Positions 1-64,000 of a DNA stretch of 64,000 bases are shown here, one piece after another. This stretch comes from Nymphaea colorata. Its lineage: Eukaryota; Streptophyta; Magnoliopsida; Nymphaeales; Nymphaeaceae. Numbering within the stretch: position 1 is the first letter of the stretch; every line of letters begins with the position of its first letter. Made by a program: the position numbers and the translations under genes. Where the stretch lies: contig NC_045147.1 of assembly GCF_008831285.2 (NCBI RefSeq), positions 19,224,581-19,288,580 on the forward strand. Direction: 5' to 3'. The notes below the pieces were generated by a model that did not search any database, was not told where the DNA came from, and saw only the letters and a program-made list of their open reading frames with translations.

Positions 1-2220
1 TTATTTTCCCATGTCCTCGAAAGACATGCTTCTACTTCCTCATGTGCCAAAAAAAAAAAATTCAAATGCCAAAAAAAAAAAAATTCAAAGAAAGAAAGAA
101 ATAGTGCGTATATCATCCACACTTTGGAACTGTCTTTTCATATCTCTAAAATAAAACTTTTGAAATGCTCACGAAAATGGTTGTCACAATCAAGAAACTG
201 GTACGCGCTGTAGAGTTCATGGCCGGAAAGTTTCACTAAAGGCAGCGGATTCGCCGGAAAAGATGACGGGCTGTAGGCGGTGGGTGTTCGTGGGTCGGAG
301 GCAGGGCCGCTGTTATCCAGTGGACACGTGATGGAGTAGAAAAAGAGGGGCTGGGCTGCTGGGATTTTACCACGCGTCTCCATCCTAAGAGGAAAGAGGG
401 AAAACAATAATGATAAAATAAAGAAAACAGAAAAAGAAGAATATACGTCACGTGATTCCCCTTAATTATTGTCCAGATAACATCAAAATGCCTTTTGTTC
501 ACTTGCCGTTTCCTGCAATTTCACATTAGTGGCACCGTTGTGCCAAAAATTACTTGAAAGGGACCTAAACATAGCTCCTTTCACTTTCACGGTGAAATAT
601 TATATTATATTATATGTCCATATTTAATATAATGAATGGATAAGACAAAAACTTATAAAAAAATGTGATGGATATTTTCATCATCTATGATTGGATAGAT
701 TGGTTTGTACCTATTTGTTTTTTTTTTTTCAACATTCATTTGTAGACTATTCTCTTTAAATGGTTAGATGTTTGAACAACTAACCCATCATTCACTCATT
801 ATATATATATATATAATGAGTGAATAACACTAGTCTAAAAATGTGACAGAATTATAGAATTCCTTCATAAGATTCAGTAAACTAAAGGCAGAGATGGTAA
901 CTATGAACATGAATGATTGAAAAAGAAAGGAAAAGGAGCATTCAGCAAAAACGATTAACAGGCCATCTTTAGAAAAGCTAAATGCATAAAAATTCATTAA
1001 AAACAAGCAAATTATAAAATGTATTCAAAGTGTAGTTAAATATTTGACGTGAGTCAAGTTGGTAATTCTAAAAGTGTGCGTATATATATATATATATAGT
1101 GATTCATGTTTAACATTGATAGGGGTGCACTTAGATCAAACTCATTAGGTTGACTTGAAATTCCTTGCTGTGTCGTTGGTTCTGCATCACTAGCTAGGCT
1201 CTACTCGACGTTAGAGTGCGGCGTGTTCCTCAGGCGAGGGTTGAACACGACAGAGGAGCCGACGTGTTGTGCAATGATTTCCTCATAAACTCTATCAATG
1301 AGCTCGGACCGGGTGTAGAGTTCTGGTTGGCCTCCCGGCGTTTGATTTTGTTCCATTGTGTTTGCGTTCTGTGTCGCCTTTTTCTTTGAATGACTACATC
1401 TCTTGAAACTTCTCGATCTTCTTCCTCTTTTCTGGACTTTGTTCGTTTTTCTTCCCAGTGGTGAAGTTCTAGCGTCACCATGTTGGAAAATGACTCACCG
1501 GAGCAAGTGAACAAACAGATGGGAGGCTACTAAAAAACTGTCGGCATTTGGAACCCTAAGATTTTTCTCCATCTTTAACCCTAAACCTGTCTCACCTTTC
1601 CTTTTCCCCATCTCCATCTTCTCTCTCAAACCTTTTAACCTTCAAGAAAAGAGAGCCTCTCTCTCTTTTTTTTTTTTTTAATATGTAAATGTAAAAGGAT
1701 TTACCTTTTCTGAACGATGGGAGGAACCATTGATCACATCTTTGCTTTCGTTCTTAGTCGAAAGCCGAAAATGTCGCGGAATTTCCTTATAAATGGGATT
1801 CGCACTCCTATAAAGTATATATAAAGTGAACATATAGCATCCCCTGCAGAGCTAAGCAATGAAAGAGTTCTATTTAAGACGATTCATTTCCACAACCAAA
1901 ATATTATAAGCTCATAATATTATGAAGGACATGCTTTCTCGCGTATCGAACCATGTCACGTTAATGACGTCTTTAAGTTTCTCAAAATCTTTCATAAAGT
2001 GCTAGATGGTACTTCCACATTAGATGTCACTTTTAAATATTGTTATCAGGGACCTCATATCGGCTCGTTCACTAATACAAGACATTATCCCGTGCGGAAA
2101 CTCAATCATTATTTTATTTATTTTTTTCAAAACTGAAGTTTATTACATTGTTTTATGTAAAAAATAAAAAATGATGCAATTTATTAAATTTGTTTCAGCC
2201 GTTTATCGTAGCTATAAGGA

Positions 2221-2383
2221 GCTGTTTGGCAGTAGTAACGATATGTTATTGTCTCATGTATCTCCTCTAAATGTTAGGGTGATGGAATAGTATTTTAAGT
2301 TTCTCATGAATATATATGATCCAACATTTAAGACATATGCCTACATGAAACAATAACATATTTTTACTTGACCAAATAATGCT
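2221..2383. mobile_element. MITE-like inverted-repeat element
   Basis: Arms at 2242-2259 and 2343-2360 are complementary at 17 of 18 positions (left arm TATGTTATTGTCTCATGT). The outer flanks, TGTTTGGCAGTAGTAA on the left and TACTTGACCAAATAA on the right, continue the complementarity more loosely. There is no coding capacity. It resembles the elements at 3228, 10568 and 13080 in having a GTTTG-type edge and an ATAG/ATTTA-rich interior, so they may be one family; this is inference from appearance. Confidence 0.5.
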
Positions 2384-3227
2384 TAAGGAGCCAAAATAAT
2401 GCCTAAGGAGCCATATAGGGCCAAAATTGATAACAATGTTGGCAACGACAAGACCAAGTGTTGAACGTAACCCTATTAGGGAAAATGACTTGCATGTGTT
2501 GAGAGAGATGGAGAGTTGCGTGCACATAGTCAAATTTGCACTCAAGAAGAAAGAAGGGCGGTTGGGATATTTTAAAAAAAAATCTTATGGTACGTACAAT
2601 TTAAACTTTTAACGTATTTATAATTTCCTTTTTGTCCTTTCAAGTATTATTATTTAATTTATCAAGAGCATATTAGTCATTACACATTTCTGTACATGCA
2701 TAAAATAAAAAGGTGTGTAGGCAACCAGCTTGTGCGTTGAGGCCTTAAACAACATGTTGGAGGCAAAACACGGAAGGTGGTTGTATACGTCACACCTGTG
2801 TTGTGTAAGAATGACCAAAATGTCCTTCTTCAAATACAAAAAAAAAAAACCTTTTAATAAGCAAGGATTTTGTGAAAAAAGGAAAAGTCTAAAATGTACC
2901 CTACTTTATTAAGAATTTTTTTAAAAAAAAAAAACCCTCATATTATATTTGTTGTGTGTACAGTAATGTGCACGCAACTCACCATTTTGTCTCTAACACG
3001 CCGTTTTCGGTGTGTTCGGGTATTGGACTTAAAACCGCTTTTTAAGAAAACCTGGTTTTTGAAAAACACCATTTTCATATGCTCATGTTCATTCAAAACC
3101 AGTCTTTGTCAAGTCTACCCAAACATTAAAAACAAACTTTTCAAATCTCATTTAAAACCCAGGCTTTAATAAAAATCCTTTTGTTTTAAAGACGTCATCC
3201 AAACGTAATTACCTTGGTTCTTATGCA

Positions 3228-3382
3228 GTCGTTTGACAAATTAAACACTTTGTGAGTCCGATAAATCTGCTCCAAGATTGAGCTAGATTCATGAACACTT
3301 AACCCTAATGTGGTATGAATTTGTAATATATTTTATGGTAAATTCATGAAATATTCACGTAGTGTTTTGACTGTCAAACGAC
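3228..3382. mobile_element. MITE-like element with perfect 11-bp terminal inverted repeats
   Basis: The left end GTCGTTTGACA (3228-3238) is the exact reverse complement of the right end (3372-3382). The next 11 bases inward also pair at about 8 positions (AAACACT against AGTGTTT). The interior is about 130 bp and non-coding. Size and structure fit a non-autonomous DNA transposon. I could not identify a clear target-site duplication, so the superfamily is not assigned. Confidence 0.6.
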
Positions 3383-3782
3383 CCCGAATTTCCGTCCTTG
3401 ATCTACCTAAAGGGCTTCACCCAACTGACACCTAAGGTGGTGTGTGGGCGAGCAAACGAGAAGGGTAGCTTTATCACGGAAGGGACACGATGTCCAAGTA
3501 TACCAACTTGCTCGGCTCTTAGCAATGGTGGCATCCAGCTTAACTTATTGTGGCCACATTGGACAAAGGCTAGAGCTGTAGAATGCACCTCCAATTATTT
3601 GTGAAGCGTAGGCAGGAGAATAATTGGGGTTGGATGGATGGTACCCTCTTATCCATCCGTACTACATTTGTATGAAGTTTATACAGCTCATTGGTTACTC
3701 ATAAACCAATCAAACACACTCCATTTTTTTTATGTTATAAAATCTTCATCTACTCCCACCCTTATCTGTAGCCAATCACCCA

Positions 3783-4001
3783 AGTTAACGTCGCTTGGAA
3801 AAGATATCCCGGGTGATTAAATCTCGGATACCTTGTCCGGGTCCTTCGACTTTGAAGTTAACGTCGCTTGGAAAAGATATCCCGGGTGATTAAATCTCGG
3901 ATACCTTGTCCAGGTCCTTCTACTTTGAAGTTAACGTAGCTTGGAAAAGATAACCCGAGTAATTCAATCCAGATACCTTGTCCGAGTCCTTCTACTTTGA
4001 A
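3783..4001. repeat. 73-bp tandem repeat, three copies
   Basis: Three head-to-tail copies start at 3783, 3856 and 3929, an exact 73-bp period. Each begins AGTTAACGT and ends TACTTTGA or CGACTTTGA. Copies 1 and 2 are nearly identical. Copy 3 differs at several sites, for instance in the CCCGGGTGATTAAAT segment. No long reading frame runs through it. Confidence 0.9.
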
Positions 4002-5196
4002 ACACCCAAAATCCTTTATAATTTAGGCTCCATAACCACCCACACAAATGGCTGAGTGAAAAGGCCAGAGCCCTCTCGTTTTTTTACTTGCATTTTTTAC
4101 TTTACAGTCAAACAGTTTTCATCTTACAATCAAATTCATCTTATGTTCGGGGCTAAAATGGGTGTGGGCACTGTGCAGACAATTGCCCACACACCCACAA
4201 AAAGTTTTTATTATAATATTGATATTTCAAGAAAAGTTTATTCATTTATATATTAGTGTGCCTTAAAAATATAAAAAATTACATATCTACTGCCTTTTAG
4301 TCAGAATTTTTTGGTACTCTCCCTGTCCTAAGGGTTGTCAAAGAATAAGGGTGCATCCTTATCAATTACCATCAAATCAATTGTTCAACAAGGTGCGCAA
4401 GTCATTTGGAGAAGATTTTTAGTTGCTTTTGGATTTTCATCAATTTGAACGAGCAAACCGATGTTTTATGCAAACAATTTTACAAAGAAGTGGTTTACTT
4501 TTGAAGGAATGAAAAAAAAAAACCCTGGCCATAATTGGTGTTTAGATGACTTCAATCAAGTCTTGCGTTGACTAGCAATAGGTGGTTCAATAGAGACTTG
4601 GAAGCTGGATGAACCTTTTTTATTATTTAACAAAATACTATGCGTCACTGCATAATGTATATGTTATGTCCAATATTATATTATACTAGCAACTAGCATA
4701 TGAAGACCGGAAATATGTTGACTCAAGTATGTGGAAAAGCATTTTCTTGATTCAATTGGACCCAACGCTTAAGCGGACCAATTATAGCAGACGGCAGCTT
4801 TACAAAGGTTGAAAGTTCAAAAGTTTATTGTTTTTGTACGTATTGAAACATAAATAATCACGTAGAAGAATGTCCATTGACCGACTTATGTACATTATTA
4901 ATGAACCTCCCCATATCTCGGTCTCACATAAACACATAGACAAACCTTCACACTCTTGCCTGAAAATTTGTGCCAATGATAATTTACGGAATTTGGCCTT
5001 CAAAATTTCTCTTGCTTGCTGACGAGAACATGCTGAAAGAGTGAAGACCGAATGTAAGTGTTTTCACTCAACACGCCATAACATAGTGGCCTCAACGGTG
5101 TGCAGGCAGACTAGTTCAGGCCAACGACATGTAAGTAGCTAGGTCAACTGGCGTGCAAGGGAAAAAAACGATGTAGAAGTTGAAGCGCACCATGAT

Positions 5197-5345
5197 TAGG
5201 GGTGAACAAGGAGTCGAGGTACTCGAGCTCGACTCATTAAAGCTCGGCTTATGAACGAGTTTGAGCAGGATCATTTGCTTAACAAGTCGAGTTCGAATTC
5301 ATAAATTAACTACTGAGTCGAACTGGAACCTTGATCTAGTTTGCC
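5197..5345. repeat. decayed dispersed repeat rich in AGCTCGACTC motifs
   Basis: The segment begins AGGGGTGAACAAGGAGTCGAG and continues with alternating CTCGAGCTCGACTC, AGCTCGGCTTATGAACGAG and AAGTCGAGTTCGAA motifs. This style is common in dispersed plant repeats. I see no paired ends or coding sequence. Looser relatives may lie near 11040-11290 and 15900-16080. Identification is by general resemblance only. Confidence 0.35.
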
Positions 5346-5655
5346 GTACGCTCGTTTGTGGAGCTTAAATTTGATATAGTCAAAGCCAAGCAAGGAAGTT
5401 GTGAAAGCATTTTACCTGCGTGAAATATCGTAACAGCCAAATCACCCTCATCTGGAAGATGATAAAGATGTTTACAAGCCGGTGATATTTTCAAGGAGAA
5501 AGGTTCGGCCGAAGGCGAACCACAAGGAATGTTTGTACTAATTTTGAAATGTAGAAGCAAATGGCGGGGTCCTCCCTCTTGTTCGTTATCTTCCATTTCC
5601 AATTTTAACTCTCACCACGCGGCCACAGCACACATTCGAGCGTGGAAAGCAGCCG

Positions 5656-5697
5656 GTGACGTTTTGCGGCCACGTCAATCACGCGACCACGTGACGG
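5656..5697 (+). promoter_or_regulatory. cluster of ACGT-core (ABRE/G-box-like) sites upstream of the MYB gene
   Basis: Three ACGT cores lie within about 40 bp: GTGACGTT (5656-5663), CCACGTCA (5670-5677) and ACCACGTGACGG (5686-5697, containing a CACGTG G-box). They are about 430-470 bp upstream of the likely TATA box and about 610-650 bp upstream of the MYB start codon. ACGT-core sites are the known targets of bZIP factors, and paired ACGT sites are typical of ABA-responsive promoters. Binding is inferred. Confidence 0.5.
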
Positions 5698-6127
5698 AAA
5701 CCGGCTGTCGCCCGTCGGAACCACCGGCGGAGCGGAGATAAAAAAAAAAAACGCCCCCTCCGGTCCCCCGCCACCTCCCCTTTCCTCTGTTTTGTCCCTT
5801 TCCGTCCTCCTTTTCCACATCTCAGTTACGACGTAAAAGAAAGCAGGCACATACCCACACGTATATCGCGTATATACAAGCGGAAGAAGGACAAAGGAAG
5901 ATCTGGGAAGTCAAAACTCCCTAGCTCTCGAACTTGGATCTTCAAACTTCACTCTAAGCAGTTTTCTTTTTCCTCTTTTCCTCTCTCTTAATTTTCTCTT
6001 CTTTTTGGAGTTTTGTAAAGCCACCCACTAATAAAAATTTTCAACCTTGTTTTCTTTTCTGTGCCGGACCCCTCCTTTGGGCGCTTATCTTTCCTCCACA
6101 TGCGGCTTTTCATTTTACATCTCCCTC

Positions 6128-6134
6128 TATAAAA
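6128..6134 (+). promoter_or_regulatory. TATA box of the MYB gene
   Basis: TATAAAA sits in a CT-rich leader context 179 bp before the start codon. Initiation about 30 bp downstream would give a 5' leader of about 145 nt. That leader would contain the (CT)n run at 6186-6209 and a 23-bp direct duplication (TCTCATCTGATCACTTCTTC, twice within 6243-6291). Confidence 0.6.
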
Positions 6135-6185
6135 CCCAGTCCGCACATCATTCCTCACTCCGAATTCCCCCATCCTCCTCTTCTC

Positions 6186-6209
6186 CCTCTCTCTCTCTCT
6201 CTCTCTCTC
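6186..6209 (+). repeat. (CT)n microsatellite in the MYB 5' leader
   Basis: An uninterrupted CT dinucleotide run of about 12 units lies between the TATA box and the MYB start codon. CT-rich leaders are common in plant genes. Confidence 0.85.
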
Positions 6210-6306
6210 GCTCCCTCTCCGGTTTGCTTCAGTTCCTTCTGCCGTCTCATCTGATCACTTCTTCTCGTCTCATCTGATCACTTCTTCTCTTTCGCTCTTC
6301 TCGGCT

Positions 6307-7919
6307 ATGGAGACAGAAACCAAGATGGCAAACACTTGTCAAGGCCAAGAAGAGGATGCTGATCTCAGGAGAGGGCCGTGGACCATGGAAGAAGATCACA
6401 TACTCATGAATTACATCGCAATTCACGGCGAAGGCCGCTGGAACTCCCTCGCCCGTTGCGCAGGTCCTTGCTCTCTCCCCTCCCCTCTCTCTTCTTTTTC
6501 TTCTTCTTCCTCCTCTGTTGCGGGGAAAAGATAAAACCCGCGATCCCTGTGTTTTATGGCAACAAAGGAAGAAGGTTTAGGAAGCTTGTCGTTTGTCCTT
6601 CAAAAAGTTGTCCGCGCATGATCACGCAAAAAGGAAACCTCACGAGCTGAAAAAAAGGCTACCCAAATGGCCAAAAGCGATGATCTCACTGACGACCTCC
6701 GCTTCATCTCTTTTCGTTTCAGGGCTAAAGCGGACGGGAAAAAGTTGCAGGCTCAGATGGCTCAATTACTTGCGCCCCGATGTCAGGAGAGGCAACATCA
6801 CTCCTGAGGAGCAACTCCTGATCCTCGAGCTGCATTCGCGCTGGGGCAACAGGTAATCATAAAATTCCGTTCAACCTCGCTGAAATTGACAACAAAATAT
6901 AAAAACCTGCAAAATTAGGACATTAACTTTATGCATATCTTCTCTTTTTGTCTCTTCTGCTCCACATAATTGTGGTTACTCGCATTTAATATGCCTTTAT
7001 ACCATGTGAAGCATGACAAAGTTCATTATACTCCAACAGCAGAAATAATAAACGTCACATAGGATGTTTTGGTGGTGGTATATATATATATATATACACA
7101 CATCTGAAAGCCACATTCATGATAAAAAATCTCGAGTTGAGGTAATGAAATTACTTGTTAGATAGATTTCAGTCAATATATGAGTTCAGATAGAAGTGTC
7201 AAAAGTTAGCTTAGTAAAATTGACAAGTTGGTGAAGATGCCAAAGCTTTGTAAGGCGGACAAATTTGGGAAGATGCCAATCATTTCAATAGCAGTTGCTG
7301 TAATAGTAACCGTGATTTGACACTCGTTTAATTGGGCTAATTATCTCGCAGATGGTCAAAAATCGCGCAGCATTTACCGGGAAGGACGGACAACGAGATA
7401 AAGAATTATTGGAGGACGAGGGTGCAGAAGCACGCCAAGCAGCTGCAGTGCGATGTGAACAGCAAGCAGTTCCAGGACGCTATGAGGTACCTGTGGATGC
7501 CGCGGCTCATGGAGCGGATCCAGGCGGCCGCCAGTGCGGCGGAGAAGAAGGAGGATTCCGGCTACACCCTCCAGAATTCCGCCCAAACGTCTGCTTCGTC
7601 GGCTTATGATGCGCAATTCACGACCTTCCCGGAGTATCAAGTGAAACCGGTGTCGGAAAACTACATATCGACGCCCTCCGATTCGGTCGTGACCCAGGTC
7701 TCGGCCGTCTCCGATCCCGGCCACGATCACTACAGTTTCCAGGATTTCTCGGCCACCCAGATGAGTTGCCTAGACAACCAGGCCAACTCCTACGGAGTGT
7801 GCCCTGAATTGTCCTCTCAGATGAGCAGTTGGGGACCCAACTACGCAGAGTTTGGAGAGAACCTTTGGAGCTCAGAGGACGTCTGGTTATTGCAGCAGCA
7901 GCTCTGCAACACCATCTAA
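6307..7919 (+). CDS. R2R3-MYB transcription factor, subgroup 20 type (MYB108/MYB62/MYB112-like)
   Basis: Three exons, 6307..6463, 6723..6852 and 7352..7919, join in frame to 284 aa. Both introns have GT/AG ends and sit at the classic R2R3-MYB positions (after the first third of R2 repeat coding, and inside R3 after GNR). R2 spans about residues 22-70 with Trp25, Trp45 and Trp65. R3 spans about 75-121 with Ile78 replacing the first Trp (normal for plant R3), then Trp97 and Trp116. Directly after the MYB domain comes [19 protein letters not shown]. The WxPRL motif (residues 144-148) marks subgroup 20. The acidic, Ser/Gln-rich tail ends in [10 protein letters not shown], a likely activation region. 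No bHLH-interaction signature is seen in R3. Members of this subgroup are known in ABA, stress, phosphate and senescence responses, so the ACGT-rich promoter fits. A second in-frame ATG lies at 6325. Confidence 0.93.
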
Positions 7920-8424
7920 AACTCAAGGAATAACAGCGGAGAAGAGATCAAAACCGATTGCTTCAAGAAGGAAAGGAATATTGTGCAGCAAATGTGAATT
8001 TTCATTTTTATTAGATATTGTTCCTTCTCTCCTCTCCCTCTCTCTTCTTTTCCTTTTTTTTTTTTTTTCCAATATGAAAAAAATGTTGGTTTTCTCCTTT
8101 GTAATATGATTCATTAAACCAAATTAACACGATAATTTGAGTTTTCGATCTCTGAGTTTCCATTCGACTTTATGTGAGCAAAAAGGAAAATTAAAATAGA
8201 GAGAGAGAGAAGAAGAGGAGGAAGTGCTAACCTCGGACGTCAAGCTTCATGGCTATATGTGGCGTTCCCCTGCCTTCAAGACAATACCAATCCATCTAAT
8301 TTCCTTTGCATCATCCAAAGTCAATTACAACACGGACCAAGCTTGGGACTCACCGGTTGGAGGGGCCGATTCCTAGATGAACCGGTAAAGGTGTGAACTG
8401 GGCCATGGGTTTGTCTCGGTGGAT

Positions 8425-8446
8425 CGTATCGGGATCGACCGATACG
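8425..8446. repeat. 8-bp perfect inverted repeat with 6-nt spacer
   Basis: CGTATCGG (8425-8432) and CCGATACG (8439-8446) are perfect reverse complements around GATCGA. It lies at the left edge of the GC-rich block. It is too short to be a transposon on its own; it could be a dimeric protein site or chance. Confidence 0.6.
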
Positions 8447-8529
8447 CCTAGTCCGAATGGTCGGGCGCGCACGTTGTCCGCGTTTGGGAAGGAGAGGTGG
8501 TCCCGGACAGCCGACCTACTAACAAACCG

Positions 8530-8816
8530 CCACGTGGGAGGGGAAGCGGGGCTTCCCTGGCGCAGCACCGGAGCTCAGGAAGGACCAAAGGGGAGTTTTG
8601 ATTGGTGGAGAGAAGTGGGGGGGGTCCGCGTCAGCCAATGGGAATCTCCCGATACTTTGACGTGACGAGCTGGCGTCCACTGCGCCTAGAAATGCGGGAA
8701 GCTCGCCACGTCATTCGGAAAAGGCGGGCCCCACCGGCTGCTCGAAATGACTGCGTTCAACTGCTGATGACGTGGCCGTTCAAAATTTTGGACTTCCGCG
8801 TGCCCACGACGTGGCA
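8530..8816. promoter_or_regulatory. dense cluster of five ACGT-core sites in a GC-rich block
   Basis: Five ACGT sites fall within 290 bp: CCACGTGG (8530-8537, a palindromic G-box), TGACGTGACG (8658-8667), CCACGTCA (8706-8713), TGACGTGGC (8768-8776) and GACGTGGCA (8808-8816). The last two contain GACGTGGC, a strong ABRE-type core. The block of about 8340-9180 is clearly richer in GC than its surroundings and looks promoter-like, but no convincing gene follows on either strand. A 98-codon ATG frame (8882-9178, +) and a 125-codon non-ATG frame (8602-8979, +) have no recognisable domain. It could be a distal element of the MYB gene about 0.6 kb to its left, or the promoter of a lost or unannotated gene. 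Confidence 0.45.
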
Positions 8817-10567
8817 GCTCTCTAAACGGTTCGATCATTCGAGAGAGGAAATTACGGGACCCTCCCTGGTCGTCTCTTGCAATGACTCGCCGGATTCCTC
8901 CATCGGTGGTAACGATCCATCATCGCCGGCCGCCGGATGGGCGGTGGGGATGCGTGGTGATATACGTCTTTCACATTGAATGTTTTGATCATTGCTGGGA
9001 CGTTGATGGATGCGACGGCAGTAATGTTTGTTATGACCGCAAGTTTGTGCATCCGATTTGTCGGTTCGATCGGGTTGAGCTTGAGCCCCACCAGTCGGTC
9101 CAAATCTTGGCCGAACGGCTCCGGGGGTTTCTTCACCGCTGGATCAAGACGTCAAAAGAACTTTTTCTACTTCTATAGATTTTTGCGGGATTAATGATCC
9201 CTGTAATTTATATCCCGGACATAGCAACCACACTGCTGCGCCTGCTTGCGATACTAGTAGCTGTTGTTTCAAAGGCTCGGAAAGATTAGGCGGTCTATGA
9301 CAAGGTGACGATGGAGAACTTCGACACGGAAGCATCCAGATTGAGCGGCTATCTATCTAACACTTCTCCGACCCAAACCACTTTTAGTAGCGAAGAGGAC
9401 GGAGAATCACGTCTTGTATTGACGCTACAAGTCACTCTTCTTTAACCTGATCTGACCTCCTAATGACTCACAGCCGCATATAATTGCGAACGAAAACCTT
9501 GATTATTTTTTCTAAATCACCACTTTACCTTTCCTAGCTTCTCATCATTGGAAAACAGAATTCTTGAAAAGGATCAAGTCTCCGCTTTCTTTCTCATTTT
9601 CGTTGATTCCCATTAACAAATTTGTTGTCAGAAAAGTCAGATATAGGGATATATAAGATACAATCTATATCTAAGATTTTATTATGATTTTTGAAACCTA
9701 AAGTGTTCGTTGTAATTGTTTTCTTTGCATTGATTCCAGATTCTAACAAACACCTACGTAAGGCTTGTGATATCTGATAGTGGGTGACCCACTTGTCCCA
9801 GTCAGTTTATTCAGCTGAACTTCAAATTTTTTTTTCTGTTCTCCCCATGATCGTTCTCCTCCACAAAAGTGTGACTCTCGTTTGTCACGCATGGATTGGT
9901 GACCAGGTAGCCTTAACCATTTTTATTGCTCTAATCTCGCCTAAACTGAGAAGCAACCACGTTTTTGTGATTATTTTAGGGATTTTGCCACTGTTTTAGA
10001 GCATCTAATCATGGAAATATTCCAAGGGAAGTAGTGGCCCTCGAAGTTGAAAAACTTTACATGGGTCCCTCAAAGGTTTTCCGTATTTGGCGGTATTCGA
10101 TCGAACGCCGGAGAAATTTCCTTAGGTGGAAACAGTTCTTCGTTGAGATACATCACAATTTGCTCTTGATTTCGTGCTCTTTTTGGGCAACTTCCCACCG
10201 GAAAACCTGAAACGGATTTCTTGTTACTGATTCTTTTCCTTTGATTTTCCACAGACAACGGAGAGAAGCTACTGTAGTTTTCCACCTGATCCTCGTCCTT
10301 CTCTTCCTGTTTTTCTACTGTCATTGGAATTGACAGCTAAGGGAAACATGACCTCAGGCGTAAAGCGAGGCTGTAATGTGTGGCTATTTTTACATGGCAC
10401 GTAGTTGTAAACGCCTAAGATTAGGTGAGTTTGTTTGCTCTATCGATACTTGGAGAACAAATTAAGAACAGAGGGCGATGAGTTAGTCCGCTTTCCATTT
10501 TGACTCCAGGAAACTGCACTCAACCCACTAGACCTTGCTGCACGCATCCCACAATGTAAAACACTAA

Positions 10568-10731
10568 GAGACTGTTTGGAAATATGAATAGTATATTAGT
10601 GTTTTATGTATCTTAGCCAAAAATTGGTTAAATTCATTGAACACTTTAAAAAGTATTCCAAGAATCTGTTCTACTTTTTTGAGGTAGATTTATGAAACAG
10701 TAACATATTGTTACCATTCCCGAACAGCCTC
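10568..10731. mobile_element. MITE-like inverted-repeat element
   Basis: The left end GAGACTGTTTGGAAAT (10568-10583) matches the reverse complement of the right end (10716-10731) at 13 of 16 positions. The interior is AT-rich and non-coding, with AGTGTTTTATG and GAGGTAGATTTATGAAAC motifs also seen in the element at 13080-13330. Likely a non-autonomous DNA transposon; the target-site duplication is not resolved. Confidence 0.5.
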
Positions 10732-11916
10732 TAAAGTTACTATCGCTGCCTCAAAGCCTATGCCTGCTTTAATTTATGCAGGCTCAGGTTGGCTCCCATG
10801 GAAATCGAACCAACCAATCAACTTTTTACCAGTTGTTGGCCCAACCAGTTATACCAAAAACCCTTGCGGCTGAATATATAATCTGCCTTTTCGTATGCGG
10901 ATTTCCTTTTAATCTGCAGATTCGTACACATTAGAGCTGAGCTTAATCCGGTTTAGGTCTCCTCGTTTAATTACATAAATGTACTCGTGTTTTTGCTTTT
11001 TGTGAAAAAAAAAAAATTGTTTGAACCGTGCTGAAAGTGAACTAATTAGCTCAGACCACGGTCAACTTTGAACTTCAAACTTGTGGAAATTTGTTGAGAC
11101 ATGCAAGATGTCTCAAGAGCTGATCATTCAAGCCTGATAAGAGATGTTCAAGCTTGGTGCGGTTATACAAATGAGCTCGGTGTATATCTCTTCACGTTCA
11201 GGTCATTTATGCGAGCAGGTAGGCTCCAGTAGTCGAGCATGGCTAAACCCGTATCTTGAGCCAGACTAATTTCATCATTCTATCTTACCGGGGGAATTTA
11301 TATTATGTGATTCATTTCTTGATTTTTTTATCCTACAATTAGCAGCATCAAGCCTGGAATATTCTACCTTAGAAGAGCCAACTGCTGATGCCAACTCCTG
11401 TTGGATCCTCTGAAAGGGCCAATTTTAGCAACTAAAATATAGACATGAATAAAATTTTCACGGCATACAAGCAGAGTTCCGCGTACGAATCAGATTACAT
11501 TTTGTGAAAGTTATATTGTAAGATGCAAAAAGCATTAGGTGCAAACATTGTGATTCTCGATGCTTGGTAGATTCTAATGGTTGGTTTACAGACCAGATAC
11601 CTGCATCCGGAAGATGGATCCAAATCAGATGACACTGATCAAAAGGAAATTGGTACATTTAAAGTATCAAGGTCCTTTCACATAAAAAGTCATTGCAACC
11701 GAAAATATCTGAAACTTTTGCATGGTGACAAGGTTGGGCCAGGCGGCATTAGGGCTCTGAATATACAGGTCCGGCATGGTCTTTTGGTTGTGCCATTTTA
11801 GGGCGTACCAGCCCAACTCCGGATTTCATCTCTTCATCTGACAATCTGATCCATCGGGCCGAGCTAGGTGTAAGCTTGTGTGGGCAGTTGCCCATACAGA
11901 CTCATATCATTTTAAT

Positions 11917-12016
11917 TTATTTGCACATTGCTCCCTCTATGTATCTTAGTTCATAACATTTTGGTGTTATTTGCACGTTGCTTCCTCTATATATCTTAGT
12001 TTATGACATATTGGTA
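11917..12016. repeat. 50-bp tandem duplication
   Basis: Two diverged copies, 50 bp apart, each begin TTTGCAC(A/G)TTGCT and run through CCTCTAT(G/A)TATCTTAGTT to TTGGT. A TGGGCAGTTGCCCA inverted motif lies just to the left at about 11882. No coding sequence. Confidence 0.75.
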
Positions 12017-12694
12017 CACCCCAAATCTAAGGTTTCATGTATTAATGCCTTTTAACCACAAATTTAGCCTGGAACCTAATTAACCTGCTTCATGTGTCAT
12101 AAAACATGAGCCTCCATGTACGTGCTTTTCCCATGTGGGAAGCTCAAAATTTTGTGCTTGAGTTTTCTTTTTGTTGTTGAACACGTGGTCCAGCATTCTC
12201 AGAACTAAAGCCTCATCTGTACAAATGTTCCGACCGATTTTTTCTCCCACGGAATGATGGTGCAACTCTTCCGTCTTCCAACTTATTCGCGGAGTTAATA
12301 GGCTGGGTTACTTTCCAAACAACCAATTTGTCTAAAAGAGCATGAGACATTTAAGCCGATCCATCAATGTCTGGTTCAGTTTCTTTCATGAGTTTCTTTT
12401 GTCCGAGCTTCGATAGACTCGAAGAAATGTTTTAGAACTTGACAAACAACTATTTGTTTTAACAGCATACGAGTTTTCCTGCAGTGGTCCTTTCACTTAA
12501 CCTTCCGATTTTGCTTTCTCATGGTTGGAAATGTTAGACTAATTAATGGAGTGATCGGTTCCGCAGATTCATGGGCGGGCGAGTTTAGGGCTGTAAAGAA
12601 TGTTTAGGAAAAGAATCTGGATTGAGACTACTTCTCCCACTTTACGCCGAGCTTGTCTTTTATGATAAATTTTCTCGTAAGACATGATAGTCGA

Positions 12695-12850
12695 GTAGGG
12701 CCGGAGCTAGAAAGTGTCCATACTACTAGTTACAAATTCCTAAAGAAAGATGTTGGTGGCCTTCAATTTTTTTTAAAAAAATTTTGTTGATGTAAATTTA
12801 GAAATTTTCAAAAGGGCTCTTCTTAACCCACCTGGCTCTGCCCCATATTT
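12695..12850. mobile_element. inverted-repeat element of the GGGGC(A/G)GAGC type
   Basis: The left end GGGCCGGAGCTAG and the reverse complement of the right end CTGGCTCTGCCCC agree at about 10 of 13 positions. The interior is A/T-rich with AAAATTTTG-type strings. Sequences with the same edges recur at about 38385-38560, 55946-56107, 56494-56625 and 59275-59400. A short non-autonomous element is likely; class not assigned. Confidence 0.45.
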
Positions 12851-13079
12851 GGGGCTAACCTACATGTTTGTCTTAAAAAAGGCAGGCCCATTAAGTGGTC
12901 TGGTCTTGAAAAGTTCTTTGTAAAAACAAAAGAAAAAAAAAAGAAAGAAAAACTGCTAAGCAATCTTAGGTTGTGTCTGGGTACTGCTGTTCCCTGGCAG
13001 AGATTGACCATACATGGGTCACATCACCCGCTCTAGTAAGAACTCTCGTCCAAGGATTTGATGTAAGAAACTTTAGGGA

Positions 13080-13330
13080 TTGTTTGACAATAAGAACATG
13101 TCAGTGTTTCATAAATTTACTTGAAAATTGAGATAGATTGGTAAGACACATGTTTAAGTGTCATATAATATAGATTTATCTCAATTAAGAACAAGCCAGT
13201 GTTCCATAAATTTACTTGAAAATTGAGATAGATTGGTAAGACACTTGTTTAAGTGTCATATAATATAGATTTATCTCAATTTTGTGGCAGATTCATGAAA
13301 CACTGTCTTATTTGGTGCTGTCTAGGTAAA
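13080..13330. mobile_element. MITE-like element carrying an internal 95-bp tandem duplication
   Basis: Arms AGTGTTTCAT (13103-13112) and ATGAAACACT (13295-13304) are perfectly complementary, with weaker outer pairing of GTTTGAC and GTAAAC. Inside, a 95-bp unit occurs twice head to tail (13092-13186 and 13187-13281) with only a few differences. Each unit is itself a near-palindrome: AATTGAGATAGATT near its middle pairs with ATAGATTTATCTCAATT at its end. No coding sequence. Confidence 0.6.
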
Positions 13331-16300
13331 CAAACTAGATTTCACCACTGTACAAAGTGATCATTTAAAGTCCTCACCAAAACCTCGTAATTGAGGTCAT
13401 TTCTTTCATATTTTTTTCTCTCTTTTTCTTTTTAAGGTCCGGGGTGGATTCTGGCCTTAAATCCCCGATATGTGATCTTGCCTTGGATCTTATATTGTGG
13501 TAAATGAAGGCCCCCTTAATTTCATACAGTGCTCTATTTTTTTGTTCTTTGATCGTGGGGTTTGAAGAAAAAATCCTTTGTTATAGCATTCGAATCTAAT
13601 CTATCTCTTACATTACATGTGCCAAGAGCAGCAGTGAAGTTTTTTCATCCTTCCTCAGTTTTAGAGAACAGTGCATGGGTTGAGGGGAAATATTAATTTG
13701 CTTCCATATTTTCCTCTCAAGGATGGGAAAAGTGCTCCCAGAGCGAGAGGCCTAGAGTTACCCTGGTTCAATCTGCATGCACCCTCGCTGGCTACTGTTC
13801 CTCATTTGGGGGCAAAGAGAATCCAATTCCATACTAATTGAAGCACTTGGGCCTTTACTGATTCCTCCGAATTCCCAGACCCCAAAATCCCTTCACGAAC
13901 CTTTCATTTCTTAATAACAAGAAGCCCATGCACCTCTCTTTGGAGTAGACAATTCTTCCGTACCCAGAAAACCTCTTGTCTTCTCGCTTTCTTCTCCCCT
14001 TTACTCGAGTGCGATGTCATGTGGAAGTGACTTAAAATCCACACGTAAGCAAATGATCAATAGCTAAAGACTACAACACTATGGATGCATATTGTAAAAG
14101 TAAAAGCAACACTGAATCGTAACTTGACCAACAACTCCAAAGGTGTGAATGGAATCAGCAAATGCGTCTTCCATGACTTGGGTCTCAAGAACATGATGTT
14201 GCACGGTCCACATTCCCAAGCACATCGGCTTTACTTCCATTTATATAAGCACTGTGGGGTAGAACTGCCATTCAGGATGGATGATAAAGAAGAATCAGTT
14301 CATTTATAAATTTAGATTCTTGTAGATAATTCCTTCTCTCTCTTCTTCGAATGCTTACTAAAAACCTTTATATCTCATTCATCTCTTGTAGAAGGGCTGG
14401 TTGGTTGAGGATATTCAGTTCAAGTTGCTCGTATATGAGGATTGGATCCTGACGATCCAAGTGGCCGGAGATTGAGGAATGGTAGATCATTTTGCCTTTT
14501 CTTCGTTTGTTTCACACCAACAAAATTCTAACATTATATGGAGGTTGATGTGAACACGTAGCAGACCAAGGCAGCATCTCTTTTAAATATGTTTAGTGGT
14601 GATAATTGCGGCACTTCTAGAAGAGAATTTAGCCATGACAGCTTTGCTTAAGCATTTTAAATCCACAGTCCGTGGCCCCCAAGCGTCTAGAACAAATTTA
14701 AAAATGGACTTACGGAGCGAATAAGGAAAGAGCTGCGCACAAAAGAAGCTCCAGCAGCCATGCTTGGTGGCGCAAGGAGAACACTTCTCAGTAAAATATG
14801 GACGAACTTTTGGAAAGTGGGTGTTACAAGCGTCGAAAGAGACAAAACGGAAGCAATAATTTCTTCGCAAGCCTCCAACGCAGAAAAGGCAGGAAGGACA
14901 AGAGGAGCATCGTGAACATAAATGAAAAGAAAAGAAAGGCGTGAAGGCTGGCGTTAAAGATGCAGGAAAGCGTGTACTGGGCTTTGCTGGATAGGACTGA
15001 CTGCTTTGGAGATTTTAATTGGAGAGGCACTTCCAGCTTATTCAACAACTTCTGCTGCTAGCTTGTAAGCACAGTACGTCCAGCAGCAGTAAATGGGAAG
15101 AGAGAGAGAGTGTGTGTGCGTCTGTGTGTACGTATGCGTGCATGCATACATTTGTGTATGTCTGTGTGTACATCACTTTGTTGATTATTCTAGGAAATGA
15201 CACACCACTTAGATTATTAAGTCAAAACAGGAAGTAATTAATTTCAGGTGAGCGGGAGAGATCAACTGTACAACTAAAGCTTTCACCTAACATTTGTTTT
15301 CATGAAGTATAGAGTCTGCTTTCAATTTTGCTGTCACTGGAAGTTATTAATTCATCAAGACAGAAACTGCGCTGTTCAACTGATTCTTGGTTAAAGTTAA
15401 AGGTAATTTCTTCTTCTTCTTCTTTTCTATTTGGAGCCCTTTCAGGTACCCGTGCGCATTGTCTGAGTTGGACCCGGGTCGGTTTCGCTTGCTCCAACAT
15501 GGTCCGAAACTTGCACCTTGTGACCGGAGCTCGGCTTGAGTCGAATCATGTGCATGGCTGTACTGTAGTTAGCAAGACACCTCGGCGTGGCTTGTTCTTT
15601 ACTTAATTAGTTCAAAAAGCGAAACAATAAAAACCATCTTATCAAATTGCCTCCTTTATTTGGATCATTTGTCAAGGAGCTTGGAAAGTCTCCCCAGTTG
15701 AAGAAGGTTGTTAAATATCTTAGCTGATCGCTTAAAACAACTCTTTCTTAATAAATTCCCAGAAATCGCATCGTTCCAACCTTGATGATCACTAATTTCC
15801 TTTAGCAAGATCTGTTAATCAACAATTTTGAAAACTAAAACTAGACAAAATAAATTTAATGACATAGGAAAAACCAAACCTGACCGGTTTAATCAGGTGA
15901 ATTATACTCAATTTGTGGTCATGAATCGGGGTCAGGACCCTAGCTAGTGAGTCCGAGTTGAGCCCAAAACTGGGAACCCATCAGCCAAGTTCATGAAAGT
16001 GTTAAGCTGGTCGATCTTCGACTGAGTTTAAGCGATCTTAGCTGCAGCGTCACCCTTGCCTGAGTGATCTCAGCTTCTCACTGATCTGCTTCCTAAAAAT
16101 CTAAATTTTAAGAAAGCCCAAGTACTATGCTCCTAAAATTAACATAAAACCAAGAAAAATAAGCTCAAGGTGTATAATATTGACGATCAGGCGGGCATTT
16201 GGGCCTTCACAAAAGATGCAGATTATTTAGGATCACTAATCACTAGAATGCCGCTGTTCAAAAATCGATTTTGAATCACTGACACAAGAGAGTACGTCAC

Positions 16301-19300
16301 TGATAAAACTTTCAGCGGCGCCACATGGTTAATCCACACCCATCACCACCACGAACAATAGTGTGAAAAGCATCGCTTCTTAATCACTGACACCATTTTC
16401 ACTAACAACCTTGTGATGAAAGGTGATTATGTACATCAAGGTGCACCGTGCACGAACTCCCATACATAACATGTGTCCCTGGGTCCGCTGGCCCGAAGAT
16501 ACATGTCATGCACATGGGTCTATACACAATTTACGATGGTACAGGTCTGTGCATGTACCTTCTGATGCGCTTTATGTGTCACTTCAATGTGAAAAGGGCA
16601 TAGGTACTTAATGGTTCGTTTGTAGTGTGATGTCATGCCATGAATCTAATTGATTTGTCCAAATAGTAATCTTAGGATAAGGTCTGATGACTGGGAGAGA
16701 TCAATAGCATAGTTTTAATTATTGCTTAATTGAAAAGTAATCAAACGACCGTTTTGTGCTGAACCCAACGTTGAATTAAGTAATAAGGCAGATTTCAATT
16801 ATTGAGTGTTCTGTGTCGTTGTCAGATCTTCGATCCTATCCCTTGGAGTTCTCATGCGAGCAAAGTGTGAAGCCCATGTGCTAATATGCCTTCTCTGATG
16901 CTGCAGCCTCGAAATCTTATCATGGAAGACGGAATTTTTGTTCACTTTACGTAACACGATCATTGTCTCACCTGCCACCTTGCATTTTATCCAATTCATA
17001 CCAAGCCTTAGCTAATAAGCAATAGTTCATATGTTAATATCATGGAGAAAATAGAGCAATTCAAGTTGAAGAAGAAAGAAACAAAGGGCAAGCAAGTTGC
17101 ATGGATTAAGACAACGTGACTAGTTCGCTCTGTTATTAACTGTCTGTCAATTCAATCTTAAAGACGTCTTAGTTGAAGAAGGTCAAGGGTTCAATACCAA
17201 GATTGCGTCATATTATAGATATAATTTGGCTGGCATTTTCCAGATACTCTATGAGAAAGAAAAGAAAAAGGTTTTTCAGGTTAAAGATACGATTAGATCC
17301 ACTAGGGCAAAGTCGCCTTTAGCAGTAATTTGATACGCTTAAAAGGCAAAATGTGGCATCTTCACTTTCAAGAGTTGATTTACAGATCCCCCATTCTCAC
17401 CGGGTCAGCTTCACCGTCCAATTTTAATGGTTTCTATCAGGGTTTTGGATCCCTTCCTATGTTGGTGGTGATCTCAGTGGGTACTTGGTCGTCTTTGAAT
17501 TAATTGGACATCAGATCCAAGGCGAGATATTAGATTTGGCAGGTCCAATGATTTGTTTGATGGGTCTGATTGGTCTGGATCCATGGAGTCGCCACTATAA
17601 GGATCCATCATGCGTGTTCCCAGGTCAGGGGTGATTCTAACTGTTAGAGGCGCCAAAGAGGAACATTTTGTAAACGTTCTATGTATTTACTCAAAAATTC
17701 AAATAAATTCATGTAACACTTGTAAATATATTTAATAAATCTACCTGAATTTTAAAGCAAATAGAAACACTAACAAACAATCCATCAATACTGAGATTGA
17801 AGCCGTCACCGTTTTGATCAATGAGGAAACGTTTTCCAATTTCGAACGGCATTCAACAGGTTGTTTAGTATAAAAATTACTCTGATCATCAGGTTGATTT
17901 GGTATTTAGTTTCAGAAGAGAACACACTCCAACATCATTGCTGCCATCACTTTCACCAACGCGCCCTGGGCGACACTTCCTTTCGTGGAAGCTAGTCATC
18001 TTCTTCGACACGAAAATAGCGTTGTTGTTTCTTTTGTTTGTTGTAGTGACACTTGTAATTCAAGAAACTATACGACTGTACCTGAATAGTAGATCTTGTC
18101 ACCCGTCTTAAGATGCCATGGACACGTTTCAGAACCTGGAAAGATGTTTCTTGATAAGTTTATCTGAATGCACAAATAGGATTTTATAAGATTTTGAAAA
18201 ATTTTTAAGACTCATGAACTTTTTGCTGTTCTTATAAAACCAATCTTTCTTATCCTTCCTAGTAAAACCAATCCATGGGCAGCTTTATAATCTCAAGAAA
18301 ATGTGAATTATGCCTTCATATTTAGGTCGTGCTTGATAGTCTCAGATCTTAAAATTATAAGCAGCATAGAAAAGTATGTTTTCAGAGAACAAACTGAGTA
18401 TCAAAATAACCTGAATTTTAAATCTATGCTACATGGATTGGAGGAGGAGAGGAAAGGGTTTTCAACCTTAAATCTATGGATCTGCCGGGGATCTCAAATC
18501 TGCCGCGGTGAACAAACACAACCTATTACTATATTTATTTTTCTAAATGAAATTATATTCATCTAATTATTTTAACCTAATCCATTCTCCAAAACATCAA
18601 CGTTGCGAAAAAGGCTAACAAATCTGCCGACACTAACATACTTTTTTGGGTTCCATAATTTGTTTTCTATGATAAAATCTTGTAAGACTGGATATGAGCG
18701 AATTCGGCAGCAATCGAGTCCGCAGCAGCGAAATGACGCATATATATCAACTGCTCCAAAAGTAAACATGGTTAATGGTGGACTAATTTGGTGGACAAAG
18801 TCCATCGCCAGATCCAGTTAACTTTTAGCAGACTTAGTTGTTCACAACCAAAGACAGGGGATGACGAACCAAGTACACTAAATTCAAACCCGATTCTGTA
18901 TTAGAGTCTTTTTTCTTGTACCAAATACAACCAATTGGAGTTGGAAGCATAGATCTGACCCGTTAATACAAATTTCTTATGAAAAAGACCGAGCAAGAAC
19001 AAGTTCTAAAAAGTGAACGACTCCAGCAACAACTGGTGACCCCTGAACTCGGTTGATGCCCCGTTTGGTTGAACCTAAGGTTAAAAGTGGACGGCATAAA
19101 TAAGACAGTGGAGTAAATTAAGATCGGGAATTGAGTCTAATCAATCAGGTTGTCAACTCGTTGAATCTTAGATTTAGCAACTCAGATCGTTTGGGTCATG
19201 AATCAGCAAAAATATTATTATATACGTTTCCAAGCAAAATATAATGATAAAATATATGAAAAAATGTAATTCTAAAAAACAAGAAAAACTTTAAATTTTT

Positions 19301-22300
19301 TCAAAAATAGTAAGAAACTTCGCACCCATTTATTATCTAGTGAAATAAGTGTATTTGCCACCGGTTTTGGTTCAGATCGGCCGATTAATTTTTTACAACA
19401 ATGACATAATCTGAACTATGCTCACATCTTGTTAAACAATCTGAACTTGAATGTGGCATGAAATTCCATAAATCGCCAATGATTTTGTGGTTTGGGTCCA
19501 GCACATCCTCACTCATAAAGGGTCTTAGCACTTAGCAGTAAGTAGTTTGCATGGTACTAAACGGAAGAAGGCTACGTATAGACATGTTGCTACAATGTTG
19601 TCCAGTCCACAGTACCTCCTGACTGTAACGGGGCAGAAGTCTACCCGAATTGTCTTATAAATTCCGGATAAATATTCTGACCTAGAGATCCCCAGATATG
19701 AAGTCCATGTTCTGCCTTCGCGTCCAATATTGATCCCAGCAATCAAAATAACTCCCATGTCTTTACTCAATCATACTCTTTCTTTAGCTTTTCTTTTATG
19801 TCTTTCCGAGGACGCAAGGGTTATAAGAAATACAAGATCCTTTAGAAACTTGGCCAAGTAAACAAGACTTTGAAAGACAGAAGGAATAATCTCGGCGTTT
19901 GATCTGTTCCACATACGAGAAAAAAAAGTGTGAACCAATACTAAATAAGAAAAATGCTTCATCATACTTTTTTTTCTTTATTTTTCTCTCAATTGCCGAT
20001 CTGTAAGAGGTAAGGGCTAAGGTTATTTCTTATCTATATACCATCTAATTGTCTACCACCTGCCACATATATATGTGTTCCTAATGCATTAGGACATCAG
20101 CATTAAATTTACATAGTGTATGAATATTTTATCATATGACGCCATCCAGCAGATTTCAATTCTTTGAAACAAGCCAAACCGCTAGCAGTTTGCAATATAT
20201 ATAATAAGTGGCATCCTCGTATCCGGACGGGATCTGATCTAAAGGGGCCAATTCAGGTTCATTTAGACAAGATTGGCATGAGAGAGTGGGTGGGTGGAAT
20301 ATATTAGGGCAGATGGAGATGAAGATTAGATTGAGGGGAGATATTAAGAACTAGTTGGTCCCGTCCAGGCTGCATCCGGATCATATTGTCAGTTCAGGGG
20401 GCTCCTTCCCCCAAGACCCTGAAATGCTAGGGGTTCCGCTGGCATTGAGTAAGACGCTTATATTTGATAATAATAACGATAAGAAACGGTGGATGAGAAG
20501 GAGGAGAGCATCACAAAGCCACTGGTTTCCCCCCGATATGAAGTGCAGCTAATTAAGGCATCCAAGCCGCTCTAATTCCCGAATCCAGCCAAAACCGTGG
20601 GTCCTTTCATCTCTGCCCAGAGGCCACCCACTCTCCTTTTTATCTTTCCTTTCCCTTCTTTTTCTTATCCCCAGATCCTTTGGAACTATCATAAATTCTA
20701 TTTTATATTAATTCCACCTACTGGACATTCTCATAACTGTGCTCGGAAGCAGCTTTTTTTTATTATCTACATTTTTTGTTCTTCAAGCTTGGTATGTGAA
20801 TTCGTTGCTGGATTACACCATCTGGACTGGATGGGTTCTGCTCCCACGAGGTCTGAGAACAAGAGACTGTGACAAAAAGCTGGGTCACATCGTGTGAGTT
20901 GAGTTGGCGACGCTTCAGATTAGGGTCCGCCGCCCTGGTTGTCCTTGTCCAGCCTGTTCGCAGGCGCTCTGGAAAGGAAAGGAACGCCCTTTTGCTTTAC
21001 CTGCTGTTCCGACTTTGGGTCCTGGGGATCAGGGTGCAACCAATGGGTCCGGGATCCACCGTTTGCTTGAGTCCCAGATCTGGGCATGGAACCAATGGGT
21101 CCGAGACCCACCGGATGCAGTAGTCTCTCTCTCAACAGGGTCTCCTGATTTTTATGTGCACCGTCGCATCAGACCAGACTGTCAGGTTTCACGTGTCTCA
21201 AGATGCGAATAGCGAGAAAGGGAGGGAGGGAGGAGTTCGAGTGTGAGCCCGTTGTGCAGCTCTACTCTATGTACATTAAGAAAATGGGGTAGAGAAAAGA
21301 TCTGGGAGGACACAAGGTGATGGCCCTTGCCGGAAAAAAAGGCAAGAGGAAAGAAAACCGCGTCGAAAAAGCCTTTCTTTGTTCACCCGGGAAGTCGGAG
21401 GAGGGGCCAATGGTTAAACATTGGGAAACGGAGAACTTGTGGTTTGATGGACCTAACTTAATACAACGGAGCCATGGCCCCCTAGCTTGGGTCCTGTATG
21501 GACAAAGATGCCTTGGTCCTAAAAAGGGCGTTCATGAAGTTGCATCATTAGAAGGCAATTGAAGAATGAAAAGAAGCTTTAAAAAAGGAAGAAGGTGGTG
21601 CCAGGGATCCACCTAGCTAGTTAATAGAAACATCCTTGCAATGCTTGGGAGTAACTTCCGGTATACGGTGGAACAAGGTATTGTTGGAATTTTAAATATA
21701 AAAATCTCATCGAGTTGTCGACATTACAAAAAAAGGTCTTGGCACTGCAAAAAGATTACCACGTGCTTCTTCCTCAAGAAGCTAAAGCTTTGAACATGGT
21801 TAAGGAGGCATTATGGGGATGGCGGAAACTAATTACACTTAAATCTAAATGTAGCGATTTAGAATTTGTGGAAATACCAAAATGCTATTTTGCATGCTAA
21901 GGACTCCAAAATGAAATAGAAAAAGTACATGTGGCAGTATGTGAGATGATAAAGAGGCTCCATATCATACACTGGTGCACAATTATGACTAAAATACAAT
22001 TAGTTCATACTGAAAAAGAAAACTTTTCCTAAAGACAAAATTGGAAAAAAAAAAAAGTAAAAAAAATACTATGGTAAAAATTTTTGTAAGTAAATGACAA
22101 AAAATCTCTTTCCCTCTTTTACTGTGCCCGGTGCACCTAACTTTCTCTCGATTTATACTGCCAAACAAAGTTTCTATGTGGATGGGTTCCGGAATCAAGC
22201 TTGATCCAATTCTGGGATTAGATATTTATAATCTAAGAAGAATTTCTAAGGGATCACAGTGAGTACTAGTGTCCTGACTTCTCCTGCTTGAAGACAGAAT

Positions 22301-24184
22301 TTCTATTGAAAATCGCAGCCGGCCTTCGTCGGAAGCAGCTGGTCTTCCCCTAATTCACCCTGGTCTCAACTTGGCAGTCTAAATTAGAAAATCTCCCCTG
22401 GCAATTGGGACCCTCTCGTCTGGCCCCTAAGATTTTCTTTGTTCCATTTATTTCTTTCTTTGAAAATACGTGCCCTTCGTTATTCTTTATTCCTTCGCAA
22501 CGAAAGGGCAGCGAATCCTCCATGTCAAGATAGTTTGAATTAAAAAAAAATTTTCTGTTCATTTTTGTTGTTTAATCAGATCCCAACATCATAAAAGTTC
22601 CACAACCATATCATATCTGCAGAAAGCGATTTCTCCATCCGTCATCCTCATATCCTTGAGTTTGCACTTCTATTAAATAATTTCAGGTGTGCACATGTTT
22701 CAAAGTAATTCTTGAAAAGGATTCGTCTTAAACAAATTGTAATAGTTTTTGTTTTACTCATCAGATCATAAACATGACCAGGCTTTGAGAGATTTTGAAC
22801 TCTGATCATAATTACGTTAAAGAACTTTGCAGAGTCAAGTTTCCTTTCCAATTCGATTAAAACAACACAGAAACAAGCTCTCAACAAGATGAACATAAGA
22901 AATCAGCAACGGCCATTTTCCCCCTAATACAGAAAAATAGAAACTACGTGCCTGTGCACATGAAAGCAAGCTAAACTACGCGCTTCAACCAACCGAAAGG
23001 CACATGTATGCCCGACACCTCATGACGCCATTAATGAGTCAAACAATAAGGAGGCACCCCACAATAAATGTCGACTTTCCTACTCTTTAATAGAAACTAA
23101 TAATTGAAACCACAGAGCCAACCCCCTACCACTATCAGAGTTTGCAGATTTCAGGTATGAAAACGGAGCACTACAGCCAAAGGCCCATTGTCAAAGCACA
23201 GCGAAAAGGTTTCCTTCTGGAGATCAATAAGATTAGAATGTTGGACTACAGCCAAAGAACGGCCATCGCGCAAGCAAGATCATATAGAAACAATAGTGAA
23301 GAGAGTATACTTAGTACATAAGGAATAAAACTTTTTTGGCTTATAGCTGCTGAAAGTGGAAGAAAGGAAAAGGAAAAAGAAAAAAAGCGGGTAATGTTTG
23401 GAAGGTGCAGACGACAAATTCCCTCATAACTTTGTTCTGCTGATTCTTTTTTCCTTGTGTTGGCCCTCTTGGGGAAGGCAGATACGGAAAATAGTTAAAA
23501 CTTTTCTGCAAAATGATTCTCCTTCTCTTAGCCCAAAGTACCAGAAGGAAGAGATCACACCATTGTCATTAATTCCACCTTTAAAACTTTCACATGAAGG
23601 AAGAGATCAAAAGGTCTAATGAATTATTTTATTTGGTTAATTGGCATTTAACAAATTGTTTGCATCTTCTAAGACAAGTACAAAGAGCGAGTGCAGGGAC
23701 ATTGAAGATTATGAGTGCAAGATGAGCCGAGCCGAGCCGGGTTGAGCTGAAAAGTGGGGAGTAGATTCTGATTGGAGCATGTGCAGAGGAGATGGGAGCC
23801 AGCTAGTTGGATCCAAGCAAAAAATGGGCCGCCGGTTTCCAAGCTTCGGCTCCAGGTATGGGCCAACGCCGAAAACGGTGGGACATTTTCCGGCTCAGAT
23901 TTTGCATTCCAGGAGTGCCCATGCGATTCCCTGCTTTAGATCTTTTTATCGCTCACTTTATACTTTGTTGATTTCATATTTCATAAGATAAATTATATGC
24001 TTCGATCCTTTAATTACAGTATCAATATGCCACCGTCATTCCACAACTCTAAAGCATGAGAAAACATTTTTCTCATTACCAAGAAGAGTATTAATATAAT
24101 ACTGTGGACAGTTTTGCAGAGAAAATGGGGAAAACGGCAGTGGAATTCATGAGACAAACAAGGGCATTTTCGTGAGCAGTTCAA

Positions 24185-24192
24185 TATTTAAA
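24185..24192 (+). promoter_or_regulatory. possible TATA-like box of the pectin methylesterase gene
   Basis: TATTTAAA lies 74 bp upstream of the start codon. It would place initiation near 24215-24225 and give a short leader of about 40 nt. It is the only TATA-like string suitably placed, but the match is imperfect. Confidence 0.35.
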
Positions 24193-24258
24193 CAAGTGAG
24201 CTCTTGCCTCCTCCTCATCACATCTAGAGCAGCCTCTGTTCGTTGACACCTGCCAGCC

Positions 24259-26293
24259 ATGGCTTCCTCTGCTGCTCACCTTCTTTCCCTCCTCTTCCTT
24301 GTGTCTCTTTCTCTCCTTCCCCTCGACTCCTTCTCCCTGAGTTCAACCTATGAGGAAGAATACCATAAATGGGTCTCTTGGCACGGCGAGCAATACAGGC
24401 AGAAGCTTCTCTTCAACTCCATGGAGGTCAGTAGCGAACTGAAGGATGACCTTCATCATCCCAAAAAACTGGATCACAAACTTGCCGAGGCTGAGAAAAA
24501 CAGGGTCTGGATCAAAGTGGCTCAAGATGGTAGCGGTAACTTTACAAGCCTGAGGGACGCACTAGACAGCATTGAAGAGAAGAACACAAGGAGGATCATC
24601 ATTCAAATAGCCCCTGGAATTTATAGGTAATCTTCTTTGTAACTAATTGCTGGCCAATGACGTTGGCTGCCAACAAATTCATCACCTTCCCTTCGATCCC
24701 TAGTAACCTTTTCTGCCTTTCTTTTGTTCTTCCATTAATGAAGGATACATACAAGAATGTAGAGGTGGTTTTAGTTCGACTGTAATAGATAGCAGTAGGG
24801 AAGATATGATTCATTTATTTGTCACCCACCATGAAAAGAAAAAGAAATGAACAGAGCTTATAACTGTGAGAAATGGATCTGCAGGGAAAAAGTTGTAATA
24901 AAGAAGAAAAAGCCATTCATCACTCTTCTAGGGGATAGCCGGAATCCTCCCACATTCACAGGGAACGACACGGCGGCCACGCTGGGAGGCGACGGTAATC
25001 CGATGAGAACATACCACAGTGCAACCGTAGCCATCAACTCCCACTATTTTGTGGCCATCAACATAAGATTTGAGGTAACATATTCAACTACTCATTGTCC
25101 TTCCGTTCTAAATATCTTTTATTCTTATAATCGAAATACAATGAAACAGTGATTTGATAAGAACGGAATGTATGTGCTTATAGAATAGAACATGGGCATG
25201 CATTTTTGGATGCATGTAGTCTTACATTACATGGGTCTTCTTTCTCATTTATGCCTTTGTTTAAATCTACAGTTCTTTTGAAAATGTTGCTACTTTTACT
25301 ATGTACTGTAATAAACAATCATTTCTTGGTTGGCATCTGCTTTGGGCAGAACACAGCACCAAACCCAGAAATCGGACAAATTGGAGGGCAGGCGGTGGCC
25401 CTGAGAATCTCCGGCAACAAAGCCGCATTCTACAACTGCAGCTTCTTTGGCCACCAAGACACGCTCTACGACCACAAAGGAACCCATTACTTCAAGAACT
25501 GCTTCATCCAGGGGTCTGTGGACTTCATCTTCGGCTACGGCCGGTCTCTGTATGAGGTTGGTCCCTCGCCTTATATATGTATCATCAGTTTAAACTTTAA
25601 ACTCATAGATGACAATTTAATTACTTATCGACTTTGAATACTGAATTGTTTGCTGGCTCGCAGAATTGCCATATGAACTCGATTTCAACGGACGTGGCGT
25701 CGGTGACGGCTCAGAAGCGAACGAACGTGTCCCTGTCGAGTGGGTTCTCCTTCTTGAACGGCACAGTGTCGGGGAGCGGGTTGGTGTACCTGGGGCGGGC
25801 ATGGGGCGACCATTCTAGGGTCGTCTTCGCCTACACCTACTTGGACAAAGTTGTCATACCCGAGGGCTGGAACGACTGGGGCATCCCTGCTCGTGAATCG
25901 TAAGCTTCTTCCTCTGTAACTTAAAATCAGTAGCCATGGAGTTGGTTGAATTCAGACTTCATTGTGGTTTTTTCTTTCTTCATTCTGCAATATTCAAGTA
26001 CAAGAAATGATGGTGCCCATTGTATTTCCTGTCTGCTTTCAAATTCAAGTACAGCCATGAAAATCCAGTGGATTCATTTATATATTTATGAGTTCTTCCT
26101 TTTCCTTTTTGTCTTCAACAGGAGTGTATACTATGGGGAGTACAAATGCAGTGGGCCAGGAGCAAATATGACAGAGAGGGTGCAGTGGATCAGAAGACTG
26201 ACCGATGCAGAGGCCGAGCCCTTCTTAGGAACTCACTTCGTCGACGGGGAGAAATGGCTGTGGGCAGAGCAGCCCACTGCCTATTTATCCTGA
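24259..26293 (+). CDS. pectin methylesterase (pectinesterase), without the inhibitor-like pro-domain
   Basis: Five exons, 24259..24626, 24885..25074, 25350..25556, 25664..25899 and 26122..26293, with GT/AG introns, join to 390 aa. The product hydrolyses methyl esters of cell-wall homogalacturonan. Residues 1-25 or so form a secretory signal peptide (Leu/Ser-rich), followed by a short linker rather than a PMEI pro-region, so it is a short (pro-less) PME. All family signatures are present: GIYREKV (near 120), QAVAL (200-204), QDTL (222-225), DFIFG (244-248) and LGRAW (298-302). By homology to carrot PME, Asp223 is the acid, Asp244 the nucleophile, and Gln200, Gln222, Arg300 and Trp302 line the site; none is lost. 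DFIFG is followed by YGRS rather than the usual GN. The C-terminus ends [16 protein letters not shown], slightly longer than the usual W-x-end. Which short-PME clade it belongs to is not resolved. Confidence 0.92.
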
Positions 26294-26299
26294 TTCTTC

Positions 26300-27620
26300 A
26301 ACCGCCCATATTCTTCCATTCTGTCTTTCCCGTGGGCCATGAATTCACAGTTTCTCTTTCTCTGATGTTTTCTTTTCCTTTTGCTTTGTTTCTTAATTTA
26401 TATTGGGAGTCGGGACGCGCTCGGTTTCGTATGTTCTAGTGAACGTGGTGGGAGAAGATCTGATTCTTATTGTAAAAAATTGCAGCTTCTTGTGAAAAGA
26501 AGTTGCTTGTAATCGAGATATTCATTTATGAGGAGTTTTACTACATTGTAACAATGGTGTCGTTACTCTTACCACTTTAGATTAGATGGGGGCGATGGAA
26601 GGCAGACAAATTCTAGTTTTCGAAATTTTAACCCTCAAAAGTCTTTAGGCTTCAAATAATATTAGGCGCTCATGGGAAAGAATGTTTGCAAGAACATGCT
26701 CATATTTCAATATTTAATTTATATTCAACTTCGTGTTTTAACTTTAACAATGTGAAAATACCAGCAGAACTATTGCACTAGTTGTCACTGTCTGTGGCGA
26801 TAAGATTGTCAAAACTATACATCTGACCATGGTGGAAGTTGTATATTAACACTGGCTCGTAATCTGATTCATCCTTCTAGCTAACAACAGCCACGTAATC
26901 AACGCAAGACTTACCAAGATTCCTGAACCGGGTCGTCAGTAAGGAAAAAATAGAATCCATTGAATCAAGTAGATCGAATTAAATCAGAGAACAAAGAAAA
27001 TAAAACGATGAGAAAAAAAGATAAAACATGTGTGAATCATATAAAAATAATATCGTGCGACAAGGTCCATTGTCTGGCCCTGGCCCTGGCCCCTGGGGCC
27101 ATTATGGTGTCTCACAGAGGCCGAGTTCCCATCTCAGAACGGATGCTTTTGCCTGGTTGGTGGTGATTGATAGAATTCAGAGCCATGGCCATTTACTGCT
27201 CTGAGGATTCCACTCAGGTTTTTCCCAATCAAACTGTCCTGCTGTTTTCATGTCCTCCACATTGGTCTCAAAGGAGAAAAGACAGGAAAATCTAATGAAA
27301 TTTACTCAGCATAGCTGTTGGGGATTTCTTTTCCAACTGAACACAAGATCCGGATTTTCTGTTCTCTTGTGCCCAGTCCACTACTTGTGTCCAAGCCCGG
27401 ACCCCTGACCTTCTCACATTCCACGCCACATTTTTCACTGTGAACAATGTAGATGATTAAGGTGTTCTGAACTGCTTCTCCATCAGTTTAACCTCTGAGC
27501 GGGACTGCATCGATTTATGCTCTTCCCTTCCCCACATATTCAATGTACCCTATTTTATATCTCAGTTAAGAACTCCGCACTCCTGTCACCGTTGAACTGT
27601 TCGGTTATCCTTTTATTGTA
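26300..27620. other. intergenic region between pectin methylesterase and PPR pseudogene
   Basis: The first 250 bases are the likely 3' untranslated region and terminator area of the pectin methylesterase gene (T-rich, with AATTGT/TTGTAA strings). The rest is AT-rich spacer with short frames only. I see no gene or clear repeat. Confidence 0.5.
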
Positions 27621-27628
27621 AGAGCTCC

Positions 27629-28980
27629 ATGAGTTCCCTACCTTCTTCCTTAATTCACCACCCATCTCCAAAACACCAGAAATCTGCACCCTTCTTCACC
27701 ATAAAGCCTCAGAGCAGCGGAAGGCTCTCCCATCTTTGTCTTCTTCTCAATTCTTCTACCAAAGGTCAATGTTCAAGATGGGTTTACAAGTTCACTCTTA
27801 CACTCTCAAGAGATGGGTTCCACAGATACATAGCCTTGAATCTTGATGTCAAACTAATTAAGCTTTATGGTTAATGCGATCGAGCCGAATATGCACGCCA
27901 ATTGTTTGACCGTATGTCTGACAGAGACAGAAATTGTGTTCGTGCCCCCCTCTATGATGTTTGGCCTTGTTAGACGACGCTCGGCTCCCTTTCCCCTCTG
28001 TTCTTTACCGTGGCTTGCAATTAGATGGGTTTGCATTCGCTAGAATCTTGAAAGCCTGTGGTTTTTTGAGGTCGCTTCAACTGGTGATGCAGATGCACCC
28101 CATGGTGGTGAAGCGTGAATGTGATCCTTCTTATTCGTTTTCCATTTCACTTGTTTATGCCTATGGTAGCTGTTTTGATATTCAAAGTGCTGAAAGAGTA
28201 TCTGGTGGAATGACTCGTAGAGACATTGTCTCATGGAGTGCAATTATACGGGCAAAGTCGTCGTCTTCTTGAATACCAGAGGATGATTGAGTTGCTGTAC
28301 GAGTTGCAATTTGTCGGTGGATTGAAGCCCAACGAGGTGACTCTGGTTAGTGGACTGCCAAACAATTCTTGCATACATTCTCAGACATGGATTGGAGATG
28401 ATTTTGGATGTAGGCAGCGCTCTCCTTAGCATCTACCGTCGCTGTGGCGACCCAGATGTTGCCTTCTTGCCATCTTGGTGTTCACTAGTGTGGGAGAGGA
28501 ATGCTGTCGTTTGGACGTCAACGATTGAAGGATTCATAATTAATCAACGCCTTAGTTCGGGCATGCGTCTGTTTGAAAATATGCCCAAGGAAGGGGTTAA
28601 GCCAGAAGATGTTACACTTCTCGTGCTCTTATTAGGTTGCAGCTATGCTGATTTGGCCTATTATGGCTGACATTTGTTCAATTGAATGAAGTATGGTTTG
28701 CACCTGAAGTTGAGCACTACGCTTGCATGGTTGGCAAGCTAGAGAGAGCAGGGAAATTTGGTGAAGCAGATAAACTGATAAAGACCGTGCCAATGGCACC
28801 AACTACTAATGTCTTACGAGTCCGGTTACGTGCTTGCAGATTGCATTCCAACGTTGAAGTAGGAAAAAGAACAGCAAGAAAGCTTTCAAGCTCGAACCGC
28901 TTGATGCTGCAAACTATGTGATGCTAACAAACATTTATGCCTCTTGTGGGAGACATAGAAGGCGGTAAGGTCCACGCATT
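27629..28980 (+). pseudogene. PLS-class pentatricopeptide repeat (PPR) pseudogene
   Basis: PPR text is readable across the region but only by changing frame several times. Frame 1 starts at ATG 27629 and reads to KLIKLYG, then a TAA stop, then CDRAEYARQLFDRM in the same frame; the family normally has YGKC here, so this is an in-frame nonsense codon. Reading resumes in other frames as FARILKACGFLRSLQL (about 28030), GGLKPNEVTLVSG (about 28315), VGSALLSIYRRCGD (about 28407), MPKEGVKPEDVTLL (about 28580), EVEHYACMVGKLERAGKF (about 28708) and finally KLEPLDAANYVMLTNIYAS (about 28887). The last parts are E-domain-like, so the ancestor was an E-type organellar RNA-binding PPR protein. At least four frameshifts plus a stop rule out function. 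It is not obviously a copy of the intact PPR gene at 46.9 kb. Confidence 0.85.
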
Positions 28981-28984
28981 TGTG

Positions 28985-29615
28985 GCTTATGACGAATCAC
29001 CTTCTCAGTGGGAAGACATGCGCTGCTTGATGGCTTCGTTTGTCAGGCCACCGATGCAGACATGCACCTTGTCAACAATAATTGCTGGCTCATGATGTAG
29101 GTGATGGAGAATATGAATTCATTCCTTAATGGAAAATTGTGGATTGACACCCTTTTGTTGCTTCTTGCTTTTCTGAGATCGAAGATTTTGAAGAAACTTG
29201 AAGTACATGAATTAACCGTACATAGGTGAAATATTAAAAATATGTTCGTTGAACAAACATTGACTCATGGAGAGAGATGTGGCTGAACTACCTCTTCTAG
29301 TTCATAAGAATTGCATTGAGGAAAGACAGGATAGACGAATATCACGCTCAATTCGTGCAAGATCAGGGTTGGTACCACATTGTGTAGGTCTCTGAACTGC
29401 TAGAAATATTTTTATCCTGAACGCAAGGACGCTTCTGCTTTTGTTATATGAAAAGAACGTATTCTGCACCATATTCGGTGTGCTTCAACAGCGAATACCT
29501 CTTTTCTTTGCACATCGCTTTTCTTGATACCATTCTCTCTTGCTGGTACTAATTTACTTGCAGGACAGGTTTACCTGTACAGCTGATAGGATTGATTAGA
29601 GGGCGTTCGGGACAT
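28985..29615. other. intergenic region after the PPR pseudogene
   Basis: No gene is recognised. Short coding-like scraps following the pseudogene (about 28980-29100) may be further decayed PPR or flanking sequence. The rest is ordinary spacer. Confidence 0.4.
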
Positions 29616-29625
29616 CTCGACATGC

Positions 29626-29633
29626 TATATAAG
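29626..29633 (+). promoter_or_regulatory. TATA box ahead of a small open frame
   Basis: TATATAAG is a strong plant TATA match, 65 bp before an ATG at 29691. That spacing would fit initiation near 29660. There is no independent sign that this promoter is used. Confidence 0.35.
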
Positions 29634-29690
29634 GGGAGTAAAGGCGACAACTGCTTTTCTTAGAGCTGCTGCGGAGGTGGATTAAAGAAA

Positions 29691-29834
29691 ATGGCTTCTT
29701 TGTTGTTGTTTCTGCAGGCCATGTTCAGGCGGCAACCAAACTGCGACGAACAGCACGAGGCTCAGTCAACAAAGGACGCGGCCAAGGCCCCAGAAAACCA
29801 AAGGAGTACAACGTTGAAGCAATGCAGATATTAA
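29691..29834 (+). CDS. possible small peptide, 47 aa, unknown function
   Basis: The ATG opens a 47-codon frame beginning MASLLLFLQAMF and ending TTLKQCRY. It has a short hydrophobic start, then a charged, Gln/Lys/Ala-rich body with two cysteines. A good TATA box lies 58 bp upstream. I recognise no family. The hydrophobic segment is shorter than a typical signal peptide. The alternative is a chance frame, and a CAG|G acceptor-like site inside it (29715-29717) leaves open that it is part of an exon. Low confidence. Confidence 0.2.
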   Translation: MASLLLFLQAMFRRQPNCDEQHEAQSTKDAAKAPENQRSTTLKQCRY

Positions 29835-30140
29835 GCAGCCAAAACGAGGTGGCTATGTTCCGAATGACGGAAGAGCAGGCTTGGAAGATAGGGGAGTGCA
29901 GCAGCTTGCTTTAGCAGTTTCTCTCTTCTCTCTCTCTCTCTCCCTCTTTTTATGCATATGTATCTAATCAAAAGTGAGGAAAAGGTTCGAAGCACTGGTG
30001 TGCATGGGCGAGAAAGAAATGAAGATGCCTTCCTGAAAATCTTCCTATGGTGTGCATGTGAGCGCGCTTGTAAGAAAGAGAGAGAGAGACTGATTTTGTG
30101 GTGGTATATCATTTATATAAAACAATTACTGCCAATCTCA

Positions 30141-30498
30141 TGTAGTCAAGCAACATGATCATCTGTTGAAGTAAACATGTCAGCCCCAAATGTAAATATT
30201 GGGCGTAGTAGAATGATGAAGGGCATGTTTGACGGTGAAGGAGAAGGTCTAAGATGCCCCATCCCACGACCTTCTCTCCATCCTTTTTCTGTGACACCTA
30301 AAGGGGGGATCAGAATGTTGTGTATTCAAGCAACATGATCATCTGTTGAAGTAAACATGTCAGCCCCAAATGTAAATATTGGGCGTCGTAGAATGATGAA
30401 GGGCATGTTTGACGGTGAAGGAGAAGGTCTAAGATGCCCCATCCCACGACCTTCTCCTCCCTTTTTCTGTGACACCTAGAGGGGGGATCAGAATGTTG
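30141..30498. repeat. 180-bp tandem duplication
   Basis: Copy 1 (30141-30320) and copy 2 (30321-30498) are nearly identical. Both contain CAACATGATCATCTGTTGAA, AAATGTAAATATTGGGCGT, GGCATGTTTGACGGTGAAGG and CCCCATCCCACGACCTTCTC. Copy 2 is 2 nt shorter in the CTTCTCTCC stretch and has few substitutions. The high identity means a recent event. No long frame runs through it. Confidence 0.92.
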
Positions 30499-30499
30499 G

Positions 30500-31630
30500 G
30501 AGATCTATGATAATGGCAAAATGTGTTAGAATTCCATAAATTTGTTCCAAAGATTGAGGTAGATTTACAGAATACTAAGAACAGTGTTCCATAGAGTCTC
30601 AATGTGAACACAGTCACAGTGTTCCTGTTATCAGACGTCCAGGAAACGGTGGAGTGTGTAGCGTTTGAACAGGGAAAACACAGCAGAGACTAATACGCCC
30701 CTCAGACTTGTACACCATTCAAAAACATGCTGCTATTGAGATGACCTTTGTGCCCATTCCCGTGCAACGCTGTCGGGGATAGGACCCCATCCCTTTTATT
30801 AAGCAAAGATTGAAAGAATATTAGAGAAACCAAAAAAGTCCGAGGGCAGCCATCAAGCCTAAACCCTAGGCATGTGGGCACAAACAAGCTAAAGAACGCA
30901 GAAAATTCAAAAAATAGCATGACAGAAAACCAACTCATCCTGTGGGCATATGTTCCCAAATCAGGAACGAGTTAACATCAAATTTGTAATACAGCTTTGT
31001 AAGAACGTTAATCCCCGGGTTGCAGTTTTTAAACACATGATTTTATTCGATTGTAAAGAACTTTTCCCCATTCCACCTTTGTAGCATCTGTTTGAAGCTT
31101 TCTTTAGCTTGAATCTCCAAACCACAGGGCCTTCTACTAAATAAGTACATTGAAATCTCAGGGCAATCTGCTGACCATCTGCACTCTGCAGCATGAACTC
31201 CTCGGTACTCCACACAAATTGGCAATGAGTAACTCTAATGCCCGACCAGCCAATGCTACCACCCGCAGATTTTACTGTAAAACTTATTTTGATGCGTCAG
31301 TCATGATTCAAGCAAATAATATTGTGCAGTAAAAATGCAAGCGATCTTAGTCTACCAAAATCAGTATTCCACAAGTGCATTATCAAGACATAATTTGATT
31401 AGCATCTGGATTAAAAGAGTTGATACATATGCAAACATAAATAATTTGCAACGGTTTGTTAGACACGTATAATTGTACAATATAATACAACCACCGCTCC
31501 TTCATACATTTACCTAGAAGGATGCATTTTTTTTCTTACCTAAACAAATGTTTTGGATCATTGGTGTTCCTCAAGAAAAAATAATATACATTTACTACCC
31601 TTTCTTTACAGACATTACAAGAATGATTAA
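30500..31630. other. intergenic region right of the 180-bp duplication
   Basis: About 30525-30640 contains CCATAAATTTG, ATTGAGGTAGATTTAC and CAGTGTTCC motifs, which resemble the MITE-like elements at 10568 and 13080 and may be another degraded member. The remainder up to the invertase stop codon includes its likely 3' untranslated region (minus strand). No further gene is seen. Confidence 0.4.
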
Positions 31631-31637
31631 TGCTTCC

Positions 31638-32969
31638 CTATACAAGAATCTGATTTTTAGCAGCATTCCTAGAACACTTTTTGTTGCGGGGACTTGTACT
31701 CAGAGGACAAGAACACCCCATTAGAACCTCCAGGTCCTCCTCGCACGTCAGGATTGATGCCATCTCCGGCTTATCAAGAAGCATTTTTGCAGTAAGATAT
31801 CCAGCTATACTCCATGTCTGATTCAATCGGGCTTGTTTGCCGATAAACCTAGCTGTTCGGGTGTCATAGTACTCAGGCCAGTGATCCTTGGGTAGCCTCT
31901 CCTCAGCCACAGAAACAGCCTGTCTAGCTAGATCCGGTCTTCCCATTTTAATGCAAGCCAACGTGAACTGAATATCCATAAAAAGGGTAACAATAAGAAA
32001 TGAAGATGTAAAAGTATCAGGCTACGCAACAAAAGTAAGCATGCAGAAATTGAATAGAGGGGCAAATCCCCCATTACCTGCCAAAGAAGAGTTGGCCAGG
32101 ACCCTCCATTATGATAGGACCATGGTCTGCAAAAGTACATTTTTATCAGCATCATGCATTAACCAGAACCATTCACTTGGCAAGACAGTTAGGATCTAAT
32201 AACCAGGACTGCTGTGCCATGCTCTGTCTTCCTATGCTGTCATAAAGGGCAGTCTCAATATAGACAACGAAACATAGCATATAGGCCAGCCTTTTTAAGC
32301 ATGGACTATAGTACTCCGATGGAAAGACACAGAAAATTTGCTTTCTGATGCAAAAAGAAGAAAATTTTCTGCACGAGGGGATAACACAACATCTTTCAGG
32401 TCATCAACAGTCACACTAGCAGTCAAAATATAATTAATCAGAACAGTTTGGTCTATACACATCACTTCTCAGATCCTTATTTGGTCACAGGTTATTCATC
32501 TTTCACTGCCTATTGATCCTTCTGCCAGCTCTCCCTGATTGGCAGTCTCTTGTCCACATCAAACTACTGAATACAACCTAATCTGGTCAAACAGTTCATA
32601 GGTGTTCGCATGGGTTCACACCTTTTCTAGTTCTCATATTACTGGATAATATAGATACACACACACACACACATATATATTACATCATTCATAATATGAG
32701 ACTCAGATGAACAAGATCATGGAGTGAGATGACAAACGTGTACCCATTTGAATTAATAGCATAACCAAAATGCCTCCTATCTTATGAGTGGGAGATCAAG
32801 AAAATGTAATCTATGGTAGTTCAGCGACGTTACAAACTCAGAATAACCATGACCTTTTTTATCTTCCACTCCTGATATCTGGTAGATAGATTTCACATCA
32901 TCAATGATGGACTATAGTCCATATGGTCCATAGTCCATACCAATTGTTAATGGACTCTCTCGCTCTCTT

Positions 32970-33024
<55 letters not shown>

Positions 33025-36000
33025 AAGAAGAAATATATGGCAGGTAATAACAAAAAAATAATTTCTAATCTTTATCATGTATTAGGCATACAGCAACAAA
33101 GAATGTGGTAACCAGATTCCAAACGAAAAAATGAGGTAACTTACGTGTTCTTTGGGTCGCTACCAGTGATTATACGCCATTCCTCATACTCAAGTGCAGG
33201 GAAGCATATTTTTAGAGGCATCTTCCCAATAAGATCATCCCATTTGCTTTCAATGAGATTCAAGATAGACTCCGACTGTTCTGGAGTGGTCAGAGATGAG
33301 ACAACGGACCATAAATTGCCAAGGGAGAAAAACCTAAAGTCCATGTGAGCTGGCTGCAGATTTCCAATCAGATATCCGCCTTTATCAGGAATCCATTCAA
33401 CCAACCAAGAAGGGATTTGGTCTGGGTAGATATTGAATTTGTTCACAGCATCATGAGAATACTCTTCTGTTTTGTATCGGTATATCTCATTTATCTTCTT
33501 CATATCCACCCAATAATACTCCCTTATGTGGAAAGAAAGGGCACTGAGTCTATTGTTGATGGCCCGTAATAGATTCTTTGAACCATCATTCACAATTATC
33601 ATCTCACGTGCACATCGAAGAGCAGAGTAGTATAAAGCCTGTCAAATTCGAGATTATTACACTAGTAAATACAGAATAAGAAATATTACTTGATAGAACA
33701 AACCAGAAAATTTGATGTTTCAAGATATGCATATGACGCTTGATTAATAGGCAGCGCATGAGCAGTGTAAACTACAAACAATATCAAAGTTGAGATTATT
33801 AAACTAGTGTATATGACACAAAAAGTACCACTTGGTAGGATAAACTACACATTAGATCTATCAAGACATGCACGCAATGCATAATTAGTTAGTGACGTTT
33901 CACCATTTTCCTCTCAAATTTTCTCTCTTAAACCAAGTCCACACATTTTTTTATCAATGGATATTTATCCAAATGTTCTGCCCGAAGGAGAAAACAAGCA
34001 ATTAGAAAACAGGAATGCTAAAATGAATGGAACATGACCAAAGTTGATGATTGAATAATTTGTGAGATACTGAAACAAAATTATAGGCCACATCTGCATA
34101 CATTAAACAGACTCTAACTTGCAAGGGCTATCTATCAAAATTAACCTTAAGTTACAAAGAGGATATCTGAAATACAGAAGAATAGAATTGCACAAAAAGA
34201 CATCACGTCATTTCCTGAAACTGTAATAAACATTTCGAATGCCTGCAAAGAAAGCTCAAGCAACAGAGTCTGTGAATTCATTTGTTGTCTACAATTACAT
34301 AGTGCTAAATAAAAATCAGAATTTGGTCCATATATGAGTTCTATAAACATTCTGAGAAAGCTTCTGCAACAAAAAAGTAAAAAAAGCTACGCGTACTTGG
34401 ATCTCAAGAGGGTGACCATGGATACCCATCCTCCGATCAATCATACATGACCCATCAGTAACCAACAAGGTTGGAAACATATCGAAGCCATCAGCCAAGC
34501 ATAGATTCAATATCAATTTTATTCCAGTTTGGACATCCACCCTTTCTTGCAAAGCATAATCATCAGTAACTCTCCCATAGGCTCTCAACAGAATAATCCA
34601 CCACAATCCTGAGATGTCCACAAAACTAAACTATATTACTGCTTCACACTATAGATGGGATCAGAAATTACAAAGTGTGGAGATTCCACTTACCTGAATC
34701 AACAGGAGCAACACGACCAATTGCAGACTCACCAAAATCAGGGTCTAAAACTTCCTCAAACGCCTCATTACTGCCATCCAGAGGCACAGTTCTCACCTTA
34801 AAACTTGCTGGCATCAAACCTTGGCCTGGGCTATAGCAATCCACAGTTTTCTCCCAGCTCTAAGAAGGGGGAACCAAGGAATTAATATGCATTATAGAGA
34901 ACCATTGTCGGCTAAACAAGTTACAGTTTGCATTAACAATATAAGCATCTTATTCTACACCATACACTGAAAAATATAATCAGATTGGCAAAGAAAAGAA
35001 AGGAGGAAAATGAAAAATGCTGAAAGATCAAAAAAATGACTATAAAGAAAAAGTAGAGTTAAATATCGAGAGACTAGCTTAATTTACGTTGCATATATAA
35101 TCAGGCAACACAACAGGTGAAAAAGAAAGCCGAACAATTAGGAGGCAGAGGCAGCATTAGCATAAGCATAGCTACATGATGCAGACATAAATATTAACCG
35201 CCCTCATGATCCGGAAAGATAATATGCCAATTCGACAATTCCAGTCAGTGCCAGGGGACATCCTTCATAATTGACATCCTTCATAATTGCCAAAAAGTCA
35301 ATTACATCAAAGATCACGTTCTTACTGGGACGATATTATTTAAATAACTTCTGGAACTTAATGTTGATGGCGTCATATCTCAACGAACAAAATCCCAGGA
35401 GGAGAACAATTTCAGCAGAGGTAATAACATTATTCATTCCCAAACATTTTTAGGAAAATTAGAAAGATATGAAGTATTGGCCTAAGTACAAGGAAGAACA
35501 CAGAGAACGATCTGTTTCAAAGGCTCACCTGCAATTGCAACGTGTGAAGAAGGAAGTTCCTAACTATCTCCGTCTCACCCTTCAGCAAAAAGGCAAGAGC
35601 TGATGGTACAAAATCCCTAATAAAAACTTGATCGTAATTCAATGGAGTAGCATCTGCCGGATCATTAGCTGCGACTGTCCCTACCGGACTACCACAATAA
35701 GTCACAATTGCTGCATGTAGCAACCTCCACGCTTCTTTCTCGACCACAGATTCCTCCCTAACCTTGGGCACGTCCTCAAGGTTGCTGACTGTTTCGGCTC
35801 GATCTTTCACATTCTTGTTCAATTCCTCTTCGGAATCCAACAAATTAGATGTCTTCTGATTTGAATCATTGCTCAAACCCAGCAATTTTTCGCCAACTTC
35901 TGGCGTATCGTTGTTGCTAACTTCTGGCGAACTATCTAACTCCTTCTCCACAATGAGGGGCTTTACGCCCAGATTCTGGAAGTAGATCCTCTCCAAACCA

Positions 36001-36422
36001 TTCTCCCCGACTCGAGGCTCAATGGTGGTCGAGCTAAATCGGACATCCGTGACCCGAACGACACCACCACGATCGGAATTCTTTTTCACGTTCCTGCCGG
36101 AATTGAATTCGGGTGTCCCCGGTGCCGCGTTCGCGAAAACCCGGAAACCCCTTTTTCTGTCAGCCCCAAAGGACGGGCCGAAGAACAACCTGCAATTCTT
36201 ACAAGCAACATCGGAGACATGAACAGGATTCCGATTCCATCCACCAAATTTCCTAATCCAGACCACCGATTCCGGCCTGTGGCTCACCGACTTGCAGACT
36301 CCATTAAGGCTTTTCGGAATCGGCGGAAGAGAGGAGATCCTAGACAACATGGAATTGCATCTGACCAACATCCTGCAACAGGGCCTCACGGTCAGAATCC
36401 CCAAGGAAGTCGGACGATTCAT
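31638..36422 (-). CDS. alkaline/neutral invertase (GH100), alpha clade, organelle-targeted type
   Basis: Six exons on the minus strand, 36422..35529, 34859..34694, 34608..34397, 33638..33145, 32126..32078 and 31967..31638, join to 714 aa with all GT/AG introns in phase. The enzyme splits sucrose to glucose and fructose at neutral pH. The start is the ATG at 36422 ([16 protein letters not shown]), because the open frame upstream only reaches a TTG. Residues 1-230 are a leader and linker: basic, Ser/Arg-rich first, then acidic and variable, like mitochondrial or plastid alpha-clade members. The catalytic domain starts near [11 protein letters not shown]. Key segments are [14 protein letters not shown] (proposed catalytic Asp270), [95 protein letters not shown] and WPEYYDT (proposed catalytic Glu637). 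It ends [13 protein letters not shown], a typical alpha-clade end. The 49-nt fifth exon carries the HNGGSWP core. Confidence 0.93.
32907..32922. repeat. 16-bp perfect palindrome in an invertase intron
   Basis: ATGGACTATAGTCCAT equals its own reverse complement and is followed at once by a partial repeat (ATGGTCCATAGTCCAT). It sits about 50 bp from the long TA run in the same intron. Such sequence can extrude as a cruciform; any function is unknown. Confidence 0.7.
32974..33021. repeat. (TA)24 microsatellite in invertase intron 4
   Basis: An uninterrupted TA run of about 48 bp lies in the largest intron (32127-33144) of the invertase gene. A smaller (AC)n-(TA)n run lies at about 32656-32680. 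The run is likely length-polymorphic. Confidence 0.9.
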
Positions 36423-36479
36423 ACCGCCAAGAACGGATTGGCAGAAACAATCGATACCCAACTAAAAAAGAGATCGAGT

Positions 36480-39400
36480 TTCGGCCGGAAATTCACACAA
36501 TAAATCCTCCTCACTCCAAAAAAATAAGAGATTGGGGAGGGACCTCAAAGAATCAAATCCTATTTCAGCAAATTACAAACAAACTTGAAATGGCCAACAA
36601 CGAAAAGAATCCGAGAAAGAAAAATCTGATGATGGAAAAAAATCAACAGATGTAGATATTCTATGGAAATGGGAAGCACCAAAACGCGGCCTCGGGGACG
36701 AGAAACGAGAACAGAATGACGATAAGATATCAAAGAGCACACAAAGAAGAACAAGGAAGCACAACAACAAGAACAACAAGGACAAGAACAGGGGGAGTTC
36801 CGTATCCTACTTTAATAGGAACCAAGTTAGGAAATTTCTTAGATTGTGAGCCTTAGATTTTCTGCCTTTTTTTTTTCCTTACAGGGAGAGGAGAGAGAGA
36901 GGTTGGTCGGCCTTTTTTGAAAAAATGGATAAGTGCGCGAATACTTCGGGACCGATTCGGATCGGGTTTGACCGAGTCATCAACACACGACCCGCTTTCC
37001 AACCGAGCAACCATGTCATCGTGGACGAGTTCGCATGCAAGGGTTTTCATTATTTAATTCGAAATATTAATTTTATATATGATTTTTTTTTCTGAAATTA
37101 ATTTGTTTAAGAACTTTTTATTCCAGCTTTCCAGTAAACGTTTGCCTTTCGAACGCAAGGATTTTTTTATCTCGTTATGATTCTTGTATATTCCTTTAAC
37201 TAAAAAAGCAATATTTGTTGAAAAACTGTCCATGCATCTCTCTCTCTCTCTCTCTCTTTCAGAACAACGATTTTAGTTAGCTGCCAAAGATTGAAGTTTC
37301 ATTTCATTGATTTTTCAGATTAAGTACGCTTGCCGGTGAAATTTTCTGGTTTATCTTTTTTCTTTTGGTAAAAAATTGGACTACAAAACAACAAAAAAGA
37401 AGGGATAAGCATATAGGTGCAAGGTAAATGATAAAAAAACACGTATATATAAAAATTAAAAAATTGCCAAAAAATTTTAGAAGAAAATATCTAATAGAAC
37501 ATAAGTAACTTGATAACCTAGCAATAATTCACGATTTTAACGAAATTAACGAAGACTCGCATACTGTTGCGAATCGTGGCGGGTGACGTTTAAAGAGACG
37601 AGTCTCCGATTCTCCCCGTTTCCGATTCATATCGGCCCGGGATCTTGCGGGTCCAACAGACCAAGGTATGCAAGAAAACGTGGCTTGCGTGTCGGCTTGT
37701 CTTCTGGTGCAAAAAAAAAACCCAAAATTTTTCGTGGCTGGTTTTGTTCGAGTCTAAAAAGAGAACGGCTAACTATTTTATTGATCCCTATGAAAGGACG
37801 AAAATGCCCGTCCTAAATATTTTGCCAATTTGCAGAAAATAGTATCTTCCAAAAAAAAAAAACCATAGTTTATGGACAAGATTATTTCTGCAGTTGTTGA
37901 TGAATGTGGTAAGATATCAACATGGGTGACGTTGTCCCGCTTCGCTAGATTACCCATTTTGGAGATCTCGTATACATATAAAGAGAATCATGTAAACTTA
38001 ACTTGTAAGTCACCTAAAGTTCATTTTAATTAATTATTCATCGAATGACATGTGTAAGATCATATATGATAATAATAGTATAAAACAAATAATTCAAAGG
38101 AAGAAACTATTAATTTCACGGTCTTTTTGTTTCTTCTTCTTTTATGAAAAAAATAGAAGGAGTGAGTGTTTTGAGTGGGTCCCACCATAAGAGAGCCTCT
38201 GGTGCTATCCTCATTCCTTCTTTTTTTGATGGTTCACACTATAAGATTCCGAAACAAAATTTGATCACCTACCAACTTTCATCCCATCCATTACACTAAG
38301 ACAAATAAAATGAGTGTTTAAAATAGTAAGTTTATTTGAGATTTACACTATGCACATTTTAGATACAATTGGAGCTCTTGGGCTAAGAGTGGAGCTACGA
38401 ATTTTTCATAAAAGAGGTTAAATCATGATTTCAAAAATTTTGATATAGGCTAAAGTATCATTTTCCAAAAATTTTATATAAAATAAGTAATTTTTTTTTA
38501 ATTTATATGTAAATTTAAAAAATAAATGAGAGAGACCAGAGCCCTAGTCTCTATAAAAAAAAATCAGTAATCACGTTTATTCATGGACATGAAGAAAGAT
38601 AGAAAAAGGGTAATGAAGAGTCCAAAAAGCGCAAGAAGTATACAAGTGCTTTATTATGTAATAATACTTGACTTTGATGAACCAACAGGCAACAACCGAG
38701 TACTTCGTCCCTTCGTGATGTGATGCATGAACAGAAAAACAAAGAGGAACTCGAAGATTATAGGTGCCATATGATTTAGTTTTCTTTTATATGTGCATAA
38801 TATATAATATTTTTTATTTATTAGCACTGTGAACCCTTTTGGCTCACCAAGCTTTAATCTAAATATCGAGTTCTTAAATTTGTATTCATATATTTTAAAT
38901 ATCTTCCTATGGCTAACTTTATGAAAAAGCGACTTAAAAAGTACCCACATACAAGAAAACATTTTTTGAAAAGGGAAGATAAAGGTTGGGGACAGGATCG
39001 TAATTGAATGTTGAAGATATGGATAAAGAGGAAGGGATGATGCAACGTGGTGATGAGGTGGCAGGTGGGAGTTGGGCCATAAAGTGGGGATGTGGCTAGG
39101 GATATTGTTCCGCTCGTCTTGGATTTAAGTTTTAACGTGGTCGGCGAGAAGCAGAGGCCATCTTCGTTGTTCCTCCCTGAGAACGACTCCCCTCCCTGAG
39201 AACGACCGGCTTTCGTTACGTAGCCACTTCTTCACCTCGAATCTCTTGTCAGTAAGGCCGGCATTCTTGACCGTCATTCTTGCCGTTTAACCCCATTCCC
39301 CTGTTCAGAACAACCCATTCCTTTCTATTCGCGCTCCATGCTTGTGTCGGTGGGTAAAAGTTAAAAATACTCTACAGGATGCAGCGGAGTCAGAAAGCAA

Positions 39401-41540
39401 CTGGAGTAGACGTTAAGGCACGAAAACCTTTAATCTATGGGTGGCACATATTACCAATTTGAACATTTTCCGTGCATAAACTTCACAGAATTGATAATAG
39501 GTTGCTTTGGTAGAAACTAGCTTCTGAATCAATGGACTGCTATGTATTACAGGTTTCGTTCGATGATCTCAGCAGCCATAGACTGAGAACCATGTAATTA
39601 GTCTTCTAGTCCCAAGAAAACGTAGCAAAAGAACTCGAACAAAGGCTTTTAACTGTTGGTTTCTGACCATGGTGGAGAGGTCTGCGTTAATGGATGTGGT
39701 GAAGACGGTTTGAGTTATTAAATGCAAACTAGATTTCTTGTGTAGATGACCGCAGCAAATTTATTGCCCTTCGTGCGTGTGTGTAATACGCTTGTGTGTA
39801 TTAATTGGAACTTCCTAAGCAATTCATACTCCAAACAGATCCAAAACAAAAAAGAAAAGTTCCCATTCTTTAATATGTTCACGAACCGAAGCATAAGAGA
39901 GGGAGAAAGGGAGGGGCAGAGAATGAGGTCAAAAGATGTTCTTTTCTCCCTTATCTAATGGTGAACCAACCACGTTGTTTTCATTTAAAATACTCTGAAA
40001 TAAACATGTATGTGTGTGCAGAGAGGTAAGCTAGCTTCCAAATGCGCTTGTTCTTGCCTTACTTGGCATGAAAAGAACTTCACTTGCACGTTTGAAACGA
40101 GGGCTTCTTTGGAATGGACGAGATTCAACTTAATGCAAAAGGAGAGGTGAACTAGGGAGAAATGAAATCAGAGTAAAGGGACAACTCGTCTCCCTTTTAA
40201 TATAACTTGGCACACATGGTTGATTCCATCGCAACAAGAAGCGTGTGACATTACTGGCGTCGAAGGTTCACCACACGTTCACCACTCACCAGGTGCAACA
40301 CCAAGCAACCTGATTTGCATTCCCTTCATATGCGTATAACTGGAGATGGGAACGTAGTCGGCACTGTCAATGCGTTGCATGCAACTCACGGGCAGACTTG
40401 TGAAATTTCTATTTCGTTCATTTCCTTGGAAAGACTTTCCATGTGCATGGCCTTGTAGGAATGGTATCTCTCTCGGTGGAAACAAAGCCTAGCTAAGGCC
40501 CTGGGAAATGATCAGGTTGGTCACCATCCGTTTTAAGATCTATAGAATTTGTTAGCTGTAGGCAAATAGGGGTCCATTGATGGTCTTGGAAGAAACAAGC
40601 ACAGAAAAAAAAAAAGGGCAACAACGAAGTCATAGAAATGTATCAAAGACAGATAAATGCTTTCCAAAAGTTGGAAAGGAAGAAAACGAAGCGATTAACC
40701 AATATCGGTACTATAATACAGAAGCTGTTACCTGCAAAGGCACAGATTGAAACTAAAGAAACAAAAAAGAAAGAAAAAGAAGAACAAAGTGTTACTCTAC
40801 CTATGCATTCAATTCAGAACCAAAATACCACGAGAGAGATGCCATTAAGTGTTGCTATATTATTGCAACGCAGTGTCGTATTTCAATAGCTTAGCAAACT
40901 AACTTAACATGGACGGGTTAGCAGAAAGATTCTACAAATAGCGAGTAGCTAATTTCGAACAGGTTCCTTCACTGATATGGAATCTGCAACCACCGTCTGA
41001 TCCCTCTAAGAAAACCAGAATGGAAACGGTAATAATTAAAAAAGAAAAAGATGAATTCCCTCTCTATTTTAATGAAATTTGCTGACCCCATCCGGAGGAG
41101 GTCAAGACAGCAGCCCTTTCCATCGGATTGCCTCCCTCCATATGGGCCGTTGTGTTTTTCCTAAGCTCAAAAGAGGAAAGGATTGAAAAAATAACACATG
41201 CTAACTAGGAAAACTTGTTCTTCTGGCTTTGGGGAAAACTTGTTCTTCTGGCTTTGGGGAATCCTTGCTCAAAACTATTGGAAACATGATACCTTCCACC
41301 ATGAAACTCAATGTAAAGCTGGACACACCCACACATCCAACAGTAGAGTCATTCCCGTATATACTTGGCCAAACATCACAAAAGTTAAAAAAAAAAAAAG
41401 GATGTGATATACACCTTAGAGATAAACTAGCAAAGATGTTTTTCGGTCTTCAAAAACCAAACAAATTGTAATCATGCACTATATTATTGCACACATTGGT
41501 ACATGTCCACAAGCATATTAAACATTATCGTCAAAAGCAA
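36480..41540. other. intergenic region upstream of the invertase gene
   Basis: 36423-36900 should include the invertase leader and promoter (minus strand), but I find no clear TATA box. A (CT)n run lies at 37236-37257. An inverted-repeat element of the GGGGC type appears decayed at about 38385-38560. CCCTCCCTGAGAACGAC is duplicated near 39180-39205. A 25-bp tandem duplication (GGAAAACTTGTTCTTCTGGC...) lies at 41208-41257. Open frames here are short or start at non-ATG codons and show no domain. Confidence 0.5.
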
Positions 41541-41548
41541 TTTTTATT

Positions 41549-41829
41549 TTACAGTAACTTTGTAGTTTGTACCATCATCAAGCCACCTAGTGTAGTCCAG
41601 ATAACAGAAGCTCCTTGCTTCAACTGCAGAAAATAATAATCCGTTAATGCAAACAAACATTATATATACCCCAACACAGAGAGATACACAAGATACCATT
41701 GTTCATCTTGAATTATGCATATATATGCATCAAGCTTAAAACTTGCACACACCAGCAGTAGTCTTATTCAATTAAATAAATGAAAATCAGATGACCTACT
41801 TTCCAATAAACTGCATAGCCATAAAAGAC
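41549..41829 (-). other. two possible 3'-terminal exons of an unidentified minus-strand gene
   Basis: On the minus strand a good acceptor (TTATTTTCTGCAG) precedes an open stretch starting at 41623. Joined in phase 0 to a 30-nt stretch at 41829..41800 (flanked by CTTAG and GTAGGT), it reads VFYGYAVYWK then LKQGASVIWTTLGGLMMVQ and stops at 41549. This would be a hydrophobic C-terminal segment. A second frame of the same last exon reads YLDYTRWLDDGTNYKVTVK and stops at 41544. I recognise neither and find no convincing upstream exons before UBL5, so this may be a remnant or chance. Confidence 0.2.
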
Positions 41830-42528
41830 CTAAGATGTTATCAACAATTGTAATTTATCTCTATTAAATTGATGATCCAGCTCAAAATTTAGATGCATTT
41901 CCACAGAATACGTTCAGTAGTAGCCCTTACTAAACTATGAAGCAGGAAATCAGAATGTGAACTTTGCATTATACCAAATTGTATGTCTCACACGAATATC
42001 ATTTCACATATTGACCTATTGCCATCTTAAAACTGCACCAAACTCAACATTCCCAGAAAAGCAAAAAGGGCTTCCTAGACCCACCATGTAACTTTCCTAG
42101 CTGCCATTGAACAATCCGAATTATGTAATAAAAAAACTATATATGGCTAGACCCAATATAGACCAAAGAACCTAATAATAAAGAAAGATACCCAGGGGTG
42201 TGTTATTATTCCCAAAAGAGTGGAGCACTATTTGAGAATCAATGCTTATATGGAATTATCCACATTGCACAAGAAAAAGGTTAAGTTCAGGCAACGATGC
42301 AGAAAATCAGGTGACCGAATGTTTTCAATGTTGCGACATTCAACCAGCTAATTGCTTCATCCACACAAGCACCAGTTTCTACTTTCTACTTAAAACATGA
42401 CATCAATATGAATGCGACGATGCACCTTGAAATTGATGAACTTGTCTCTTTTAGCGTTGCATATGACAATCTTTGAGATTCCTGTTCCTAATTGATCAGG
42501 AAATTTCATTTAAGTTGAAAATTTTCCC

Positions 42529-43262
42529 TGTTGGATTATGTCTATTAAAGCCCTTTCCTTATTCTTAGTTATCAAACCATCATCTAGTCACTCTTGACTG
42601 CTCACCTAGTTGGGATAGGTGCCAGTCAGTCGACTTGTCCCTTCCTCAAAGTCGCCAACTTGGTCGACTAGTCAATGACTAATGCTTGACTTAGGCCCTT
42701 CCTAAAAAAAAGGCCCTTCTAAAATATGAAGTGTAAAATCTACACGTTGACCTGTCCTGTATATTCTCTCTCTCTAAACAGTGAAGCTCCATGTAACGTT
42801 TATATATTCTGTATGCTCTGAGACATGAAGCTCTAAGTGTAGATATTTTAACTCAAATTTTCAGTCAATCGACCTGAACCAACTCCAACTTACAAGTTTT
42901 TTTAGGCCTTGACAAACCTGCGTCCAACTTCTGATTTTCACAACTGTCCACACTATCATTATTAGTTTTAGGAGTATTATAATTATAAGTATTAGGCTGC
43001 TCAGCATGACTTCTATGGGTATCATTTGTGGGTATTTGTGGTGACATGTGTTTGTTGTTAGCTTCCTTTTAATTTGCCTATTTTACAGTTTGGCATCAAA
43101 GCCCATCATTGGCTTGTCTCTAACATTGTACAGAAACCCTTGCCATTATCTTGTAACATAGCATCAAGGTTAGCTCTGACTCATCCTCACAGGATATGCA
43201 GTATCGTTTGTTTAATTCTACTTTTGAAGCATTTGAACTCGTGGTGCTTAACTAGTGTTTAG
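42529..43262 (+). mobile_element. Ty1/copia-like retrotransposon relic (5' LTR, primer site, gag start)
   Basis: A segment starting TGTTGGATTATG (42529) and ending TTTTACA (43087) has the TG...CA edges and length (559 bp) of a copia LTR. Two bases later comes TTTGGCATCAAAGC (43089-43102), close to the usual primer-binding string TGGTATCAGAGC. The following frame contains PLPLSCNIASRLAL, which resembles the N-terminal gag text of copia polyproteins, then decays. No second LTR and no protease, integrase or reverse transcriptase were found, so it is a truncated, dead copy. Call rests on pattern resemblance. Confidence 0.35.
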
Positions 43263-43264
43263 CC

Positions 43265-44530
43265 ACATTTTGTGTTGTTCATCATCCAAGACATAATGAA
43301 CCACATTTCTTTGATGCAAACAAAAGGTACTTTCACAAACCTATAAGGCTATAACTCACTTGTAATTTGAGGTTATACTACTAACTGCCCTAAGTGAAGC
43401 TGCTGCTTCACATTAAAACGTCAAATGCATGTTGGCAGTAGTGCAGCTATTCAGATGAAAAGGAAACCATGGAGTTGCTAATATTTGCAAATACTAGACC
43501 AATTCTTTTTAGGTTCAAGCTTTTCATTATACTCCTCTTCATATTGTGTGACAGTGGTCGAAGTGTATCTCAGTTTTTGCTCTAGTTCATGAAAGATGGA
43601 TGCTGAATCTAAGGTACAGACAGGCAGATCTTTCAGAAGAATATCTGATCCCAGCTACCACAACACTCAGAGCAGTTCAGCTATGTTTGGTACAGATTCC
43701 TACTGACTGTATAGAAAACACTAACAAACTATGACGACAGTTTGGTGGCAGTGGTGTTCATGGAAAAAAACAACCGGAGCGGAAGAGGCAATGAGGAAAA
43801 CCAGTATAAGCCCGTAAAAACCCATTTCTCTTTCTTAAGCTGCTTGGTATTGATTTCATGTTGGTTTATTCTTCATTGGAGGTTGGATATTTTTGTTTAG
43901 CTTGGTACTCGTTATTCATGGTGGTGTTCAGATCATATTTATAGAGACATTTGAAGCAGTAGAAGCATAAGGCTTTTGAATTTGCTAGGTTGCTACCTCT
44001 GAGCCATCTGAAAGCAACAAAAGCAGCTATGTCACCTATAAAATACTGAAATTTTGATCATAACCAACTCAACGATTTGCTTGCGGATTCAATGTCCTGA
44101 GGACGGTTACTTTCTAATTCGTGTGCCCGAAGCCATCACATTTACCGAAATCGCCTTACAAGTTACAACTGTTCATTCTATTTTCTACCAGATGCTAAAC
44201 ACCGACAACAAGGATGTCACAGATTCATTAGTCTTACTAACATACGAAACCAACAATTTCTTAGCAACGAGACATTCTGAAGAATAATCACAAGGCCAGC
44301 ATGCCAATGAACAGCAACAATAAACCCTGACTAGAACAACTACTAAACACCATATCTTCAAACAAGAACAAAAAATATTGCATAACAAACTCCACAGTCT
44401 ATCAAGAGTCGACCAACGAAAATCGAACGCAAAAAACTAACGAGCACCCGATGAACGAACAAAAAGACCGACAACCAAAAGTCGACACAGCCCTAATCGT
44501 CATCAAAATTTCGATCAGTGATGGCATACC
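43265..44530. other. intergenic region between the copia-like relic and UBL5
   Basis: No gene is recognised. The part nearest 44530 is likely the UBL5 3' untranslated region and downstream sequence. A 77-codon plus frame at 44054-44287 has no domain and lies antisense to that region. Confidence 0.4.
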
Positions 44531-44536
44531 GCTGTT

Positions 44537-44758
44537 CTAATTGTAGTAGAGCTCTAAGCCCATTCCATCGTGGATCTCATAGTCGCTGAGGGTGATGTGA
44601 TCCTTGTAGATGTTGTACCACTTCTGTATACGTATCTTCTCCGCGCGGGTGCCCGTCTGAGCGGCGACAAGCTTCTTGAGGTCGCCGATGGTGTCGTCCT
44701 CGTTGCACTTCACCCTTATCTTCTTGCCCAGCCGATCGTTCAGCACCACCTCGATCAT
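44537..44758 (-). CDS. UBL5: ubiquitin-like protein 5 (UBL5/Hub1)
   Basis: An intronless frame of 73 codons starts at ATG 44758 ([17 protein letters not shown]) and ends [10 protein letters not shown]. The length equals the almost invariant 73 aa of the family. The open frame runs four codons further upstream but only to a TTG, so the ATG is the true start. The fold is ubiquitin-like, but the protein ends in a Tyr-Tyr-Asn tail instead of a Gly-Gly, so it is not conjugated in the ubiquitin manner. Hub1/UBL5 binds spliceosomal proteins of the HIND type and affects pre-mRNA splicing in the nucleus. Conserved text includes [20 protein letters not shown] and [12 protein letters not shown]. One small difference from the usual sequence is IRIQKW in place of IVIQKW. 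A telo-box-like AAACCCTAA lies upstream near 44893. Confidence 0.95.
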
Positions 44759-44889
44759 CTTCGCCGTCAAAAGGAACGCACCGACGAGGAGGAGGAGGAA
44801 AAGGACGCGAGGAGCCCTAAAACTTAATCACCAAGAAATAATTCAATAACCACAAAAAGGAAAAGCTTACAAAATTTGTGAACCAGAAG

Positions 44890-44903
44890 GCAAACCCTAA
44901 CCC
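44890..44903 (-). promoter_or_regulatory. telo-box-like motif upstream of UBL5
   Basis: The plus strand reads GGCAAACCCTAACC. AAACCCTAA telo-boxes are frequent near the starts of plant housekeeping genes. It is about 135 bp upstream of the UBL5 start codon, probably in the leader or core promoter. Confidence 0.35.
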
Positions 44904-45089
44904 CAAATGCAGAGAGAGACGTAACTCCCACGCACCCGCGCTTCTTCGCTTCCCGCGGTCGCTGATCTGCGAACCTTCCAAGAAAAGCAGGACTCCTTGC
45001 TACGGTTGTTTGTTTCCTTGCGTTTGGAGCGTGTTTGATTCGTGTTCTGGGAACGCCAGGATCGGGGACGTCTGGCGTCCTCAAAACAT

Positions 45090-46860
45090 GACCACCCTTC
45101 CCATCTCACGAGCGAGTCGGAGCGGATCACCAGACCCAAAGGATTTAACAAGTGTTTTTTTGTTGGTGAATCTGTTAACCTCAAATTGTTTCAGGTATAT
45201 ATTGAATCCGTTATATTTTATTAATATTGTTATATTTGAATGAATAACTCGAAACTAAAATGACATCAAGGAGTTTTTTTTTTTTTGGGAAAAGTTTATA
45301 AAAAATAAATTTTCTTTATATAACTTTGAGCTGACCCAATTTATTGAAACTGAGTTAGATTTACTAGACAGCTTTCATACTTTCGCCCTGCATAATATGG
45401 GACTCCAGTGTCGTGATCGGGCACAATCTTTATTCAACTGTAAGAAATAGAGACATCGATGATCATGTTTGAATTGGACGTACCCTTTTCTCCATCCGAT
45501 TTATCAGATGTTCATACATTTGTATTCGATTTAGATGCAAGTAGAGACGACGAAAAGTTTATACCATGTTCAAATCTGATTTTTAAATTTACAAATTAAA
45601 TCTGATATAAATTTAATTTTTTTTTATACCCAAATCCTAATCTAGCGTTTAAATAAACAACTGAATCCGAACTACATTGCATATGTTAACAACCAACTTT
45701 TAAATTATATAAATATTGAATATACGATATTTATTTGAAACTGAATTCAATTCTGATGAAATATTTATTTAAAACTGAATTTGAGTTCAAATATGATACA
45801 GAATGTCTAAATCCGGTCCAATTTCTTCAATAGACAATATATCCTACTTTTCTTTAAGCAGTATGATCACAGATCCAACCAGAATCTAATCCAATCCTTT
45901 GGCATCTCTAATAAGAAGTTACTAGTCTTTTAATGTCAAACCAACCCGATGCTTAGGTAACTTGGGAGATCAATTGTTTAGGGAACAAAAAAATAGAGAC
46001 AATAAAAATATAGATCTTTGTTTTGCGGATCCCAATAAAACTAAAGTCTAATACAAGACAATGAAAAGGTCAAGCTCCCCCTCTTCTAAATAGAGATTTC
46101 CCGGAGTATAGTAAAGAAGCTTTCATATTATAAAAGATGCGTCTATCACTTCTGGAAGTGAGTGGTCAAATTATAGTTTTAGTCATCAAATACAGACATA
46201 AAATAGTTAAGGACTTTAATTTATATGACGTACAAATATAATTTTAATCTAAAAAATATGGAAAGAATGGAATAAGGACTACTCAACCACCATAAAGTTG
46301 AGAAGTTGAAGGTAGAAAATGAGGAAAGGAAAACCAATAATTCAACGTAAAGAATAGCCAAGTTGTCTCACTAACTAGATTTAAGTTTCCGTTAACTTGG
46401 TTATATGATAAAAAATGTGTTATTGAATTAACGCCGTAAATGTAGTGCTTATAACACTAAATAAATTTTGAGTGTGGTGTTCATTTTTTTTTTTTTTTGT
46501 TTAACTTACAGAGTCCGAATAACTTAGGCCTAAGATATGAATATAGAAGCTGTTCAAAGGAATGCGAAACAAAAGACGGCAGAGACGAAAGCCATAAGAA
46601 ACAGAAGGGTAAAGACCTCATCATGACCCAAACACAACGCGGCTTCCCTGTAAATGAGCCGACATTTTTGGCAGATCCAAATTGCTTCTTCTTCTTCTTC
46701 CTGCTTTAAAATTTATGTGTAGAATGAATGAGTGCGGAACAACCGTGCCATCCAATTACAATTTGAGCTCTCTTAATGTACAATTTACATTATTAGAGGA
46801 TGACTAATAAATCCAGTGGCCTACTTCACGATAAAAGTGGAGTGCTCAAAGCCATTGTTT
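45090..46860. other. intergenic region between UBL5 and the PPR gene
   Basis: AT-rich spacer. About 45400-45900 looks like eroded repeat sequence with recurring ATTTATTTGAAACTGAATT and AATCTGAT strings; similar words occur twice within 45725-45790. No gene is supported. The right end (about 46700-46860) would include the PPR 3' untranslated region. Confidence 0.45.
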
Positions 46861-46864
46861 CCCA

Positions 46865-48529
46865 TTAATCATCAGAGAAAGAAACTCCATTAATCTGGTA
46901 GCCCAGTTCCATAGCATGAAGGTTCAACCATTCAAGTGCAGCATAAATTCTCTCACTCTCTGGGTGAGACTTGCTCCCCACAGTAAATGAGTTAACTCTG
47001 TTCCCAACCTCTATCAGACTACAACCTGGCACTTTCTTGATTTTCTTCTTCCTCATTGCTCTCCTTAAACCCATTGCATCTGTCAATCTTCCACAATCGA
47101 CATATAAGTTGCATAGCAGTACATAATTTCCTGCATTCTCTGGCTCCAGCTCAAACAATCTGTCCGCAGCCTTCTCTGCCAAGGCGACATCCCCATGCAC
47201 TCTGGAGGCACCTAACAAAGCACCCCAAATGCTTGCACCAGGCTTCTTAGGCATGCATTCTATGAATCTAATGGCTTCTTCTAGCTGGCCACACCGGCCC
47301 AGAAGATCAACCACACAGGCGTAATGCTCAATCTCTGGCTCGATCCCGTAACCCTTACTCATTGAACTGAACAAATTCAAGCATTCCTCAACAAGTCCAG
47401 CATGGCTGCATGCCGAGAGAAGGGAGACGAATGTGATGCTGTCTGGCTTCAAACCACAAGTTTCCATTAAAGAAAATAGTTCCAGTGCTTCCATTCCACA
47501 ACCGTTCATTCCATATCCTCCCAGCATTGCACTCCAGAGCACTAAATCCCTATGTTCTGCCTCATCAAACACTTTCCGAGCTGCCTCAACATCGCCACAC
47601 TTTGAGTACATGGCGATTAGTGCAGTCTCAACGAATAAGTTCATCTGAATCTTGTTCCTGACCGTGAACTCATGAATCCATCTTCCCTGAATTAACGCAC
47701 CCGTATCGCCGCAAGCACCCAAGACATTAACCATTGTCACAGAAGTGGGCACTATCTCCTGTTGAACCATCTGTTGGAACATGAACAGGACCATTTCCGG
47801 ATTCCCTGCACGAGAATAACCAGTAATTATAACATTCCAGCAAACAACATCTCTTTCAGGCATTTTGTCAAACACCTTGTGCGCCTCCCCAATTGCACCG
47901 AAATTCCCGTACATTGCTATCAAGGCAGAGCAAGCGAACACATTATCGTCCAAGCCAGCCTTCCAGACATGAGCATGCACCTGTTTCCCTTCACAAATCG
48001 ACTCACAAGATCTCAGAAGGTAAGGAAACGTGAATTCGTCGGGCCGGAATTCCAGAAGCATATCGCAGAAAACTTCAATTGACCTGTGCGGGCAGGCGGA
48101 CTTCGAATACCCACGAATCATCGCATTCCAGAGGAAGACATTCTTCTTCTTCTTGAAGTCGAAGAGTCGAAGAGCGTAGTCCATGGCTGCGAAGGCTGCA
48201 TACAGGGCGACAAGCTGCGTGACGAAGAAGATCTTCATGTGGAGGTTGAGCCGGAACAAGCGGGCGTGAATTTGCTTCAAATGCTGAAGGTTGTCGCAAG
48301 AACGCAAGAGGGAGACCATCTCTCGGTAAAGTGTTGAGCTGTCGGTGCCATGTGGAAGGAAGGAAGGAGACGGAGGAAGTCCTTCCGAGGTAATAGGGAG
48401 GGGCGGGGAGGAGGCACGACGGCGAGAGATGAGCTTTCTTGGGAGGGACAGGTGAAGGTGCTTCGGTGAGAGGGAGTCGGAAGAAGGGAGGCTGTGGAGG
48501 GGCAGGATCAGAAGGGAAGTGGCGCTCAT
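46865..48529 (-). CDS. PLS-class pentatricopeptide repeat protein, E/E+ subtype
   Basis: An intact intronless frame of 554 aa starts at ATG 48529 and ends at TAA 46865. The first 60 residues are rich in Ser, Leu, Pro and Arg, which suggests a plastid or mitochondrial transit peptide. Then come tandem P, L and S repeats from about residue 65 (LLRSCDNLQHLKQIHARL), through NVFLWNAMIRGYSKS, DVVCWNVIITGYSRAG, DLVLWSAMLGGYGMNG and GLKPDSITFVSLLSACSHAG, to EIEHYACVVDLLGRCGQLEE. The E region (IWGALLGASRVHGDVALAEK) and E+ region (VPGCSLIEVGNRVNSFTVG, then SHPESERIYAAL) follow. The protein stops before any DYW deaminase domain. Such E+ proteins bind organellar RNA, usually for C-to-U editing with a DYW partner. 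Target transcript and organelle cannot be read from sequence. The lack of introns is normal for the family. Confidence 0.93.
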   Translation of the reverse strand: MSATSLLILPLHSLPSSDSLSPKHLHLSLPRKLISRRRASSPPLPITSEGLPPSPSFLPHGTDSSTLYREMVSLLRSCDNLQHLKQIHARLFRLNLHMKIFFVTQLVALYAAFAAMDYALRLFDFKKKKNVFLWNAMIRGYSKSACPHRSIEVFCDMLLEFRPDEFTFPYLLRSCESICEGKQVHAHVWKAGLDDNVFACSALIAMYGNFGAIGEAHKVFDKMPERDVVCWNVIITGYSRAGNPEMVLFMFQQMVQQEIVPTSVTMVNVLGACGDTGALIQGRWIHEFTVRNKIQMNLFVETALIAMYSKCGDVEAARKVFDEAEHRDLVLWSAMLGGYGMNGCGMEALELFSLMETCGLKPDSITFVSLLSACSHAGLVEECLNLFSSMSKGYGIEPEIEHYACVVDLLGRCGQLEEAIRFIECMPKKPGASIWGALLGASRVHGDVALAEKAADRLFELEPENAGNYVLLCNLYVDCGRLTDAMGLRRAMRKKKIKKVPGCSLIEVGNRVNSFTVGSKSHPESERIYAALEWLNLHAMELGYQINGVSFSDD

Positions 48530-48639
48530 CGCCCCTCAACTACCAATATTTCAGAAAGGCGATTTTCTTGAAGCTGAAAAAGGCTTCACATTTGGGCATG
48601 GGGATGCAGCTACTCAGGTTCATGCTGCCGGTAAGAACA

Positions 48640-48840
48640 TTTGAGATAAATCTGCTCAAAATATTGAACGACCCAACCATTTGGAGCAGATTTACGACAC
48701 GTTCTGAGTTCGGATAAATAATTCTTGGGTAAAAGCATTTCTTCTGTTCAAAATATTGAACTACCCAACTATTTTGGGCAGATTTACTGAACACTTCTTG
48801 AGTGCTTTTGCTACCAACTAATTCTTGGGGGCGTTTGATA
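48640..48840. repeat. degraded inverted-repeat element with internal duplication
   Basis: TAAATCTGCTC (48647-48657) is the perfect reverse complement of GAGCAGATTTA (48684-48694). A second diverged copy of the same module follows (TGTTCAAAATATTGAAC ... GGGCAGATTTACTGAACAC). The motif style (short stems around AGATTTA, GAACAC edges) resembles the other MITE-like elements in the window. Confidence 0.45.
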
Positions 48841-48959
48841 TTTTGAATCTTTATAATTTGAAAACCAAGTTAAACTTTCGTCTTTTTAGGTAAGCGAAAG
48901 GTTCATCCTACCACCTGAAACGAGGCCCGAAGGCCCTCCCCCCCATTCCCCTTGCTTTT

Positions 48960-49145
48960 GGGATCCTGAATTGTATCGATGTCTGCGATATAAATGGTAC
49001 ACCTTTCAACTTGGATGCGGTGTCTTACCACCTTAAGACACATAAACATACCTTAAGACACATAAACATAATGTCTATGAGAATCGAACTAGAGACCTGC
49101 CTTATACAAGTTCCTAATCCGACCAATTACATTATATCCCTTAAA
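48960..49145 (-). mobile_element. possible tRNA-derived SINE-like fragment
   Basis: On the minus strand the segment contains TAGTTCGATTCTCA, close to a tRNA B-box, preceded by AATTGGTCGGATTAGGAACTT, which resembles the tRNA-like heads of plant SINEs. The rest is unrelated to tRNA, and no acceptor stem is formed, so it is not a tRNA gene. Low confidence. Confidence 0.25.
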
Positions 49146-51012
49146 GCCAGGTTTTCGTTTTTAAATTAATATTTTCTCAATGTAAAAAGCTACACAAGAA
49201 TTTCAAGCATGCATGATATAATGCATGATATAAGTTTGATAAACCATGGATTGTAACTGCATCTTTTGCCACATCAACAACAACATGCCGCCTTAAATTT
49301 ATATTAAATCTATGAATTTCAAATATAAAGTAATCATACATCGCCCATTTCGTGACATTAGATTCACTAGATTTAAACTGCTACTTCAGATGCCTGGAAA
49401 ATCACGAAGTGCACAATAATGTGGTTTAACATGGCCGAGCACATGAAAAACCAGACCCTCAAAAAGGTTATGGTAAGTTGATTAAAAAGTTATCGTATGG
49501 TAACTATGATTTGCCAAACGCATCAAGATAAATATAATTTTAGCTGCAACTTCTCGATGGCTTCGCGAAATAAATAAATAAATATATAATGTTAAATGCA
49601 TTTTAATAAAAAAATTAGTGGCTCTTATAATATCAAAATTTTGACAGTATAAAAATTAGCATTTTTCCATAGGAATAGTTTGAACTAAAGTATGCCTCAT
49701 ATTTCGGGTGAGCGAGAGGTATAAGTATGCCTCATATTAAGTTTGTGTTTATAAACATATTATAATGCTCGTATTTTGTTTAAAATATTTTTTACATAAA
49801 TTTAATAGGCCTTGTTTTTATTCTTTACCTAGTACTCAGGGATATACAAATCCCACCCATCCCCGTGTACAGTAACAACGTTTAACATTGCATGTGCACA
49901 ATGAACATTCTTAACCTTCTTGTTATCTCATATCGTTGTTGTTATCTCATGCCCATTATTATATACCCGTTTCATTACTTCATAACTTATTGTCTTATAC
50001 ATTTGTCATTATTTTATACCTTATATATTTGTCATTATTTCATACCTATAATGTCTAACATAATAGCATGAAGTGATATAAGATAATAATAAAGATATGA
50101 GATAATGACACATGGATGAAATAACCACGTGAGCGGGATAAAAAAAAGAAAAAAGAAAAACAAAGATTCTTTGCTACTCAAAAAAATATGTTGATTATCA
50201 CCATTTGCATATACGAACCAACCCAAAAACCTTACCTTTTTTTTGTTTTTTTTTTTTTTTTGCCTTTTTCCAGAAAGAAGTTCGCTTTGTTGATAATTTT
50301 AATATTTTGAAATCATGATTTTAACTCCAGCCATCTGCCTTGACTCAATCTAGGAATAATGTGACGGAAAGACCGATGGGGTAGCGAATGCGACAGTGTT
50401 CTTGGAAATATTAAAAACGACAATATGAGACATGACAAAAGATAATGATCCAAATCCAAAAGGTTGAATCCCAAGTCCAAGTCAAGTCCACACCCCCACG
50501 CGGTTTCACATGCAAATTAAGTGCCAAATATTTAGGCGCCGTCATATTTGAAAGGGTTTTCTTTTTTTCTTTTCTTTTTTTTAAGCAAATTCCTTGTACT
50601 CCTTTTTCCCTGCTTAAATTGAATGTCGAAAACTTAATTTTTTGCCTCGTCTGCAATATTATGGAACAGTTCAAGTAAAAGATACAAGTAGAGAAAGATT
50701 GGGTTGAAACTTGATCTTTGGACTTCAAACTTACCATCTATAACTTTTTAACCAAAAGGATGTAAAATTAAATTAAATTATGTAGTGATTTTCTTTTTGG
50801 GGTAAACGGAGCGTATTTTCTTCAAAGAATTAATTTGACACTTTAGTGAATTAGTAATTAGATAGAGATAAAGAAGATTACAAACACACATAAATATATA
50901 TGTTAGAACTTTGTGGCTATGTTAATTAGTTCACGTAAATGAACTATAGACGAGACAACGGAATCAAAATCCAAAATGATAGAGATTATAGAGCAAGCAC
51001 TCGTCTGATACA

Positions 51013-51530
51013 ACAGTACTTTAACCAGGGAGATCAAGTACGCACCTGGAAATATTCAAATTCGATGGATCAAGACATGTTTCAGGACCTTAACATTCAC
51101 ATTATCATCCTCTAGAAGTAGTTATATATGAGTGACGTTTTTAAGAACATCACGAAGACATATTACATCACGATAATGTCTAATATTATATAAAATTCTT
51201 AAAATTTTCAAAAAATGTTATTTTATATATTTATTTATTTTTTTGTTTCTTTTTTGGTTAAGAGATTTTGTACATGTTTTTGACTTCATCTTTGTAATCG
51301 GAAGAGAAAAAACTGATTTATTGGTTATAGAATTTCCATCCTTTATAATATTTTTGAATTTCTAATGCTGACAATATTAAAATTCCTTCTTAGTGTAATG
51401 TTTGTTGGATGAAGAAGCAGCACCAAGAAAATTGTGGAGCGTAGACCCAACCACCACTGGTCCTATGTAAAAGCGTGTCGTGAAGGGGACAGGACGGAGC
51501 TCTCGGGCCCAAGCACTCAAATTTCTTCCT
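51013..51530. repeat. 5'-flank duplicate, copy A (upstream of the receptor-like protein)
   Basis: This segment matches 63471-63932 in the same orientation over nearly its whole length. Shared words include AATATTCAAATTCGATGGA, CACATTATCATCCT, AACTGATTTATTGGTT, GTGTAATGTTTGTTGGA and GCAGCACCAAGAAAATTGTGG. Copy A has roughly 50 extra AT-rich bases near 51195-51260. It ends close to the receptor gene's TATA box, so it is the proximal promoter region of that gene. Confidence 0.88.
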
Positions 51531-51632
51531 TTTTCTTCATGTTTGTTGCGTCACCAGAAAAGCGCCACCGGTGCTCATCTCTTATGTCCAGCAGAAGTTG
51601 TGTATCAAATTTGATTTCGGTCGCTTGCTACA

Positions 51633-51640
51633 TATATATA
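51633..51640 (+). promoter_or_regulatory. TATA box of the receptor-like protein gene
   Basis: TATATATA lies 87 bp before the chosen ATG at 51720. Initiation about 30 bp downstream would give a leader of about 55 nt. Confidence 0.5.
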
Positions 51641-51719
51641 GGTATAAGATTAGAGAGCTCCTCAGGTTGGATGCACTTTTACCTAATCCAGCGATCAAAG
51701 AGTGTTGTTGCATGCCATC

Positions 51720-54700
51720 ATGGGCCAAGGTGCTGCTGCAATTCCTCAGGCACCAAGTCCATTATTGCTATGCAGAAGCACCATTTTGTTTTTGGGTCTG
51801 TTGGTTATTGGTGTGGTATGTGCTTGGAAGGATGAAACACCACCACCACCAACAAGTACAGCAACAAGGGGAGCAGCTTCGAGGATCTGCCTCTCCAACC
51901 AGAGTTCAGCACTTCTTCAATTCAAGCAGAGCTTTCTCAACATTTATGAATTTTACCGACCTGATGCGCTGATCTCATGGCAGCGTGATGGATCCGACTG
52001 CTGTCACTGGAAAGGAGTTACTTGCAATAACCTCACTGGCTTCGTCATTGCATTGGAGATACCTGCTCCTGATTTTGGCGATGTGATCGCAGGTATCGCC
52101 GTTGACTCTTCCCTGTTCAAGCTTCGATATTTGCAACGTCTGGATCTCAGCTACAACCAATTGAACGGTGCCATCCCGAAGAGACTCGTGGAACTCACCC
52201 ACCTAACCCACCTCAACCTGTCCCATTGTGGCTTCTCTGGTCAGATCCCAGTAGAGCTGTCCCAAATGACACGATTGGTCTCTCTCGATCTCTCTTATAA
52301 TGATGGCCTACTACTCCAGCATCCTAATTTCTCACAGCTTTTCAGAGGCTTAGTTCATTTGGAGCACCTTCGACTGGATAGAGTTGACGTCTCCATGAGC
52401 TTAAGAGATGTAAGCATGAGCTTGTCGTCATCTCATGACCTGCAAACATTCAGCTTGTCTGGGTGTAATATTTCTGGTCCAATGGACGAATCACTTCTCC
52501 ATTTTCAGTCAATATCTTACTTGGATTTGGGGTCCAACAAACTTGAAAGTAGTATTGTTGAAGGTTTATGCTCGCTTGGGGACATCACTTCGTTAAGGCT
52601 TCGTGCAAGTTTCATGACCGGGCCAATTCCGCCATGTCTTTTCAGTCTTCCCTCTTTAAAGGAGTTGGACCTCGGTGGCAACCATCTCAACTCTGGAATC
52701 CCCAACCTGCAGCTCAGCCAGATCGCCTCCTCTCTGACTGAACTGGACCTAAGTGGCAACCGACTAACTGGGAGCATTCCCTCATCCCTCTTCAACCTCT
52801 CTTTTCTAGCAACACTAGACCTCAGCCACAATCTCCTAACAGAGAACATTCCTTCATCCCACTTCAATCTCCCTTTCCTAAAAAAAGTAGTCCTCAGCGG
52901 CAATAGCCTAACTGGGACCATTCCATCATGGCTTTTCAACCTCTCCTCCTTAGAAGAACTAGACCTCAGTAGCAACCGTCTACTTGGGATTCCCTCATCG
53001 CTTTTCAATCCAATCTCATCGCTAAAAACAGTAGACCTTAGTGATAATTTCCTAACTCGGAGTGTTCCCTTGTTGCTTTTCAACCTCTCCTCCTTAGAGT
53101 CACTAGACCTTAGCAACAACTACCTAACTGGGGTTCCCTCGGTGCTTTTCAACTCAAACTCCTCCTTAACAACACTAGACCTTAGTCACAACAGCCTGAT
53201 AGGCAGCATTCCTCCCTTCTTTTTCACCCTTCCTTCCCTGACGAAACTAAACCTCGGAAGTAATAAGTTCAGCGACCTGCTCGCCAACTTTGACAATAAC
53301 CTATACTCCCAGTACTTGGAAATCCTTCAGCTTGATCACAATTTTTTGAGTGGTGATATCCCTTCTTTCGTCAACAGGCTTCGTTCCGTGAAAAACATTG
53401 ACCTTTCTTCTAATTGTTTCAATTTTACCATTGATCTTTCCTTCTTTTTTAGTATCAAGGGCCTTTTTGCATTGGATCTTTCCAATAACACAAGGCTGAC
53501 AGTTGATTCATCTTATTCCAGTGACGATGCACAAGGTAGTTCCAAGGATTCTCCTGGGATTCGATCTTTAAAATTGAATTCTTGCAATATTCAGACTTTT
53601 CCTAGATTTGTCTGTAAACTTAGCAATCTTGTGTCTCTAGGGCTCTCCAACAATAACATTGAAGGGGAGATACCATTTTGCTTGTGGGAAGTTATTCATT
53701 TTGGTGGTCTGGATCTTGATCATAACAAGCTACATGGTTTTGAAGAGCCAGCCCAGGGGATTACAGGTTATGGCCTTTCGTACATGTCTGTCTCCAATAA
53801 TCGAATCCAAGGGGAAATTCCAACTTTCCTTTGCAATTTCCATGACGGGTGACATACCGGATTGCCTTTTTAAAAGCCTGGAAGTACTGAATTTGAGAAA
53901 GAACAAACTGGGAGGCCAAATTCCAGATCAATTCAAGGCAACATTTGTCTACTTTGTCGCCTTGAGTGACAACTTATTCACTGGCAAAATTCCAAAGTCT
54001 CTCTTCAATGGCTCATTTTTGAGGGTCCTGGATCTAGGAAACAACAAGTTGAACGACTATTTTCCTTCGCAGCTAGGCAAAATGAAAGAGCTGGAAGTGC
54101 TGATTTTGAGGTCCAACCATCTACATGGACCTATTACACAGCAAGAATTTCCTTGGTTAAAGATCTTCGACATATCTAGCAATTACTTTTCAGGGTATCT
54201 CCCACATGAGTTGTTTCGAGGTTTCAAGTCCATGATGTCAGGTACCCCGGAGCATAAAGATGAGTTAATTCAAATGGTCGGGAGGATCGGGATTTCGGGA
54301 CTAAATTTTCCACTGGAAGTGCTGAAAGTTCCACTCGAAGTGGAGGAAACAATCAAGGGAGAATATCGTTTGTTTAAAGAAGAGGTCAAGAAGGAGTTGA
54401 TTATCATAGACCTATCTAGCAATAATTTCACAGGCCAAATTCCTGAAGAGATAGGGTCCTTGACATCTTTATACGTATTAAACATTTCTAGAAACCATCT
54501 AGTTGGCTCCATCCCTGAATCATTTGGAAAGTTGCAGCAGATGGAGTCGTTAGATCTCTCTCACAACCAGTTATCTGGAGTTATACCAGAGGAGCTATCT
54601 GTACTCACATTTCTTGAAGTCTTGGACCTGTCATACAATGACTTGCATGGGATGATACCTCAAGGAAACCAGCTCAGTACTTTTCCGGCATCTTCTTTTG

Positions 54701-54996
54701 AAGGAAACCCCAAGCTTTGTGGACCACAGGTGAACAGATCTTGCTCTCATGCTGTAGGAGACGGCTCTCATGCTGGAGCAGATGGTCTGGTTGAGGAGGA
54801 AAACAAGCAAATAAAAGAGAAGGGATGGAAGTATGGATCAGTAGGATTCGGTTTTGCAGTTGGGTTGGTGATCACAACTCTCCCCTTCTTGTTCATGAAC
54901 AGAGCAGCAGATTGGTATCGGGATCGAACTGACAGGATGATAGACTTCATCCTTCAGTGGGTTTTCCCTTCTCGATTTGGTAGGCGTAGGCATTGA
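51720..54996 (+). pseudogene. leucine-rich-repeat receptor-like protein (RLP), broken by a short deletion
   Basis: Two frames cover one RLP. Frame A runs from ATG 51720 to the TGA at 53850-53852 (710 aa). Frame B continues from about 53842 to 54996. Frame A starts with a hydrophobic signal region (about residues 15-36), then the cap ICLSNQSSALLQFKQSF and DCCHWKGVTC, then many LRRs of about 24 aa. Frame B has further LRRs, NPKLCGP, an acidic spacer, one membrane span (SVGFGFAVGLVITTLPFLF) and a short basic tail with no kinase, as in Cf-type RLPs. At the junction GEIPTFLCNF meets TGDIPDCL only 37 nt later instead of the 72 nt of one LRR, so about 35 nt (the VLDLSNN part) are missing and the frame is lost. 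As it stands the first frame would give a secreted LRR protein without an anchor. Otherwise both frames are undamaged, so the lesion is recent or an error. The open frame upstream of 51720 begins only with GTG. Confidence 0.9.
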
Positions 54997-54999
54997 GCG

Positions 55000-55940
55000 G
55001 TCAGGTTCTCCTTCTCATGAATCAAGATCGGCTCCAGATTTCTGGTGCTAATGAAGTCCATCTCGGTTGGCAATGGCAATGTAAATTCAATAAAGTAAAT
55101 TCACTGAATCCTCCGATGGCGAAAAGCTAAATTTGGCCTTCACGAAAATGAAAGGCCTTTGTCGTACACTTGATCAAAGTGAACGTTACTTGTATGATTT
55201 AAAAATTAGAGATGCATAACTACGACCGTTCACTTTTCTCCTGTAGATGACATTCAGGGTGACGCCTTGTCACCCTGTTTCGTTTCTAATTGGAATCCCA
55301 CACAGCAGAATGCATGAGCTCGTGATTTGGTTTTAGAAATTGGGTTTGGGTCATGTCTGTAATATACAGAATGCTAAAAGTGAAAAAGGAAAAGAAAAAA
55401 AGGAACAACATTTTTTCACTTTTCAAAAGGGAAATGCAATTGCTTGTTCCATATGATCTCCACTAACAAGGGCACCGTTGATTGTTTTACTTTTTATCAT
55501 CATTCCTAATTGCAGATTTACTTGGATTAATAATCGTATTCACATGTATTGAGCTGTCTTAGAAATACGTCCAAGTGTGAAAACGGACAGAGATCAAATG
55601 AAGATCCCACTAGGATACATACAGAAATAATGGAATTCGCATATGTTGTGTCCAATAACTGACAGAAAGCCGATGAGGATCTGCCTAAATTTACATACAA
55701 AATGTTGGATCCAATCTGATAGCAACATAACAAGAAAGAACACAAAGGTTATGTTCTAGAAAATGTCTACAAGACAAGCAAATTTGAATAAGCGAATAAG
55801 AAAGCAGCAGTTTGAGCTGAGAAAACAGCAGTTGAAATTATCGAGATATTCCAAAACATCTAATCCCAACTCCAACTCAAGTCCACGCACTCCATGCAGT
55901 TCTTTAACTCCACGCAAGGATTCTCTTTGCGACGATCTAG
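55000..55940. other. sequence right of the receptor-like protein
   Basis: The first 200-300 bases are the likely 3' untranslated region. An ATG frame at 55763 (STRQANLNKRIRKQQFELRK...) has a basic, Gln-rich start but runs into the element at 55946 and shows no known domain; I treat it as unsupported. Confidence 0.4.
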
Positions 55941-55945
55941 CCAGT

Positions 55946-56107
55946 GGGGCAGCCACATCTGGGCTTAAAGATCTAAAATTTTCATGTTTCTTTATTTTGA
56001 AAATAATGTCTTCATTTATTTGCTCATTTTATATATACCGGTGCCCTTAAAGATGTAAAATTTTGTGAACCAATGCCCCTTATTCTAAAATCTCTAGCTC
56101 CGCCATT
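55946..56107. mobile_element. inverted-repeat element of the GGGGC(A/G)GAGC type
   Basis: The left edge GGGGCAGCCAC and right edge TAGCTCCGCC (reverse complement GGCGGAGCTA) resemble the edges of the elements at 12695 and 56494. The interior has TTAAAGAT(C/G)TAAAATTTT repeated twice. Non-coding. Confidence 0.4.
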
Positions 56108-56493
56108 GTTGTTTTGAAATATTTGATACCCGTCATAAACACTAGCTTCGAATTCAGAAAAGAAAACAGGAAGTCGTCAACATTCTCACTTTCACAAAAG
56201 GACGGACAATTAATTGCACTTTAATCCTTCTCCACAAACAAATCCACCAGAAAGAGAACTATTAGTTTACTTTCCTAATCATGATTTTAAGTCATATATT
56301 ATGCTTTGTGAATTGAAAGTGCGTTTACCCACTTTTTTCTAGAAAAAAGCAAGTATTATGGGAGAATGCAGGAACCGCGGACTAATTGATGCACCAATCT
56401 TGTAATTCTGGAAAAAAAAAATGGAACGCTAAAATAATAATTGGCCTCATAGATGGCTTACTTTTTAAAACTAATGGAGTTGCATGATCTACA

Positions 56494-56625
56494 GGGGCGG
56501 CATAAAAAAAAAAAAACATGTTTTCGCTTAGCCTTTATACAAATTTTGAAAAAATTTTGTTGGTTTCTTGTTAAAATTTTGAAATTATAGTTCAGCTCCT
56601 AATGAAAAATTATTGACTCTGCCCC
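56494..56625. mobile_element. inverted-repeat element of the GGGGC(A/G)GAGC type, abutting the 69-bp array
   Basis: The left end GGGGCGG and right end GACTCTGCCCC are partial reverse complements. The interior has AAATTTTGAAAAAATTTTG and AAAATTTTGAAATTATAG, matching the style of the sibling elements. Its right end lies 35 bp before the first 69-bp unit. Confidence 0.5.
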
Positions 56626-56660
56626 TATGTGTGAATTTATGGGTAAATGGGTAAAGAATG

Positions 56661-57557
56661 TTCTTATTTCATGTCTGAATAAGCTGAGACTCATTACTAC
56701 TCAGAGCCACTTATTTAAAATTCAAAAGGTTCTTATTTCATGTCTGAATAAGCTGAGACTCATTACTACTCAGAGCCACTTATTTAGAATTCAAAAGGTT
56801 CTTATTTCATCTCTGAATAAGCTGAAACTCATTACTACTCAGAACCACTTATTTAGAATTCAAAAGGTTCTTATTTCATGTTTGAATAAGCTGAGACTCA
56901 TTACTACTCAGAGCCACTTATTTAGAATTCAAAAGGTTCTTATTTCATATCTGAATAAGCTGAAACTCATTACTACTCAGAGCCACTTATTTAGAATTCA
57001 AAAGGTTCTTATTTCATGTCTGAATAAGCTGAAACTCATTACTACTCAGAACCACTTATTTAGAATTCAAAAGGTTCTTATTTCATGTCTGAATAAGCTG
57101 AGACTCATTACTACTCAGAGCCACTTATTTAGAATTCAAAAGGTTCTTATTTCATGTCTGAATAAGCTGAGACTCATTACTACTCAGAGCCACTTATTTA
57201 GAATTCAAAAGGTTCTTATTTCATGTCTGAATAAGCTGAGACTCATTACTACTCAGAGCCACTTATTTAGAATTCAAAAGGTTCTTATTTCATGTCTGAA
57301 TAAGCTGAGACTCATTACTACTCAGAGCCACTTATTTAGAATTCAAAAGGTTCTTATTTCATGTCTGAATAAGCTGAGACTCATTACTACTCAGAGCCAC
57401 TTATTTAGAATTCAAAAGGTTCTTATTTCATGTCTGAATAAGCTGAGACTCATTACTACTCAGAGCCACTTATTTAGAATTCAAAAGGTTCTTATTTCAT
57501 GTCTGAATAAGTTGAGACTCATTACTACTCAGAGCCACTTATTTAGAATTCAAAAGA
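56661..57557. repeat. 13-copy 69-bp tandem array with hairpin-forming unit
   Basis: Thirteen head-to-tail units start at 56661 and every 69 bp to 57489. Units 7-12 are almost identical. Units 3, 5 and 6 share CTGAAACTC, and units 3 and 6 share CAGAACC, so blocks were copied as well as single units. Within a unit TCTGAATAAG can pair with CTTATTTAGA (10 bp, one G-U), and directly inside it CTGAG pairs with CTCAG across an 11-nt loop, leaving a 5-nt bulge AGCCA. Each unit also carries GAATTC, except unit 1 with AAATTC. The forward frame is open for 318 codons from ATG 56627 to 57583 with a 23-aa repeat (VLISCLNKLRLITTQSHLFR plus IQK). Because 69 is divisible by 3, an open frame can arise by chance. 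Most differences between units change the amino acid, which argues against a selected protein. No spacers exist, so it is not CRISPR-like. Confidence 0.95.
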
Positions 57558-57559
57558 TC

Positions 57560-58620
57560 CGCGAAAAGTGCGATATCTATTAAAAGCTGACCGAGGAATT
57601 CTACGAGTAGCACTGAAATGGGGTCGATTTCCACATTATCCCAACTAGATGTGATTCTGGATCTTGTGCAAGTACCATATAAACCTTGATTTAGCAACCA
57701 GTATCTGATCCAAAGCGTGTGAAAACCTCTACCGTAATGTCTCAAATTAATGTAATTAGACATATAATTAGAGCGGGCACATTAAATTACAGCCCAATAA
57801 GAAACGTTGGGACGGTTCACTGCATGTAGAGTATACGTCGGGTAACCTATTCGTTATCCCATCCGAATGCATTAGTATTTAATTCCTTACTTTACAGAAA
57901 GTGCTCCGATCAAGGTATAAAGAGGATATGTTCCATCTATCTAAATCTTGATTTAAAAATACGTTTAAATTGGTTTTTTGTTTCTAGATAGTGCAAACTG
58001 ATTACAATCTCAAATACCAAGCGAAATGATGGTTCTTATAACTAAAAAACGCACCCAAAAAAAACATTTCTTTTAAATGTTTCATTGTCCTAATTCTTAA
58101 TTTGGTATAAATGTATCGTTGTAGAGAGAGAGAGAGAGAGAGAGAGAGGTGAGGATTTGCTCACTTGGAGTTGGAGAAAATTAATGATTGATATAGCAAT
58201 AAAAGTTGTGACATGGAAAAGAATGGTGCAAGCACCTACCATTTGACCATTTGATTCCGAAAATGATAAAAAATGAACATTATAATTCGACTCATTCTTG
58301 AGGTCGGGCTTGAAGAATGTGAGACACGTTTTAGATCATTTTTTTTATTAAATAAGACAACAAGAAAGTGGTGATAGATTATGAGAGAAAAAAAAAGGGG
58401 ATATTGAATCTTGAGAGAGAAAGAATTAATAAAATTGGAATGCATTGGAGAGAAGAAGTTTTTTAGATATAAAAGCAAATTGTAAAAACAAAATAAAAAA
58501 AATAAATATACTAGACAGCAGCACAATTAAGCCGAATAAGAAATGTAAGAAGGGAGTGGATAGATGAAGAGGAGTGAAAATAGTACTATAGCCAAAAAGA
58601 AAAGTAGAGATATCGTTTCT
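57560..58620. other. spacer between the 69-bp array and the RLP fragment
   Basis: AT-rich sequence with a (GA)n microsatellite at 58123-58149. No gene is supported. Minus frames at 58236-58526 and 58527-58772 are low-complexity (Phe/Leu/Tyr-rich) and show no domain. Confidence 0.5.
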
Positions 58621-58654
58621 ATATAGGGGACAAGATGCAGGTATGGTACGCCAA

Positions 58655-59145
58655 CCCTTGATTCATGGAACTCACCCACCTTGACCTGTTCTTTCGCCTG
58701 TTCTATGGTCAGATCCCAGTAGAGCTCGGCTCTCCCAAATGGCACACTTGGTGACTGCTTAACTGGAACCATCCCATCATCACTTTTCTCACTCCCTTCC
58801 CTTCCCTTCTTGGAGTTTACTAGACCTTGGGGTATAATAGGATCAGTGGTTCACTCCCTGAATTCTACAACCCAACTTCAACTTTGGAACAACTTTCAGT
58901 TTGGACATGTCAAACAATGCTCTCACAGGTGCGATACCTGATTGTTTTTACAACATGATCGGACTGGAGCTGAGAACAACTACAGGGACAAATTCCAAGT
59001 GGATTCATGCATATACAACTCGTCAACTTGAAAGGCAACTTTCTTACTGGCAATTTTCCAATGTCCCCCTCCAATTGGATAAACATCTGATTACTGATAG
59101 GATTAGAATTCACATTTCCTTACAATCTTCACAATCAATTTGACA
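58655..59145 (+). pseudogene. scrambled fragment of a second receptor-like protein gene
   Basis: Pieces match the intact-looking RLP in the same order but with large gaps. CATGGAACTCACCCACCTTGACCTG and GGTCAGATCCCAGTAGAGCT (58664-58724) match about 52188-52259. CTTAACTGGAACCATCCCATC (about 58757-58777) matches about 52908-52928. The plus strand then reads MDMSNNALTGAIPDCF from 58901, an LRR corresponding to the region missing from the larger gene. Stops and frameshifts lie between the pieces, and there is no signal peptide or membrane anchor. It is a dead remnant of a tandem copy. Confidence 0.75.
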
Positions 59146-59149
59146 TTTC

Positions 59150-62100
59150 ACTTTTTCTATTTGTTTGTTTGTACTCCGTTTAAGAGAAAAAGGAGAAGTA
59201 AGCGGAGCAACCAAAACTACAAGTACGAAAAAAAAAAATTTAAGATGTTAACCGGTTAGGCATGTTGGAGTAAATCAAGGGCGGGGACTGAGGGGGGCCA
59301 TGACCCTTCTCATATTTTCAGATTAATAAAATGCTACTTGTAACTTTTTAAAAAAATTAATTAAACTTATATAAAATTTTTGAAAATTATAATTTAATTC
59401 TTATATAAATTAATTATAAAAATTATAAGAAGATGTTTGAAGTATGATTTGATTGGATTGGTGTCAATAAACTTTAGGCGTGTATTCCATGAACAAACAA
59501 AAAAAGGAAATTTAAAAATTGAAACCAAACCAGCTTGCACCTCCATCGCTACTGTTGCCGACATGTGAAGGGGGGTTGGCGGGGTTTCGTTTGCATGTCG
59601 CAAGAGGACTCGGTCATCCCTCCGGTGGTCTGTTGTATGGATTGGTCCGGTTCGGCGTTTCAATCGCAATGACAAAAGACTTGTTTAGCTTCCAAAACCA
59701 ACATCTTTATATTTTCCCTCATGTATAAGATTGCCTTTGAAATGGAAGGTTTGAAGATTATCACACTTAAAAACAGTACAGCGGACAAACGTTTGGCGGC
59801 TTTTATCTACACTTTTAAATTCCTCTTGTTCTTTTTAGTAGACGGGCATCGCTTAGCACCCAGGTCAATGCATGCCTTAAAAAGATTCCGACCATCTCCA
59901 TACTCTAGTAGGTTCGTGCCATGCAAAACAAGACAATTCGAGTTCAATTTGAATAATCTTCTGAATGGACCCGATTAGCTGCATGCTTGATCTAGATCTG
60001 AAGACCTTGCGAAATGTAGTAGCTCGATGCCTGGATTCCCTAAAATTATTTACACAAGAAGAATATTGTCTGGGAGAAAATTGATTAACCAAATTATACT
60101 TGGATTTTTCTAAACCAATATAAAACATCTTAACTTCTTTAGTTTTAAAATAAAAATAAGGCAATGCAGGTCAACATGCAAGGGTTTATTCTGGCAGCCA
60201 GCCAACTAGGGGACAGAGTCAGGAGATTTTTTCTTATGGAGCTCAATCTTTTAAAATCTTTATCGAGGCCAAATTGTGTTTTTGAAAATTCTTAAACGGG
60301 TGAAATAGTCGTCCGACAACAAAGGTTGGTTGAGAGGGCTGCTTGAAGGAAGGAGAAAATGGCGTAAAGAATGGGGAATGCTGAATCAGATGATTGACAT
60401 CTGCAGTGAATTGATACCGCTTTAGGTGTGTGGGGGGCTGTCTGCTGCTCAGGAATGGAGGCTCAAATAATAGGTTCATAGATGCCAGCACGAAGTGAAG
60501 GAGGTTTCTTCATCAATATGTTAATGGTTTTCATAGTGTCAGGGATGCTGGGTGAGGGTATCCAGGATTCAACTACTTTATTCTGATGTCCCTATATAGG
60601 TTTAAAATGCAGCTCTGATGCAGGCACGAAGTGAAGGAGGTTTCTTTATTTCTGTTGTCCGTATGTATAAGTTCCTTTTGGTGCGGCTCTGATTTTGATT
60701 GTTGTGGTGAGCTGAAAAAGCTGCTCCCTGTACATATCAATTTTTTGACAGTGAGAATGTGACCAGAAGGCTCTGCAGGCCCTACAAAACCTCAAGCTCA
60801 AAATCCTACCCTGTTTATTCTGACAACTCGACTGAATACAACGCTCTCCTTGGCATTCATTAATCTTCTTTTTGTTCCTATACAGAAAAAGATGAAAATC
60901 CTTTCAGATGCACTTCGTTTGGGAACTGAAATGAAGCGCCATGAAATTCTGCTTCCAATCAGCATGCAAGTTAGAATCTTGATCGAAATATTTACACCCA
61001 ACCAGCCATGGAAAATCGTGGTTACATGCATCCAATATGCAGATGCATATTTTTAACCCTTCAACTAAACCTGGTGAATGATATGAAATTTACAGGTAAC
61101 TTGGAAGAAAATATGGCGAGAGGAACAATTTCACGATTATGAGAAAAGCACGCAGCAGTCGAGCCAAATATGTATTAGCACTCAGCATTTCATTGCGAAA
61201 CCTATTGTGCCTTACAGATCAGACACAATTTGCCGAAGTAGCTGTCGACGACTGAGATCTGTAAATTAACGTTAGCTTTTACCAAGCTGCTTGTTGCAGT
61301 TGCTTTATTCCCCAAGGAAGGAGACGGAATTGGACTCAGTTGCAAAAGGGCACACTAGTGAATCTGAATTTGACTTGCTGGTGATCTGAATATTCTTAAT
61401 ATGATTTGAATATTCATGTTTTTTTTTTGGTTGGGTACTTGCCTGTCCACTGAGATTATAAATGTCAAGTCCAATTCGACTAACGAACATATAGGGATAT
61501 GATTATTGGGGTTCACAGTTGCACTAAATCCAAGATAATTTACGAAACCTCATGACACTTGACTCCACTCTCTGTTAGGATATCCTTACAACTTCGTAAG
61601 CGATGCTTTTCTATGGCCTGTTCAAGAAACTCACTAACTCACATTAACCGCAATGGATATAACCAGGAAAATCAACTTAAGACAAGAATTTTACTACGTT
61701 AAGACGAAGTTGTAACCTGAATACAAACTCGATCCCATTTGAAATGCTTATCTATATGAGTGAGTGGGGCAATTTATCAAATCCACTTCTGATTCAAAAT
61801 TATTTTCATATAGCGATCCAAACTACTGCAGAAATGAAGGTCCCTATTGGCCGATATATGTTTCAATGAAAGAGGAAAATGAACAAACAAAAGTGAAAAA
61901 GGGTTAGGAATATAAAGGCAACAATTCAATCGAGCTGGCCATAAGAACAGTATGCGGAGATGAATGAGGGCAAAAAAGTTCAATCAAACCGATGTTGGGA
62001 ATCGATCCCAATCTGGGTTTGATCCACTTTTGTTATTAAAAAAGAAAGAACATGTTACTTTGTTATGACTTCAAATTTAGGTGGTCACATTTCTATTATT

Positions 62101-63470
62101 ATTGTGAACATCACCCTACATGAGCCGAAACACGTCATATGGGTGTAGAACCCAAATAAGTTTATTATTTATATTTTTAATTTCCCAAATCGATTTAAAA
62201 TCATTTAATTTTTTTTATTAAAAAAAATGAAAGGTAAGATACACGGATATGCAAGAGTGGGTCAGTGGCCTGTACGCCAGTGTGTTCTGTTGGTGGTTGA
62301 AACGACACGGCATTAATATCGATATTTTGCTCATATATATATCTGATTTTTCTGAAATCCAATTAAATTTTGTTACGCTGAAATATATTAATGTTAAAAA
62401 TAAGCTTTTAAATTAAAAGGTGGTCCTTTTTTTATATAAATGAAGAGAGTTAAGAGGATGTTTAAAGTATGACTTGATTGGACGGGTGGCAATAAAATAT
62501 AGGCGTGTGTCCCAAAAAGTATGTGCGTCTGACGTTGGTGCAAATTACGATTTTTATTAATAGCATTGGACCAACCCTGCAACCATAAACCTTGACTCAT
62601 TTATTATGTTGAAGATAAGGCCGGGTTGGCAAACAGCTAGGGCATCCATGTAACGGTGCAGAGAAGTCCCCAAGCCCAACCACTGAGGATAGTGAGTTAA
62701 AGATTTTCATAATTAATAACATTCAACCAAATAGCTAAGTGTTTTTTTCCGCCAATATTCATTGAGGCTACTGGCCCTCGATCCACAATGCTTTCATCAC
62801 ATATATGCAACCCAACTTTGTTTGTGAACAGGAAGATATTCTTTTCAATTTTTTAGTTTCTATCGGTTTGGAGCTCATACAAGTTTATATTCTTTTCAAT
62901 TTTTTAGTTTCTACGTCAAGTTAAAATTATAACTTTATTTTTTAAATTAAAAAACAAAACGAAAATATGCTATCAGATTGCCACGAAAATAATGGCGCAA
63001 GGCCAAACGTTACAAGAGGAAGGGGAAATTTTGTAGTTTGGCTTGTAATTCTCTGTTTAGACGGTCGCTTCGCATGGCTACCGTGTCCGACAGGGCAACC
63101 AAGACAAGTTCGACAATGAAATACAAATGGAGTCCATACAAGTTTTCATTCCTTTTATTTTCTATTTTACGAATGAAGTTAAAATAATACATTTAAAAAA
63201 AAATTATGCAAAATAGGCCGATATGCAACAATACGCTTATCAGCCCATCAACCCGCGCATATATGTTAGCCCTCTTTAAGGGTCTAAAATTATTTGTCTT
63301 ATAATTACCCTTCAGCCAAGAATTTCTGGCTCCATTTATTCGTTCATTATATGCTTTTCAGTGGTTGCTCTACCCAAATGTCTGGTGTGTCTAAAAGGTT
63401 CTATCAATTTCTTCAATTCGAATGCAAAAGGTGCATAAAATCCCTCATGGAGAGTCTAAATTGATAAAAG
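59150..63470. other. intergenic region between the RLP fragment and the right-edge duplicate
   Basis: No gene is supported. It holds a GGGGC-type element at about 59275-59400 and a duplicated segment (59425-59490 and 62450-62512). GGCACGAAGTGAAGGAGG-type 22-mers occur near 60490 and 60624. ATTCTTTTCAATTTTTTAG is repeated 51 bp apart (62836 and 62888). A 68-codon frame at 60850-61056 (MKRHEILLPISMQVRILIEI) has no recognised domain. Confidence 0.5.
59425..59490. repeat. dispersed direct repeat, copy 1 (copy 2 at 62450-62512)
   Basis: AAGAAGATGTTTGAAGTATG followed by TTGATTGGATTGGTGTCAAT and TTTAGGCGTGT is matched at 62450-62512 by AAGAGGATGTTTAAAGTATG, TTGATTGGACGGGTGGCAAT and TATAGGCGTGT. Both copies are in the same orientation, about 3.0 kb apart. 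Confidence 0.75.
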
Positions 63471-63932
63471 ACAGCACTTTAACAAGGGAGATGGAGTACG
63501 CACCTTGAAATATTCAAATTCGATGGACCCAGACATGTTTCCGGACCTGAATCTTCACATTATCATCCTGCAGAAGTAGTTAAATATGAGTGACATTTTT
63601 AAGAACAACACAAAGACAGATTACATCATGATAATGCCCAATATTCTTTATTTTTTCTTTTTTGGTTAAGAGATTTTATATATGTTTTTGACATCATCTT
63701 TGTAATTGCAAGAGAAAAAAACTGATTTATTGGTTGTAGACTTTCCTTCCTTTATAATATTTTTGAATTTCTAATACTGACAATATTAACATTCCTTCTG
63801 AGTGTAATGTTTGTTGGACGAAGGAGCAGCACCAAGAAAATTGTGGAGCCTAAACCCAACCAGCACCGGTCCTGTGTGAAAGCGCGTCATGAAGGGGATG
63901 GGACGGACCCTAGGACTCAATTTTCTGATTGC
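63471..63932. repeat. 5'-flank duplicate, copy B (right edge of the window)
   Basis: This is the second copy of the RLP 5' flank at 51013-51530, same orientation, about 12.4 kb away. Similarity stops at about GGACTCAA (63925), just before the point where copy A reaches its TATA box and start codon. The last 68 bases of the window look unrelated, so either the next RLP copy starts beyond the window with a different leader, or only the flank was duplicated. Confidence 0.85.
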
Positions 63933-64000
63933 CATAAAATACTCTCACTGGTAAAATTTATGGTTGCTTTTACAGCATGGATGTACTCCGAAAGAACCAA

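Follow-up and report, generated by a model that had tools for sequence, protein, structure and literature searches.

The array of 13 head-to-tail units of 69 bp (897 bp) at positions 56660-57556 of the window (unstranded) is, with high confidence, a recently expanded, probably neutral minisatellite restricted to a single locus, for which neither a protein nor a structural RNA is proposed. The window is the whole 64,000-nucleotide stretch of Nymphaea colorata DNA analyzed here (positions 19224581-19288580 of its contig). That the array gives rise to transcripts whose hairpins enter small-RNA production, or that its frame is translated as a newborn repeat protein, within a cluster of immune-receptor genes, is in our estimate very improbable.

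Structure and genomic distribution of the array

A single strong array was detected by TRF at this position, with a period of 69, 13.0 copies, 98% matches, 0% indels and a score of 1724. The 13 units of exact period described in the original prediction are borne out by this result, and the array itself is confirmed, although it starts one base earlier, at 56660 and not at 56661. According to the unit table, the consensus sequence is matched exactly by units 2 and 7-12, and the remaining six units depart from it at 10 points in all, one of these in unit 13; the differences are of 7 types. The last seven units had been described as nearly identical, and they are: units 7-12 are the same and only unit 13 departs from them, by its one change. 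Recent expansion or homogenization, as had been suggested, is supported.

The genome assembly was searched in full (407.8 Mb, 783 contigs) with DNA searches that pass over very common words. The whole array matches itself alone. One unit, used as a query with E up to 10, gave 13 matches, all of them within the array, and a 30-base core of the unit, with up to 3 mismatches, was found 13 times in forward and 0 times in reverse orientation, again exclusively within the array; the reversed core, searched in the genome as a control, gave 0 matches. The genome search for the 69-bp unit, which had been proposed together with the original prediction, thus places it at one locus in this assembly, and a dispersed satellite family was ruled out on the ground that whole array, unit and core match here alone. 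Within the 144-kb cluster no second 69-bp array was found among TRF arrays with a period of at least 8 and at least 2.5 copies. A search of the window with the unit at E 1 gave 14 matches, every one of them in the array and none outside it, and no similarity to it rises above shuffle level in 50-64 kb. Six subsequences of the unit occurred in none of the papers searched, and this repeat is not reported in the titles and beginnings of abstracts that were surveyed. Other tandem repeats detected by TRF in the window are a 73-bp repeat in three copies at 3782-4001 and two-copy duplications of 180 and 95 bp at 30141-30498 and 13091-13281, respectively.

Minisatellites have units of roughly 10-100 bp. 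The present units stand head to tail, and the lengths of unit and array lie within the range of minisatellites; the array is a minisatellite, a known kind of repeat. Arrays from about 0.5 kb to several kb long are described in passages of a sugar-beet study (PMC2820488). As far as those passages go, the BvMSat families of Beta vulgaris share with the present array the head-to-tail tandem units, the range of array length and the lack of a G/C-rich core (the present unit has 23 G+C of 69). They differ in that the BvMSat families are dispersed over the chromosomes whereas the present array occupies a single locus, and in that BvMSat05 has a palindrome beside its arrays whereas the palindrome of the present array lies inside the unit (PMC2820488, in the same passages).

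The receptor-gene cluster around the array

To the left of the array lies a copy of a receptor-like-protein gene with leucine-rich repeats (LRR) at 51702-54996 on the plus strand, recognized by its ORFs (51702-53852 and 53659-54996) and by Pfam matches to LRR_8, LRR_1 and LRRNT_2. Its two halves are in different, overlapping frames; judged by coordinates, each of the next two receptor copies has its matching pieces in a single frame, unlike the fourth copy. Related long LRR copies were located at genome positions 19293624-19296914, 19310038-19313169 and 19319005-19322336, along with further distant pieces. A decayed receptor-gene fragment follows to the right of the array at 58660-59077 (plus strand), where 58660-58681 matches 52183-52204 by blastn and local alignments within 58834-59077 reach four copies of the cluster. 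A "decaying receptor-gene cluster" is therefore a fair description of this spot, with its LRR receptor copies and fragments. A stretch upstream of the receptor gene, 51013-51498, is repeated about 12.4 kb away at 63471-63907, the two being 87-91% alike.

The neighboring receptor gene has 72-bp LRR-coding tandem repeats of its own, which resemble the array in period, in lying in the same cluster and in a leucine-rich translation. However, they differ from it in a period of 72 and not 69, in 71-74% matches as against 98%, and in being coding. An origin of the unit from an LRR gene was rejected since it has no DNA similarity to the receptor genes in the window.

On the left side of the array there is also a short repeat, dispersed in the genome and weakly inverted at its ends, at 56493-56626 (unstranded), the 17-nt arms of which, 56493-56509 and 56610-56626, are 71% complementary. 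The small inverted-repeat element noticed earlier does exist; its distance from the array is 33 bp, not 35 bp. The region of about 56502-56630 (query 403-531), a dispersed repeat of about 100 bp, has at least 39 further genomic matches (42 in total, with 40 of 325 candidates scored). Spacers of the cluster that lack the array align across all or most of this repeat. Thus, it appears to be older than the array, and the short distance between the two does not indicate that they are linked.

Array-free paralogous spacers and the origin of the array

A genome search with the left flank, 56100-56660, revealed two long paralogues, at genome positions 19304461-19304977 (88%, query 7-510) and 19314983-19315294 (78%, query 253-553). 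These belong to paralogous receptor-gene spacers without the array, located 23 and 34 kb downstream, from which two 6-kb stretches, L030 and L031, were aligned. In L030, the match to the left flank ends at 1978 (window 56609) and the receptor fragment starts at 1998 (window 58658). In L031, the left-flank match extends to 2295, and the receptor fragment comes next, at 2323 (window 58668). Both spacers lack the array and, jointly with it, the right flank of about 1.1 kb at 57557-58650 (unstranded), of which the 144 kb of the cluster hold no second copy at E 0.01. When the array was compared with L030 and L031, the only matches among those listed were to one site of 18 nt in L031 (2293-2310, 94%), made up of the opening 17 bases of a unit plus the G before them. 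The beginning of unit 1, about 17 bases at 56660-56676 on the plus strand, is accordingly present once in this spacer, as seen in both the match and the alignment. The unit thus starts in old spacer DNA, and the array is confined to this copy of the spacer. It is most likely that the array grew in place. As judged from the alignments, the joint absence of array and right flank may reflect either a gain of about 2 kb in this copy or a loss in the ancestor of both paralogues, and an insertion that brought in most of the first unit is possible.

Such an insertion could also be a mobile element, spanning about 56677-58650 (about 2 kb) and carrying the array at its left end as internal or terminal tandem repeats. 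This explanation would fit the observation that in both paralogous spacers the receptor fragment follows upon the left flank, with neither array nor right flank in between, but the absence is explained equally if the ancestor of these spacers lost the stretch, and the unit and its 30-base core were found nowhere else in the genome. Nor did a search for an element bounded by repeats around the array give anything above the best shuffle: when flank 54996-56659 was compared with flank 57557-59600, inverted matches reached a score of 26 (60 shuffles: mean 25.7, maximum 34) and direct matches one of 31 (60 shuffles: mean 26.0, maximum 33). We therefore regard a mobile element as unlikely.

For growth in place, a plausible course of events can be outlined. 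In the passages mentioned above from the sugar-beet study, slippage between short repeats is put forward as a likely origin of plant minisatellites, and so are palindromes (PMC2820488). Here the unit ends in ...AAAAG, and the motif AAAG stands a few bases left of the array, at 56653-56656. A tandem duplication would have joined the end of the unit to its start, the first duplication perhaps being guided by this AAAG. Slippage or unequal exchange would then have enlarged the array, latest in units 7-12, and the imperfect palindrome in the unit may have aided slippage of the polymerase, although it would not be required. Elsewhere in the left flank, 0.3 kb from the array, a perfect palindrome of 18 nt lies at 56332-56349, with a score just above the best of 60 shuffles.

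Coding and folding potential of the repeat

The plus strand is open from 56606 to 57583 (325 codons from stop to stop), and the frame of 318 codons that had been reported is found when counting from the first ATG (56627-57583, plus strand, 318 aa). We judge this frame not to be a gene on the basis of chance controls. The period is a multiple of 3 (69 = 3 x 23), so that one open frame is to be expected by chance: among 5000 shuffled units, 58% have one or more of the six circular frames open, and among 5000 69-mers from the window 86% do. No unit contains a stop in the open frame, which tells little because only 11 of the 207 possible single changes create one. The 7 types of change among the units comprise two silent ones and five that replace an amino acid (R to K at two sites, C to S, C to Y, S to N), so that the earlier tally is correct. 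All possible changes comprise 149 replacing, 47 silent and 11 stops, and transitions alone 41, 26 and 2. An excess of silent over replacing changes was not found in this small number, and the changes are compatible with neutrality, seven types being few for any test.

The frame could nevertheless be imagined as a protein of 23-aa leucine-rich repeats, perhaps derived from the neighboring LRR receptor. It runs uninterrupted through all 13 units, and phmmer against PDB gave three chains at E 1 or lower, of which 6lx0_A scored best (E 0.00044), with a weak match and an LRR-like alignment. However, when 23-aa units were shuffled and repeated 13 times (n = 4), the best E values were 0.02, 6.8e-18, 0.0011 and 6e-7, so that two of the four controls beat the real frame, and in three of the four the best match was a chain named LIC..., which we take to be LRR proteins of Leptospira. 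The match to 6lx0_A mirrors composition and period. In Pfam, the translation matched two families at E 0.0011 each, below the cut-off and with no passing stretch, and neither is an LRR family. The lack of any match to the unit elsewhere in the window and the neutral level of replacing changes also speak against a repeat protein, which was rejected because two of the four shuffled-unit controls score better and the changes look neutral; we consider it hardly credible. The preference for a non-coding repeat in the original prediction is supported by the same controls and changes.

The other function to be considered is that of a structural or small-RNA locus, at which a transcript of the array would fold into a string of hairpins and be processed into small RNAs, with the receptor cluster as their possible target. 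The stem of 10 + 5 bp with an 11-nt loop, attributed earlier to each unit, is indeed the predicted fold of one plus-strand unit, and every plus-strand unit can form such a stem-loop, but the inner stems are weaker or altered in some units. A single plus-strand unit is predicted to fold at -12.6 kcal/mol (z -1.72), 10 of 200 shuffles being as good, and a minus-strand unit at -11.9 kcal/mol (z -0.40; 61 of 200). Folds as good as that of the plus-strand unit are predicted for 30% of 2732 69-mers of the window and for 8.8% of the 678 GC-matched ones. The proportion of sequences with a 10-bp stem of 9 Watson-Crick pairs is 5.5% among 200 shuffles and 7% among 300 69-mers of the window, which is borderline. 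Thus, the lone unit stands modestly above shuffles, but the tandem array does not: with four units, 35% (plus) and 25% (minus) of 300 shuffled arrays each fold equally well. The hairpin, then, does not mark the array as special, and when the whole plus-strand array is folded, only 6 of the 13 units retain 8 or more of the 10 outer pairs. The original prediction held that folding no better than shuffled sequence, together with a lack of transcripts and small RNAs, would reduce the array to a plain minisatellite, and as regards folding it does reduce to one.

The pattern of changes points the same way. The stem positions, 30 of 69, take 4 of the 7 change types (unit positions 16, 25, 29 and 59); two retain a G-U pair, two break a pair and 0 are compensated. 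The changes do not steer clear of the stem. As modeled here, the hairpin is a predicted but mild one, with no sign of maintenance. Rfam gave no match at gathering score in 50-64 kb, and nothing similar to the unit was found in the receptor genes of the window, on which small RNAs might act. A hairpin RNA was rejected on the tandem shuffles and the lack of an Rfam match, and a small-RNA locus of the kind modeled above would be most surprising.

Significance

The array is of little importance in itself. It serves as a caution that in a tandem array neither the length of an open frame nor the recurrence of a hairpin is more than weak evidence of function. If its copy number varies, its length could be used to mark the receptor cluster. 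It also illustrates, on a small scale but clearly, a young minisatellite for which an array-free paralogous spacer still shows part of the sequence from which it started.
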